From Pseudomonadota bacterium (GTDB lineage Bacteria; Pseudomonadota; Gammaproteobacteria; Xanthomonadales; Rhodanobacteraceae), in contig JAKAWV010000001.1 in NCBI GenBank assembly GCA_021827205.1, forward strand, positions 186,001 through 250,000: a stretch of 64,000 bases of DNA, read 5' to 3'. The translations under genes were made by a program, and so were the position numbers. Shown here piece by piece: positions 1 through 64,000 of the stretch (within the stretch, counting starts at the first letter, position 1; each line of letters starts with the position of its first letter). The notes under the pieces are model-generated. The model was not told the origin of the DNA. It saw only the letters and a program-made list of their open reading frames with translations, and made no database searches.

Positions 1-532
1 CGTTTCGTTGCCGCGCCTTGCCGCTGAGCAAGTTGTCCATGCGCACACGCGCACGTGCTGAAGCCCAGTGATCGCCCAGCGCGCCGGCCGCTTCGGCTTG
101 CAGGCGCGCGGCGCGCAGAGCGAGGGTCGGTGGCAGGGTGCTCGGCAGCATCGCGGCGATGGCCAGCGCTTGCTGCGGGTCGTGCGTTAGCGCCAGCTCA
201 CCCTTGAGCAGGTTGTAGCGCGCGGCATCCAGCGCGTGCAGGTGCGCGCCATCCACCGTGGCCAGCAGTTGCGCGGCGCGCGCGTGTTGACCAGCGACAT
301 ACCACGCATCGGCGGCGCGCAACCGATAGTCATTGCCCTGATTGCTGCGCGGGCTTTGCGCGCTCAGGTTGTCCCAGGTGCGCGCGGCGCCCTGATAGTC
401 ACCGCGCTGGTAGAGCGCATCGGCTTGCGCATTGGCAGCCTGCTGCGCCGGGGTCGGGCCACCCAGGGTTGCGCAGCCGGCCAGCAGCAGGGGCAGCAGC
501 GCGAGCAACAAAATGGACGATGAGCGCATCAT
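1..532 (-). CDS. lpoA: Penicillin-binding protein activator LpoA (lipoprotein), N-terminal part; truncated by window edge
   Basis: Reverse-strand reading from 532: MMRSSSILLLALLPLLLAGCATLGGPTPAQQAANAQADALYQRGDYQGAARTWDNL..., open to the window edge, with a lipobox (LLAGC). Divergent from rsmI as is typical for lpoA/yraM. Not in the ORF track because it runs off the edge. Confidence 0.8.
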   Translation of the reverse strand, partial: MMRSSSILLLALLPLLLAGCATLGGPTPAQQAANAQADALYQRGDYQGAARTWDNLSAQSPRSNQGNDYRLRAADAWYVAGQHARAAQLLATVDGAHLHALDAARYNLLKGELALTHDPQQALAIAAMLPSTLPPTLALRAARLQAEAAGALGDHWASARARVRMDNLLSGKARQRN

Positions 533-607
533 GAACCCGCATAATCATGGATAGCCTTTGCGATGATAGCGGAACGTGCGCGCCCGACTGCGACGCGGGA
601 GATCTGC

Positions 608-1456
608 ATGGCAACAGCAAGCGGCACGCTGTGGGTGGTAGCTACGCCCATTGGCAACCTCGATGATTTGAGCGCGCGTGCGCGCTCGGTGCTGGGCAGC
701 GTGGTGGTGATCGCCGCCGAGGACACGCGCCATACGCGTCATTTGTTGCAGCATTTCGGACTGGCCACACCGCTGCTGGCGCTGCACGAGCACAACGAGG
801 CCGGCGTGGTCGCGGCGCTTCTTGCGCGCCTTGCCGCGGGCGAGGATCTGGCGCTGGTTTCCGATGCCGGCACGCCGCTGATCAGCGACCCAGGCTTCCG
901 CCTGGTGCGTGCAGCACGCGCGGCCGGCTTGCGCGTGGCGCCAGTGCCGGGACCCGCGGCGCTGATCGCGGCGTTGTCTGTGGCCGGCTTGCCCAGCGAG
1001 CGTTTCGTGTTCGAGGGTTTTCTGCCGGCCAAGGCTGGCGCGCGTCGGCAGCACTTGGCCGCACTCGTCGGCGAAGCGCGCACGCTGGTGTTTTACGAAG
1101 CCCCGCATCGACTCGAAGCGACGCTGGCCGATCTGGCCGCGGCCTTTGGCAGCGAGCGCCCCGCGGCACTGGCGCGCGAACTGACCAAGCTGCACGAGAC
1201 GGTGATCGATGCCACGTTGGGCGACCTCATGGCGCGCGTGGCTGCGGATGCCGATCAACGCCGCGGCGAGATCGTGCTGATCGTCGGCGGCAACGATGCG
1301 CAGGCGGCGCAGGCGCTGGCCGAGGGCCGGCGCCTGTATGCGCTGCTGCGCGGCGAACTGGCGCCGGCGCGCGCCGCGCGCATCGCCGCCGAGTTCACCG
1401 GCGCGTCACGGCGTGCGCTGTATGCCGAATCCAACGCGACAGACACCAATGCGTGA
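608..1456 (+). CDS. rsmI: 16S rRNA (cytidine(1402)-2'-O)-methyltransferase RsmI
   Basis: MATASGTLWVVATPIGNLDDLSARA..., VSDAGTPLISDPGFRLVRAA, FVFEGFLPAK; ORF 563..1456 with likely start at 608. Confidence 0.95.
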   Translation: MATASGTLWVVATPIGNLDDLSARARSVLGSVVVIAAEDTRHTRHLLQHFGLATPLLALHEHNEAGVVAALLARLAAGEDLALVSDAGTPLISDPGFRLVRAARAAGLRVAPVPGPAALIAALSVAGLPSERFVFEGFLPAKAGARRQHLAALVGEARTLVFYEAPHRLEATLADLAAAFGSERPAALARELTKLHETVIDATLGDLMARVAADADQRRGEIVLIVGGNDAQAAQALAEGRRLYALLRGELAPARAARIAAEFTGASRRALYAESNATDTNA

Positions 1457-1500
1457 TGTGAGCAGGCGCAGTACACGCCATGCGGCTACACTTGGCGGTG

Positions 1501-1847
1501 GAGTCGGCCGGGCAGTCGCGTCGCGCAAGCGCCGAGGAAAGTCCGGGCTCCATAGGGCAAGGTGCCAGGTAACGCCTGGGCGGCGCGAGCCGACGGAAAG
1601 TGCAACAGAAAACAAACCGCCGAACGGTGTCGCAAGGCATGCGTGGCAAGGGTGAAACGGTGCGGTAAGAGCGCACCGCACGTGGGGACAACGCCACGTG
1701 GCATGGCAAACCCCACCTGGAGCAAGGCCAAATAGGGAGGCGATGGCGTGCCCGCGCCGCTTCCGGGTTGGCTGCTGGAGCCTGACGGCGACGTCAGGCC
1801 TAGAGGAATGACTGTCTAGAACAGAACCCGGCTTACGGGCCGACTCC
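1501..1847 (+). ncRNA. rnpB: RNase P RNA, bacterial class A
   Basis: Conserved blocks GAGGAAAGTCCGGGCTCCATAGGGCA, GGTGCCAGGTAACGCCTGGG, GGTAAGAGCGCACCG, GGAGCAAGGCCAAATAGGG, GAATGACTGTC...ACAGAACCCGGCTTA. P1 stem gagtcggcc (1501-1509) pairs with ggccgactc (1838-1846). Confidence 0.97.
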
Positions 1848-2117
1848 TTCTTCTTTGATTTTCTTCACGCGCGCGCGACGTTCAGGCCATACGCCTTGCG
1901 GGGTTTGCGCGTCGCGTTGCGCGCCATTTTCTGTTGCGCCCTCGTCCATCGCGGCACTGTGACCCAATTCAGGTCTTGCGCGCCGTACGTGGCCGCTGCG
2001 CGCGGATGGAGTGCGTTTATTTTCCAATAATTTCATACGGCTTGCGATGTTTTCTCAGAGATTGCATGAAATTCGCAGGCCCGCCCATTAGTCCTTGATC
2101 TGCAAGGCAAAAACCCG

Positions 2118-2179
2118 TTGACAGTCGCAAAACCTGAGACTAAGGTGGCGATTAGTGTGAAAACGTGGGGAAAGGTGGG
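2118..2179 (+). promoter_or_regulatory. Putative Pmra promoter with MraZ-box direct repeats
   Basis: TTGACA at 2118-2123, 17-nt spacer, TAAGGT at 2141-2146. Four GTGxx repeats at exact 10-bp period: GTGGC 2145, GTGTG 2155, GTGGG 2165, GTGGG 2175, matching the known MraZ TGGGN5 repeat pattern. Confidence 0.65.
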
Positions 2180-2182
2180 CAA

Positions 2183-2629
2183 GTGTTCCAGGGTGAAACC
2201 GCCATCACTGTAGATGACAAGGGACGGCTGGCGATCCCCACCGCCTACCGCGAGCTGGTTGCGCGCGTCTGCGACAACCACTTGGTCAGCGCCTACAACC
2301 CCTTCGAGCAGGGCTGCCTGTGGCTATTCCCAGCCAGCGCCTGGGAGCAGGTGCGCGATCAGGTCAACGCGCTGCCCAGCGTCAAAGCCGTGCATCGCGC
2401 GCTGCAAATGAAATTGGTCGGTGCCGCCGCCGCGCTGGAACTGGATAGCGCCGGGCGCGTGCTGCTGCCGGCCAGCCAGCGTGCCGCCGCGGGCATCGAA
2501 AAGCGTGCGGTGCTGCTGGGCATGGGCAGCAAGTTCGAGTTGTGGAGCGAGCAGGCGCACGTCGCCAAGATCCGCCAGACCATCGGCGAGGATGACATCA
2601 GTGCGGACATGTCCGCACTGAGGCTTTGA
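2183..2629 (+). CDS. mraZ: Division/cell wall cluster transcriptional repressor MraZ
   Basis: [26 protein letters not shown]... (GTG start at 2183 preferred over the ORF-track start 2165); first gene of dcw cluster. Confidence 0.93.
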
Positions 2630-2632
2630 GCA

Positions 2633-3574
2633 GTGGCGGCGCCAGGAGCCGCGATCATGCCGGCACAGGAACACATCCCGGTCATGCTTGCCGAGGTGCT
2701 CGCCGGACTTGGTGTGCGCGCCGACGGAACATATCTTGATGGCACCTATGGTCGCGGTGGCCATGCAGCCGCGATCCTGCAATTGCTAGGGCCACACGGC
2801 AGCCTGTTGTTGCTGGATCGCGACCCCGAGGCCATCGCCGCGGCGCGCGCGCGGTTTACCCATGATGCGCGTGTGCAAATCCGTCACGGCAGCTTCGCTG
2901 CGCTGGCCGAATGGGATGCCGCGCAAGCCCGGCTGGATGGCGTATTGCTGGACCTGGGCGTGTCCTCGCCGCAGCTCGATCAGGCCGTGCGCGGTTTCAG
3001 CTTCATGGCCGATGGCCCGCTGGACATGCGCATGGACCCTACGCAGGGCCTCAGCGCCGCCGAGTTTCTGGCGCAGGCCGATGCCGAGGAAATCGCGGCG
3101 GCGCTATGGCGTTATGGCGAGGAGCGCATGAGTCGTCGCATCGCGCAGGCGATCGTGCAGGCGCGCGCCAAGCAGCCGTTGACGCGCACCCTGCAATTGG
3201 CGCAACTGGTGCAGCGCGCAATCGGTCGGCGCAAGCCCGGCAAGCATGCGGCCACGCGTACATTCCAGGCGCTGCGTCTGCACGTCAACGGCGAACTGGA
3301 CGCGTTGCGGCAAGGGCTCGACGCCGCCAGCACTTGCCTGAAGCCGGGCGGACGTCTGGCGGTGATCAGTTTTCACTCGCTGGAAGATCGCCTGGTCAAG
3401 CAATTCATCCGCGGCCCCGATCTGCCACGCGTGGCGCGCGGTCTGCCGGCACCGACACCCGTGCTGGGTGGTTTGCGCGCGGTTGGGCGCAAGCACTTCG
3501 CCAGCGCGGAGGAAGTGACGCGCAATCCGCGCGCGCGCTCGGCGGTACTGCGCATCGCGGAGAAACGCGCATGA
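2633..3574 (+). CDS. rsmH: 16S rRNA (cytosine(1402)-N4)-methyltransferase RsmH
   Basis: [13 protein letters not shown]...[14 protein letters not shown]...[30 protein letters not shown]...[18 protein letters not shown]; probable start at 2657. Confidence 0.97.
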
Positions 3575-3846
3575 ACGGCGTCATCGGGCGTGTGGTGACT
3601 TGGTTGCTGCTGCTTGCAGTGCTGGTCAGCGCGATCGCGGTAGTGTGGGCGCGCAACGAAAACCGTGAGTTGTTCATCCGCCTTACCGGTTTACAGAGCG
3701 AGCGCGATCACCTCAACATCGAGTACGGGCGGCTGGAGCTTGAAGATGCCACCTGGGCCGATCCAGCGCGCGTGGCCTCGGTGGCGCGTAGCCGTCTGGG
3801 TATGGTCAATCCCGATCCGGCGCAAATTCGCATGGTGCGCGAATGA
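3571..3846 (+). CDS. ftsL: Cell division protein FtsL
   Basis: [82 protein letters not shown] overlap with rsmH; position between rsmH and ftsI. Confidence 0.88.
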
Positions 3847-5600
3847 AGCCGGCGCCGAAGCCGCCGCAGTCGACCCATTCGCGCGCACGTGGTCCGCGCG
3901 TGCGTTGGCGCTTGGCATTGGTGTTCGCGCTGCTGGCGCTGGTCGGGGTCGGGCTGCTGGCGCGCGCGGTAGATCTGCAAGTGGTGCGCCGCGAGTTCCT
4001 GCAGCAGCAGGGCGATATGCGCTTCCTGCGTGAGCTGCCGATTCCGGTCTCGCGTGGCAGCATTTTCGATCGCAACGGCGAGCCGCTGGCGGTGTCCACG
4101 CCGGTCGATTCGCTGTGGGCCGATCCGCCGGTGCTGCTGGCGCACGCGGATCGCATCCCGGAACTGGCCAGGGCGCTGGATGTGAATGCCGCCGAGCTGC
4201 AGCGCCGCCTGGAGCAGCGCTCGAACATGGAGTTCGTGTACCTGCGCCGCATGATGGACCCGGTTGCCGCGCAGGCAGTGCTGGCGCTGAAGATCCCCGG
4301 CGTCAACAAGCAGCGCGAGTACCGTCGCTACTACCCCACCGGTGATGTCACCGCGCAGGTGCTGGGTTTCACCAACATCAACGATCAGGGTCAGGAGGGT
4401 CTGGAGCTGGCTTACAACCACTGGCTCAGCGGCAAGCCCGGGTTGCAGCGCGTGATCCGCAATCGCCTCGGGCAGATCGTGCAAAGCGTCGATCTGGTGC
4501 GCGAGCCGGTGCAGGGACACAGCCTGACGCTGAGCATCGATCGCAGCATCCAGTACCTCGCCTATCAGTACCTGTCCGAGGCCTACCTCAAGTACCACGC
4601 GCGCGCGGCCTCGATGGTGATCATGGACGCGCGCACCGGCGGCATCCTCGCCATGGTCAATCTGCCCTCGTTCAACCCGAACAACATCGCCGGCAGCACG
4701 CCGCGCGACTGGCGCAATCGCGCGGTCACCGACGTGTTCGAGCCGGGCTCGGTGATGAAGGCGTTCACGCTGTCCGCGGCGCTGGACAGCGGCAAGTGGA
4801 CGCCCACTTCGCCGATCAACACCACACCCGGCTGGTACATGATGGACGGCTACACCATCCGCGACGTGGCTGACTTCGGCAAACTGGATCTGACCAGCGT
4901 CATCACCAAGTCCAGCAACGTCGGCGCCTCGTTGATCACGGCGACGTTTTCGGAAAAGCGCCTGTACGACATGCTGCGCGGCTTCGGCTTCGGGCGCAGC
5001 ACCGAAAGCGGCTTTCCCGGCGAGGCTTCGGGTCTGCTGCCGGTATACACAAGTTGGCGGCCGATCAATCGCGTCACCATTTCCTACGGCTATGGCCTGA
5101 ACGTGACCGCGCTGCAATTGGCGCAGGCCTACTCGACGCTGGCCGACGGCGGCGTGTTGCATCACCCCACTTTCGTCAAGGGCGATGATGGCGCGCCGGT
5201 GCGCGTGCTGCCCGAAAAATACGCCAAAGAAATGATCGGCATGCTGCGCACCGTGGTCAGCCCCGCCGGCACCGCGCCGACGGCGATGATCGCCAATTAC
5301 ACCGTGGCCGGCAAAACCGGCACCGCGCACCAGGCCGGCGCCGGCGGTTATCTCAAGGACGAGTACTACGCGGTGTTCTGCGGCATCGTGCCGGCCACTG
5401 ATCCGCGTCTGGTCGCGGTCGTGGTGGTGCGCGATCCCACGCCCGATCATTACGGCGGCGTGGTTTCGGCGCCGGTGTTCCGGCGCGTGATGGAAGGCGC
5501 GCTGCGTCTGCTCGATGTGCCACCGGACAACGTGCAGCACTGGTATGGCCAAAAGCCGCTGCCGCCTGCCGTGGCCACATCGACGGGAGCCACGCCGTGA
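3843..5600 (+). CDS. ftsI: Peptidoglycan transpeptidase FtsI (PBP3)
   Basis: SRGSIFDRNGEPLAVSTPV, FEPGSVMKAFT (SxxK), KSSNVG, KTGTAHQ motifs. Confidence 0.97.
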   Translation: MKPAPKPPQSTHSRARGPRVRWRLALVFALLALVGVGLLARAVDLQVVRREFLQQQGDMRFLRELPIPVSRGSIFDRNGEPLAVSTPVDSLWADPPVLLAHADRIPELARALDVNAAELQRRLEQRSNMEFVYLRRMMDPVAAQAVLALKIPGVNKQREYRRYYPTGDVTAQVLGFTNINDQGQEGLELAYNHWLSGKPGLQRVIRNRLGQIVQSVDLVREPVQGHSLTLSIDRSIQYLAYQYLSEAYLKYHARAASMVIMDARTGGILAMVNLPSFNPNNIAGSTPRDWRNRAVTDVFEPGSVMKAFTLSAALDSGKWTPTSPINTTPGWYMMDGYTIRDVADFGKLDLTSVITKSSNVGASLITATFSEKRLYDMLRGFGFGRSTESGFPGEASGLLPVYTSWRPINRVTISYGYGLNVTALQLAQAYSTLADGGVLHHPTFVKGDDGAPVRVLPEKYAKEMIGMLRTVVSPAGTAPTAMIANYTVAGKTGTAHQAGAGGYLKDEYYAVFCGIVPATDPRLVAVVVVRDPTPDHYGGVVSAPVFRRVMEGALRLLDVPPDNVQHWYGQKPLPPAVATSTGATP

Positions 5601-7081
5601 GCGTCGCCGCGATGCGTGCCGATGCGTTGCTTGACGGCTTGGCCGACGCCGGTGCCGCCGCCGCCGTGGCGGTGCGCGGCCTGCAACTGGATTCGCGCCG
5701 CGTGCAGCCAGGCGAAGCTTTCGTCGCGCTGCGCGGCACGCAGCACCACGGCATCGATTTCGCCGCGCAGGCGCTGGCCGCGGGCGCGGCGCTGGTGCTG
5801 GCCGAAACGCCCGCGCCGCAGGCTGCACCGCAACTGCCGCAAGTGATCTGGGTCGATGATCTCGGCGCGCAACTGGGCAGCATCGCCGCGCGTTTTTACG
5901 GCGATCCCTCGCGTGCGCTGCGCGTGATCGGCGTGACCGGTACCAACGGCAAAACCTCAAGCGTGCAGCTGCTGACGCAGGCGCTGGAACTGCTCGGTCG
6001 GCGCGCCGCCAGCATTGGCACATTGGGCGCAGGCCTGCACGGTCAGCTCGATGCCGGCGCGCGCACCACGCCGGATGCCATCAGCGTGCAGCGCCTGCTG
6101 CGCGAATTCTCAGACGCGGGCGCCAGCGATGTCGCCATGGAGGTGTCCTCGCATGCGCTACAGCAGGGCCGCGTCAATGCGGTGCGCTTTGCGGTCGCCG
6201 CATTTACCAATCTCACCCGCGATCATCTGGATTACCACGGCAGTATGCAGGCCTACGGCGCGGCCAAGGCGCGCCTGTTTGCGTGGCCCGGTCTGCGCGC
6301 TGCGGTGCTCAACATCGACGATGCTTTCGGCGCGCGCTTGGCGGCGACCATGGCGCCGGACGTACGCGTGCTGCGCGTCAGCGCTGCGGGTGACGCGCAC
6401 GCGGAGCTGCGCGCCGAGGCCATCGTCAGCTCTCCCGAAGGCATCGGTTTCACCCTGCACACGCCATGGGGTAGCGGCGCGCTGCGCAGCGCGCTGCTGG
6501 GGCGCATCAATGTCGAGAATCTCCTGTTGGTGGCTGCGTGCCTGGGTGTGCTGGAATTCCCGTTCGCACGCGTGCTGCACGTGCTGCAGCAGCTTGAACC
6601 GATTCGCGGACGCATGAACCGCCTTGGCGGCATGGGTGCCCAGCCGTTGGTGGTGATCGATTACGCGCACACCCCCGATGCGCTGCAGCAGGCGCTGCGC
6701 GCGCTGCGCGCGCATTGCGCGGGGCACTTGTGGTGTGTGTTCGGCTGCGGCGGCGAGCGCGATGCCGGCAAGCGTCCGCAAATGGGCGCGCTGGCCGCGG
6801 ATCTGGCCGATCGCGTGCTGCTCACCGACGACAATCCGCGCGGCGAAGACGGCGATGCCATCGTCGCCGCGATTCGCGCCGGCATGCCGGTCAGTGCGAC
6901 TGTGGTCATCGAGCGCGATCGCGCGCGCGCCATCGCATTAGCCTTGCGCGAGGCGCACGCCGGCGACGTGGTGCTGATCGCCGGCAAGGGCCATGAGACT
7001 TATCAGGAAAGCGGCGGCAAGGCGTGGCCGTTTGATGATCTCGCCGTGGCGCGCGCCGCGCTGGAGGCGCGCCCATGCTGA
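5597..7081 (+). CDS. murE: UDP-N-acetylmuramoyl-L-alanyl-D-glutamate ligase MurE
   Basis: GVTGTNGKTSSVQLL, DDNPRGED, MEVSSHAL; dcw order. Confidence 0.97.
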   Translation: MSVAAMRADALLDGLADAGAAAAVAVRGLQLDSRRVQPGEAFVALRGTQHHGIDFAAQALAAGAALVLAETPAPQAAPQLPQVIWVDDLGAQLGSIAARFYGDPSRALRVIGVTGTNGKTSSVQLLTQALELLGRRAASIGTLGAGLHGQLDAGARTTPDAISVQRLLREFSDAGASDVAMEVSSHALQQGRVNAVRFAVAAFTNLTRDHLDYHGSMQAYGAAKARLFAWPGLRAAVLNIDDAFGARLAATMAPDVRVLRVSAAGDAHAELRAEAIVSSPEGIGFTLHTPWGSGALRSALLGRINVENLLLVAACLGVLEFPFARVLHVLQQLEPIRGRMNRLGGMGAQPLVVIDYAHTPDALQQALRALRAHCAGHLWCVFGCGGERDAGKRPQMGALAADLADRVLLTDDNPRGEDGDAIVAAIRAGMPVSATVVIERDRARAIALALREAHAGDVVLIAGKGHETYQESGGKAWPFDDLAVARAALEARPC

Positions 7082-8448
7082 ACATGACCCTCGGCGAAGT
7101 GGCGATGTGGACGCACGGTACGCTGCATGGTGGCGTGGCACAGGTGTGTGGCGCCAGTGCGGATACGCGTGCGCTGCAGCCGGGTATGCTGTTCGTGGCG
7201 CTGGCGGGCGAGCGCGTCGACGGTCACGATTTTCTGGCGCAGGCCGCAGCCGCGGGCGCGACCGGCGCGCTGGTCGCGCGCCACATTGATGGCGCGCTGG
7301 CGCAGATCCAGGTCGCCGACACGCTCGCCGCGCTGGGTGATCTGGCCAGTGCAGTGCGCGCGCGCAGCGCGGCCGAGGTGATCGGCATCACCGGTTCCAG
7401 CGGCAAGACCACGGTGAAGAACCTGTGCGCCGCGATCCTCGCCGGCGTGGCCGCCACGCACGCCACGCAGGGTAATCAGAACAACGAGATCGGCCTGCCG
7501 CTAAGCCTGCTCAACATGCGCGATGACGCGCGCTACGCAGTGCTGGAAATGGGCGCGGGCAAGCCCGGCGATATTGCCTATCTGGCGGCGATCGCGCGTC
7601 CGCGCGTGGCGCTGGTCAACAACGTCGCACCGGCGCATTTGCAGCGCCTGGGCAGCATCGAGGGCGTGGCCGAGACCAAGGGCGCGATCTACGCCGCGTT
7701 GCCGGCCGACGGCATTGCCGTGATCAATGTCGACGACACCTTCGCCGGTTATTTCACCGCGCAGGCCGGTGCGCGGCGCGTGTTGCGTTTCGGCAGCGCG
7801 GCCGCGGCGGATGTCTACGCCGCGCAGGTGCATTCTGATCTGCATGGCTCGCGCTTCGTGCTGCATACGCCATCGGGTACTGCGCCGGTCAAGCTGTCGC
7901 TACCGGGCGCGCACAACGTGCTCAACGCGCTGGCCGCGGCGGCGCTGGCGCACGCACTGGATCTTACGCCGCAACACATTGCCGAGGGGCTGGCGCGCGT
8001 TGGCGCAGTGCGTGGGCGTCTGACGCGGCGCGCGATGGCCGGCGGCTGGACGCTGCTCGATGACAGCTACAACGCCAACCCGGCTTCGGTGGCGGCAGCC
8101 ATCGACACGCTGGCGCTGGCGCCGGGCGAAACCTGGCTGGTGCTGGGCGATCTGGCCGAACTCGGCCCCGATGCGCAGGTGCTGCACGCCGAACTGGGGC
8201 GCAAGGCGCGCGCCGCTGGCATCACGCGGCTGTGGACGGTGGGCCGGCTCAGCGCTGCGGCCAGCATCGCGTTCGGCGCCGCGGCGCGTCATTTCGAGGA
8301 TCAGGCCGCGCTGGCCGCCGCACTGCAAACCGCCGTGCACGCCGGTGTCACTTGTCTGGTCAAGGGTTCACGTTCGTCGGCCATGGAGCGCGTGATCGCG
8401 CAACTGGATCAGGTGGGCGCACACGGGGGACATCTCGATGCTGTATGA
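7075..8448 (+). CDS. murF: UDP-N-acetylmuramoyl-tripeptide-D-alanyl-D-alanine ligase MurF
   Basis: [41 protein letters not shown]. Confidence 0.97.
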
Positions 8449-9520
8449 ACTCGCGCGCTGGCTCAGCGGCTACGTCAGCGCATTTCACCTGTTCCAGTAC
8501 ATCACCCTGCGCACCATCTTCAGCGCGCTGACGGCGCTGCTGATTTCGCTGGCGCTGGGACCGGGGCTGATCCGCCGTCTGACTGCGCAAAAAGCCGGGC
8601 AGGTGGTCCGCAGCGACGGCCCGCAATCGCACCTGAGCAAGGCCGGCACGCCGACCATGGGCGGCACGCTGATCATCCTGGCGGTGGTCATCGCCACGCT
8701 GCTGTGGGCCGATCCGTTCAGCCGCTACGTATGGGTCGTGCTGGGCGTGACGGTGGCCTTCGGCGCGGTGGGTTTTTACGACGATTACAAGAAACTGGTG
8801 CTCAAGGACAGCCGCGGTCTGCCGGCGCGTTGGAAGTACTTGTGGCAATCGCTGTTCGGGCTGGCAGCAGCACTGACGCTCTATTACACCGCCAATGTGC
8901 CCGCGGCCACGGCGCTGTTCGTGCCTTTGTTCAAGACCGTGGCGCTGCCGCTCGGCTTCGGCTTCGTGATCATCGCCTATTTGATGATCGTGGGCTTCTC
9001 CAATGCGGTGAATCTCACCGACGGTCTTGATGGTCTGGCGATCATGCCAAGCGTGCTGGTGGCGGTGGCGCTGGGCATTTTCGCGTACCTGTCGGGCAAC
9101 GCGGTATTTTCGAGCTATCTCGACATTCCCGGCATTCCGGGCGCGGGCGAGCTGGCCATTTATTGCGGCGCTCTGGCTGGTGCCGGGTTGGGCTTTTTGT
9201 GGTTCAACACCTATCCGGCGCAGGTGTTCATGGGTGATGTCGGCGCGCTGGCCATCGGCGCTGCGCTGGGCTGCATCGCGGTGATCGTGCGCCAGGAGGT
9301 CGTGCTACTGATCATGGGTGGCGTGTTCGTGATGGAAACCGCCTCGGTGATGCTGCAGGTGGCCAGCTTCAAGCTCACCGGCAAGCGCATTTTCCGCATG
9401 GCGCCGATCCATCACCACTTCGAACTGAAGGGCTGGCCCGAGCCGCGCGTGATCGTGCGCTTCTGGATCATCAGCGTGATGCTGATGCTGATCGGCCTCG
9501 CCACCTTGAAGGTGCGCTGA
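8438..9520 (+). CDS. mraY: Phospho-N-acetylmuramoyl-pentapeptide-transferase MraY
   Basis: [47 protein letters not shown]. Confidence 0.98.
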
Positions 9521-10725
9521 TGTTCGATTTCATCAGCCAGCGTCCGCAAGCCGAGCGCCGCGCCGGGCCGCGCGGACACTACGACCGCTGGCTGCTGCTG
9601 GCGATCGTGGGGCTGGCCGCGTTCGGTATCGTCATGGTGGCCTCGGCCTCGATCGCGATCGCCGACGGCAGCCATCTCGGGCCGTTTTTTTATCTCAAGC
9701 GTCATCTCATGTTCATCGCGCTGGGCAGCAGCGCGGCGCTGGTGGCCACGCGTGTCGAGTTGCGCGAGCTGGAGCAGCGCGGCTTTCTGCTGATGGCGCT
9801 GGCCTTCATCTCGCTGCTGCTGGTGTTCGTGCCGCACATCGGCATCCGCGTCAACGGCGCACGGCGCTGGCTGGATCTGGGCATCACCGGCTTCCAGCCG
9901 GTCGAGGCGGTGAAGCTGGCGGTGATCCTGTACGTGGCCAGTTATCTGGTGCGTCATCGCAGCGCCGTCGAGCAGAAGTTCTCGGGCGCGATCAAACCCA
10001 TCGGTGTGGCGCTGTTGATCGCGGCACTGCTGCTGGCGCAGCCGGATTTCGGCTCGGCGCTGCTGATCATGGCGATCACCGTGGGCATGATCTGGCTGGC
10101 CGGCGCGCGCATGCGCTATCTGGTGCTGATGAGCACGCCGCTGATTCCGTTGTTCAGTTGGATCGCGGTCAGCCGCAGTTATCGCGTCGAGCGCCTGACC
10201 TCGTTCCTCAACCCGTGGAAGGATCCGTTTTCGGATGGCTTCCAGTTGACCCAGGCGCTGATCGCGGTCGGGCGCGGGCACTGGTTTGGTGTGGGTTTGG
10301 GCGACAGTATCCAGAAGTTGTTCTACCTGCCCGAGGCCTACACCGACTTCATTCTTTCGGTGATCGCCGAGGAACTGGGCTTTGTCGGCATCGCGCTGGT
10401 GCTGGGATTGTTCGCGCTGCTGGTCGGGCGTGCGCTGGTGCTGGGCCTGCGCGGGGTCGAGGTAGGTCAGCGTTACGCGGCTTATGTGTGCTTCGGCGTG
10501 GCCTTGTCGATCGGTATCCAGGCAGCCGTGTCGGTGGGCGTGAATCTGGGCGTGCTGCCGACCAAGGGCCTGACCCTGCCGCTGGTCAGCTCCGGTGGCT
10601 CCAGCGTGATCATGACCCTGGTCATGCTCGGTGTGCTGCTGCGTGCCAGCTACGAGATCGCGCGCGCCGAGGATGCGCGCCGCCTCGGCGCCGTCACTCC
10701 GCAGTTCGCGGAGGCCGCGGCATGA
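9520..10725 (+). CDS. ftsW: Lipid II polymerase FtsW (SEDS)
   Basis: GIRVNGARRWLDLGITGFQPVEAVKL, PTKGLTLPLVSSGGSS. Confidence 0.97.
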   Translation: MFDFISQRPQAERRAGPRGHYDRWLLLAIVGLAAFGIVMVASASIAIADGSHLGPFFYLKRHLMFIALGSSAALVATRVELRELEQRGFLLMALAFISLLLVFVPHIGIRVNGARRWLDLGITGFQPVEAVKLAVILYVASYLVRHRSAVEQKFSGAIKPIGVALLIAALLLAQPDFGSALLIMAITVGMIWLAGARMRYLVLMSTPLIPLFSWIAVSRSYRVERLTSFLNPWKDPFSDGFQLTQALIAVGRGHWFGVGLGDSIQKLFYLPEAYTDFILSVIAEELGFVGIALVLGLFALLVGRALVLGLRGVEVGQRYAAYVCFGVALSIGIQAAVSVGVNLGVLPTKGLTLPLVSSGGSSVIMTLVMLGVLLRASYEIARAEDARRLGAVTPQFAEAAA

Positions 10726-11795
10726 GCGATGGACGTCCGGTGATGATCATGGCCGGCGGTACCGGCGGGCACATCTTCCCCGGCCTGGCCGTGGCCGAGG
10801 TGCTGAACGCGCGCGCGGTACCGGTGGTGTGGCTGGGCGCGGCCGGCGCGCTGGAGACGCGCCTGGTGCCGGCGCGAGGCATCCGCCTGCTGGAGCTGCC
10901 GGTGCGTGGCGTGCGTGGCAAGGGCTGGAATGCGCGGCTGCGTGCGCCGTGGATGCTGCTGGGGGCGTTGCGCGCGGCTTGGGCCGCGCTGCGTCGCGAG
11001 CGTCCGCGCAGCGTGCTGGCGTTGGGTGGTTATGCCGCGGGGCCGGGCGGTCTGGCCGCGTTCCTGCGCCGCGTGCCGCTGGTGGTGCACGAACAGAACG
11101 CAATGCCAGGGATGACCAACCGCGTGCTGGCGCGCCTGGCACGGCGCGTGCTGGTGGGCTTTCCGGATGCGCTGCCGCAGGCCACGTGCAGCGGCAATCC
11201 GGTGCGCGCGGCGATCGCCGCGTTGCTTGCACCCGCGCAGCGTTTCGCCGCGCGCACGGGACGCGCGCACCTGCTGGTGCTGGGCGGGAGTCAGGGTGCG
11301 CGCGCGCTCAATCTAGGCGTACCGGCTGCACTGGCGTTGCTGCCTGCGGCGGGGCGTCCCGAGGTGTGGCATCAGTGTGGCGCGCAAGGCGTGGAGACCA
11401 CGCGCGCCGCTTATGCCGAAACGGGTATCGAGGCGCGCATCGAGCCGTTCATCGAAACCATGGAGCAGGCCTATGCCTGGGCCGATCTGGCGTTGTGCCG
11501 CGCCGGTGCGCTGACCCTGGCCGAGCTGGCCGCGGCCGGGCTGGGCGCGATCCTGGTGCCGTATCCGCACGCCGTGGACGATCATCAGACGCGCAATGCC
11601 GCGTTCATGACCGGCGCTGATGCCGCGCGTCTGTTACCCGAATCCGCATTGAGCGCGCAATCGCTGGCGCAGGAACTCGGCACGCTGCTGGCTGATCGCA
11701 CGCGCTTGCTGAGCATGGCCACGGCGGCGCGTGCGCTGGCGCAGCCGGATGCCGCCGACCGCATCGCCGATGCCTGCCTGGAGGTGGCGCGATGA
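10722..11795 (+). CDS. murG: UDP-GlcNAc:undecaprenyl pyrophosphoryl-MurNAc-pentapeptide transferase MurG
   Basis: MIMAGGTGGHIFPGLAVAEVL, VHEQNAMPGMTNRVLA; start at 10722 inside ORF 10158..11795. Confidence 0.97.
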   Translation: MSDGRPVMIMAGGTGGHIFPGLAVAEVLNARAVPVVWLGAAGALETRLVPARGIRLLELPVRGVRGKGWNARLRAPWMLLGALRAAWAALRRERPRSVLALGGYAAGPGGLAAFLRRVPLVVHEQNAMPGMTNRVLARLARRVLVGFPDALPQATCSGNPVRAAIAALLAPAQRFAARTGRAHLLVLGGSQGARALNLGVPAALALLPAAGRPEVWHQCGAQGVETTRAAYAETGIEARIEPFIETMEQAYAWADLALCRAGALTLAELAAAGLGAILVPYPHAVDDHQTRNAAFMTGADAARLLPESALSAQSLAQELGTLLADRTRLLSMATAARALAQPDAADRIADACLEVAR

Positions 11796-13234
11796 GCCCG
11801 CGGCGCCTGCTGCCGCACGAGGACTTCATGTACGCATTCCGGCGCGTGCACTTCATCGGCGTCGGTGGCGCAGGCATGAGCGGCATCGCCGAGGTGCTGC
11901 ACACGCTGGGCTATGTCGTGTCCGGCTCGGATCGCGCACGCTCGCCGGTGACCGAGCATCTGGCTGCGCTGGGCATCGAAGTGCACATCGGCCACGCCGC
12001 CGCGCAGGTGCAGGGCGCCGATGCCGTGGTCGTCTCCGGCGCCATCGCCACCGACAACGTCGAGTTGCTGGCGGCGCGCGCCTCACGCATTCCGGTGGTG
12101 CCGCGCGCCGAGATGCTGGGCGAGCTGATGCGCTTCCGCCGTGGCATCGCCATCGCCGGCACCCACGGCAAGACCACCACCACCAGCCTCACCGCCAGCG
12201 TGTTGGCCGAAGCCGGCTACGACCCGACGTTCGTGATCGGTGGTCAGTTGCTGGCCGCGGGCACGCACGCACGTCTGGGCGCCGGCGAGTATCTGGTCGC
12301 CGAGGCCGATGAATCCGATCGTTCATTCCTGATGCTGGCACCGGTGCTGGCCGTGGTCACCAACATCGATGCCGATCACCTGATCAATTACGGCGGCGAT
12401 TTCGCGCGTGTGCGCCAGGCCTTCGATGATTTTCTGCACCGCTTGCCGTTCTATGGCACCGCGGTGCTGTGCAGCGATGACGCCGAGGTGGCCGCGCTGG
12501 CGCAGCGCACGCCGCGCAGCGTGATCACCTACGGCACGGCCGCCAATGCCGACGTGCGCGCCAGCGCCATCGCGCAGCACGGCGCGCGCATGCGCTTCGA
12601 TCTGCATCTACCCGGGCGCGATGTGGCGCTGGCGGTGAACCTCAATCTGCCCGGTCGGCACAACGTGCTCAACGCGCTGGCTGCGGCGACGGTGGGTTGG
12701 CAGTTGGGGGTCGATGCGCAAAGCATCGTCAACGCGCTGGACCGGTTCCAGGGCGTGGGTCGGCGCTTTCAGCAGCGCGGCGAGATTGCGCATGCGCGCG
12801 GGCACGCATTGCTGGTCGACGATTACGGCCACCACCCCAGCGAACTGGCCGCGGTGTTCGCCGCCGCGCGCGGCGGTTGGCCGCAGCGCCGCCTGGTGGT
12901 GGCGTTTCAGCCGCATCGCTATTCGCGCACGCGCGATTTGCTCGATGACTTCGCGCGCGTGTTGGCCGAGGTCGATGTGCTGGTATTGAGCGAGGTTTAT
13001 GCCGCGGGCGAGACGCCGATCGCCGGTGCCGATGCGCGCGCGCTGGCGCGTGCGGTGCGTGCGCGTGGCAAGGTCGATCCGGTGCTGGTCAACAGTGCGC
13101 GAGAACTGCCGCAGGCGCTGGCGGCGCTGCTCGAAGACAACGACCTGCTGCTGATGATGGGCGCGGGCGATATCGGTCAGACCGCCAATGCGCTGGCGCA
13201 TGCCGGCAAGGTGCTTGAGGAGGACAAGGCATGA
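11792..13234 (+). CDS. murC: UDP-N-acetylmuramate-L-alanine ligase MurC
   Basis: [39 protein letters not shown]. Confidence 0.97.
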
Positions 13235-14181
13235 GCCACGTCGATGATGCGCGCGCCTTCGGTCGCGTCGCGGTGGTGATGGGCGGCACCTCGGCCGAGC
13301 GCGTGGTATCGCTGGATTCGGGCAGCAACGTGCTCGCCGCGCTGCGCGCGCGCGGTGTCGATGCGCACGGCATCGACGGCATCCCCGCGCTGCTGGATGC
13401 GGTGCGCGCCGGACACTTCGCGCGCGTGTTCAACATTTTGCATGGCGGCGGTGGCGAGAACGGCGAACTGCAAGGCGCGCTGCAGTCGCTGCGCATTCCG
13501 TTCACTGGCTCGGGCGTGCTGGGTTCGGCGCTGTCGCTGGACAAGATTCGCGCCAAGCAGGTGTGGCAGGCACTGGATCTCTCGACGCCGCGTTTCAAGG
13601 CTCTGCCACGTGGTGCCGACGTGCATGCGGCGGCGCGCGCGATCGGTTTTCCACTGGTCGTAAAGCCGGCTTGGGAAGGCTCCAGCGTGGGCGTTACCCG
13701 CGTGTTCGCAGACAAGGATCTGAACGCTGCGGTCGAACTGGCCCAACGCTATCCCGGCGATCTGCTGATGGAAACGCTGATCGAGGGCGATGCGAACGAG
13801 GGCGGTGAGTACACCGTCAGTATCCTCGGGCGCGAAGTGCTGCCAACGATCAAGATCGTGCCCAAGGGCGAGTACTACGACTACAACGCCAAGTACGTCG
13901 CCGAAGACACTTTGTATATCTGTCCGGGTTTGTCGGGTGCTGCCGAGCAGGCGATGCGCACGTTGGCGCTGGCTGCGTTCGACGCGCTGGCGTGCTCGGG
14001 CTGGGCGCGTGTGGACATCATGCGCGATCACCATGGACACGACTGGCTGCTCGAGGTCAACACCGCGCCCGGCATGACCAGCCATTCACTGGTGCCCAAG
14101 GCCGCCGCCGCCGCTGGCATGGATTTCGAAACCCTGTGCTGGCGCATTCTGGAAACATCCTTGCCGACGGAGGCGCCGTGA
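13231..14181 (+). CDS. ddlB: D-alanine-D-alanine ligase
   Basis: [47 protein letters not shown]. Confidence 0.97.
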
Positions 14182-14930
14182 CGCGCGCCAGCGCCATCCG
14201 TCTGAGTGGCTGGCTGCTGGCGCTGGCGGTGCTGGCCGTGCCGGTGGTCGCGGTGTTGCGCGGCTGGCTGGCGGCGGGGCAGTGGCCGGTGAAATACCTC
14301 ACCATCGATGCGCCGTACACGCATGTCAGCGCCGCCGAGGTCGCCGTCGCGGTGCAGCCGCTGCTGCAAAAAGGCTTTTTCGCGGTCGATCTGCAGCGCG
14401 TGCGCGCGGCGGTCGCGGCGCTGCCGTGGGTGGCCGCGGTCGAGGTGCGCAAGCGCTGGCCGAATACCCTGGTCATCAGCCTGCGCGAGCACCAGCCATG
14501 GGCGCGCTGGACCGGGAATCGCATGGTTGGCGCCGATGGCAGCCTGTTCAGCGTGCCCGCTGCGCAGATACCGGGCGCATTGCCGCAATTGATCGGCCCG
14601 CACGGCACGCTGCCCGAGGTGATCGCGTTTTACCGCAGCGCCGCTGCCGCCTGTACGCCGCGTGGCCTGCATGTGGCCGGGGTGCAACTGACCGCGCGCG
14701 GCAGCTACACGCTGGAGCTGGCCGATGGCGCGCGCATCGTGATCGGCCGCGACCAGTCGCAGCAGCGCCTCGATCGGTTCCTGACGGTGTGGCCGCAACT
14801 GGCGGCGCGCCACAGCCAGATGTTCGTGTATGCCGATTTGCGCTACGCCAACGGCTTTGCCGTGCGTTGGCCGGATGCGTCCACGCCATCCGTCGCGCCC
14901 TCTTCCACGCCCAGTGCAGGAAATACCTGA
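14178..14930 (+). CDS. ftsQ: Cell division protein FtsQ
   Basis: GTG start at 14178 overlapping ddlB stop; POTRA/FtsQ region [33 protein letters not shown]. Confidence 0.93.
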
Positions 14931-14933
14931 GCC

Positions 14934-16154
14934 ATGAACAGACGCAGCGACAAGCAACTGGTGGTGGGGCTCGATATCGGCACCTCGAAGGTCATGGCCG
15001 TGGTCGGCGAATACGCGCGCGGCGAACCGGTCGAGGTGATCGGCATCGGCTCGCACGTGGTGCGCGGCATGAAGCGCGGCGCGGTGGTGGATATCGAATC
15101 GACCATGCACGCGATCCGCGGTGCGGTCGAGGAAGCCGAGCTGATGGCTGGCTGTGAGATTCGCTCGGTGCACGCGTCGATTTCCGGCAGTCATCTGGAA
15201 ACGCTGAACTCGCATGGCACCGCGGCGATCCGCGAGCGCGAAGTCAGCGCCGCCGACATCGAGGCGGTACTCGCCGCGGCCAGCGCAGTGGCCATCCCGG
15301 CTGATCGCAAGGTGCTCTACAAGGAGCCGCAGGAGTTCCGCATCGATGGTCAGGACGGCATCCGTCATCCGGTCGGCATGAGCGGTGTGCGTCTGGAGGC
15401 CAACGTGCATCTGGTCACCGGCGCGGCCAGTCCGGTGCAGAACCTGGTCAAATGCATCGAGCGTTGCGGCATCACCGTGGATGCGCTGATTCCAGCCGCC
15501 ACCGCCAGCGCGCGCGCCGTGCTCACCGACGACGAGCGCGAGCTGGGCGTATGCCTGATCGACATCGGCGCCGGCACCACCGACATCGCCATTTACGCGC
15601 AGGGCGCGGTGCGCTACACGCGCGCGCTGCCGGTGGGTGGCGATCAGGTGACCAACGACATCGCCTTCGGTATCCACACGCCCACGGCCAACGCCGAGGA
15701 AATCAAGGTCAAGTACGCCTGCGCGCTGCCGCAACTGGCGCACAGCGACGAAACCGTGCAGGTGCCCAGCGTCGGCGATCGCCCGCCGCGGCGCCTCGCG
15801 CGCCAGGCGCTGGCGCAGTGCGTGCACGACCGCTACGAGGAAATCTTCGAGATGGTGCAGGACGAGCTGCGCCGCTCGGGTCTGGACAACCTGCTCAGCG
15901 CCGGCGTGGTGCTGACCGGTGGCGCGGCGCCGATGGAAGGCGCGCTGGAGCTGGCCGAGGAGGTATTCCACAAGATGGTGCGCATCGGCATGCCGCAGAT
16001 GGTCGGCGGCAAGGCCGAGGCAGTGGCCAATCCGGTACACGCCACCGCCGTGGGGCTGCTGCTGCACGCGGCACGCGGTGATGTGGCCGTGCCCAGCGGC
16101 AATCTGGATCGCATGATCGGCCGGCTCAAGGGCTGGCTGGGGAAGAACTTTTGA
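14934..16154 (+). CDS. ftsA: Cell division protein FtsA
   Basis: VVGLDIGTSKVMAVVGE, LIDIGAGTTDIAIYAQGAVRYTRALPVGGDQVTNDIA, LTGGAAPMEG. Confidence 0.98.
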   Translation: MNRRSDKQLVVGLDIGTSKVMAVVGEYARGEPVEVIGIGSHVVRGMKRGAVVDIESTMHAIRGAVEEAELMAGCEIRSVHASISGSHLETLNSHGTAAIREREVSAADIEAVLAAASAVAIPADRKVLYKEPQEFRIDGQDGIRHPVGMSGVRLEANVHLVTGAASPVQNLVKCIERCGITVDALIPAATASARAVLTDDERELGVCLIDIGAGTTDIAIYAQGAVRYTRALPVGGDQVTNDIAFGIHTPTANAEEIKVKYACALPQLAHSDETVQVPSVGDRPPRRLARQALAQCVHDRYEEIFEMVQDELRRSGLDNLLSAGVVLTGGAAPMEGALELAEEVFHKMVRIGMPQMVGGKAEAVANPVHATAVGLLLHAARGDVAVPSGNLDRMIGRLKGWLGKNF

Positions 16155-16355
16155 ACGCGCGCTACTGCCGGACAGAGCAACCACCTGCGTGGTTGACCGG
16201 CGCGCGTGGCCGGCCGCCGCAATCGGCGCTGGCGCACCAGGCAATTCGATGGCGCCGGAACGCCATCGGCGGCGGCAACGCCGCATCCCCAAGCAACGCC
16301 GGATGCGTGCCCTCGGGGCAACCGCAAGCAGATGCAATTCAACGGGAGACGGGAC

Positions 16356-17561
16356 ATGTTTGAAATGATCGAAAGGGCAACACCCAACGCAATCATCAAG
16401 GTGATCGGCGTGGGCGGCGGCGGTGGCAACGCCGTGGCGCACATGCTGGGTTGCGACATCGAGGGCGTGGAGTTCATCTGCGCCAACACCGATGCGCAGG
16501 CGCTGAAAAACTCGGGTGCGCGCCAGGTGCTGCAGCTCGGCGCCAACGTCACCAAGGGTCTGGGCGCAGGCGCCAATCCCGAGGTCGGCCGCCAGGCCGC
16601 GCTGGAGGATCGCGAGCGCATCGACGAGGCGCTGGCCGGCGCCGACATGGTGTTCATCACCGCCGGCATGGGCGGCGGTACCGGGACCGGCGCGGCGCCG
16701 GTGCTGGCGCAACTGGCCAAGGAACGCGGCATCCTGACCGTGGCCATCGTCACCAAACCGTTCCCGTTCGAGGGCCGGCGGCGCATGCAGGTGGCGCTGA
16801 AGGGCATCGAGGATCTGTCCCAGCATGTCGATTCGCTGATCACCGTGCCCAACGAGAAGCTGCTCAGCGTGCTCGGCCGCGAGGCCACCATGCTCAGCGC
16901 ATTCAAGGCCGCCAACGAGGTGCTGGTCGGTGCGGTGCGCGGCATCGCCGATCTGATCACCCGCCCCGGCTTGATCAACGTGGACTTCGCCGACGTGCGC
17001 ACGGTGATGAGCGAGATGGGCATGGCGATGATGGGTAGCGGCAGCGCGCGCGGCGACGATCGTGCCCAAGCCGCGGCCGAGGCGGCGATCAGCAACCCGT
17101 TGCTGGACGACGTGAACCTGAACGGCGCCAGCGGCATTCTGGTCAACATCACCGCCGGTCCCAACATGACCATGCGCGAGTTCGATGAGATCGGTCGCGT
17201 GGTGCACGACTTCGCCGCCGAAGACGCCACCGTGGTGATCGGTACCACGCTCGACGCCGAGATGCAGGACGACGTGCGCGTCACCGTGGTCGCCACCGGA
17301 CTCAACCGCAACGTGGCGCGCAGCACGCGTCCCGCAGCGCGCGAGGAGATGGTGACGCCGCAGCCGCGTCCACGTCCGGTGATGCTGCGCACTGGCACCG
17401 GACCGGCCGTAGCCAGCGCTGCGCCTTTACGCGCCAGCGCCAGCGTGCCGCGCGTGCGTGCCGACGAGCAGGCCGACGCCATGCAACCGCCGGCCACGCC
17501 GCCGCCGGCGGGTTTCGACTACATCGACATCCCGGCCTTTTTGCGCAAGCAGGCCGACTGA
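16356..17561 (+). CDS. ftsZ: Cell division GTPase FtsZ
   Basis: [32 protein letters not shown]-terminal peptide [12 protein letters not shown]; start at 16356 inside ORF 16206..17561. Confidence 0.98.
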
Positions 17562-17593
17562 GCCGACGCTCGGCCGCAGGATCGCGGCCGGCG

Positions 17594-17635
17594 CCTGTCG
17601 CCACCGTCGCTCCCGTCCGCGGGGGTGGCGGCAGG
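17594..17635 (+). other. Inverted repeat/hairpin in ftsZ-lpxC intergenic region
   Basis: cctgtcgccacc (17594-17605) pairs with ggtggcggcagg (17624-17635), 12 bp with one G-T wobble, 18-nt loop; no T-tract. Confidence 0.55.
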
Positions 17636-17753
17636 TCAGGTGTCAGCGGTGCGGCGCCGGTAATTACTGTACGTCAAGGTTTACTTTGTCCCCCGTAAAC
17701 CCTGTGTTACATTCCCGGCCACTTTGGCAGCTGCCCCGCCAGGTTAAAAAACA

Positions 17754-18665
17754 ATGATCAAGCAGCGCACGTTGAAAAACGCCATCCGCGCCACCGGCGT
17801 CGGCCTGCATACCGGGGACAAGGTCTACATGACTCTGCGTCCGGCCGCGCCCGATACCGGTATCGTGTTCCGCCGCACCGACCTGCCAACGCCGATCGAT
17901 ATTCCCTCGCGTTGCGAATTTGTCGGTGACACGCGGCTGTCCAGCACGTTGGTGCGTGACGGCGCGCGTGTCGGTACCGTCGAGCACTTGCTCTCGGCCA
18001 TGGCCGGGTTGGGCATCGACAACGCTTATGTCGATTTGTCCGCGCCGGAAGTGCCGATCATGGACGGCAGCGCCGGCCCTTTTGTGTTCCTGCTGCAATC
18101 GGCGGGGATTGAGGAGCAAGCCGTCGCCAAGCGCTTCATCCGCATCAAGAAGCCGATCAAGGTCGAGGATGGCGACAAATGGGCGCGCTTCGAACCGTTC
18201 AATGGCTTCAAGGTGGGTTTTTCCATCGAATTCAAGCACCCGCTGTTCAGTTCACGCACCCAACGCGCGGAGATCGACTTTTCCACCACTTCGTTCGTCA
18301 AGGAAGTCAGCCGCGCGCGCACCTTCGGTTTCATGCGCGACATCGAGATGCTGCGCGAGCGCAACCTCGCCATGGGCGGGTCGATGGACAATGCCATCGT
18401 GCTCGATGACTACCGCGTGCTCAACGAGGACGGCTTGCGCTACGAGGACGAGTTCGTCAAGCACAAGATCCTCGATGCGATCGGCGATTTGTACCTGCTC
18501 GGCCACAGTCTGATCGGCGCGTTCTATGGCCACAAGTCCGGGCATGAGTTGAACAACCGCCTGCTGCGCAAGCTGATGGCCGACGCTGCGGCGTGGGACG
18601 AGGTCAGTTTCGACGACGCCGAGCTGGCGCCGATCTCCTACGCGCATCCGGCACAGGCGATCTGA
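17754..18665 (+). CDS. lpxC: UDP-3-O-acyl-N-acetylglucosamine deacetylase LpxC
   Basis: [61 protein letters not shown]. Confidence 0.98.
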
Positions 18666-18724
18666 ATCACAGTTCGGATTGCTGACACAATTTGTGACAA
18701 ACGGGTTGCGGCCCGCGCCCGCGA

Positions 18725-19174
18725 TCACGATTTGGCGAGGGACGCCAAAGCCAGGAAACGGGCCCGCAGTTCCGGGTCTGGAAGGAAATTCGCCGCGGCG
18801 CGCAGATGACGCGCGGCTGCGGGGGAAAGCGCAAGTCGCGCTGTCGGCTCCGGAGGGGGCGCAGGTAGTGGGGCAATTTTGATGGTCAGTGTGCGTGCGC
18901 TCACCCCAAGGGTGCGCGCCAGGCGCAGGATCGCGGCCTGCTCCATGCGCAGCCGTGATGCCCACGCCGCGCTACTGGCCACGAAAACGATGCGCTCGCC
19001 GTGTACGCCACCGAGCCTTACCTGCTCGGCCAGCGTGGGTAGCAAGCGTTGGCGCAGTTGCTGATCCAGTTTCTCCAGGGCCGCGGCCTTGGTGAATAGG
19101 TCGCCGAGACTGCTGCAGTCCGCGAGACTCTGCGGGCCGCGCGCGCGGCGTGACTGCTGCGGGGGCGATTGCAT
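18725..19174 (-). CDS. DUF721 domain-containing protein (DciA-like)
   Basis: MQSPPQQSRRARGPQSLADCSSLGDLFTKAAALEKLDQQLRQRLLPTLAEQVRLGGVHGERIVFVASSAAWASRLRM; location between lpxC and M23/secA; start at 19174. Confidence 0.75.
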   Translation of the reverse strand: MQSPPQQSRRARGPQSLADCSSLGDLFTKAAALEKLDQQLRQRLLPTLAEQVRLGGVHGERIVFVASSAAWASRLRMEQAAILRLARTLGVSARTLTIKIAPLPAPPPEPTARLALSPAAARHLRAAANFLPDPELRARFLALASLAKS

Positions 19175-19201
19175 GAACCGTGAACCTCGGAATTGCCGAA
19201 C

Positions 19202-20140
19202 ATGAACATCATACTGGTCTCCGACTCGCGCAAGGCGCCCCACAGCATTGACTTGCGCCATCCGCGCCAACGTCTGCTGGCGCTGGGCGCGCTGGCCGGC
19301 AGTGCGTTGGCTCTGATCGCACTGGGCGTGGCGCTGAGCTGGCTGATCTACAGCCCGCGCGATCACGCACTGGCTGAAGTACGCGCGCTGCGCGCACAGT
19401 TGCGCGCACAGCAAGCCGATCTCGATAGCGCGCAGCGCGGCGCGCAGCGCGATCTCAACGCGCTAGCGGTCAAGCTGGGTCAGCTCGAAGCGCAGTCGTT
19501 GCGCCTGGGCGCGCTGGGCGAACACCTGGCGCGGGCCGGAAAGCTTGACAGTGGCGAGTTCAACTTCGACACCGACCCCGCGGTCGGCGGACCGGAAGTA
19601 CCCATGCGGCAAGCCAGCGCGCTGCCGCGGGACATCAACCGCGGCCTCACCGCCTTGCGCCTGCGTTTCGACGCGCAGCAAACCAAGCTCGGCCTACTTG
19701 AGCGCCTGCTGCTGGATCGCAAGGTCGATGCCGCGGCACAGCCCAGCGGCATGCCGGTGGCCAACGGCTTCATCGATTCCTACTACGGTCCGCGCACCGA
19801 TCCATTCACCGGTGGCCATGAATTCCACACCGGACTCGATATTGACGCGCCCGCAGGCACCCCGATCACCAGCGTGGCGCGCGGCATCGTCAGCTTCACC
19901 GGGGTGCGCAACGGTTACGGCAATGTCGTCGAGGTGGACCACGGCAATGGTTATCTGACCCGCTACGCGCATGCCGAAAAACTGCTGGTGCACGTCGGCG
20001 AGCCGGTGCGCGCCGGGCAGGAATTGGCGCTGGTGGGCTCGACCGGGCGCTCCACCGGGCCGCACGTGCATTTCGAGGTCTGGTATCGCGGCAAGGTCAT
20101 CAATCCGCTGGCCTTCGTGCAGGCCCGGCATCGTCTGTAA
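19202..20140 (+). CDS. M23 family metallopeptidase (membrane-anchored murein endopeptidase)
   Basis: GYGNVVEVDHGNGYLTRYAHAEKLLVHVGEPVRAGQELALVGSTGRSTGPHVHFEVWYRGKVINPLAF. Confidence 0.93.
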   Translation: MNIILVSDSRKAPHSIDLRHPRQRLLALGALAGSALALIALGVALSWLIYSPRDHALAEVRALRAQLRAQQADLDSAQRGAQRDLNALAVKLGQLEAQSLRLGALGEHLARAGKLDSGEFNFDTDPAVGGPEVPMRQASALPRDINRGLTALRLRFDAQQTKLGLLERLLLDRKVDAAAQPSGMPVANGFIDSYYGPRTDPFTGGHEFHTGLDIDAPAGTPITSVARGIVSFTGVRNGYGNVVEVDHGNGYLTRYAHAEKLLVHVGEPVRAGQELALVGSTGRSTGPHVHFEVWYRGKVINPLAFVQARHRL

Positions 20141-20306
20141 GCGTTCCGGCCGCGCGCTTTGGTGCGCACATGTCAGTGCGTGCTTGGCCGCGGCACGCCC
20201 TCGCCCTTGAATTTGCGCCGCGCGCCGCCATCCGAAGCCGGGTGCCGGCGTAGTATCCTCTGCCTTTTGCGCGGCCCGGCCGCGCCACCGTTGCGAGCGA
20301 TCCCTG

Positions 20307-23063
20307 ATGTTGAATCAAGTCCTGACCGGCGTTTTTGGCAGCCGCAACGAGCGTGTGGTGCGGCAGCTGCAGCGCAAGGTCGCGCGCATCAATGCGCTCG
20401 AACCTGCTTGGGGAAAGCTCACTGACGACGAACTCAAGGACAAGACCGTGGAATTCCGCGCGCGTCTGGCCAAGGGCGAGAGCATCGATGATCTGCTGCC
20501 CGAGGCTTTCGCCACCGTGCGCGAGGCCGCGCGGCGGGTGATCGGCATGCGTCATTACGACGTGCAGTTGATCGGCGGCATGATCCTGCACATGGGCAGG
20601 ATCGCCGAGATGCGCACCGGCGAAGGCAAGACCCTGGTGGCGACGCTGCCGGTGTACCTCAACGCGCTGGAAGGCAAAGGCGTGCACGTGGTCACCGTCA
20701 ACGACTACCTGGCCAAGCGCGACTCCGCCTGGATGGGCAAGATTTACGGCTTCCTCGGCATGAGCGTGGGCGTGGTTTATCCGGGCATGGAGAACGCCGA
20801 CAAGTCCGGCGCCTACGCCGCCGACATCACCTACGGCACCAACAACGAATTCGGCTTCGACTATCTGCGCGACAACATGGCCTTGAGCAAGGACCAACGC
20901 TTCCAGCGCGGCCTGCATTACGCCATCGTCGACGAGGTGGATTCGATCCTGATCGACGAGGCGCGCACGCCGCTGATCATCTCCGGCCCGGCCGAGGACT
21001 CGCCTGAGCAGTACATCAAGGTCAACCGCATCGTGCCCAACCTGATCCGGCAGGAGAAGGAGGAGGACAGCGAAGGCGACTACTGGGTGGACGAAAAACA
21101 AAAGCAGGTGTATCTGTCGGAAGAGGGCATGGAGCACGCCGAGCAGTTGCTGCGCCAGGGCGGCGTGATCGACGCGGACACCAGCCTGTACGACACGCGC
21201 AATCTGGGCGCTGTGCATCACCTCAACGCCGGTCTGCGCGCGCACGCGCTGTACCACCGCGATGTCGATTACATCGTGCGCGATGGCGAGGTGATCATCG
21301 TCGACGAGTTCACCGGGCGCACGCTGCCCGGACGCCGCTGGTCCGAGGGTCTGCATCAGGCGGTCGAGGCCAAGGAATCCGTACCCATCCAGCGCGAGAA
21401 CCAGACCCTCGCCACGATCACCTTTCAGAACCTGTTCCGCATGTACCGCAAGCTCTCGGGCATGACCGGAACGGCCGATACCGAGGCCTACGAGTTCCAG
21501 TCGATCTACGGGCTGGAGGTGGTGGTCATTCCCACGCACCGGCCGATGGTGCGCGATGACCGCCACGACCTGGTGTTCCTCAACCGCGATGCCAAGTACA
21601 ACGCAGTCATTGCCGACATCAAGGACTGTTACGAACGCGGCCAGCCGGTGCTGGTGGGCACCACCTCGATCGAGGTGTCCGAACTGCTCTCGCAGAAGCT
21701 GCGCGCGGAGAAAATCCCGCACGAGGTGCTCAACGCCAAGCAGCACGAGCGCGAGGCGCAGATCGTCGCGCAGGCCGGTCGGCCCAAGGCGGTGACCATC
21801 GCCACCAACATGGCCGGGCGCGGCACCGACATCGTGCTGGGTGGTTCGCTGGATGCCGAGCTGGCCGCGGTGCCGGCCGATGCCGGCGACGCCGAGCGCC
21901 AGCGTGTGAAGGCCGAATGGCAGAAGCGCCACGACGAGGCTATCGCCGCCGGAGGCTTGCACATCATCGGCACCGAGCGTCACGAATCGCGGCGCATCGA
22001 CAATCAGTTGCGCGGCCGCTCCGGCCGCCAGGGCGACCCGGGTTCCTCGCGCTTCTACATCGCGCTCGAGGACAACCTCATGCGCATCTTCGGTGGCGAA
22101 GCGGTGGCGCGCTGGATGCGCGCCTTCGGCATGAAGGAAGACGACGCCATCGAGGAGCGCATGGTCTCGCGCCAGATCGAAAAGGCGCAGCGCAAGGTCG
22201 AGCAGCACAACTTCGATATCCGCAAGAACCTGCTGGAGTTCGACGACACCGCCAACGACCAGCGCAAAGTGATCTACGAGCAGCGCAATGAGTTGCTGGA
22301 TGCCAGCGAGGTCGCCGAATCGATCCATGACATCCGCGCCGACGTGTTCGCCGAACTGGTCAACCGTCACGTTCCGCCGGACAGCGTCGACGAGCAGTGG
22401 GACATCGCCGGACTCGATCGCGCACTGGCCACCGACTACGCCATCGAGCTGGATCTGCCCAACTGGATCGAGACGCAGAGCGACGTCAACCACGAGCGCA
22501 TCCTGCGCTACGTACTGGAGGTCGCCGAGCGCCAGTTCGCGGAGAAGGAAGCCGCGCTCGGTGCCGAGAACATGCGCCAGTTGGAAAAGCAGGTCATGCT
22601 CACCGTGCTCGACAACGCCTGGAAGGAGCATTTGTCCAGCATGGATTACCTGCGTCAGGGCATTTACCTGCGTGGTTACGCGCAGAAGCAGCCCAAGCAG
22701 GAATTCAAGCGCGAATCGCTGCTGTTGTTTTCGAGCATGCTCGATGGTGTCAAGGCCGAGGTCACGCAGATCCTTGCGCGCATCCGCCTGCAGAGCGAAG
22801 CCGAAATCGCGGCCATGGAAGCCGAGCGCCAGGATCAAGCGCAGCGTGCCGCGCTGGAATTCCGGCACGCCGAGGTCAGCGGTTACGCCGCGCCGCAGAT
22901 CGATGGCGATGCGGTCGAGGCGCGCTTCGGCGAGCAGGCTGCGACGGTGGCGCTGGCCGCGCCGGCCACCGTGGTGCGCGATGGCCCCAAGGTCGGCCGC
23001 AACGAACCCTGCCCGTGCGGCTCCGGCAAGAAGTACAAGCACTGCCACGGCCGTCTGGGCTGA
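20307..23063 (+). CDS. secA: Preprotein translocase ATPase SecA
   Basis: [39 protein letters not shown]-terminal Zn motif [14 protein letters not shown]. Confidence 0.99.
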
Positions 23064-23079
23064 GCAACAGCCGGGGCGA

Positions 23080-23105
23080 GCCTGGGCTCCATGCTGAGCC
23101 GAGGC
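23080..23105. terminator. Probable (bidirectional) terminator between convergent secA and apaH
   Basis: gcctgggctc (23080-23089) pairs with gagccgaggc (23096-23105), one mismatch, followed by ttattctt; sits between convergent genes. Confidence 0.5.
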
Positions 23106-23957
23106 TTATTCTTCGCCGCGCGGATCGCGCTTGCGCGTGGCCTCGGCGGCGACGCTGACGAACTCCGGCTCGACGCTATCCAGACGCATCGCAGTCAGGC
23201 GCCCTCCCCATACGCAGCCCGTGTCCAGCCCGAATACGCCCAGTCCGGCGAAGCGACCCAGCGCGGACCAATGCCCGAACACGATGCGCGTTTCCCGGCG
23301 CAGCATGCCCGGCACTTCGAACCATGGATACAGTCCGGCCGGCTGGCTGCCGGGGCTGCCTTTGGCGTCAAAGTCCAGACGTCCGCGCGCATCGCAATAG
23401 CGCATCCGCGTGAGCACGTTGATGCCGGCACGCAGCCGCTCGGTACCCTTCAGGCCCGGATGCCACAGCGCCGGACGATTGCCGAACAGGTGCTGCAGCA
23501 GGCGCGCATGCTGCGGGCCACGCAGTTCGCGCTCGATTTCAGTGGCCACGCGCTGCGCCTGCTTCAGGTTCCAGCGTTGCGCGAATCCGGCGTGCACCAG
23601 CGTGTAGTTGAGCGCGGCGTCGTGGTACAGCAGACGGCGTGTGCGCAGCCATTCCAGCAGCGGTTCGCGATCGTGGGCGAACAATACGCCGCGCAGTTCC
23701 GGGTTGACGCGCGCCTGGGCGGCTTCATCGCGTTGCGCCACTGCCAGCAGGCTGAGGTCGTGATTGCCCAGCGTGACCACGGTGCGATCACCCAGATCGC
23801 GCACCAGGCGCAGCACTTCCAGCGATTGTCCGCCGCGGTTGACCAGATCGCCGCAAAACCACAGTCGGTCGCGCGCCGGATCGAAGCGCAGGCGCTCGAT
23901 CAGGCGCTGCAATTCGGGATAGCAGCCTTGTATGTCGCCTATGGCCCAGATCGCCAT
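23106..23957 (-). CDS. apaH: Symmetrical bis(5'-nucleosyl)-tetraphosphatase ApaH
   Basis: MAIWAIGDIQGCYPELQRLIERL, WFCGDLVNRGGQSLEVLRLV, TLGNHDLSLLAV. Confidence 0.97.
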   Translation of the reverse strand: MAIWAIGDIQGCYPELQRLIERLRFDPARDRLWFCGDLVNRGGQSLEVLRLVRDLGDRTVVTLGNHDLSLLAVAQRDEAAQARVNPELRGVLFAHDREPLLEWLRTRRLLYHDAALNYTLVHAGFAQRWNLKQAQRVATEIERELRGPQHARLLQHLFGNRPALWHPGLKGTERLRAGINVLTRMRYCDARGRLDFDAKGSPGSQPAGLYPWFEVPGMLRRETRIVFGHWSALGRFAGLGVFGLDTGCVWGGRLTAMRLDSVEPEFVSVAAEATRKRDPRGEE

Positions 23958-24024
23958 CAGCGCAGCCCTCGGAGCACGTGCGACGAACGGGAATGCGCAC
24001 GCTGTTCTTTGGCGCGATGCACGT

Positions 24025-24408
24025 TCAATGCAGAATGCGCGGGGTGCTGAGCACGAACGCGGGGATGTCGGCGGCGAAGCGCGTGCCGTCCACGGCTTGC
24101 ATCAGATAGCTGCCTTGCATCGTACCCAGACTGGTCTTGAGTACCGCGCCCGATGTGTACTCGTATTGCTCGCCCGGTTGCAGCAGCGGCTGTACGCCGA
24201 CCACGCCATCGCCGCGCACCTCCTCAGTGCGGCCCTCGGCATCGGTGATCAGCCAGTGGCGGCTGAGCAGGCGCGCGGCGACGCCTCCGGCATTGTGCAG
24301 GCGCACGGTATAGGCGAAAGCGTAGCGCTGCGCATCGGGTTCGGATTGCTCGGGCAGATAGCGGCTTCGCACCTGCACGGCGACGCGGTAGGCATTCAGA
24401 TCGGACAT
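24025..24408 (-). CDS. apaG: Co2+/Mg2+ efflux-associated protein ApaG
   Basis: YAFAYTVRLHNAGGVAARLLSRHWLITDAEGRTEEVRGDGVVGVQPLLQPGEQYEYTSGAVLKTSLGTMQGSY. Confidence 0.97.
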   Translation of the reverse strand: MSDLNAYRVAVQVRSRYLPEQSEPDAQRYAFAYTVRLHNAGGVAARLLSRHWLITDAEGRTEEVRGDGVVGVQPLLQPGEQYEYTSGAVLKTSLGTMQGSYLMQAVDGTRFAADIPAFVLSTPRILH

Positions 24409-24455
24409 GCGCGGATTGTGGGCCAGTGCCGCGGGCAGCGGCAAGCGTCGCGCAC

Positions 24456-25259
24456 TCAAAGTACGGATGCCGCACGCACGGCGACGGATTGCTGCGCGAG
24501 GCGCACGAAGTCGGCCGGCGCGAGACGCTCGGCGCGCAGTTGCGGATCGATGCCACAGACGCGGATGGCATCCGCATCAAGCACGCCGCACAGCGCGTTG
24601 CCCAGGGTCTTGCGACGCTGACCGAAGGCCGCGCGCACGACTTGCTCGAGCGCCGCAGGCGCAACCTGCGGCAGTGCCTCGCGCGCCAGCGGGGTCAGCC
24701 GCACCACCGCGGATTCGACCCGGGGTGGCGGCCGGAACGCGCCCGCCGACACCTGCAGCAGCGGCTCGACCGTGCATGCCAGTTGCAGCATCACGCTCAG
24801 GCGCCCGTAATCCTTGCCGCCCGGCGCCGCGGCCATGCGCTCGACCACTTCCTGCTGCAGCATGAAATGCATGTCGCGAATGTGCGCGGCGTAGGCCAGG
24901 CAGTGGAACAGGATCGGACTGGAAATGTAGTAGGGCAGGTTGCCGACGATGCGCAGCGGCCGCGCGGGTGCCAGCATGCCCAGATCGACCTTGAGCACGT
25001 CGGCATGCAGCAACTGCAGCGTGCCGACCTCGGCGGCACGCGCGCGCAGCGGTTCGAGCAGATCGAGGTCCAGCTCGATCGCGGTCAGTGCGCCGGCGGC
25101 GCGCAGCAGCGGCAGGGTCAGCACGCCCTCGCCAGGGCCGATCTCGAGCAGTGCATCGCCGGGTTGCGGCGCCACGGCCGCGACGATGCGTTCGATGATG
25201 TCGCGATCGTGCAGAAAGTGCTGGCCGATATGCTTTTTCGGCCGCGCCGCGCCGCTCAT
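24456..25259 (-). CDS. rsmA: 16S rRNA dimethyladenosine transferase RsmA (KsgA)
   Basis: KKHIGQHFLHDRDIIERIV, LEIGPGEGVLTLPLL, RIVGNLPYYISSPILFH. Confidence 0.98.
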   Translation of the reverse strand: MSGAARPKKHIGQHFLHDRDIIERIVAAVAPQPGDALLEIGPGEGVLTLPLLRAAGALTAIELDLDLLEPLRARAAEVGTLQLLHADVLKVDLGMLAPARPLRIVGNLPYYISSPILFHCLAYAAHIRDMHFMLQQEVVERMAAAPGGKDYGRLSVMLQLACTVEPLLQVSAGAFRPPPRVESAVVRLTPLAREALPQVAPAALEQVVRAAFGQRRKTLGNALCGVLDADAIRVCGIDPQLRAERLAPADFVRLAQQSVAVRAASVL

Positions 25260-26251
25260 GCGGCTTGCGCACGGCGTGCGGACAGTTGCAGCGCCATGCG
25301 CGCGGCGCTGAGCAGGCTGTTGACCTCGGCGCGATTGTGGCCGGCGATGTCCAGCGCGGTGCCGTGGTCGACCGAGGTGCGTACGTAGGGCAAGCCCAGG
25401 GTGATATTGACGCCGGTGTCGAATGCTTCGGCCTTGAGCACTGGCAGCGCTTGATCGTGGTACATGGCCAGTACCGCATCGTAGCGCGCGCGCGCGGCCG
25501 GCGTGAAGGCGGTATCGGCTGGCAGCGGCCCGAGCAGGTGCATGCCGGCGCCGCGCAGTGTATCGAGGGTTGGAATGATGATATCGATTTCTTCGCGGCC
25601 GAGATGTCCGTTTTCACCGGCGTGCGGATTCAGCCCGAGCACGGCGATGCGCGGCGCGGGCATGCCGAAATCGCGCTGCAGACCGCGCCACAGCACGCCC
25701 AGCACGCGGCGCAGCCGCTCCGGCGTGATCGCTGCCGGCACTGCGGCCAACGGCAAATGCGTGGTCGCCAACGCAATGCGCAGGTGCGGGCCGGCCAGCA
25801 GCATCAGCACGTCGGCGGCGGCGCGCGCGGCGAAGAATTCGGTGTGGCCGGTGAATGGAATACCGGCATCGTTGATGATGCCCTTGTGTACCGGCCCGGT
25901 GACCAGCGCGGCGTAATGGCCAGCGCGGCAGGCGTCGCTGGCGCGCGCCAGGGTTTCCAGCACGTAGGCGGCGTTGCGCACATCCAGATGCCCCGGAGTT
26001 TCCTGCTGCGCCAACGCCACCGGCAGCACGCGCAGCCGGCCGCGCGCGCGCGCGCCGAGGGCCTGATCGTCGGCGTCGCTCAAATGCAGCGGCAGGCCCA
26101 GCCTGGTGGCCGCGCGGCGCAGCAGATCGGGATCGGCGCAGGCGACCAGGTCGGCCGCCATGTCGGTGTGGGCAAGACGTACTGCCAATTCCGGGCCGAT
26201 GCCGGCCGGCTCGCCCGGCGTCAGTAGCAGACGCGGCAGCGCCGCGTGCAT
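25256..26251 (-). CDS. pdxA: 4-hydroxythreonine-4-phosphate dehydrogenase PdxA
   Basis: LLTPGEPAGIGPELAVRLA, VTGPVHKGIINDAGIPFTGHTEFFA, AMYHDQALPVLKAEAFDTGVNITLGLPYVRTSVDHGTALDIAG. Confidence 0.98.
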   Translation of the reverse strand: MHAALPRLLLTPGEPAGIGPELAVRLAHTDMAADLVACADPDLLRRAATRLGLPLHLSDADDQALGARARGRLRVLPVALAQQETPGHLDVRNAAYVLETLARASDACRAGHYAALVTGPVHKGIINDAGIPFTGHTEFFAARAAADVLMLLAGPHLRIALATTHLPLAAVPAAITPERLRRVLGVLWRGLQRDFGMPAPRIAVLGLNPHAGENGHLGREEIDIIIPTLDTLRGAGMHLLGPLPADTAFTPAARARYDAVLAMYHDQALPVLKAEAFDTGVNITLGLPYVRTSVDHGTALDIAGHNRAEVNSLLSAARMALQLSARRAQAA

Positions 26252-26254
26252 GCA

Positions 26255-27583
26255 TCAGCCCTGCGGCGCAGCGGCGGTGGTGCCCGCCGCCTCGGGCAGC
26301 ATGATGCGCACGTAGGCGCTGGAACGCAGATCGCGCAGGAAGCTGTTGTAGGCGTCCTCGGCCTTGCGGCTGCCGATGGCCATGCGCGCCTGTTCGCGCT
26401 GTACCTGCGCGGTGCGATCCGCCTGGCGCGTGCCGAGGCGCTGCACCAGCAGCCAGCCCTCGGGCACCTGCAGCGGTTGGCTGATCTCGCCATCCTTCAG
26501 CGTGGGCAGTACCTTGCCGACCACTGTTCCCCAGTGATCGACGGTGAACCAGCCCATGTCGCCGCCGTCATTGGCGGTGGTGTCGTCCTGCGAATCCTTG
26601 CGCGCCAGCGTGGCGAAGTCGGCCTTGTGATCAACGATATCCTTGCGCAAGGCGAGAACCCTGGCATCGGCCTGTGCGCTGCTGACCAGATCGGAGGTGC
26701 GGATCAACAAATCGCGCGCATGGAACTCGGTGACGATCACCGGCGGCGCCGCACGCCGGCCTTCCAACTTGAGGATGTAGAAACCCTCGGGCGCGCGCAG
26801 CGGCGGGGTGACCTGTCCGGGTTGCATCTTGATAGCCAGATCGGCCAGCGCGGGCGCCAGCTCATCCACGCGGCGCCAGCCGACCACGCCGCCATCCAGC
26901 GCGTTTGGCGCTTGCGAATAGCGAATGGCGGCAGCCTTGAAATCCATGCCACCGGCGATCTGCTTCTCGACCTCGTCCGCCTTGGCCTTGGCGGCGCTGA
27001 CCTGATCCGGCGAGGCGCCCTCGGGCACCGCGATGAGAATCTGCGCGATGTTGACCTCGCCGGCCTTGAACAGCGGGCTGTTGATCAGGTTGTTGACCTC
27101 GGCGTCGCTGACCTGCACGGCGCCGTGGATCACGTTGTCGCGCAGCTTCTGCACCATGATCTGCTCGGCGATCTGCTTGCGAAACGCGGCATAGTCGATG
27201 CCCTGTTGCGCCAGCGACTGGCGCAACTGCGTCAGGTCAAGATGATTCTGCTGAGCGATGCTCTGCACCGCGGCGTCGATTTCCTGATCCGTGGCACGCA
27301 CGCCGTTTTCCTCGGCGCGCTGCACCTGCAGTTTCATCAGGATCAAACGCTCCAGCACCTGGCGCTCCAGCACCGGCTTGGGCGGCAGCGCTTGCGGGTT
27401 CTGCGCGAACTGCCGCTGCACTTGCGCCAGCGCGGCATCGAGTTCGCTTTGCAGCACCACACCGTCATTGACCACGGCGACGATGTGGTCCAGCGGCTGC
27501 ATGGGCTGCAGCAGTTGCGCCTGGGCGATGAGCGGCACGGAAAGTGCCAGCGCCAGCACGAGGAGGGCGGAATTTCGCTTCAT
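26255..27583 (-). CDS. surA: Periplasmic peptidylprolyl isomerase/chaperone SurA
   Basis: Signal peptide, LDHIVAVVNDGVVLQSELDAAL, parvulin domains; adjacent to pdxA/lptD. Confidence 0.96.
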   Translation of the reverse strand: MKRNSALLVLALALSVPLIAQAQLLQPMQPLDHIVAVVNDGVVLQSELDAALAQVQRQFAQNPQALPPKPVLERQVLERLILMKLQVQRAEENGVRATDQEIDAAVQSIAQQNHLDLTQLRQSLAQQGIDYAAFRKQIAEQIMVQKLRDNVIHGAVQVSDAEVNNLINSPLFKAGEVNIAQILIAVPEGASPDQVSAAKAKADEVEKQIAGGMDFKAAAIRYSQAPNALDGGVVGWRRVDELAPALADLAIKMQPGQVTPPLRAPEGFYILKLEGRRAAPPVIVTEFHARDLLIRTSDLVSSAQADARVLALRKDIVDHKADFATLARKDSQDDTTANDGGDMGWFTVDHWGTVVGKVLPTLKDGEISQPLQVPEGWLLVQRLGTRQADRTAQVQREQARMAIGSRKAEDAYNSFLRDLRSSAYVRIMLPEAAGTTAAAPQG

Positions 27584-27616
27584 GGAGAACAGGCTCGCAG
27601 CCGCAGTACGGCGGAA

Positions 27617-29887
27617 TTATTGATAGCCAAGAATAGCATGCGAGAGAAAGTTGCCCGTGCGGGAGCCGAGCCCGCCGATGCCATTGAATACCACCTCGAG
27701 CATGATTGCATTGGTCTCGTTGCCCTGGTAGTTGGTCACGTAGCGGCGCAGCACGCCACGCACGGACACGCAGCAGCTATCCCATTCCACGCCGCCAAAA
27801 GCTTCCAGTGTCTTGTGGTTCGCCACCGAATAGTCCCAGCGCCCAACCAGACTCCAGCTCGGGCTGACCGGCCACAGCGCCGACACGTCGTACTGATCGA
27901 ACAGTCCGCGCCGGTAGCGATACGCCAGATTCAGCACGCCATCGCCATTCAGCCGACGTTGAATTCCGACGCTCGACACGGTGGTGCGATGCAGGTTGGG
28001 GTCGTACTGCTGGGTGAGGTCGAGGCTCCAGTTGCGGCTCAAGCCCACGCTGACCATGCCGACGTAGGCCGAGCCGGCTTGATTGAGCACCGGATAACCG
28101 GGCAGTTGCACGCGCTGCGGGGTGAAGTAGCGGATCTGGCCGATGCCCGCGGAAAAGCGTTGGATGCCCGAGCTGTCGATCAGGCGCGTGCTCAACGCCA
28201 AGGTCAGATTGTTGGCGTTCACCTGACGGTCGGCGCCGGTGTATTGATTGCTGCTGAACAGGCTCCACCAGTCGAAAGTCAGCGGCTGCGTATCGAAGAT
28301 CGGCAGGTTGTTCTGGTTGCGGTAGGGCACGTACAGGTAATACGCGCGTGGCTCCAGGGTTTGCGTGTAGCTGTGGCCGAACAGATTGACGCTGCGGTCG
28401 AAGATCAGGCCACTGTCGAGTTGCGCGATGGGCAGTGCGCGCGAGGGATCGCCGTTGTTGCCCTGCAGCCAGTACCGTGTGTAGCGAAAACCCAACCTGG
28501 GACGCAAAAACCACGCCGCGCCCTGCAAGGGCGCTTCCAGGTACGGGTACAGATCGAGACGATCGCCCTCTGGCGCACCGGGCTTGCGGAAGGCCACCGC
28601 CGTGCTGCGCAGGCCGAAGATCAGCGGCCCGCTGAGCGGAATATCCAGATCCAGCACGCCGCGCGGCAGGCGGTTGTAGGGCTGCACGTCTTGCGGCAGC
28701 GTCGGATCGGTGAGCTGGTAGGTGTCCACGCCCAGCGCCGCGTTCCACCAGCTGCCACCGCCGTTGATGTAGGCGCTGGAGCCGAGCAGGCTGGTCGCGG
28801 CGAGGGTCAGGCTGTTGCCGAAATCCTCGAAGTAAGTGTTGTCGCTGACGCGGTTGATGTTGGCATTGAAGCTCCAGTCCGGAGTCAGCGCGGTGCTGTC
28901 CTGGTACTGCAGCATCCAGCGCTTGCCGCCGTAGAGGTTGTCGTGGGGCATGTAGTTGAAGTTCAACTCACCCTTGCTGGCATCGAGCAGATAACGGAAC
29001 TGGCCGCCCAGCATCGGGCCGCGCAGGCTGTAAAACGCCGGCTCCAGGGTGGCATCGTAGTTAGGCGCGAGATTGAGGTAATAGGGGACGCGCAGATACA
29101 TTCCGCTGTTGCCGGAGCCGCCGAAACTGGGCGCCAGGAATCCGCTCAGGCGCTGGCCGTTGACTGGAAAGCGCATCCACGGCAACCACAGGAATGGCAC
29201 GCCCATGAAGCGCATGCTGACATCGTGCGCGATGCCGATGCCGGTGGCGCGGTTGATGTCGAACTGGCGGCCCTGGAAATCCCACAGCCGGCTTTGCGGA
29301 TCGCAAGTGCTGTAGGTAGCGTCCTGATAGCGGCTGTGCACGCTGTTGAGAATCTGCGCGCTGCGCGCGCGCCCGTTGCCGCGCGCTTGCAGCAACTGGT
29401 AGCGCACCTGCCGGGCATCGGCGCGTTCGGGCGTGGTGGTGCCGCTGATGCTCTGCGCTGAAAGCAACAGGCTTTGATCCTGATAGGTGACGCCGCCATA
29501 TGCGCTGTACGCCGTGGTGCTGCGCGTGTAATCGACATTGGGTGCCTGCAGCAGATGATCGCCGCGCGCCAGATGCACGTGGCCGCTGAGCTGGTATTGC
29601 TCGCCATCGCTGCTGCGGGCGTTGGCGGCGTGGATTTGCACCGGCAGTTTGGCGCGCGCGTTGCGGTTGGTCACAGGCAGGCCGGGCACATAGAAATCCA
29701 GCAGATCGTTTCTGCGGCACTGGCTGTAGTTGTAGCGTGGGCGCGCGCAATCGCGGGCGCCGAGCGGACACAGCGCATCCGCACCCTGCGCCGGGGTCGC
29801 GGCACTGGCGTCGAACAAGATAAGAGAGAGGGCAAGAACAACCAGTCGCCGATGCGGCAATGAACGCAAGCAAGGCACGCGCGGCAT
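27617..29887 (-). CDS. lptD: LPS-assembly protein LptD
   Basis: RSTTAYSAYGGVTYQDQSLLLSA..., LWLPWMRFPVNGQRLSGFLAPSFGGSGNSGMYLRVPYYLNLAPNYDATLEP, C-terminal beta-barrel. Confidence 0.96.
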   Translation of the reverse strand: MPRVPCLRSLPHRRLVVLALSLILFDASAATPAQGADALCPLGARDCARPRYNYSQCRRNDLLDFYVPGLPVTNRNARAKLPVQIHAANARSSDGEQYQLSGHVHLARGDHLLQAPNVDYTRSTTAYSAYGGVTYQDQSLLLSAQSISGTTTPERADARQVRYQLLQARGNGRARSAQILNSVHSRYQDATYSTCDPQSRLWDFQGRQFDINRATGIGIAHDVSMRFMGVPFLWLPWMRFPVNGQRLSGFLAPSFGGSGNSGMYLRVPYYLNLAPNYDATLEPAFYSLRGPMLGGQFRYLLDASKGELNFNYMPHDNLYGGKRWMLQYQDSTALTPDWSFNANINRVSDNTYFEDFGNSLTLAATSLLGSSAYINGGGSWWNAALGVDTYQLTDPTLPQDVQPYNRLPRGVLDLDIPLSGPLIFGLRSTAVAFRKPGAPEGDRLDLYPYLEAPLQGAAWFLRPRLGFRYTRYWLQGNNGDPSRALPIAQLDSGLIFDRSVNLFGHSYTQTLEPRAYYLYVPYRNQNNLPIFDTQPLTFDWWSLFSSNQYTGADRQVNANNLTLALSTRLIDSSGIQRFSAGIGQIRYFTPQRVQLPGYPVLNQAGSAYVGMVSVGLSRNWSLDLTQQYDPNLHRTTVSSVGIQRRLNGDGVLNLAYRYRRGLFDQYDVSALWPVSPSWSLVGRWDYSVANHKTLEAFGGVEWDSCCVSVRGVLRRYVTNYQGNETNAIMLEVVFNGIGGLGSRTGNFLSHAILGYQ

Positions 29888-29946
29888 CCCCAGGAAGACG
29901 CGCGTAAACTAGCAGAAGCCCCACGCAATCGGGAACGCGTTCGCCC

Positions 29947-30369
29947 ATGAACGACGCCACCAGGCAAGCCCACGCCGACGCGCATTGGCGCGCGCAGCTC
30001 AGCCCCGAGCAGTACGCCGTGTGCCGCTGTTCCGCCACCGAGGCGCCGTTCAGTGGGCGCTGGTATCAACACCACGCCGATGGCACCTACGTCTGCGTCG
30101 CTTGCGCGGCACCGTTGTTCGACTCCACGGCCAAGTACGACTCCGGCTCGGGCTGGCCCAGTTTCTGGCAGCCGATCAACCCGGTCGCGGTGATCGAGCA
30201 CGATGACGTCAGTCACGGCATGCGCCGCGTCGAGGCGCGCTGTGCGGGCTGTGGCTCGCATCTCGGCCACGTGTTTCCCGATGGCCCACCGCCGACCGGC
30301 TTGCGCTATTGCATCAACTCGCTGGCGCTGGATTTCGTCGCGCGCGCCGCGGCTGAAAATCGTCGTTGA
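29947..30369 (+). CDS. msrB: Peptide-methionine (R)-S-oxide reductase MsrB
   Basis: [51 protein letters not shown]. Confidence 0.97.
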
Positions 30370-30376
30370 GCGGCTT

Positions 30377-31309
30377 TCAGTCGAGCTGCGCGGCCAGGTA
30401 AGCCGGCACCGCCGCGGTCAGCGCGGTGAGGCTGTAGCCGCCTTCCAGTGCCGAAACCAGCCGGCCTGACGCGTGCGCATCGGCCAGCGCCGCCAGTTCG
30501 GCGCCCAGCCAGGCGAAATCCTCGCTGCCCAGATTCATGTCGGCCAGTGGATCCAGGCGATGCGCGTCGAAGCCGGCTGAGACCAGGATCAACTGCGGCC
30601 GGAACGCGACCAGACGCGGCAGCAGCAGCTCGCGCCAGGCGGCGCGGAACTCCTCGCTGCCAGTGCCGGGCGGCAGCGGCGCATTGAACACGTTGCCGCT
30701 GCCATGCTCGCTGGCCGCGCCGGTGCCCGGGTACAGCGGGCTTTGGTGACTGGACAGGTACAGCACGCGCGGCTCGCGCGTGGCGATGTCCTGCGTGCCG
30801 TTGCCGTGGTGCACATCGAAATCGATGATCGCCACGCGCTTGAGGCCATGCACCGCCAGCGCATGCGCGGCGCCGATGGCGATGCTGTTGAAGATGCAAA
30901 AGCCCATCGCTTGCGTGGCCGTGGCGTGGTGGCCGGGCGGGCGCACCGCGCAAAACGCGCGCCGGCACGTGCCGTCGAGCACGGCATCGACCGCCGCGAT
31001 CACCGCGCCGGCGGCGCGCAAGGCGGCTTCGAGTGAATGCGGCGACAGCACCGTGTCGGCATCCAGATGCAGGGTTTCGCCGCTGCGCGCGCTTTCGGCG
31101 GCGATGGCGAAGATGCGCTCGAGGTAGTCGGCATCGTGCGCGCGCTCGAGCATCGCGCGCGTCGCGCGCGGCGCCTCGCAGCGGTCCAGCGCGGCGTAGT
31201 GATCGTGATCCAGCGCGCGCAGCACGACGGCAAGCCGCGCCGGCGATTCAGGATGTCCGGCGCCGGGTTGGTGCGCGAGGCAGGCTTCGTGGGTGTACAG
31301 GCGCAGCAT
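30377..31309 (-). CDS. Histone deacetylase family protein (acetylpolyamine/acetoin utilisation-like)
   Basis: RPPGHHATATQAMGFCIFNSIAIGAAHAL, IIDFDVHHGNGTQDIA, VSAGFDAHRLDPLADM. Confidence 0.95.
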   Translation of the reverse strand: MLRLYTHEACLAHQPGAGHPESPARLAVVLRALDHDHYAALDRCEAPRATRAMLERAHDADYLERIFAIAAESARSGETLHLDADTVLSPHSLEAALRAAGAVIAAVDAVLDGTCRRAFCAVRPPGHHATATQAMGFCIFNSIAIGAAHALAVHGLKRVAIIDFDVHHGNGTQDIATREPRVLYLSSHQSPLYPGTGAASEHGSGNVFNAPLPPGTGSEEFRAAWRELLLPRLVAFRPQLILVSAGFDAHRLDPLADMNLGSEDFAWLGAELAALADAHASGRLVSALEGGYSLTALTAAVPAYLAAQLD

Positions 31310-31339
31310 GGGCTCAGCCGCAGTAGGCGGGGGATTTGT

Positions 31340-31912
31340 TCACGGGTTCTCAGGGCGGCGGTGCTGGCGCTGCCACAGCACCTCGCCGGCGCCGTCGGCG
31401 CGGGCCAGCACGCGCGCCAGCACGAACAGCAAATCGGACAGCCGATTGAGATAGCCCAGCACCTCGGCGCGCACGCTTTCGGCGCGCGCCAACGCCACCG
31501 TCTCGCGCTCGGCGCGGCGGCACACGGTGCGCGCCAGATGACAGGTCGCCGCGGCCATGCCGCCGCCGGGCAGGATGAAATCCTTGAGCGGTGGCAGGTC
31601 GGCGTTGTAGCGATCGAGCGTTTGTTCCAGCCAGTCGATATCGACTGGTTCGATCAGCGCCATGCCCGGGATGCACAGCTCGCCGCCCAGATCGAACAGC
31701 GTGTGCTGGATGCGCGTCAGTTCGACAGCCATCGCCGCGGGCATGTCCGCCGTCGCCAGCAGCATGCCCAGCACGCTGTTGAGCTCGTCCACGCTGCCGT
31801 AGGCGCCGACGCGCGCGGTGTCCTTGCGCACGCGCGAACCATCGCCCAGGCCGGTGCTGCCGTCATCGCCGGTGCGCGTGTAGATTTTCGAAAGCCGGTT
31901 GCCCATGTGCAC
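31340..31912 (-). CDS. PduO-type ATP:cob(I)alamin adenosyltransferase
   Basis: MGNRLSKIYTRTGDDGSTGLGDGSRVRKDTARVGAYGSVDELNSVLG, CRRAERETVAL, LNRLSDLLFVLAR. Confidence 0.96.
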   Translation of the reverse strand: MHMGNRLSKIYTRTGDDGSTGLGDGSRVRKDTARVGAYGSVDELNSVLGMLLATADMPAAMAVELTRIQHTLFDLGGELCIPGMALIEPVDIDWLEQTLDRYNADLPPLKDFILPGGGMAAATCHLARTVCRRAERETVALARAESVRAEVLGYLNRLSDLLFVLARVLARADGAGEVLWQRQHRRPENP

Positions 31913-31972
31913 TCCGCGGATATGGCGCCGAGGTCAATCGCGCCGCGCGACTAAGCGCGCAAGGCGCCCGTC

Positions 31973-32536
31973 TCAGCGGGTGGGCGCCGCCGCGGCCAGC
32001 GTCGGCCAGCGTCGCGTCAGCAGTGCGTAGCCGCCGAACAGGATCGCGCTCCACAGCAGCGTGCCGGCCAGGGTGGCCGGATAAAACGGCAGCCCGGCGA
32101 CATAGCAGGCGAGCAGCCCCGCGAGGCTGTGCGGGTACATGCCGGTGCTGGCCCACACGCCGAAATTGGTGATCACGAAAAAGCCCGTGCTGCTGACCAC
32201 CGCAGCCGTGGCGATGGCGAGTACGCCGCGTCGCTGGCGCAAACGGAAACCCAGCAACACGCTGCCGGCGATGCAGGCATAGATCAACGGCAGCAGCGGG
32301 TACAGGCCGATGATCAGATCGGACACCGCCATGGCCGCCAGCGGCACCATGAAGGCACTGCGGCGATCCGCAAACCAGGCGCCGCCAAACAAACCCAGCG
32401 CCTCGACCGGGGTGAAGTTGTAGGGGATCACGCCGGGAATGAAATGGATCACCAGACGTGTCGCCACCGCCAGCGCGATCAGGACACTGAGGGTGAGCGC
32501 GCGTGGCGTGATGAGGCGGGCAACCGCTGCGGGCAT
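31973..32536 (-). CDS. DUF6580-like integral membrane protein (ECF S-component-like fold suspected)
   Basis: PYNFTPVEALGLFGGAWFADRRSAFMVPLAAMAVSDLIIGLYPLLPLIYACIAGSVLLGFRLRQRR; multiple TM helices; immediately upstream of the cobalamin adenosyltransferase. Confidence 0.65.
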   Translation of the reverse strand: MPAAVARLITPRALTLSVLIALAVATRLVIHFIPGVIPYNFTPVEALGLFGGAWFADRRSAFMVPLAAMAVSDLIIGLYPLLPLIYACIAGSVLLGFRLRQRRGVLAIATAAVVSSTGFFVITNFGVWASTGMYPHSLAGLLACYVAGLPFYPATLAGTLLWSAILFGGYALLTRRWPTLAAAAPTR

Positions 32537-32650
32537 CGGGCGTTCCTATTTAGAGTTGCAAAACCGGGCATCCTGCCGCGGTTTGCAAGCAAACGGACGC
32601 GGCGAAGCCGCGCGCCGAACAGTTCGACAAACCGCAGCACAATGCTTGGA

Positions 32651-33256
32651 TCAAAGCAGCAGAAACTGCGGCGAGTTCAAATAGGATACTTCAAAGGTGC
32701 CGCCAGCGAGGCGCAGCGCGCTGGCGTGCGCCGGTTCGATGCGCAGCCGGCGCGTGGTCGCAGGTGGCATTTCCAGCACCTCGGCCAGCAGCGCGCGCAA
32801 CGGATTCTCGTGGCTTATCACCAGCACGCGGCGTTCGTCGTCAGCGTGTGCGGCAAGACCACTCAGCCAACCGCGCGCGCGCCGCGCCAGATCCAGCCAG
32901 CATTCGCCGCCGGGCGGCGCGCTGCCGACCCAGTCGGCGTTCCACTGCAGCCACGCGGCGGGTTGGCGCAGGCTGGCAGTGGCGAAATTGACCCCGTTCC
33001 ACTGCCCGAGATCCAGCTCGCGCAGGCGCGCGTCGGGCAGCGGTTCGAGCGCGAAACGTGCGGCGAAAATCTGCGCGCCCTGCAGCGCGCGACGCAGATC
33101 CGAGCAATACAGCAGTCGCGGCGGCGGGCCGATCCAACTGGCCGCGAGCCGTTCCAGCGCGGCGAAACCCGCGCTGCCCAGGCTCAACGGCGCCTGTCCG
33201 CGCAATGTGCCGAGCGTGGCTTCGGCGGCGCCGCCGCGCACCAGGATCAGTTCCAT
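32651..33256 (-). CDS. Histidine phosphatase superfamily-like protein with degenerate RHG motif (RGG)
   Basis: MELILVRGGAAEATLGTLRGQAPLSLGSAGFAALERLA...RLLYCSDLRRALQGAQIFA...LRELDLGQWNG...VLVISHENPLRALLAEVL. Confidence 0.8.
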   Translation of the reverse strand: MELILVRGGAAEATLGTLRGQAPLSLGSAGFAALERLAASWIGPPPRLLYCSDLRRALQGAQIFAARFALEPLPDARLRELDLGQWNGVNFATASLRQPAAWLQWNADWVGSAPPGGECWLDLARRARGWLSGLAAHADDERRVLVISHENPLRALLAEVLEMPPATTRRLRIEPAHASALRLAGGTFEVSYLNSPQFLLL

Positions 33257-33303
33257 AACAAGCCTTGTCTTCGAGCATGGGTGTGGCCGCGTATCATGCG
33301 CGC

Positions 33304-34521
33304 ATGAGCGAGAACGATGGCGCGCACGCGCAGATTCTGATTGTCGGCGGTGGCCTCGTGGGCAGCAGTCTGGCGTTGGCGTTGGATGCCGTTGGCATCG
33401 CCTGCACCCTGGTCGAGGCGGCGCCGCAGCGCGCCGATGCGCCCAGCGTCGAGGAGCGCAATCTGGCGCTGGCGCGCGCCACGGTCAATGGCTTGCAGGC
33501 GATCGGTGTATGGGCGCATGCGCAGGCCGAGGCACAGCCGATGCGCGGCGTGCTGGTGTCGCGCGCGGGTGATTTCGGCAGCCTGCGCCTGTATGCGCAT
33601 GAGGCCGGTTTGGATTCCATCGGGCATACGCTGCCGGCGCGTGCGCTGGGAGCGGCCTTGCAGAGCGCTTTGGGCGTGGCGCGGCAGGTCGAGCACCTGG
33701 CGCCGGCGCGCGTGCGCGCGCTGCATGTCGATGCCGCAGCGGCGCGCGTCGAGATTGAAACCGCGCAGGGCGTGCTGACGCGGCGGTACGCGCTGGTGGT
33801 CGGCGCCGACGGCAGCGAATCGCTGGTGCGCGCGGCGTTGGGCATCGGCGTGCAGCGCCACGATTACCGGCAAAGCCTGATCGTCGGCCAGGTGCGCTGC
33901 GCGCGCGCGCTGGATGGCGTCGCCTACGAACGCCTCGGCGATGACGGCCCGGCGGCATTGCTGCCGCTGGCCGGCGCACGCGCCGGGCTGGTGCTCGGCG
34001 TTGCCGCGGAAGCTTGTGACGCGGTGCTGGCGCTGGACGACGTTGCATATCTGGCTTACGCGCAGCAGCGCCTGGGCTGGCGCGCGGGGCGCCTGCTGCA
34101 CGCGGCGCGGCGGCAGGCGTGGCCGATCCGCCGCAGCGTCGCCGCGGCGCTGGTCGCCACGCGCGCCGTGCTGGTGGGCAACGCCGCGCAAACCGTGCAT
34201 CCGATCGGCGCGCAGGGCTTCAATCTGGGCTTGCGCGATGCGCTCACGCTGGCCGAACTGCTGGCCGCCGGCGGTGATCCCGGCGACGCCGCGCGTCTGG
34301 CCGCGTATGTCGCGCGGCGCGCGCCGGATCGCGATGGCGTGCTGCGTTTCACGCATGCGCTGGCGACCTTGGGTTGTTTGCGGCAGCCCGCGTTGGCGCC
34401 GCTGCGTTCGCTGGGCATGCTGGCCGCGCAAGTCCTGCCGCCGCTGCATCAGCGCCTGTTGCGGCATGGCATGGGCTGGCGCGGGCAGCCACCGCGCGCG
34501 GTTCTGGAAACCTTGCCGTGA
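33304..34521 (+). CDS. ubiH: FAD-dependent ubiquinone biosynthesis hydroxylase (UbiH family)
   Basis: ILIVGGGLVGSSLALALDAVGIACTLVE, VGNAAQTVHPIGAQGFNLGLRDALTLAELL. Confidence 0.88.
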   Translation: MSENDGAHAQILIVGGGLVGSSLALALDAVGIACTLVEAAPQRADAPSVEERNLALARATVNGLQAIGVWAHAQAEAQPMRGVLVSRAGDFGSLRLYAHEAGLDSIGHTLPARALGAALQSALGVARQVEHLAPARVRALHVDAAAARVEIETAQGVLTRRYALVVGADGSESLVRAALGIGVQRHDYRQSLIVGQVRCARALDGVAYERLGDDGPAALLPLAGARAGLVLGVAAEACDAVLALDDVAYLAYAQQRLGWRAGRLLHAARRQAWPIRRSVAAALVATRAVLVGNAAQTVHPIGAQGFNLGLRDALTLAELLAAGGDPGDAARLAAYVARRAPDRDGVLRFTHALATLGCLRQPALAPLRSLGMLAAQVLPPLHQRLLRHGMGWRGQPPRAVLETLP

Positions 34522-35702
34522 GCCGGAGACTGGACGCGGACATCGTCGTGATCGGCGCCGGCATGGTCGGCGCCGCCGTCGCGCTGGCGCTGGCGCGGCA
34601 GGGTTACGCGGTGCAATTGCTGGATGCCGCGCCGCCGCCCGTGTCGCCGGGGACGGAGCTGGATTTGCGCGTGGTCGCGTTGGCGCCGTCCAGCGCGCGC
34701 CTGCTGGCGACGCTGGGCGTGTGGCCATTGGCCGAACGCGAGCGCGTCGCGGCATATCGTGCCATGCATGTATGGGACGCAGCCAGCGGCGCCGCGCTTG
34801 ATTTCGATGCCGGTCTGCTGGATGCGCAATGTCTGGGCTGGATCGTTGAAAACCGTTTGTTGCAGTGGGTGCTGTGGCAGGCATTGCTGCAAGCAGGCGT
34901 GGTGCTGCGCAGCGCCACGCAGGCTGTCGGCCATGCCGTCGATACGGACGGTGCGCGCGTTGATCTCGCCGATGGCGACAGCCTGCGTGCGCGTCTGCTG
35001 CTGGCTGCTGACGGACGCGACTCGCCGCTGCGCCAAGCTGCCGGCATTGGCGTGCGCGGTCGTGACTACGGCCAGCGCGCCGTGGTCGCGCATTTGCGCA
35101 GCGCGCGGCCACATGCGCATACGGCGTGGCAGCGTTTCCTGCCTGGCGGGCCGCTGGCCTTGCTGCCGCTGGCCGACGGGCGTGTGTCGCTGGTGTGGTC
35201 GCTGCCCGAGGCCGAGGCCGCGCGCATGCTGGCGCTGGACGAGGAAGATTTCGCGCAGGCGGTCGGTGTGGCCAGCGACTTTCGTCTGGGGCCGCTGCAG
35301 TTGCGCTCGACGCGCGCTGCGTTCGCGTTGCGTCTGGCGCTGGCCGAGCGCTTCGACGCGCCGCGACTGGCGTTGCTCGGCGATGCCGCGCACGCGGTGC
35401 ATCCGCTGGCCGGGCAGGGTGTGAATCTCGGTCTGCGCGATGTGCAGGAATTGTGCGACTTGCTCGGCGCCGCGCGCCGCGCGGGCCGCGATCCGGGTGC
35501 GGCCACGCTGCTGGCGCGTTACGCGCGGCGCCGGCGCAGCAGCGACGCGCGCGATGCCTACTCGTTCGATGCGCTGGCGCGCCTGTTCGCGCTGCAGGCG
35601 GCGCCGGTGGTGGCCGCGCGCGGCCTGGGCATGCGCGCGTTGCAGGTCATGCCGGCGCTCAAGCGCAAACTCGCGCAGCACGCGATGGGCTGGCCGGCTT
35701 GA
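34518..35702 (+). CDS. FAD-dependent monooxygenase, UbiH/UbiF/VisC family
   Basis: DIVVIGAGMVGAAVALALARQGYAVQLLDA, LGDAAHAVHPLAGQGVNLGLRDVQEL; GTG start at 34518 overlapping previous stop. Confidence 0.92.
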   Translation: MSRRLDADIVVIGAGMVGAAVALALARQGYAVQLLDAAPPPVSPGTELDLRVVALAPSSARLLATLGVWPLAERERVAAYRAMHVWDAASGAALDFDAGLLDAQCLGWIVENRLLQWVLWQALLQAGVVLRSATQAVGHAVDTDGARVDLADGDSLRARLLLAADGRDSPLRQAAGIGVRGRDYGQRAVVAHLRSARPHAHTAWQRFLPGGPLALLPLADGRVSLVWSLPEAEAARMLALDEEDFAQAVGVASDFRLGPLQLRSTRAAFALRLALAERFDAPRLALLGDAAHAVHPLAGQGVNLGLRDVQELCDLLGAARRAGRDPGAATLLARYARRRRSSDARDAYSFDALARLFALQAAPVVAARGLGMRALQVMPALKRKLAQHAMGWPA

Positions 35703-35738
35703 GCAAGCCCCGCGCAGGAGCCTGCCCATGCCGCACGG

Positions 35739-36191
35739 CTACTCCTTGCGGAATGCGTCATGGCAGGATTTGCAGGTGTCGGCGGTTTTTATGAACGCGG
35801 CCTTGCTGGCAGCTTGGTCGCTGCTTCTGGCGACCACGGCCAGCGTGGCGGAGGCATTCTCGAAGTTCTGCATCTTCGCGCTGAACTCGGCCCAGTGCTG
35901 CCAAATCGCGGGCTTGGCCTCGCTGCGGGCGGTCAGCGAGCCGGGCGGAAAGCCCCCCAGCAACTGCTGGCTGTAGAACTCGATGCGCGCGGCGCCTTGC
36001 GCGAAAGTGGCCTGATTCCACGGCCGCATGCCCCGCACCATCTGCGCCATGGGCACGAAATTCCACAGGATGGCGTGGTAGATGCCTTGGCGATAATTGA
36101 CCGCGGTTTCCGGCTTGACGGTGGCGGCGAGGGTGGTGGTGCCCAGACTGGCGCCGAGCACGGCGGTGGCAAACAGGACGAGCGCACGCAT
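35739..36191 (-). CDS. Cytochrome c' (class II c-type cytochrome)
   Basis: Signal peptide MRALVLFATAVLGASLGTTTLA; C-terminal haem motif CKSCH; YRQGIYHAILWNFVPMAQMV. Confidence 0.92.
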   Translation of the reverse strand: MRALVLFATAVLGASLGTTTLAATVKPETAVNYRQGIYHAILWNFVPMAQMVRGMRPWNQATFAQGAARIEFYSQQLLGGFPPGSLTARSEAKPAIWQHWAEFSAKMQNFENASATLAVVARSSDQAASKAAFIKTADTCKSCHDAFRKE

Positions 36192-36285
36192 GGTATTTCC
36201 CTTGATGGCTGGTGGTTCGACGTTTATACCCAAACGCCGCGCAGGTCACGAGTGCGCGCAGCCACGGTCACGCGTTGCCGTGATA

Positions 36286-37281
36286 TCAATGATCGCGATC
36301 GACGGTGTAGCGCGCCAGCGTGGCCAGCGCGTCGCGGGCAGTGCCGGGAGTGAGCGGCGCCAATGCGGCGAGGGCGGCCTCGGCATGCGCTTCAGCGCGT
36401 GCGCGCACTTGCGGCAATGCACCGCAGGTGTGGATGATCGCCAGCACTTCGTGCAGTGGCCCGCTGCCTTGGCGGATGGCGTCGCGCAGCAACTCGGCCT
36501 GTTGCGGTACGGCCGCGCGCAACGCATAAATCAGCGGCAGGGTGACCTTGCCTTCGGCCAGATCGTCGCCGATGTTCTTGCCGAGCGTGTCGGCATCCGA
36601 AGTGTAATCCAGCAGATCGTCGGCGATCTGGAAGGCAAAACCCAGTTCCAGGCCGTAGCGCCACAATGCCTCGCAGATTGGCTGTGGCGCGGCGGCCAGC
36701 ACGCCACCGAGACGACACGCGGCGGCGAACAGCACCGCGGTCTTGCGCTCGATCACGCGGCCATAGGCGGCTTCGTCGGTATCCGGATTGCCCACACTGA
36801 GCAGTTGCAGCACCTCGCCCTCGGCGATGGCGTTGGTGGTATCGGCGAGGATGCCCATCACTCGCATGTCGTCCAACTCGACCATCAGTTGGAACGAGCG
36901 CGAGTACAGAAAATCGCCCACCAGCACGCTGGCCGCGTTACCCCACAGCGCGTTGGCGGTCTTGCGGCCGCGCCGCAGACCGGATTCATCGACCACGTCG
37001 TCGTGCAGTAGAGTCGAGGTGTGAATGAACTCGATCACCGCGGCCAGCTTGAGGTGCTTGTCGCCGGCATAGCCGGCAGCGTGCGCGGCCAGCACGTGCA
37101 GCATCGGGCGCAGGCGCTTGCCGCCGCCGCCGATGATGTGCTCGGCGATCTGGTTGACCAGCGCCACTTCGGAACCGAGGCGCGCGCGGATCACGCGATC
37201 GACGCCGGCCATGTCGGCGGCGGCCAGATCGCGTACAGCGTCGTATCGGGAAGTAGCCTGGGTGGGGGCGGCAACGCTCAT
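36286..37281 (-). CDS. ispB: Octaprenyl/polyprenyl diphosphate synthase
   Basis: GGGGKRLRPMLHVLAA, FIHTSTLLHDDVVDESGLRRG, FQIADDLLDYTSD; start at 37281. Confidence 0.95.
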   Translation of the reverse strand: MSVAAPTQATSRYDAVRDLAAADMAGVDRVIRARLGSEVALVNQIAEHIIGGGGKRLRPMLHVLAAHAAGYAGDKHLKLAAVIEFIHTSTLLHDDVVDESGLRRGRKTANALWGNAASVLVGDFLYSRSFQLMVELDDMRVMGILADTTNAIAEGEVLQLLSVGNPDTDEAAYGRVIERKTAVLFAAACRLGGVLAAAPQPICEALWRYGLELGFAFQIADDLLDYTSDADTLGKNIGDDLAEGKVTLPLIYALRAAVPQQAELLRDAIRQGSGPLHEVLAIIHTCGALPQVRARAEAHAEAALAALAPLTPGTARDALATLARYTVDRDH

Positions 37282-37415
37282 GCGTAGATTCACGAATCGT
37301 TCAACTGCAATTATAGGCATGGCATACAGGGTCACACGCATCGCAGAGTCGTGGGTGCGTTGTGAATCGTGGCCGCGCCGGCGAACTCTCATGCGCCATT
37401 AAGGTCACAAAATCC

Positions 37416-38615
37416 ATGACGAAGATGGAAATTCGCAGTGCCCTCGCGCTGGCGCTGGTGGTGGGTTTGCGCATGTTCGGCCTGTTTCTGGTGTTGCCGG
37501 TGCTGGCGCTGGACTTGCAGCGCATGCCCGGCGTGACGCCGCTGCTGATTGGCGCGGCGCTGGGTATTTACGGCGTCGGTCATCTGCTGCTGCAGATTCC
37601 GCTGGGTTTGTTGTCCGACCATATCGGGCGCAAGCCGGTGATCACCCTCGGTTTGGCATTGTTCGCGCTGGGCAGCCTGATCGCGGCGTTGGCGCATGGG
37701 GTCGACGGCATCATTCTGGGTCGCGCGCTGCAGGGTACCGGCGCGGTGACTGGCGCCAGTCAGGCACTGGCGGCGGATTTGTCCGGCGAGCACAGCCGCA
37801 ACGCGGTCATGGGCATTCTCGGCGGCACGATCGGGCTGGCGTTTCTGCTGGCGCTGCTGCTGGGCTCGACGCTGGCGGCGCATTTGGGCGGGCTGCAGGG
37901 CCTGTTCGGACTGACCTTCGTGCTGGTGCTGGTGGCGATCGCGGCGCTGTGGCTGCTGGTGCCGCACGCGCCAGCGCCGCGCACGCACGGCAGCGAGGGA
38001 CTTGGCGCGATCGTGCACACGTTGCGCGACACGCGCTTGCTGGTTCTGGATGTCTCGGCATTCGTCCTGCATGGCCTGCTGACGCTGTTTTTCGTGGTCA
38101 TGCCGCTGCTGTTGGCGCATGGACTGCACCTGGTGGCGGGGGCGCAGTGGCGGGTGTATGTGCCGGCCCTGCTGACCGCGGGGCTGGTGATGGGCGTGGC
38201 TTTGCCGCGCATGCGTGGGCTGCGCGCCAGTATACGCGCGCTGCAATTCAGCGCCTTGCTGCTGGCGCTGGGGTTGGCCGCGCTGGCATTTGCGCGTGGC
38301 TCGCTGGGCATGGGCATGCTTGGCGCGGTACTGTTTTTCGTGGCCTTCAGCATGCTGGAGGCAAGCCTGCCCAGCCTGGTTTCGCGGCTGGCGCAGCCGG
38401 CGCGGCGCGGCGCGGCGCTGGGCGCGTATTCGGCGGCGCAGTTTTTCGGCGTGATCGTTGGCGGCGCCTGCGGCGGCGTGCTGCTGGGCACGATCGGCGT
38501 GGCCGGTGGGTTCGCAACGGCGGCGATCGTGGCGCTACTGTGGTTCCTCATGTTGCTGCCGGCCGGCGCGCGCCTCGGCCAGCCGGCACCGGCAGGTGCA
38601 CGGGGCGCGGGCTGA
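37416..38615 (+). CDS. MFS transporter
   Basis: MTKMEIRSALALALVVGLRMFGLFLVLPVLAL..., GLLSDHIGRKPVITLGLALFALGSLIAA; upstream of ssb. Confidence 0.92.
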   Translation: MTKMEIRSALALALVVGLRMFGLFLVLPVLALDLQRMPGVTPLLIGAALGIYGVGHLLLQIPLGLLSDHIGRKPVITLGLALFALGSLIAALAHGVDGIILGRALQGTGAVTGASQALAADLSGEHSRNAVMGILGGTIGLAFLLALLLGSTLAAHLGGLQGLFGLTFVLVLVAIAALWLLVPHAPAPRTHGSEGLGAIVHTLRDTRLLVLDVSAFVLHGLLTLFFVVMPLLLAHGLHLVAGAQWRVYVPALLTAGLVMGVALPRMRGLRASIRALQFSALLLALGLAALAFARGSLGMGMLGAVLFFVAFSMLEASLPSLVSRLAQPARRGAALGAYSAAQFFGVIVGGACGGVLLGTIGVAGGFATAAIVALLWFLMLLPAGARLGQPAPAGARGAG

Positions 38616-38789
38616 CAGGGCGCGGTGCCAGCACGGCCGTATCTGCGTGCTAAAGTTTCAAGCCTCTGGGGAAGGTCTGGACAGGTTCGGATCCTCCGCA
38701 AGCCATGGCTGGCTTGCCCTCTGGCAAGTCCACGAGGGACTTGTGCAGAGGTTTCCTGATACATCATCCTGCGACAGCGGAGAACGCTC

Positions 38790-39284
38790 ATGGCACGTGG
38801 CGTCAACAAGGTGATTCTGGTTGGCAATCTGGGCGCGGACCCCGAGCGGCGCGCGACCGCGGGTGGTACTTCGGTCACCAGCCTGCGCATTGCCACCAGC
38901 GAAAGCTGGAAGGACAAGCAGACCGGCGAGCAGCAGGAACGCACCGAGTGGCACCGCGTCAAGCTGTTCGGGCGTCTTGGCGACATCGCCGCCGAATACC
39001 TGCGCAAGGGCCGTCAGGTCTACATCGAAGGCTCGCTGCGCACCGACAAATACACCGATCGCGACGGCAACGAGCGCTACAGCACCGACATCATCGCCAA
39101 CGAGATGCAGATGCTCGGCGGTCAGGGCGGTGGCGAGGGCGGCATGCGCTCCGGCGGCGCCGAGGCGGGCGGCGAAGGTGGCCAGCGGCGCGGCGGCGCA
39201 CCCGCGGGGCGCAGCACACCGGCCGCGGCCGGCGCGCGGCCAGCCGGCGAGGCCGGCTTCGAGGACGACGATATTCCGTTCTGA
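38790..39284 (+). CDS. ssb: Single-stranded DNA-binding protein
   Basis: [38 protein letters not shown]..., acidic C-terminal tip DDDIPF. Confidence 0.98.
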
Positions 39285-39320
39285 GACCTACCGTAAATAA
39301 AATTGTTGTATATCCACCCC

Positions 39321-39354
39321 GGGGTCAGCTTTCGAGCTGGCCCCTTTTGGTTTT
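39321..39354 (+). terminator. Rho-independent terminator downstream of ssb
   Basis: ggggtcagct-ttcg-agctggcccc (10-bp stem with one G-T wobble, TTCG tetraloop; 39321-39344) followed by ttttggtttt. Confidence 0.92.
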
Positions 39355-39437
39355 AGTGTTTGTTGCGATTGCTTGCAGCAGCGAGGGTTATAAGCTACCA
39401 TTAAACAAGTGGTGCACAAGCCTGAGCTTTGAGGTCG

Positions 39438-40703
39438 ATGTCCATGGCGCTGTTCCGTATCCGTTTCGTCGTGCTCTCGGATGGCGAGAGAGTCCCGATG
39501 TTGCTGGATGCCTCGGGGCTTCCGCATTGGTTTGCGACGCTGTTCGTGACCACGCAGGTGCGGAACAACAGCAAGGCGCCGAATACGATGTTTGCGGTTC
39601 TTGGGGCCGTGCGAAATCTTCTGGCGTGGGCAACAGCGCAGTCGATCGACCTCGAGAGTCGTTTCGCCCGTCGTGAATGGCTGCTGGAAGCCGAGATCGA
39701 ATCACTCCGGGCCTACGCACAGTCCAGTATTGACTCATGCGATGCGCACGATCCTGTCGTCGTGCGCCTGCCGAAACGACGCGAAACTGCTCGCGCCGCA
39801 CGTGGCCTGCCGGATGGGCGCGTATCAGGCAGTACGCAGTACATCCGCATGACCTATATGGCCGCCTATCTTGAATGGCTGGCCATTCGAATCATTGAAC
39901 GAGAGGCCCGCCGCGTCGACGATGGGACACGCAGTGAGATCAAGGCAATGGCGGTCAGTATTCGTATGCGACGGCCAAGAAAATCGGCACGATCACTGCT
40001 GTCTGCCCGGCGAGGATTGTCCGAGGGATCGCAGCAACGCCTGCTTGAGCTGATGCGCCCCGATTCGAACGACAACCCGTTCGAGCACGAAGTCAGGCAG
40101 CGCAACGCGCTCATCATTCATCTCCTCTACGATCTTGGAATCCGTGCAGGCGAGCTCCTGGCGCTTAAGGTCAACGATTTCGATTTCCAACGCAATGAGG
40201 TCGTGGCCGCCCGGCGCCACGGCGATCCGAGCGACCCACGGGCGAACCAGCCGGTACTGAAGACCATGGATCGGCGGATCGCGCTATCGCCTGCACTGTC
40301 GGGCGAAGTATCCCGTTATGTGCTGGCGGAGCGTCGCCGGTACCCGAGGGCACGCCGTCACGAGTTCCTGCTGGTCACCCATCAGGCCGGCCCGTTTCAG
40401 GGCATGCCGCTCTCGATGAAGGGCTTGAACAAGCTGTTCGCCACGATCCAGCGCGCGGATCCGGATGTGCTGGGTGGTCTTACGGCACACGTACTCCGTC
40501 ATACGGCCAACGATCGGCTATCCGCGATGTGGGATGCCCATGGCGTTCGATCCCCTGAGGAAGAGAAAATGCGCTCGTATCTGATGGGTTGGCGAGAGGG
40601 ATCGGGAACCGCGACAACCTATACGCGCAGGCATGTTGAGAAGAAGGCGCGCGAAGCATCACTGAAGCTCCAGCAAACGCCACGGAAGGGGGAAGACCGA
40701 TGA
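39438..40703 (+). CDS. ginA: Tyrosine-type recombinase/integrase (GinA-like)
   Basis: LLYDLGIRAGELLALKVNDFD (Arg box I), LTAHVLRHTAND (HxxR), YLMGWREGSGTATTYTRR (W...Y); start is 39438 or 39444. Confidence 0.88.
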   Translation: MSMALFRIRFVVLSDGERVPMLLDASGLPHWFATLFVTTQVRNNSKAPNTMFAVLGAVRNLLAWATAQSIDLESRFARREWLLEAEIESLRAYAQSSIDSCDAHDPVVVRLPKRRETARAARGLPDGRVSGSTQYIRMTYMAAYLEWLAIRIIEREARRVDDGTRSEIKAMAVSIRMRRPRKSARSLLSARRGLSEGSQQRLLELMRPDSNDNPFEHEVRQRNALIIHLLYDLGIRAGELLALKVNDFDFQRNEVVAARRHGDPSDPRANQPVLKTMDRRIALSPALSGEVSRYVLAERRRYPRARRHEFLLVTHQAGPFQGMPLSMKGLNKLFATIQRADPDVLGGLTAHVLRHTANDRLSAMWDAHGVRSPEEEKMRSYLMGWREGSGTATTYTRRHVEKKAREASLKLQQTPRKGEDR

Positions 40704-42274
40704 CGAATTCAAACAGGTCGCTCGCAATCCAACGTACAGGTTCCATCACATCACGTGATGGCTACCCTTTTGAGCCCACTGCTTCGCACTGGAAGCTCTC
40801 ACGGGATACAACGATTTCACTGCAGTGGGTTTCTGGTGAGCTCTCGTGCGTGATCGCAGAGTCGTTAATCAAGGTGCTCACGCACTACGCGATCCTCTAC
40901 TCAGCGGATCACACATACAATCTGGCAACTCGGTTCCGAGCATTTTCTCGGTGGAGATATGCGCTTAAGGGCATGACAGATCAGATCGATTCAAGCGATC
41001 TCATCAGTTATCGAAGCACGCTGGATGCTCAACACGAATTTTATCTTGGCGTGCTCAGCGGTTTGTTCAAGGCCTGGATCGGGCTAGGGCTGCCCGGCGT
41101 TGACGCCGATGTTCCGTCGTTATTTGAGGGCTGGAGGCTCAAGGGCAACGTCAAGGGATTGGCAGTCCAGACAAAGTGCCCGGACAAAGGAGCGCTCACC
41201 GATCTCGAGTACCAAGGCCTTCAAGAGCGGCTCCTGGAAGGATTTGAGCGGGATGAGATCGATCTGGCTGACTACATGCTGGCCACATTGTTTTGTGCGA
41301 CGGGTCGCCGTCCTGCCCAGCTGGCGGATCTCAAGGGCGGGGATCTGGTCGAAGCAAGGTCGTCCGATGGACTGCGCGAGTTTGTCCTTAACGTGCCGCG
41401 GCGCAAGGTGCGAGGTGGCGGATGGCGCGCCGAATTCAAGGCGGTTGCGTTGACACCCGAAATCGGAATGGCTGTGCGTGTGCTCATCGCAGAAAACGAA
41501 GTGAAGCTACGGACTTTGTGCAGCGATGTACGCGGCGAGGTGCTGAAACGGCTTCCGCTTTTTCCAGCGTGGAAGGTGATCAAAGATGCAGTTCTTAACG
41601 AGGGGGACGCGCTTTCAGAGTTGATGGCGACGGATGCCGCGCACCTCACTACGCCAGTTATGAGACTTCGCTTGGAGCGCACGGTCGCTGCACTGTCCGT
41701 AATCTCCGAACGCACCGATGGGCCGATCCGCGTTTTCCCGACACGGTTGCGGCGCACCCTCGCCACCCGCGCCGCAAGAGAGGGCTACGGGCCGCTCATC
41801 ATCGCTGAGTTGCTTGACCATACCGACGATCAGAACGCGCGCGTCTACACGGAGAATGTCCCGGAACACGTCGACGCGATCAATGAAGCCATGGCGCGGC
41901 AGCTCGCGCCGCTCGCGCAAGCGTTCGCGGGCGTGCTCGTGCGGAGCGAGCGTGAAGCGTTGCGGGGCGACGACCCGACGAGCCGCGTGCGTACCGATAG
42001 CGGAAGTGCGGCAGGCACCTGCGGCCATTTTGGATTTTGCGGTGCACTTGCGCCGATCGCCTGCTACACCTGCAGGCACTTCCAGCCATGGATCGATGGA
42101 CCTCATGAGGATGTGCTGCATGGTCTGCTGGCGGAGCGGGACCGCATCCGGCAACTGACCCGGGACATGGCGATCGCTGCCATCAACGACCGGACGATCT
42201 TTGCCGTCACGCAGGTCATCCAGATGTGCGCGGCGCGGAGAAGTGAGGTCAGCGCAGGTGAGCTCGATGGCTGA
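40700..42274 (+). CDS. ginB: Tyrosine-type recombinase/integrase (GinB-like), atypical box II
   Basis: LFCATGRRPAQLADLKGGD (box I), PTRLRRTLATRAAREGYGPLIIAELLDHTDDQNARVYTE (box II/III, Tyr); Cys cluster CGHFGFCGALAPIACYTC; ATGA overlap with previous ORF. Confidence 0.88.
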   Translation: MTNSNRSLAIQRTGSITSRDGYPFEPTASHWKLSRDTTISLQWVSGELSCVIAESLIKVLTHYAILYSADHTYNLATRFRAFSRWRYALKGMTDQIDSSDLISYRSTLDAQHEFYLGVLSGLFKAWIGLGLPGVDADVPSLFEGWRLKGNVKGLAVQTKCPDKGALTDLEYQGLQERLLEGFERDEIDLADYMLATLFCATGRRPAQLADLKGGDLVEARSSDGLREFVLNVPRRKVRGGGWRAEFKAVALTPEIGMAVRVLIAENEVKLRTLCSDVRGEVLKRLPLFPAWKVIKDAVLNEGDALSELMATDAAHLTTPVMRLRLERTVAALSVISERTDGPIRVFPTRLRRTLATRAAREGYGPLIIAELLDHTDDQNARVYTENVPEHVDAINEAMARQLAPLAQAFAGVLVRSEREALRGDDPTSRVRTDSGSAAGTCGHFGFCGALAPIACYTCRHFQPWIDGPHEDVLHGLLAERDRIRQLTRDMAIAAINDRTIFAVTQVIQMCAARRSEVSAGELDG

Positions 42275-44300
42275 GATCGTTCACTTCGTCCCGCGGGCTA
42301 CTCTGGATGCTCGTGACAACGTGAAGGAGTTCATTCGAATTTGCAGGGACGAGCTGACGGTGTTCGCTGTGGATCTGGATTGGAACGCCAACACCTGGCA
42401 GCAGGCAGGCGTGTCGTTCGGGAACCTGGATCAAACGACGCCGAAGCTCTCACCGTCGAAGGCGATGAAGACGCCGTTTCTCGACTTTGCCAAGGCCTAT
42501 TTCAGGTACCAGCAAGGCCATAAGCCGACTGGCGCCAAGAACGAGATGAGGGCCCTCAAGTGCCTTGAGCGTGCGCTGGATGAACGCGAGCGCGGCATGG
42601 ATCTTCAGCACGTCGATGCATCCTTACTTGATCGCGCAGCGGTCCTGGCTCGCGGGCACTATTCAGCAGGTGCGGCGTATCACGCGGGGCGTGAACTTGA
42701 GCGACTGGCGCGCTTTATTTCGGCTAAGCGGTTGATCGCTGCAACCCTCGATTGGAAGAGCCCGATTGCTCGTCCGGGCGACACCGTGCGAACCGGCAAG
42801 AAGGCGCAGGAGGAGCGAGATCGGAAGCTTCCTTCGGATGCGGCTTTGGATGCGCTCGCGGACATCTTTGCCTCCAATCCAAAGGTTGCTCGGGATGTCT
42901 TCACGACCTCGGTGGCCGTCATGTTGCTGTGCGCGCCTTCGCGCATCTCCGAACTCCTGGCCCTTCCGGAAGACTGCGAAGTGTGGGAGACGAAGCGCGA
43001 TGGGAAACGCGCGTACGGGTGGCGGTTCCAGCCGGGCAAGGGCGGAGCACCGATGATCAAATGGATCCCGGACGCCATGGTCGAGGTAGCCCAGGAAGCT
43101 GTTCGGCGCGTTCGCGAAATGACGATCGAAGCGAGACGAATCGCATCCTGGCTTGAGCAGTACCCCGATCGGTTCTATCGGCACAGCGCCTGCCCGCAAG
43201 TCGAGGAAACCTGCCCTTTGAACGTGATGAACGCGGCCGCCGCCGTCGGCATCAACAAAGATGACCCCCTGTACTGCCGTACAGAGTTGCGCCGTCTGGG
43301 TCTGTCTGGACGCAACGGCGGTAACACCTTCGCGAGCATGAACAAATGGGCCCATGCGCGGCTGCCTGAGGGCTTCCCGTGGTTCGACGAGGGGCGTGGC
43401 GTCCGTTTCTCGGAGGCACTCTTCTGCGTTCAGTTGAATGCGCTGCGCACTGGCATGCCGGCAAGCCTGTGCCTGATACGGCGACCAACGAATAACGTTT
43501 TCAACAATGACCTCTGTACAAGACAGACAAGTGCAACCTACGTTGCCCCCGGTGTCTTCGATCGTCACGGGTACAACTCTGGTCGCACAAAGCCGTTGAA
43601 GGTGACATCGCATCAGTTCCGGCACCTGATCAACACGATGGGGCAACGGGGTGGGCTTGGCCAGTCGGAGATCGCGCGGTGGTCGGGCCGAGTCGATGTG
43701 AAGCAAAACCGCGTTTACGACCACATGTCGGAATTTGAGCTGGTCGATATGCTGCGGCAACACGACCCTGGGCTTTCACTGGATCGTTCCCTGACCGAAA
43801 TTGCCGAGCAGATCGCCACGCAGCTGCCGATGACGCGTCAGGAGTTCAATGCGCTCACGATCCCGACCGCGCACGTGACCGAGTACGGTTTCTGCATCCA
43901 TGACTACGTGATGTCGCCCTGTCAGCGCTTCCGTGACTGCCTGAACTGCACGGAGCAAGTGTGCATCAAGGGTGATCGACGGTTGGATCGCATTCGCACG
44001 CGTTACGCGCAGGTCAGTCAGTTGATGGAGCGTGCCCGGCGCGAAATTGCCGAAGGCTCCGCCGGCGCGGACCGGTGGTACGAGATCCACGCGCTGACAG
44101 AGAAACGGCTCGGCTCGCTCTTGGCGATCCTGGAGGATCCCTCGGTCAACGACGGGGCGATCATTCGACTGAACAATGACCAGGAATTCAGTCCGCTGCG
44201 CCGGGCGCTTGACGCCAAGGCGATCGCGGGCACGCTGAAGGAAGAGCACCGTTCGATGCTGGATGGCGCCCGCCAGATGCTAGAGCATTCGGATGGCTAA
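42267..44300 (+). CDS. ginC: Large tyrosine-type recombinase/integrase (GinC-like)
   Basis: LLCAPSRISELLALPEDCEVW, VTSHQFRHLINTMGQRGGLGQSEIARWSGRVDVKQNRVYDHMSE; C-terminal Cys cluster CIHDYVMSPCQRFRDCLNCTEQVC. Confidence 0.88.
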   Translation: MAEIVHFVPRATLDARDNVKEFIRICRDELTVFAVDLDWNANTWQQAGVSFGNLDQTTPKLSPSKAMKTPFLDFAKAYFRYQQGHKPTGAKNEMRALKCLERALDERERGMDLQHVDASLLDRAAVLARGHYSAGAAYHAGRELERLARFISAKRLIAATLDWKSPIARPGDTVRTGKKAQEERDRKLPSDAALDALADIFASNPKVARDVFTTSVAVMLLCAPSRISELLALPEDCEVWETKRDGKRAYGWRFQPGKGGAPMIKWIPDAMVEVAQEAVRRVREMTIEARRIASWLEQYPDRFYRHSACPQVEETCPLNVMNAAAAVGINKDDPLYCRTELRRLGLSGRNGGNTFASMNKWAHARLPEGFPWFDEGRGVRFSEALFCVQLNALRTGMPASLCLIRRPTNNVFNNDLCTRQTSATYVAPGVFDRHGYNSGRTKPLKVTSHQFRHLINTMGQRGGLGQSEIARWSGRVDVKQNRVYDHMSEFELVDMLRQHDPGLSLDRSLTEIAEQIATQLPMTRQEFNALTIPTAHVTEYGFCIHDYVMSPCQRFRDCLNCTEQVCIKGDRRLDRIRTRYAQVSQLMERARREIAEGSAGADRWYEIHALTEKRLGSLLAILEDPSVNDGAIIRLNNDQEFSPLRRALDAKAIAGTLKEEHRSMLDGARQMLEHSDG

Positions 44301-44703
44301 ACACCTGGCCGACCGCGACATTGAACGTGTCGTGGAGATCCTCGATGGCTGGAAGGGCAAGCTGACGTGGGAAGCGCTCAGTGCCGCCTGCATGCCGGTC
44401 ATTCACACCGCCCCAGCAAGGCAAACACTGGCGCGCAGTGTTCGGATCAAGGATGCGTTCAAGGCAGTCAAGCGGCGCCTCAGGGACGAACCAGAGCCGG
44501 CACTGAAAGCAGCGCCCAGCATGCGCGTGGCGATGGAGCGCATCGCGCGCCTGACAAACGAGAACGAGCGATTGAAGGCCGAGAACTCGCGGCTCCTGGA
44601 GCAGTTCGTCGTCTGGCAGTACAACGCCCACATTCGCGGATTGACCGACACCGACCTTGGCAAGGCGTTGCCGGGCATTGACCGGGGCAACACCGAGGGT
44701 TGA
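44293..44703 (+). CDS. ginD: Small coiled-coil recombination accessory protein (GinD/TnpC-like)
   Basis: 136 aa; MERIARLTNENERLKAENSRLLEQFVVWQYNAHIRGLT coiled coil; overlaps ginC stop. Confidence 0.75.
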   Translation: MAKHLADRDIERVVEILDGWKGKLTWEALSAACMPVIHTAPARQTLARSVRIKDAFKAVKRRLRDEPEPALKAAPSMRVAMERIARLTNENERLKAENSRLLEQFVVWQYNAHIRGLTDTDLGKALPGIDRGNTEG

Positions 44704-44768
44704 TCGGCGAGCTCGCTGGCACCGGGTTAAGGATGTCGCGCTGCGTCAGGACTTCACTCGCCGGGTCC

Positions 44769-45074
44769 TTAGGACCGCAGCAAGCGGTCTTTCTCGGCTG
44801 CGGGCAGCTGTTCGAACGCCAGGATCATTCTGGCCAGGCGGTCATCGTCAGCGAACAAGTAGGCGACGGGTACTGACAAGGCACTCGCCAGGTGGGCGAT
44901 CGTGCCCATGTCGGGCTCGTGTACCCCCAGTTCATAGCGATTGATGCGAGCACTGGCCACAAACGCATCCAAGCCTGCCTGTACGCCGAGTTCCTTCTGG
45001 GAAAGGTGGCACCGAATCCGCGCCTCCTTGAGGCGACGCTGGAAGACCAGTCGGACGTCGGTCCGTCGCGGCAC
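44769..45074 (-). CDS. XRE-family helix-turn-helix regulator
   Basis: VFQRRLKEARIRCHLSQKELGVQAGLDAFVASARINRYELGVHEPDMGTIAHLASALSVPVAYLFADDD. Confidence 0.92.
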   Translation of the reverse strand: MPRRTDVRLVFQRRLKEARIRCHLSQKELGVQAGLDAFVASARINRYELGVHEPDMGTIAHLASALSVPVAYLFADDDRLARMILAFEQLPAAEKDRLLRS

Positions 45075-45100
45075 GTTGCAAACCTGCGCAGGTGATGATC

Positions 45101-45149
45101 CTACGAGATTCGTAACTTTGCCTTGCGCGCGATACTACGAGTTTCGTAG
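45101..45149. promoter_or_regulatory. Tandem operator palindromes in divergent promoter region
   Basis: CTACGA-GAT-TCGTAa at 45101-45115 and CTACGA-GTT-TCGTAG at 45135-45149, 34 bp centre to centre, between the divergent XRE gene and the next ORF. Confidence 0.75.
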
Positions 45150-45150
45150 C

Positions 45151-45546
45151 ATGGGCGGCGAGCGTCTTTGGTGCCTGGCCTGTGAGGACCCTGGTATGTC
45201 AGTGCGGCTCATGTTCGATGATGACACCGGTATCCCGATTCCGTTGGACAACTATGCCCTGGAAGCCTGGGCCCTCCAGTACGTCCGTGCGTTGCATTCG
45301 GGCCGAATGGAAAGACTCATGGATCGGCTTGCCACGTCCTTTGCTACGAGCTTGGCGGAGTGCCTCGATGCGGACCTCAAGAGACCGAGCGATGCAAAGG
45401 TCCAGTACGCGACCAGCATTGCGCGCGAGCTCGGCATCGCGCTGCCGGCGGAAGCCCTGCGCTTCCGGGGACCCATGGATGATTTCATCGATCGCTTCTC
45501 AGAGCCGTTCCGGCAGCGGCACCGCAAACCGCATCCGGACGAATGA
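45151..45546 (+). CDS. Hypothetical protein (131 aa)
   Basis: MGGERLWCLACEDPGMSVRLMFDDDTGIPIPLDNYALEAWALQYVRALHSGRMERLMDRLATSFATSL...; start 45151 or 45196; downstream of operator pair. Confidence 0.6.
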   Translation: MGGERLWCLACEDPGMSVRLMFDDDTGIPIPLDNYALEAWALQYVRALHSGRMERLMDRLATSFATSLAECLDADLKRPSDAKVQYATSIARELGIALPAEALRFRGPMDDFIDRFSEPFRQRHRKPHPDE

Positions 45547-45623
45547 TGCAGGATTGCGCGGCTCCACCCTGGACTAGGCACCTGCAATGACATCGACTGA
45601 CCACTCATCCAGAACTTCTCGCC

Positions 45624-46361
45624 ATGGCGTCCGCAAAACTGCTCCAGGATCTACTGCAGGCCGCTCGTCAGAGTACGGGGGCCAAAGAAATCGCCCGTGC
45701 CGAAGATGCCTTCTTCAAGGCTTTGCTCAAATCGACGGTTTACGCCCACGTACCCCTGGCGCCGACGCCCCCCGGGCGCATGCGCTTCGTGCAGTTCGTG
45801 CGCCCGGACAATGGTCAGACCGTCCTGCCCATTTTCAGCGATCGCGAACAGGCCGAGGTCGCCGCAGGCAACGTTCGCGCGATCATCGCCATGGCAGGCC
45901 GCGAACTGCTCGAACTGACCCGCGGCGCGACCCTCATGCTCAACCCCAACGTGGACCAGGTCGCGCTCTATCCGGCCGAGGTGGAAGCGATCCTGGCTGG
46001 GCAATCGATCGGAACGTTTTCGAAAGAAGGGATCGCGGAATCGGAGCCGGTGGGTGCGTGCCCACCGTCCTGCCCAACCGATGAGCTAACCTCGATTCTG
46101 CGGGAGCGCTTTGCAACCGAGCCGTTGGTACGCGCGGCCTATCTTGTCGAACTTCATCGCGGACCTGAGTTTGCTGACATTTCGCTGTTTCTCGGACTCA
46201 TTGTCCCCGGAGCCCACCACGAACGGCTGCTTCAACTCACGAGCCTTTGGATCAAGCCTGCGCTGAAAGACTGGTCAACGCCGCTTTCGGTCATGTTATG
46301 CAAACCTGACGAAGAACTGCCAGAGTTCTTTCACCACGGTATCCAGTTCTATGGAACCTGA
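45624..46361 (+). CDS. SseB-like protein
   Basis: MRFVQFVRPDNGQTVLPIFSDREQAEVAAGNVRAIIAMAGRELLELTRGATLMLNPNVDQVALYPAEVEAILAG resembles SseB N-terminal domain, followed by a second domain. Confidence 0.65.
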   Translation: MASAKLLQDLLQAARQSTGAKEIARAEDAFFKALLKSTVYAHVPLAPTPPGRMRFVQFVRPDNGQTVLPIFSDREQAEVAAGNVRAIIAMAGRELLELTRGATLMLNPNVDQVALYPAEVEAILAGQSIGTFSKEGIAESEPVGACPPSCPTDELTSILRERFATEPLVRAAYLVELHRGPEFADISLFLGLIVPGAHHERLLQLTSLWIKPALKDWSTPLSVMLCKPDEELPEFFHHGIQFYGT

Positions 46362-46801
46362 TGTCATCATGGCGCCCTGCTGTGAAGCCATGCAGGATAA
46401 CGACGCTGGCCTGCAGTACGATGGCGATTCCGTCGCGGGGGCGAATGTTCGAACAGGCGCTTCTGGCCCTCGGTTGGCCTGCGAATGCGGGCCAGAGCGG
46501 AGGGTGCACTTCGAAGCCGCATGTCGAACCAGCGACCGCGCTGGCGATGGTGTCGACGGAGACATGGACGGCCTTTTCACTGGGTACGGTGTTGCGCGCG
46601 TTTGAAATTGATCAATGTTCAGCGATTGTGCGCGTCGAGCGCTGACCAGCTGAATTTGTCGCAATGCCTTGAATCTTGCGGCGATTGCAACCGCATCTCC
46701 TGATCAGTTTGTAGCGCGCAGTGATGGTCAATCTTCTGCGCGCACCAACACTCAGCGTGAGCAGTAGCCGATCTGGTACATGCGGGAAGGGAGGTATCGA
46801 T

Positions 46802-49800
46802 GTGACAGTGGCGCCGGAAACGACCACGCTGGAACAACTGACCCCGGGCGTCATCGTACGCGGCATCGTGCCCGATGCCGCGGTCTGTGTGGTCAACGTG
46901 CAGTGGCACGGTTCTGATGCACTGACGCTGATCTATCGCGAGCCATCGGGACGAGTGGCCGATCGGTTGGTGATGCGCAGCGAAGCGTCCGAGCTTGCCA
47001 TCGTCGAATCCGGTCGCCCATGGAGCTTCGAGGGCGACGGCGCACTGTTCCGCCTGGTGTCCGAGGCGCAGCGCATCCGCTTGGCGCATCTGTTCGATCC
47101 CATGCTAGCCGTGCACACCTCGCTTGTCGAGCCGCTGCCGCACCAGATCACGGCCGTGTACGAGGCCATGCTGCCGCGTCAGCCACTGCGCTTCTTGCTG
47201 GCGGATGATCCGGGCGCGGGCAAGACCATCATGGCCGGGCTGCTGATGAAGGAGCTTATTGCGCGCGGCGATTTGCAGCGCTGTCTGGTGGTGTGCCCGG
47301 GCAGTTTGGCCGAGCAATGGCAGGACGAGCTTTACAAGCGCTTCCATCTCCCGTTCGAAATCCTGACCAACGACAAGATCGAAGCCTCGCGATCGGGCAA
47401 CTGGTTTGCCGAGACACCCTTGGCGATCGCGCGTCTGGACAAGCTCTCACGCAACGAAGCGATGCAGGAACGTCTGCAAGCGCCCGACTGTTCCTGGGAT
47501 CTGACCGTCTGCGACGAAGCGCACAAGATGTCGGCGTCGTTTTTCGGCAACGAAATCAAGTACACCAAGCGCTACCGGCTCGGACAGTTGCTGTCCACGC
47601 GCACGCGGCATTTCCTGCTGATGTCGGCCACCCCGCACAACGGCAAAGAGCAGGATTTCCAGCTCTTCATGGCCTTGCTCGATGGCGACCGCTTCGAAGG
47701 CCGCTTCCGCGATGGCGTGCACCAGGTCGACGTGTCCGACCTGATGCGGCGCATGGTCAAGGAAGACCTGCTCAAGTTTGACGGTGCGCCACTGTTTCCC
47801 GAGCGCATCGCCTACACGGTGCCCTTCAAACTCTCCGATCTCGAGGCGCAGCTGTACCGGGCCGTGACCACCTATGTGCGCGAGGAGTTCGATCGCGCCG
47901 CCAAGCTTGAAAATGAAGGGCAGGCTGGCACCGTTGGATTCGCACTCACCATCCTGCAACGGCGGCTCGCTTCCTCACCAGCCGCGATCGCGCACTCGCT
48001 GCAGCGCCGCCGCGAGCGCCTGCAAAGCCGCCTGCGCGAACTCGAGGTCATGCAGCGCGGGGCCCAGCTTGTAGCCATCACCGTCGCGCCACCGTTCAGT
48101 GCCGACGATCTCGAGGATCTGGACGACGCCCCCGAGCAGGAGGTCGAAAGCACCGAGGCCGCCATGCTCGATCAGGCCACTGCGGCGCGCTCCATCGAGG
48201 AACTCAAGGCCGAGATCCAGACCCTGCAAACGCTGGAGCAGCTTGCCAGTCGGGTACGGCGCAGCCCCGATGCCGATACCAAGTGGCGCGAGCTGCGCAG
48301 CTTGCTGCAGACCATTTTCACGCCAGGGGGTTTGCGCTCTGGCGTCGCTGAGGAACATGGCGTCTATATCGCCGCTGCATTACCTCGCCCGGTGCCTTCG
48401 CCCAGCCAGAAGCTGGTGATCTTCACCGAGCATCGCGACACGCTGCATTACCTCGAGGGCAAGATCGGCGATCTGCTTGGGCAACACGAAGCCATTGTCA
48501 TCATCCATGGTGGCATCGGCCGCGAGCAGCGGCTGGCGGCACAGGAAGCCTTTCGCAACGATCCTACCGTCAAGGTGTTGCTGGCCACCGATGCTGCAGG
48601 CGAAGGCATCAACCTGCAGCGTGCACACCTGATGATCAACTACGACCTACCCTGGAATCCCAATCGCATCGAGCAGCGCTTCGGTCGTATCCATCGCATC
48701 GGGCAGACCGAAGTCTGCCATCTGTGGAACCTCGTGGCACAAGACACCCGCGAGGGCGACGTGTACCTGCGCTTGCTGGAAAAACTCGAACAGGCGCGCA
48801 GTACGCTTGGCGGCCGGGTGTTCGATGTGCTGGGTAAGCTGCAGTTCGAGGGCCGCCCCCTGCGCGATCTGCTGATCGAGGCTATCCGCTACGGCGAGCG
48901 AGAGGATGTCCGCCTGCGCCTGACACGCGCCGTGGATCATGCCGTGGATACCACCGCCATCCGCGATCTGCTCGAGGATCGCGCGTTGGCACACGACGCC
49001 ATGGATGCCAGCCGTGTGGCGCGGATCCGCGAGGACATGGAGCGCGCCGACGCGCGCCGCCTGCAGCCGCACTACATCGAGTCATTTTTCCTCGAAGCCT
49101 TTCGTCGGCTGGGCGGCAGTGCCAAGCCTCGTGAACCCAACCGCTTCGAGATCACCCACGTGCCCGCCATAGTGCGCCAGCGCGATCGCATGATTGGCGT
49201 GCGCGAGGCCATCGTGCCGCGCTACGAGCGCATCGCTTTCGACAAGGCACTGTTGGCGCCGCCTGGCCAGTCGCTTGCGGCTTTCGTCTGTCCGGGCCAT
49301 CCGCTGCTGGATGCCACACTCGATCTGATGCTCGAACGACATCGCGACCTGCTGCGTCAGGGCAGCGTGCTGGTGGACGAGGCCGACCTTGGTACCGTGC
49401 CGCGCGTGTTGTGCGCGCTGGAGCATGTCGTACAGGACGCCAGCCGAACGCGTAGCGGCCTGCAGCGCGCGGTGTCAAAGCGCATGCTGTACGTCAGCAT
49501 CGATGGTCAAGGCCATGCGCGCCATGCCAGCGATGCGCCCTATCTGGACTGCCGCCCGTTGGCTGCTGATGAGCCTGCTTACGCAGACGTTCTGCAGCGC
49601 CCCGAATGTGCTTTCGTCGGTGCGCAGATCGAGCACCAGGTGCTCGACTATGCCATCGCGAAGGTCGTACCTGAGCATCTTGCTGAGGTGCGCACGCGCA
49701 CTTTGGCGCGAATTGCCAAGACCGAAGTCGCAGTCAAGGATCGCCTGACCAAGGAGATCATGTACTGGGATCACCGTGCCGAGGAGCTCAAGGCGCAGGA

Positions 49801-50404
49801 GCAGGCCGGCAGGCCCAATGCACGACTCAATGCCGACGAGGCACTCAAGCGCGCCGATGCCTTGCAGTCTCGCCTGCGTATACGCCTGGACGAGCTCCAG
49901 CGAGAACGCCAGATCACCTCACTGCCTCCACTGGTGCAGGGGGCGGCGCTTATCGTGCCATTGGGCCTGATCCGCACCATGCAGGGCCAGCCCCTCGCCG
50001 CGACCGAGACGAGCGCGGTCGTCGATACGCAGGCCGCCGCCGCGCGCGCCCGGGCCATCGTCATGGAGGTCGAGCGTGGTTTGGGCTTCGACCCGATCGA
50101 CCGCGAGTTCGAGAAGGTCGGCTATGACCTCGAGAGTCGCGTGCCCGGCACCGGGAAACTACGCCTCATCGAGGTCAAGGGCCGCACGAGCGGCGCCAGC
50201 GCGATCACCGTGACGCGCAATGAAATCCTCACCAGCCTCAACAAGCCCGACGATTACATCCTCGCCATCGTCGAGTTTCAGGAGGAAGGGCAGCACCGCG
50301 TGCATTACCTGCGCCAGCCGTTCCAGCGTGAGCCTGACTTCGGGGTCACCAGCGTCAACTACGACTTCGCCGAATTGCTGGCGCGTGCGGGGCGGCCGGA
50401 GTGA
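46802..50404 (+). CDS. SNF2/DEAH-box helicase with C-terminal DUF3883 (DISARM DrmD-like)
   Basis: LADDPGAGKTIMAGLLMKELIARG (Walker A), LTVCDEAHKMSASFFG, LLMSATPHNGKEQDFQLFM, LLATDAAGEGINLQRAHLMINYDLPWNPNRIEQRFGRIHRIGQ; C-term LRLIEVKGRTSGASAITVTRNEILTSLN (DUF3883). GTG start at 46802 with upstream GGGAGG. Confidence 0.9.
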   Translation: MTVAPETTTLEQLTPGVIVRGIVPDAAVCVVNVQWHGSDALTLIYREPSGRVADRLVMRSEASELAIVESGRPWSFEGDGALFRLVSEAQRIRLAHLFDPMLAVHTSLVEPLPHQITAVYEAMLPRQPLRFLLADDPGAGKTIMAGLLMKELIARGDLQRCLVVCPGSLAEQWQDELYKRFHLPFEILTNDKIEASRSGNWFAETPLAIARLDKLSRNEAMQERLQAPDCSWDLTVCDEAHKMSASFFGNEIKYTKRYRLGQLLSTRTRHFLLMSATPHNGKEQDFQLFMALLDGDRFEGRFRDGVHQVDVSDLMRRMVKEDLLKFDGAPLFPERIAYTVPFKLSDLEAQLYRAVTTYVREEFDRAAKLENEGQAGTVGFALTILQRRLASSPAAIAHSLQRRRERLQSRLRELEVMQRGAQLVAITVAPPFSADDLEDLDDAPEQEVESTEAAMLDQATAARSIEELKAEIQTLQTLEQLASRVRRSPDADTKWRELRSLLQTIFTPGGLRSGVAEEHGVYIAAALPRPVPSPSQKLVIFTEHRDTLHYLEGKIGDLLGQHEAIVIIHGGIGREQRLAAQEAFRNDPTVKVLLATDAAGEGINLQRAHLMINYDLPWNPNRIEQRFGRIHRIGQTEVCHLWNLVAQDTREGDVYLRLLEKLEQARSTLGGRVFDVLGKLQFEGRPLRDLLIEAIRYGEREDVRLRLTRAVDHAVDTTAIRDLLEDRALAHDAMDASRVARIREDMERADARRLQPHYIESFFLEAFRRLGGSAKPREPNRFEITHVPAIVRQRDRMIGVREAIVPRYERIAFDKALLAPPGQSLAAFVCPGHPLLDATLDLMLERHRDLLRQGSVLVDEADLGTVPRVLCALEHVVQDASRTRSGLQRAVSKRMLYVSIDGQGHARHASDAPYLDCRPLAADEPAYADVLQRPECAFVGAQIEHQVLDYAIAKVVPEHLAEVRTRTLARIAKTEVAVKDRLTKEIMYWDHRAEELKAQEQAGRPNARLNADEALKRADALQSRLRIRLDELQRERQITSLPPLVQGAALIVPLGLIRTMQGQPLAATETSAVVDTQAAAARARAIVMEVERGLGFDPIDREFEKVGYDLESRVPGTGKLRLIEVKGRTSGASAITVTRNEILTSLNKPDDYILAIVEFQEEGQHRVHYLRQPFQREPDFGVTSVNYDFAELLARAGRPE

Positions 50405-50432
50405 GCGCTTAGCGCTGCTTGTGCCGCGCACC

Positions 50433-50492
50433 CGTGTGGGCCAACTTCCATCGCAACGGGCAGCGTGCGGATTCTTGAAGTTGGCCCACACG
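50433..50492. repeat. 16-bp perfect inverted repeat between convergent drmD-like and gajB-like genes
   Basis: cgtgtgggccaacttc (50433-50448) and gaagttggcccacacg (50477-50492), 28-nt spacer; inner CGCA/TGCG pairing possible. Confidence 0.9.
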
Positions 50493-50657
50493 CTGGCAAT
50501 TGCTGGCCTTCCATACTTGCTGCCGTGGCCGTACTGCCTGCCCAGTATCACCGCCGCGCCAAGAACCGCAGATCTGAAGGCAGCCGACGTTGCAGCCCGA
50601 GGCGCAGAGGGGCAAGGTGCGACCCAGAGCCGTCATTCGAGCGGATTTGCCTTAAGC

Positions 50658-52394
50658 CTAATCGGCGTTCATGCGCCTAAGTTCTCGGAACCCGATGTTG
50701 AGCAATTCAGGGCGTAGTTCCGTCAACGAGCTTGCCGGTACGCCGAGCCACAGGAGGTTGCGGGCGCGGGTCACCGCGACATAGCCGATGCGCCCGACCT
50801 CGGTGTCCACGCCGGCCAACAGCGCGTTAGCGTGTTCCCTGTTCGCCAGGTACAGCACCGCATCGAGGCTTTCACCCTTTGCCTGGTGCACCGTGTCCAC
50901 GCGGATGCGCGGCGCCTCGTCGTTCGCCGCCAGATCGGCGGCGGCAATCAGCGGAGCATGGGGCAAACCCCTCTTCGCGAGCTTATTGCCCAGATTGTCG
51001 GCACTCGCAAACCCGTGGTTCTGCGCGATTTGCGCCAGCAGTGCAATCGTTCTGTTTAGTAGCAGCGAATGCCACTGCGCGGCCCCAGTCAACGTCGCGG
51101 CCGGCAGTCCCGAAACCGGGTTGCGCGTGTATGCCCACACGAGCCGGCGCAGAGCCCGATCATCCGGGTAGCCCGCAGGCTGCGTGATTCTTGCGACGAG
51201 TCCCTGTGGCGGGTCAGCCAGCAGACCGACGATGCCGGTGGCCACTAGCTTGAACGCGCCGAGGTAGTCCTGATGTCGGTCGCGCAGGATCGCGGCCTGT
51301 GCGAGGCGCTTGACCGTTCCCTTGCCTGGTGCGCCTTCTTTGCCGGCGAGCTTGTCGGCCATGTCGCGGCCGCGGCAGAGCACCGCCGAGCGTTCGAGCT
51401 TCAGGTCAGCTGCCAGCACCGCCGCCTGAAACGCAGAGATGAGGTTTTCCCGCTCGGCGTTGCGATAGGTAACGAAGAAGGTGCCATGCGTCGTGTCGGG
51501 CGCGACCCTGTCCGCGGTGTCGGCGCGCGTCGACAGCCGGTTGGCCAGCTCTAGTACCGCCGGCACGGATCTGTAGTTTCTGGTGAGCCTGAGACCACTG
51601 ACACCCTTCCGCTGACCATAACGCGTCAGGAACGCACCATTGGCGCCTGCGAACTCGTAGATGCCCTGGCTCGGGTCGCCGATCAGCGAGACCTGGCAGC
51701 CGGCGCCGATCAACTGTTCGATGATGGCTTGATGCACCGTACCGATGTCTTGCGCCTCGTCGATCAGGACATGCGGGTAGCGGCGGGCCAAGGCGCGGAG
51801 AATGCCGGGTTGCTCTGCCAAGGTGCGGTAGCACCAGTAGCGCCCAAGGTTGTGAGTATATGCACCGACCTGCCCAAGGCGATGGACGAGGCATTTTGCT
51901 TGCTCGGTGTTTAGCTTGCGCGTGCCGTCGTTTTCTGAATAGCAGAAGTAGACTCCGTCGTTGTCGATGCCGACTTGCATCTTCGTGATTTCGCGCGGGT
52001 ATGAGTCTGTCTGAAACCTGAAGCCGGCAAGGAAAGCCTCTTCGCCCATCACGAGGAATGCGGCCGTCTTCGCGCCCATCGTCCGATAGGCGTGTGGGCG
52101 CAGTACGTTGCCGGTGATGAACCCATCCAGCGTGCCGATCTCGACGCGGTCATGGGCGACACCGGCGGCCGCGTCTCGGACGAGGTTCTGGTACTCCTGC
52201 CGGAAGGTCTCTACAGCGACATTGGAGAACGACAACAAAGCGATACGGCCGCGGTGATCGCCAAGCTGCCGGCGCATCTGCGCGAGGCGGCGTACCGCAG
52301 TGAACGTCTTACCGCTGCCGGCGCAGGCAATCACGGACATTGGCGCGAGCGGAGCTCCGATGATCTGCAACTGCTCGGCAGAGGGCTGGGTCAC
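50658..52394 (-). CDS. gajB: UvrD/Rep-like helicase, Gabija GajB-like
   Basis: VIACAGSGKTFTAVRRLAQM, VLIDEAQDIGTVHQAIIEQLIGAGCQVSLIGDPSQGIYEFAGANG; 4-bp overlap with upstream OLD nuclease gene. Confidence 0.87.
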   Translation of the reverse strand: MTQPSAEQLQIIGAPLAPMSVIACAGSGKTFTAVRRLAQMRRQLGDHRGRIALLSFSNVAVETFRQEYQNLVRDAAAGVAHDRVEIGTLDGFITGNVLRPHAYRTMGAKTAAFLVMGEEAFLAGFRFQTDSYPREITKMQVGIDNDGVYFCYSENDGTRKLNTEQAKCLVHRLGQVGAYTHNLGRYWCYRTLAEQPGILRALARRYPHVLIDEAQDIGTVHQAIIEQLIGAGCQVSLIGDPSQGIYEFAGANGAFLTRYGQRKGVSGLRLTRNYRSVPAVLELANRLSTRADTADRVAPDTTHGTFFVTYRNAERENLISAFQAAVLAADLKLERSAVLCRGRDMADKLAGKEGAPGKGTVKRLAQAAILRDRHQDYLGAFKLVATGIVGLLADPPQGLVARITQPAGYPDDRALRRLVWAYTRNPVSGLPAATLTGAAQWHSLLLNRTIALLAQIAQNHGFASADNLGNKLAKRGLPHAPLIAAADLAANDEAPRIRVDTVHQAKGESLDAVLYLANREHANALLAGVDTEVGRIGYVAVTRARNLLWLGVPASSLTELRPELLNIGFRELRRMNAD

Positions 52395-54220
52395 TGACCG
52401 GCCTGCTCAGGCTGTTTGCCTTGCTTGGCCTGACAGGCGTGGGCAATCGCCTCGCGGATGTACTCCGGCACCACGCAAGCGGCGCCATTGGCAATCACCT
52501 GCGCGAGCGCCTGGCCGAAACGTCCCTTCTGCACGTTGTTCTGCGGACGCTCGAACATGCCGCTGAAGAGGGCGCGGGCCTTGGCTGCGTCGCCTTGTGC
52601 AGCCTCGACCGCAGCCGCGACGCTCTCGCCGATCTTCGGGTGCAATTCCTTGAGCGCCGTCAGCATCGCCGTGCGGTTGTTGGCATGCAGGGCTAAGTCG
52701 TATTCGAACGTCTTGAGCCCATGGAAGACCTTGACGAAGGCGTCCTCGCCTTCCTTCATCTTGGCGGTGTAATCCGATACCTTTACTGCATCGCCGGGTG
52801 CGGGATAGACCGCCTGAAGTTCCTCGCTGCGTTCGTCTTCATCTACCGGGTCCGCGTCGGTAATGACCGCCACTGGGATCTTCAGCGCCTTTTCGCCGAA
52901 CAGCGGCAGGAACGAGTCGAAGTTCAGTCCTTCGACACTGATCAGGCTGACGCCGTGTTCGCGCAGCTTGTAGCCGCATTTCTCGGCGAGCACGCTCACC
53001 AACATCAGTTCGGCGGCGCCTTCGACGAAGATGACGCGGCGGGCGAAGAACAACTCAGCCCGGGTCACGTCGAGGTAGCGTTCCAGCTTCTCCCGTTTCC
53101 CCTTGCCGAAAGTGATCGTGCGCGGAAAGAACGTCTCCACGGACGTCTCTGTGTCGACCAGGCAGGCGAGGCTGTCGAGATCGGCGATGCTGGCGAAGTA
53201 GGGGGAGTGGCTGGTGACGAACAATTGGACGGGCTTCTCGCCCTCGACGGCCCTGATCTTTTCCAGATAGCTGAGCAGTACCGCCTGGAGCTGCGGATGC
53301 AGGTGCGCCTCCGGCTCCTCGATAATCAGGCTGCGGTAGCTCGCTTCCGGGTTCTTGGCCAGTTCGCTGAGTACCACGGCCATGAAGATCAGATTGTTGA
53401 AGCCGAGTCCGTTCTGCTCGATCTCGAATGCATCCACGAGCAGCGACAGGCGCGAGGCCAACCGCTGGAAGTCGCTGCCGCTCAGGCCGAGGTCGAGCGC
53501 CTGCGCGAGCTGTGGGCCGAGCATGGTGTCGTGACGGCTCTTGATCGCCGTATGCGTGTTGACGACCGGCGCGTGCTGCTTCAATTTCTCGTCGAGTTCC
53601 TTCAGCGCTTTGTTGATCCCCTCGCGCCCCGCGTCGTCAGCAATGAGCTGGAACAGCCGCGACAATAGACTGGTGCGGTTGGGCCTGAGTCCCTGCGAGG
53701 CATCCCGTAACGGCGGCAGGTAGACACCGCGCAGGTTCTCCATCATGTCCGCGGTCAGGCCAACGTCCTCGTGGTCGCCGCACCAGCGTTGGGCGCGCAG
53801 CCTTCCGGTCTTGTCGGCTTCCGAGTAGCGGATAGTGATATGGGCTTCGAGCTTGCCGTTCGCATCGGGCTTCAACGCGGCTAGGAAATCGGCCTCGTCA
53901 TCCGGGTCCAGGTCGCGGAAGACGTACTGGAACTCGATGTCGCCGGCCGGCGCGCCGCCATTCGGCCTGTGTATGTCGTCGGCGTCGAGGCGCGGATAGG
54001 GATCGTCGTGCCCCGCCAGCAGGGCGCGCAGTGCATCGACGACGGCGGTCTTGCCGACGTTGTTGGTTCCAACGAGAGCGTTTAGTCCAGCCTGGAAGCT
54101 CAGTTCAACGTCGTGCAGCTTCCTGAAGTTCGAAACCCGCAGTTTGGCCAGATACACAGCGCCCCTCCGCCCCTTCCAAACACGCCAATGGTCCGTGCCG
54201 GATCCAGAGGGAGTCAACAT
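52391..54220 (-). CDS. gajA: OLD-family ATP-dependent endonuclease, Gabija GajA-like
   Basis: LAKLRVSNFRKLHDVELSFQAGLNALVGTNNVGKTAVVDALRALLAG; LIIEEPEAHLHPQLQ; TOPRIM VIFVEGAAELMLVSVLAEKCG and VAVITDADPVDED; true start probably internal (VYLAKLRV). Confidence 0.87.
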   Translation of the reverse strand: MLTPSGSGTDHWRVWKGRRGAVYLAKLRVSNFRKLHDVELSFQAGLNALVGTNNVGKTAVVDALRALLAGHDDPYPRLDADDIHRPNGGAPAGDIEFQYVFRDLDPDDEADFLAALKPDANGKLEAHITIRYSEADKTGRLRAQRWCGDHEDVGLTADMMENLRGVYLPPLRDASQGLRPNRTSLLSRLFQLIADDAGREGINKALKELDEKLKQHAPVVNTHTAIKSRHDTMLGPQLAQALDLGLSGSDFQRLASRLSLLVDAFEIEQNGLGFNNLIFMAVVLSELAKNPEASYRSLIIEEPEAHLHPQLQAVLLSYLEKIRAVEGEKPVQLFVTSHSPYFASIADLDSLACLVDTETSVETFFPRTITFGKGKREKLERYLDVTRAELFFARRVIFVEGAAELMLVSVLAEKCGYKLREHGVSLISVEGLNFDSFLPLFGEKALKIPVAVITDADPVDEDERSEELQAVYPAPGDAVKVSDYTAKMKEGEDAFVKVFHGLKTFEYDLALHANNRTAMLTALKELHPKIGESVAAAVEAAQGDAAKARALFSGMFERPQNNVQKGRFGQALAQVIANGAACVVPEYIREAIAHACQAKQGKQPEQAGQ

Positions 54221-54419
54221 GGATTGAATGACCGCTACTGGCCGGCTCTCACCGATCCAGACGCAGGATGTTGATGACCGCAGAGCTGTTCAAAGCGGAC
54301 ACCACCAAGGGTGTCGCTACAAAGTGGCCCGCGAATACCAGCACACCCGGTCAGCGTAGTCAGAATTCGCACAGCGCCCGAGTGGCCTCACATCGTGGTC
54401 ATGCGCTTGCCGTCTCTGC

Positions 54420-54590
54420 TCAGCGCTCGCGACGCACACCCTTGAAGGGCGTCTTGTCGGTCGTTTTCACATCGATGATTCGGCCATTGGGTGCGCGCTT
54501 CGCCCAGTTGCCGGCGGGTGTCTTGAACTGCGAGCGGTCGCGGACGGCGCCGTTGCGATGGCCGTCGCCAGTCGGAGGATTGGTTGCCAT
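54420..54590 (-). CDS. Small conserved hypothetical protein (56 aa)
   Basis: MATNPPTGDGHRNGAVRDRSQFKTPAGNWAKRAPNGRIIDVKTTDKTPFKGVRRER; start 54590 with AGGTGA upstream. Confidence 0.65.
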   Translation of the reverse strand: MATNPPTGDGHRNGAVRDRSQFKTPAGNWAKRAPNGRIIDVKTTDKTPFKGVRRER

Positions 54591-54651
54591 GGTTTCACCT
54601 GATTGGATGAAATTCAACATCAGAGTAGCTTATTCGACATAAATATGCAAA

Positions 54652-54680
54652 TATAGCGCTCTGATTCAGAGGATAGCGCT
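54652..54680 (+). promoter_or_regulatory. Palindromic leader overlapping the RBS of the AAA ATPase gene
   Basis: ctctga-t-tcagag at 54659-54671 inside two copies of atagcgct (54653-54660 and 54673-54680), ending at the ATG (54681); AGAGGA RBS partly in the hairpin. Confidence 0.45.
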
Positions 54681-55961
54681 ATGTTGATCGAACTCAGCGT
54701 CGCCAACTACCGCTCCATCCGCGATCGCCAGACCTTGTCCTTGGCGGCAGGGCTCGGCACTGAAATGCGCGGCCCCAACGTGGCCGATGTGCCCGGCGAT
54801 CTCGCGCTGCTGCGCGTCGCAGCGATCTATGGCCCCAACGCCTCGGGCAAGAGCAACCTGTTCAAGGCGCTCGGCGCGCTGCAGCAGCTGGTGCAGTGGT
54901 CGGCCTCTGCCTTTCAGTTGGGCCTGCCGTTGCCGGTGGTGCCGTTTCGACTTGAGGCAGCGACTGAAGAGCAGCCCACTGAGTTCGAGATCCACTTCAT
55001 CGCCGGCGATGGCGTTCGCTATCAATACGGGTTGGCGGCAACCGCCCGCCAGGTCCACGAGGAGTCGTTGATCGCCTATCCGCACGGCCGCGCGCAGCGA
55101 TGGTTTGAGCGCACCCGCACGAGCGAAGGGAACGCTACTTGGAAATTCGGCCCCAACTTTCATGGTTCCGCCGCACTGCGCAAGAGCTGGCAGAAGAACA
55201 CCCGCGACAACGCGCTGTTCCTTTGCGCCGCCGTCGCAAACAATAACGAGCAACTGCGACCTGCGTTCCAGTGGCTGACGCAAGGGCTGATCGTGGTCGC
55301 GCCGGGCATGACCATGAATCCGTTCTTGAGCCTCGAATTGCTGCGTTCCGAGGCCGGCGCTCACCGCATCATGGGCTTGCTGCACGCTGCGGACATCGAT
55401 ATCGACCACCTCGAGTTGAAGGAGGAAGACGCTCCGCCTCCGCCGCCCGGCATGGCGCGCATCGATATCCGCCTGCCGGTGCCGCCAGGTTTTCCTTTGC
55501 CGTCGGTCCAGAACAAATTCCTGCGGGTGATGTCCTGGCACAAGCGCAGGGATGACGGCGAAGCCGTGGTTTTCGACTTCAGCGAGGAATCCGACGGCAC
55601 GAGGAAGCTATTCGACTATGCAGGCGGCTTGTTGCAAGCCATCGACCGTGGCGCCACGGTCTGCATCGATGAGCTGGATCGCAGCTTGCATCCGCACATT
55701 ACCCGATTCCTGGTCGAGCAATTCCAGCCTTCGAACAATCCCAACAACGCGCAACTTGTCTTCAGCACTCATGACGTCACGCTGATGGACCAGGATTTAT
55801 TGCGGCGCGACCAGATCTGGTTCATCGAAAAGGATGCTCAGGGCAGCTCGCGCTTGTATCCGCTGCTTGACTACTCGCCGCGCAAAGGCGAGGCGCGAGA
55901 GCGCGGGTACCTCAAGGGTCGATATGGTGCAGTGCCATTGACCGGCACACTGGAGTCCTGA
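54681..55961 (+). CDS. AAA family ATPase, RloA/AbiLi-like
   Basis: MLIELSVANYRSIRDRQTLSLAAG..., IYGPNASGKSNLFKALGAL, CIDELDRSLHPHITRFLVEQFQ, LVFSTHDVTLMDQDLLRRDQIWF; paired with RloB. Confidence 0.88.
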   Translation: MLIELSVANYRSIRDRQTLSLAAGLGTEMRGPNVADVPGDLALLRVAAIYGPNASGKSNLFKALGALQQLVQWSASAFQLGLPLPVVPFRLEAATEEQPTEFEIHFIAGDGVRYQYGLAATARQVHEESLIAYPHGRAQRWFERTRTSEGNATWKFGPNFHGSAALRKSWQKNTRDNALFLCAAVANNNEQLRPAFQWLTQGLIVVAPGMTMNPFLSLELLRSEAGAHRIMGLLHAADIDIDHLELKEEDAPPPPPGMARIDIRLPVPPGFPLPSVQNKFLRVMSWHKRRDDGEAVVFDFSEESDGTRKLFDYAGGLLQAIDRGATVCIDELDRSLHPHITRFLVEQFQPSNNPNNAQLVFSTHDVTLMDQDLLRRDQIWFIEKDAQGSSRLYPLLDYSPRKGEARERGYLKGRYGAVPLTGTLES

Positions 55962-55962
55962 C

Positions 55963-56586
55963 GTGTCGCGGCGCTCGCGCAGCATGCAAAGCCTGCGGCG
56001 CAAGCCAGGGTTCCGGAAACCGCGTGAGATCACCCTGATCATTTGCGAGGGCGGGTCCGAGCGCGTGTATTTCGATGCCCTGCGCAACCACCTGCGTCTC
56101 ACCACCACGGAAGTTTCATTCCCCTGCCCGCAGGGTTCGGCACCGATCAACGTGGTGAAGTGCGCCGAGCAAAAAGCCAAAGAGCGTGGCGGCTACGAGA
56201 ACATCTGGTGCGTTTTCGATCGCGACGAACACGAATCCTTCGATCGCGCGCGCGCCAAGCTCCAGCAGCACAAAAGTCGCTGGCACCTGCACGAAGCCGT
56301 GTCGATCCCCTGTGTCGAATTCTGGCTGCTGTTGCATTTCGAGTTCACCGACGCGCCGTTTTCCGACTGCGACGCCGTCATCCGCAGACTCGTGCAGCAT
56401 CTTCCCGGCTACACCAAGAACGATCCGCGCCAAGTACCGCCCTTGCTCGAACGCCTTGAGCAAGCCATGCAGCACGCCCAGCGCCTCGAGTCGCAGCGGA
56501 CGACGATCGGCGACAATCCCTACACCTCGGTGCACCACCTCGTGCGGCACCTGCAGGGTATCGCCGCCAAGGATCCCAGGGCATGA
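55963..56586 (+). CDS. RloB-like protein (AbiLii-like)
   Basis: [25 protein letters not shown]...[22 protein letters not shown]...[31 protein letters not shown]; next to RloA-like ATPase. Confidence 0.88.
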
Positions 56587-59471
56587 CCGTCAAAAAACTC
56601 ATCGAAGTCGCGCTGCCGCTGGAAGCGATCAACATCGCCAGCGCGCGCGAGAAGTCCATCCGTCACGGCCACCCCAGCACCCTGCATCTGTGGTGGGCGC
56701 GCCGGCCGCTGGCGGCGGCGAGGGCGGTGATCTTTGCGCAGATGGTGGATGACCCATCGAGTCACCCAGATCTGTTCAGGACCGAAAAGGCGCAGGACAA
56801 GGAACGCCAGCGTCTGTTCCGCATCATCGAAGACCTGGTGCGGTGGGAGAACACCACTAACGAGACGGTGCTGCAGGCGGCGCGCGATGAAATCTGGGCA
56901 AGCTGGCGGCGCGCCTGCGCCGAGCACGCGGATCATCCGCGTGCGAAAGAGCTGTTCGACCGCCACAAGCTGCCTGCCTTCCACGACCCCTTCGCCGGCG
57001 GCGGTGCGCTGCCGCTGGAAGCGCAGCGGCTGGGACTGGAGAGCTACGCCAGTGATCTCAACCCGGTGGCGGTGCTGATCAACAAGGCGATGATCGAGAT
57101 CCCGCCGCGCTTCGCCGGCAAGCCGCCGGTGAACCCCGAGGTGCGCGCCAACCAGCGCGATCGCCTCACCACCTGGCGTGGTGCGCAGGGCTTGGCCGAG
57201 GACGTGCGCCACTATGGCCAGTGGATGCGCAACGAGGCCGAGCGACGCATCGGGCACCTGTACCCCAAGGTCGAGGTAACGGCCGAGATGGCCAAGGACC
57301 GGCCCGACCTCAAGCCCTACGTGGGCAAGCAGCTTACGGTCATCGCCTGGTTGTGGGCGCGCACGGTGAAAAGCCCCAATCCCGCGTTTGCCGACGTGGA
57401 CGTGCCGCTGGCCTCCACCTTCATGCTCTCCACCAAGCCGGGCAAGGAGGCGTATGTCGAGCCGGTGATCGAGGACGGCAGCTACCGGTTCACGGTGAAG
57501 GTGGGCAAACCCAGGGACGCGGAGGCAGTGAAGAACGGCACCAAGCTCTCACGCGGCGCGAACTTCCAGTGCCTGATGTCGGGCACACCAATCGCAGGCG
57601 ACTACATCAAGTCCGAAGGCAAGGCCAGGCGCATGGGTGCGCGGCTGATGGCGATCGTCGCGGAGGGGGATCGCGGGAGGGTCTATCTCGCACCGACGCC
57701 GGAGCATGAGGCAGCCGCGCGGAAGGCTAAGCCGGAGTGGAAGCCGGAACAGTCGCTGCCCGACGACCCGCGCAACTTCTGGACGGTGCAATACGGACTT
57801 ACAACATACGGCGACCTTTTCACCCCACGCCAGCTCGTCGCCCTGACCACCTTCTCCGATCTCGTGAGTGAGGCGATGCAGCAGGTCAAGCGCGATGCGC
57901 TCGCCGCCGGCCTGCCCGATGACCCCACTCCGCTCCGCGACGGCGGCACCGGCGCCACCGCCTACGCTGAGGCGGTGGGGGTGTATTTGGGGCTGGCTGT
58001 GGACAAGGTTGCCGACCGCAACTCGACGGTTTGCGCATGGGCCAGTCTGCGCGAACACGCGCGGAATACCTTCGGCAGACAGGCAATACCGATGGTCTGG
58101 GACTTTGCCGAAAGCAACCCACTTTCGGATTCGAGCGGCAACTTTGCTGGAGGGATTGTTTCCATCGTTGCAGGGCTTAACTCCATGTGCCCGACGGCAG
58201 CGGGGCACGTCTGTCAGGCCGATGCCCAATCACAGGCGATCGCTGCTGACAAGGTCATCTCGACTGATCCGCCTTACTACGACAACATCGGCTACGCCGA
58301 CCTGTCGGATTTCTTCTACGTCTGGCTGCGTCATTCGCTGCGGCCGATGTTCCCGGATCTGTTCGCCACCGTGGCCGTGCCCAAGGCCGAGGAACTAGTT
58401 GCGACCCCATACCGACACGGCAGCAAGGAGAAGGCAGAGACCTTCTTCCTCGACGGCATGACGCGGGCGATGCATCGCCTGGCCGAGCAGGCACATCCTG
58501 CCTTCCCGGTCACCATTTACTACGCTTTCAAGCAGGCCGAAAGCGATGGTGCCGACGGCACTACAAATACCGGTTGGGACACTTTTCTGGCCGCAGTCAT
58601 CGAAGCTGGGTTCGGCATCAGTGGCACTTGGCCGATACGCACAGAGTTGGACAGGCGCATGATCGGCTCGGGCACCAACGCCCTGGCCTCCAGCATCGTG
58701 TTGGTATGCCGCCCGCGTGCCGCCGATGCGCCCACCGCTACGCGCCGCGAGTTCGTCACCGCACTCAAGGCTGAACTGCCCCAGGCACTTGCCCATCTGC
58801 AGGCCGGCAACATCGCCCCGGTGGATCTGGCGCAGGCAGCGATCGGCCCCGGCATGGCAGTCTACACGCGATATGCGAGGGTGCTTGACGCCGAGGGCAA
58901 GCCGTTCAGCGTGCGCGAGGCGCTGGCGCTGATCAACCAGACCCTCGACGAGGCGCTGGCCGAGCAGGAAGGCGACTTCGATGCCGAGACGCGCTGGGCG
59001 CTGACCTGGTTCGAGCAAAACGGCTTCGCCGAAGGCGAGTACGGCGTGGCCGAACAGTTGTCCAAATCCAAGAACACCAGCGTCGCCGGCATGGTCGAGG
59101 CCGGCATCCTCGAATCAAAACGGGGCAAGGTGCGATTGCTCAAGCCGGAAGAATTGCCGGCTGACTGGAACCCGGCTACGGATCCGCGCCTCACCGCATG
59201 GGAGGTCGTCCACCAACTGATCCGCGTGCTCGGCGCGGGCGGCGAGCGCGCCGCCGCGGCACTGCTGCAAGCGCTAGGCACCAAGTCCGAGATCGCCCGC
59301 GAGCTGGCCTATCGCCTCTACACCTTGTGCGAACGCAAGAAGCGCGCTGCGGAGGCGCTTTCCTACAACGGTCTCGTCCAGAGCTGGCCCGAAATCGCGC
59401 GCCTGGCGCAGCAAACACCGCGTGCCGTTGCGCCAAGCACCGACGATTTGTTCGACACAGGGGAGAACTAA
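56583..59471 (+). CDS. DUF1156 domain-containing DNA methyltransferase (anti-phage associated)
   Basis: [56 protein letters not shown] (DUF1156); [29 protein letters not shown] (SAM motif); [24 protein letters not shown] (DPPY); ATGA overlap with rloB. Confidence 0.93.
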
Positions 59472-59474
59472 GCG

Positions 59475-59900
59475 ATGTCCAAGCTGCGCACCGCACAGGG
59501 TGACGATCATCCCGATGCCGCCCTCAAACATTTGCTGGATGCACAAGCCCTGTTCGGACAGAGCCGAGCCGATGGCGCAGGGTATCTGAGCGGCTATGTG
59601 GTGGAATGCGCGCTCAAGAGTATCTGGCACCTCGAGACTGGAACATCAAGGCAAGGACACGATCTGCGTGGCTTGACTCAAGCGGTGAGCGCTGTGGCAA
59701 CTGTTGCCGGTGCCAAGACCGCACGTTACTTCAAGACAGCGACAAGTGGCGTGCCCTCATCAGTCATCGCCCAGTGGAAGCCAGAAATGCGTTATCGGGC
59801 GCCAAGCATGTCGCCGGGCGACGCTCAGGCATGGTGCACTATCGCCGATGCCGTGTATCAGGAAACCGTCGCCCAGATGCAACTTGATGGAGTGATCTGA
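59475..59900 (+). CDS. HEPN domain protein
   Basis: DDHPDAALKHLLDAQALFGQSRADGAGYLSGYVVECALKSIWHLETGTSRQGHDLRGLTQ...QWKPEMRYRAPSMSPGDAQAWCTIADAVYQETVAQM; HEPN-like helical pattern. Confidence 0.72.
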   Translation: MSKLRTAQGDDHPDAALKHLLDAQALFGQSRADGAGYLSGYVVECALKSIWHLETGTSRQGHDLRGLTQAVSAVATVAGAKTARYFKTATSGVPSSVIAQWKPEMRYRAPSMSPGDAQAWCTIADAVYQETVAQMQLDGVI

Positions 59901-61201
59901 TGCCATTCATTCATTTCGACGAAGCGAAACAGGCTGCGATGGCGGACGTAGTGACATGGGTAGGCACCACTTCGCAAGACATTCGCGCGATGCTCATCGT
60001 GGATTTGTTCGGCAAGCTGAGGCTCGCCCTGTGGTCGAACGCCGCAGCGGACACCACTAGTCTTGTACAGAACCTGGTGGCCAACTGCGGCGCGTGGTGG
60101 ACGGGCGAGGTGCTGCGCGTCAAGGAACTCGACTCGGTGACTGCCAAGGCCTATGACTCGGCGTGGGATTCGGCGCGGCCCGACGAAAACGAGCCACGTT
60201 TTCGCGCACATGACCGTCACCGCAGCCGCGCCGCGTGGTTTGCGGGGCCGATCGAGCCGCCCTGGGAAGCATCTGGGAATGAGCCGTCAGTCATTGTGTT
60301 CTATTCGTTCAAGGGCGGTCTTGGCCGCAGCACACTGCTTGCCTCGTTCGCGATCCAGCGGGCACGGGCGGGCGAACGCGTGTGCATCGTGGACTTCGAT
60401 TTGGATTCTCCAGGCGTGGGGCGATTGCTCTCGGCCGACACACAAGGGCTTACCGCGCGCTGGGGCGTGGTGGACTTCCTGCTCGAACATTCGCTGACCG
60501 ATGCACCGCTTGCGGACTACTTTCACCGCTGCGACCGCGTGGCGGGGGCGGGCGAGATTGTCGTCTTTCCAGCCGGCAACATGGACGAGGAGTACGCCGA
60601 CAAACTGGCGCGGATAGATCTCGAAGAAGCGCCCGCAGCCCACGACAGCGGACTTTGGAAGTTGCTTGCTCGCATGCGCGAAGAACTGAAACCACGGTGG
60701 GTCTTGTTGGATGCGCGTACCGGCATTTCGGAGCCGGCGGGTCAGTTGCTGTCGGGCATAGCGCATCTGCATGTGCTTCTGGGCACGACGCAAGACCAAA
60801 GTTGGCAGGGGCTCAACCTCGTGCTCGACCGCCTTGGGAAGGAGAGAGTGCTGGCCGAGCGCCCCCAGGCGGAAGTGCTGTTGGTGCAAGCGATGGTGCC
60901 CTCCGGCGAGCCTGGCAAAGCAGCAAAGGAAGCATTTGCTGCCCATGCAGAAGAAGAGTTCGACGAGCGCTTCTACGCCGCTGAAGAGGGCGAGGCTGGG
61001 GGCGACATCGATGATCGCTTCTGGACCCTCGGGGATAAGGACAGCCAGGACGCACCGCATGCACCGATGCCTGTGGACTACGACAGCAAACTGGCGAGCT
61101 TTGGGGATATCGCCGAGGTTGCCAATGCGCTTTGCAGCGGGCCCTATCTGCCGATTGTCGAGCGCATCGTGAGCCGCTTCCTGATGGAGCACGAAGCATG
61201 A
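59900..61201 (+). CDS. KGGxGR-motif variant ParA/MinD-like AAA ATPase
   Basis: VIVFYSFKGGLGRSTLLASFAIQRARAGERVCIVDFDLDSPGVGRLL; deviant Walker A KGGLGRST; overlaps HEPN stop. Confidence 0.85.
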   Translation: MPFIHFDEAKQAAMADVVTWVGTTSQDIRAMLIVDLFGKLRLALWSNAAADTTSLVQNLVANCGAWWTGEVLRVKELDSVTAKAYDSAWDSARPDENEPRFRAHDRHRSRAAWFAGPIEPPWEASGNEPSVIVFYSFKGGLGRSTLLASFAIQRARAGERVCIVDFDLDSPGVGRLLSADTQGLTARWGVVDFLLEHSLTDAPLADYFHRCDRVAGAGEIVVFPAGNMDEEYADKLARIDLEEAPAAHDSGLWKLLARMREELKPRWVLLDARTGISEPAGQLLSGIAHLHVLLGTTQDQSWQGLNLVLDRLGKERVLAERPQAEVLLVQAMVPSGEPGKAAKEAFAAHAEEEFDERFYAAEEGEAGGDIDDRFWTLGDKDSQDAPHAPMPVDYDSKLASFGDIAEVANALCSGPYLPIVERIVSRFLMEHEA

Positions 61202-62670
61202 GCAACCCGTGGAACGACAAGCGCCACACGCTGTTACAGGCGCTACAGAATATTGGCAGTTCGGGCAGGGCTGAAGGCGCCCATCTAGATCGAATAGGGC
61301 CGGGCTACTATCCGGTAGCTGAGCACTTGCGTCTGCTCGACCCGGACGTGGTGCTGGTGGTAGGCCCGCGTGGATCGGGCAAGACCGAGATCGCGCGCGT
61401 GTTGACTGACGCTGCGTTGTTCGATGCGGTGAAGCTTTACGCGCCAGCCGTGCGCCTGCCGGTCGGGCGCGCGGAATGGTTGCGTGTCTATCCTGCGGGG
61501 ACCGAGACCTTTGAAGGCATCGGTCTGCGCACCTTCATGAACACGGCGGTAGACGGCACAGAAGCCTTGCGTGAACTGTGGTTCGCCTACCTTGTGCGAG
61601 CCCTGAAAGGCCATCTGGATGAGCAAGGTCGATCCGACGTAGCTCCGCTGCTCGCACCCCCAGCGGCGAACATTGAGGCCATTTGCGGCGCCTTTCGCGA
61701 GTTAGGGACCAAGCCTGTTGTGGTGCTGGATCGGCTGGACGAGCAACTGAAGCAGCAAGGTCGCTATGTGTTTGCGACTTACGACGAGCTGGACACGCTC
61801 GGGGACGGCGATTGGATGCTGGTTGAAGCTGGAGTGCGTGGCTTAGTGGCATTGTGGGCCGCCTATGCACGCCGCTGGCGGCGTATCCGCGCCAAACTGT
61901 TTCTGCGCACCGACCTGTATGAACGGCACGCCAAGGCCGGCGGCGCGGATCTTGCCAAGCTCGCCGCTGGGCGCGTGGAGTTGGTATGGAGCGACCGAGA
62001 CCTCTACGGTCAGCTGCTTAAGCGTATGGCCAACGTGGACGTCGTCCTGGCCGACTATGTGCAAGCCATCAAAGGCGTGTCATGGAGCAAAGACCCATCA
62101 CTGGGCCAGATTCCGAAGTTGCGAACCTGGCAGGACGCCCGCCCGGTGGTAGAGCGTATGGTCGGCATCTACATGGGCGCGAACCAGAAAAAGGGGCTGG
62201 TCTATCGCTGGCTGCTCGATCATGTGCGCGACGGACTGGGTCGTGGCTATCCGCGCCCATTCGTGCGGCTGATGGAGGAGGCCGCACGCCTGGAATTGCA
62301 GGCCTTCGGCACATTGAGGTCACCGCGATTGCTGGAGCCGGCATCGCTGCGTCGTGCGCTTGATCGCGTATCAAACGGCCACGTCACCGATTCGAAGGAT
62401 GAATGGCCATGGCTGGATGCCATCAAGGAAAAACTACTCGGTAATCCACTTGTGCCCTACACCGAAAAAGCAGCGATCAAGTTGCTGGAGGGACTATTGG
62501 ACGCGAGGGACAGGGCATCGCCGCCATTCGAAGGCCGCGAGTTGCTCGATTACTTGCTGGAGCTGGGCATCTTCCGGCGACGGTCAGTGGACGGCCGACT
62601 TGATGCCCCTGATTTGTATCTCGCAGGTTTGGGGCTCAGACGCAAGGGTGGCGTAAAGAAAAAGAGATAG
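61198..62670 (+). CDS. P-loop ATPase of unknown function
   Basis: MSNPWNDKRHTLLQALQNIGSSGRAEGAHLDRIGPGYYPVAEHLRLLDPDVVLVVGPRGSGKTEIARVLTD (Walker A), KPVVVLDRLDEQLKQQ (Walker B-like); ATGA overlap with upstream gene. Confidence 0.78.
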   Translation: MSNPWNDKRHTLLQALQNIGSSGRAEGAHLDRIGPGYYPVAEHLRLLDPDVVLVVGPRGSGKTEIARVLTDAALFDAVKLYAPAVRLPVGRAEWLRVYPAGTETFEGIGLRTFMNTAVDGTEALRELWFAYLVRALKGHLDEQGRSDVAPLLAPPAANIEAICGAFRELGTKPVVVLDRLDEQLKQQGRYVFATYDELDTLGDGDWMLVEAGVRGLVALWAAYARRWRRIRAKLFLRTDLYERHAKAGGADLAKLAAGRVELVWSDRDLYGQLLKRMANVDVVLADYVQAIKGVSWSKDPSLGQIPKLRTWQDARPVVERMVGIYMGANQKKGLVYRWLLDHVRDGLGRGYPRPFVRLMEEAARLELQAFGTLRSPRLLEPASLRRALDRVSNGHVTDSKDEWPWLDAIKEKLLGNPLVPYTEKAAIKLLEGLLDARDRASPPFEGRELLDYLLELGIFRRRSVDGRLDAPDLYLAGLGLRRKGGVKKKR

Positions 62671-62692
62671 AAGATTAGAGGAATAAGACAGC

Positions 62693-64000
<1,308 letters not shown>

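Follow-up and report, generated by a model that had tools for sequence, protein, structure and literature searches.

The 64,000-nt stretch of DNA analysed here (the window) carries a compact three-gene module encoding a HEPN protein (A), a ParA/MinD-fold ATPase with a variant KGGVGR motif (B) and a second P-loop ATPase (C). The trio sits inside an Hma operon and, judged by its sequence, is probably a divergent member of PDC-M28, a defence candidate catalogued in silico. A defence role is well supported by context. We propose an autonomous accessory module of the PDC-M28 type that moves horizontally, acts against phages and has become embedded in Hma; its two ATPases would gate a HEPN RNase that aborts infection. 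We give this proposal about an even chance of being right as a whole. The trio and the genes around it are arranged as follows.

46721–50404, + strand: HmaA, SNF2 helicase with a C-terminal NOV_C domain (PDLC00659, 1620 bits)
50658–54220, − strand: Gabija, embedded between HmaA and the AbiL-like pair (GajB, 50658–52394, 883 bits; GajA, 52391–54220, 995 bits)
54681–56586, + strand: pair of AAA_21 ATPase (AbiLi-like) and RloB (AbiLii-like), between HmaA and HmaB (family and PADLOC matches)
56583–59471, + strand: HmaB, DUF1156 DNA methyltransferase, directly upstream of the trio (PDLC00660, 1613 bits)
59475–59900, + strand: A, HEPN protein (PDC-M28A-like), 141 aa (PF05168, PDC-M28A at 45.5 bits, and fold); candidate RNase effector or RNA-binding adaptor
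59900–61201, + strand: B, KGGVGR-variant ParA/MinD-fold ATPase (PDC-M28B-like), 433 aa (NF047398; PDC-M28B at 188.6 bits)
61198–62670, + strand: C, P-loop ATPase (PDC-M28C-like, near the Sll1717 family), 490 aa (PDC-M28C at 191.6 bits)
62693–64000, continuing past the window end to L002:6035, + strand: HmaC, Swt1-HEPN and DUF499 ATPase, directly downstream of the trio, 1113 aa (full protein, 1101 bits)

The three genes are genuine coding sequences that lie close together and evolve under purifying selection. The open reading frames and junctions are exactly as the sequence-only reading had given them. Gene A starts just after the HmaB stop at 59471. The overlap of A with B is 1 nt and that of B with C is 4 nt, and 22 nt separate the end of C from the start of HmaC; a longer TTG frame at 61132 provides an alternative start for C. 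Between the window and Ferrovum myxofaciens, the dN/dS values of A, B and C are 0.20/1.48, 0.19/2.02 and 0.11/0.94, respectively, well below one in all three genes, which indicates purifying selection on the trio. The reported site between a DUF1156 methyltransferase and a DUF499 ATPase is also confirmed, as the flanking genes are HmaB and HmaC. These flanks, together with HmaA further upstream, identify the host operon as Hma (PMC8565338; PMC12839542), renamed type-1 DUF499-centred BREX-related in PMC12839542, and all three Hma proteins are matched strongly. The N-terminus of the DUF499 protein is a Swt1-type HEPN domain (PF18731, 5e-33) that was absent from the earlier reading; thus two HEPN domains of different families, one in HmaC and one in the trio, are encoded at the locus.

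The trio had been put forward as a module belonging to no described system, which does not hold. PADLOC-DB v2.0.0 contains PDC-M28A, B and C, a catalogue entry and not a characterised system, and assigns all three genes to it, ruling out an undescribed system. The window proteins match the three profiles in the same order, on one strand and near full length (A, residues 11–140 of 141; B, 4–405 of 433; C, 14–489 of 490), with a modest score for A. A typical PDC-M28 member (L041) scores ~112, 482 and 559 bits, compared with about 45, 189 and 192 bits for the window, whose trio is ~25% identical to typical PDC-M28 and falls in a separate Hma-associated clade. In the passages of later papers that mention them, the PDCs are credited to Payne et al. 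2024 (bioRxiv 2024.01.29.577857), and most are described as lacking experimental validation. Our literature searches returned no paper naming the trio, PDC-M28 or KGGVGR and no functional study of the trio. As far as the literature found goes, the following results, described below, are new: the carriage on prophages and plasmids, the variety of systems that host the trio, the alternative site in the HEPN protein and the fusion to NACHT. Part of this may be contained in Payne et al. 2024.

The three genes form a true module whose synteny is conserved. Of 399 genomes of the phylum searched with PDC-M28C, 27 gave matches at E <= 0.001, and of 369 genomes of the class searched with our own alignment, 8 did so at 1e-20; these genome surveys cover one phylum, and the occurrence in Cyanobacteria and Actinomycetota comes from plasmid matches only. 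When contigs were scanned with a peptide pattern from the window B protein, the only matches were in Ferrovum and, over a short stretch, in an Algicola record (L005). In 20 regions, the genes for the HEPN protein, the KGGVGR ATPase and the P-loop ATPase follow one another in this order on the same strand, slightly overlapping or with small gaps between them, and the module occurs in dozens of loci overall. The neighbourhood search thus found not scattered genes but a conserved arrangement, both stand-alone and embedded in other systems. Two regions have the P-loop gene without the other two, and in two the scan picked up the HEPN gene very weakly or not at all. On two Streptomyces plasmids (L081, L085), no HEPN or KGGVGR partner of gene C was detected, and B and C are fused in two cases (L052, L086). 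For three copies at contig edges (L037, L072, L074), the label 'alone' is uncertain. Pairwise distances of B and C correlate at 0.90, a value reached in 0 of 200 permutations, which denotes co-divergence; the corresponding correlation between the HEPN protein and B is 0.80. At one of the two loci where the scan gave little or no HEPN signal, the HEPN gene beside the B–C pair appears to be split by a frameshift (L051:6588-6994), by natural decay or an assembly error.

The module is carried by mobile elements. Trios adjoin integrases on plasmids of Enterobacter, Paraburkholderia and Agrobacterium, and complete E. coli genomes contain nothing close to the Enterobacter plasmid trio at the DNA level. 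All nine of the IMG/VR viral contigs matched by the C profile encode the full trio, and according to PHROGs, genes for terminase, portal, major head, integrase, primase, endolysin and RusA lie near several of these. In one viral contig (L106), a P2-type portal gene directly follows the trio, and in another (L109) a terminase gene follows with one unassigned ORF between. The P2 defence hotspot lies between gpA and the portal gene, in a cos-proximal position (Rousset et al. 2022, PMC9122126). The INPHARED phage genomes contain no match to the trio. Many copies (L036-L055) are chromosomal and lie among apparent housekeeping genes, not in defence islands.

Embedding in methyltransferase-based systems is recurrent. 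The window and Ferrovum (L004) have the trio within Hma, and on a Calothrix plasmid (L057) it stands beside HmaC and HmaA. BREX-2 loci contain it at two different positions (L056, L060 and L080): in Thiodictyon and Sphaerotilus it separates pglX from pglY, and in Streptomyces it separates pglW from pglX. The gene order DUF1156_MTase, trio, PLD_Helicase is found in two genomes (L073, L076), and one type I R-M locus reads hsdR-hsdS-trio-hsdM (L077). Upstream of the DUF1156_MTase–trio–PLD_Helicase locus of L073 lies a gene (L073:113-2908) whose product matches PADLOC Ppl at 413 bits. In a tree of B and C, the three trios associated with Hma group together in one clade, the other embedded trios are scattered, and parsimony counts seven changes between the embedded and non-embedded states; this topology requires several independent gains of embedding. 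Whether the trio always accompanies DUF1156 and DUF499 had been raised as a question, and the answer is no: among ~10 readable Hma loci of the class, only that of the window has the trio at the HmaB–HmaC junction. A core part of Hma is therefore rejected, as the trio is missing from most Hma loci and most trios lie outside Hma. The spread across host systems and mobile elements and the rarity in Hma show that the trio is portable and enters methyltransferase-based systems without being a standing part of them.

By sequence, A is a borderline HEPN protein, its Pfam PF05168 score of 22.2 bits lying just above the cut-off of 22.0, and a PDB sequence search with it returned nothing. Structures were predicted for the HEPN and B proteins. 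The AF2 model of A (pLDDT 79) gave 2hsb, 1wol and 3o10 as top Foldseek matches, with a probability of 1.00 and E values of 0.02–0.05, which are weak by E; in the model, A adopts the HEPN helical fold. The fold neighbours belong to the AbiV/HEPN-T group (sacsin HEPN, AF0298 and TM0613), with a best E of 0.02 and sequence identities of 9–17%, and AbiV is among the structure matches, ranked below the HEPN-T structures. Pfam HEPN_AbiV matches 7 of 17 members of the trio HEPN family. The canonical Rx4-6H motif is present in only 2 of 37 members, the window reading RYRAPSM, which rules out a plain HEPN RNase. Among readable members, His62 is conserved in 38 of 38, Glu44 and Lys48 in 37 of 37, and Arg106 in 35 of 36; Cys45 and Tyr107 are also invariant or nearly so. 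AbiV shares with A both the loss of Rx4-6H and a conserved upstream His, and we know of no AbiV that is encoded with two ATPases. Anantharaman 2013 (PMC3710099) described AbiV as lacking Rx4-6H and having an alternative conserved His, and proposed that such a His together with a basic residue forms an alternative, possibly active RNase site. His62, located N-terminal to Arg106, fits this arrangement as a predicted site. The title of PDB entry 9bj6 calls AbiV 'an RNase in a two-component antiphage system'. Given the absence of the canonical motif, the RNase claim for A is lowered to this putative alternative site.

B matches NF047398, the KGGVGR-motif ATPase family, at 157 bits, well above the curated cut-off of 90. 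It has the ParA/Soj/MinD fold and a KGG[VL]GR[ST] motif, KGGLGRST in the window, together with the switch residues. Its N-terminal alpha/beta domain of ~106 residues matches no family. The P-loop Lys is replaced by Arg, so that hydrolysis may be altered. In C, the Walker A (GPRGSGKTE) and Walker B (DRLDE) motifs are intact and the C-terminal region is conserved. C scores 70.6 bits to the Sll1717 P-loop ATPase family (NF047389), just under the curated cut-off of 75, and shows weak AAA_16/STAND-like sequence matches; a PDB sequence search with C returned nothing meaningful. PDC-M28C proteins of ~1300–1800 aa were seen in L044, L045, L046, L054 and L055. In one clade, Pfam Metallophos and NACHT domains follow the ATPase; they were found in the four of these proteins that were scanned (L044, L045, L054 and L055). 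The same domain pair constitutes DS-8, a validated anti-phage metallophosphatase-NACHT protein (DefensePredictor, PMC13092281), to which the fusions are likened by domain identity alone. This architecture links C to NLR-type immunity, whereas the window C protein lacks the metallophosphatase-NACHT fusion.

The earlier suggestion that the HEPN protein is an effector or adaptor working with two ATPases stands as the best reading of these data. In the mechanism that we propose, C and the Walker-Arg ATPase B would form an ATP-dependent sensor or switch. The trigger may be infection itself or a block of the surrounding methyltransferase-based first-line system. B and C would then release or position A, which would cleave or bind RNA through a site built on the invariant His62 with Arg106, Glu44 and Lys48. 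Translation would stop and the infection would be aborted, which would make the trio a second line of defence. In this role the trio would resemble PrrC of type I R-M systems and PARIS of BREX/BR loci, which are backup effectors inside methyltransferase-based systems. To our knowledge, the ATPases of PrrC and PARIS have no sequence relation to those of the trio. PrrC is itself a HEPN RNase (PMC3710099, PMC12839542), and stand-alone HEPNs are described as auxiliary effectors of DUF499-centred BREX-related systems in PMC12839542, in which a word search found no MinD, SIMIBI, NACHT or calcineurin. By analogy with PrrC and PARIS, the trio might go further and fire when its host system is inhibited. 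It would then be a mechanistically new immune switch, in which Walker-Arg ParA/MinD-fold and STAND-like ATPases control a non-canonical His/Arg HEPN RNase and guard Hma, BREX, DUF1156 systems and type I R-M. We regard this extended version as tentative and probably too far-reaching.

The readings that compete with an accessory defence module differ in which component they discount. If the HEPN protein were a non-enzymatic adaptor for RNA or protein, the ATPases or a nuclease borrowed from the host system would act, and the trio would be a sensor or assembly module feeding the effector of the surrounding system. Consistent with this, 35 of 37 members lack Rx4-6H, one clade has C fused to a metallophosphatase-NACHT effector or sensor, and trios are embedded beside nuclease-bearing systems. 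However, the invariant His/Arg/Glu/Lys set exceeds the needs of a plain adaptor, and no obvious other nuclease lies beside most stand-alone and prophage copies; we therefore consider a purely adaptor role doubtful, while treating it as a serious contender. The trio could instead be a set of Hma or BREX subunits, for example a factor for methyltransferase targeting or maturation, and no separate defence at all. In line with this view, it separates the methyltransferase from the ATPase in Hma and in two BREX-2 loci, it adjoins a methyltransferase gene in all fully embedded cases, and the three Hma-associated trios share a single clade. The adjacency is weak evidence, however, because few internal junctions are available, and the absence of the trio from most Hma loci and of any such system around most trios makes a subunit role unlikely.

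A cellular, non-immune ATPase module for localisation or stress, occasionally swept into islands, is the remaining alternative. In its favour are the ParA/MinD-like nature of B and, in several families, chromosomal copies that stand alone amid ordinary genes, and the many copies in apparent housekeeping contexts mean that a non-immune role is possible in those lineages. As a general account we find it quite improbable, in view of prophage carriage, plasmid copies beside integrases and repeated embedding in restriction-type systems. If the preferred reading, a mobile accessory module in which ATPases gate a HEPN effector, is true, a catalogued and uncharacterised candidate would become a defined, testable, compact three-gene defence system. 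Its copies, alone or embedded and with or without an NLR-type fusion, would offer a natural comparison for studying the coupling of second-line effectors to first-line restriction, and the system would give insight into how ParA/MinD-type switches serve immunity.

The Hma operon of the window contains further insertions. The Gabija system is complete and lies on the opposite strand inside the operon. At the place before HmaB where the window has the AAA_21/RloB pair, Ferrovum has only a 117-aa RloB-like ORF (L004:4529-4882). Just beyond the window end, downstream of HmaC, a helicase (L002:6357-8882) matches the candidate PDC-S28 at 878 bits and is followed by a PLD-like protein (L002:8945-10084) with a weak DrmC match.
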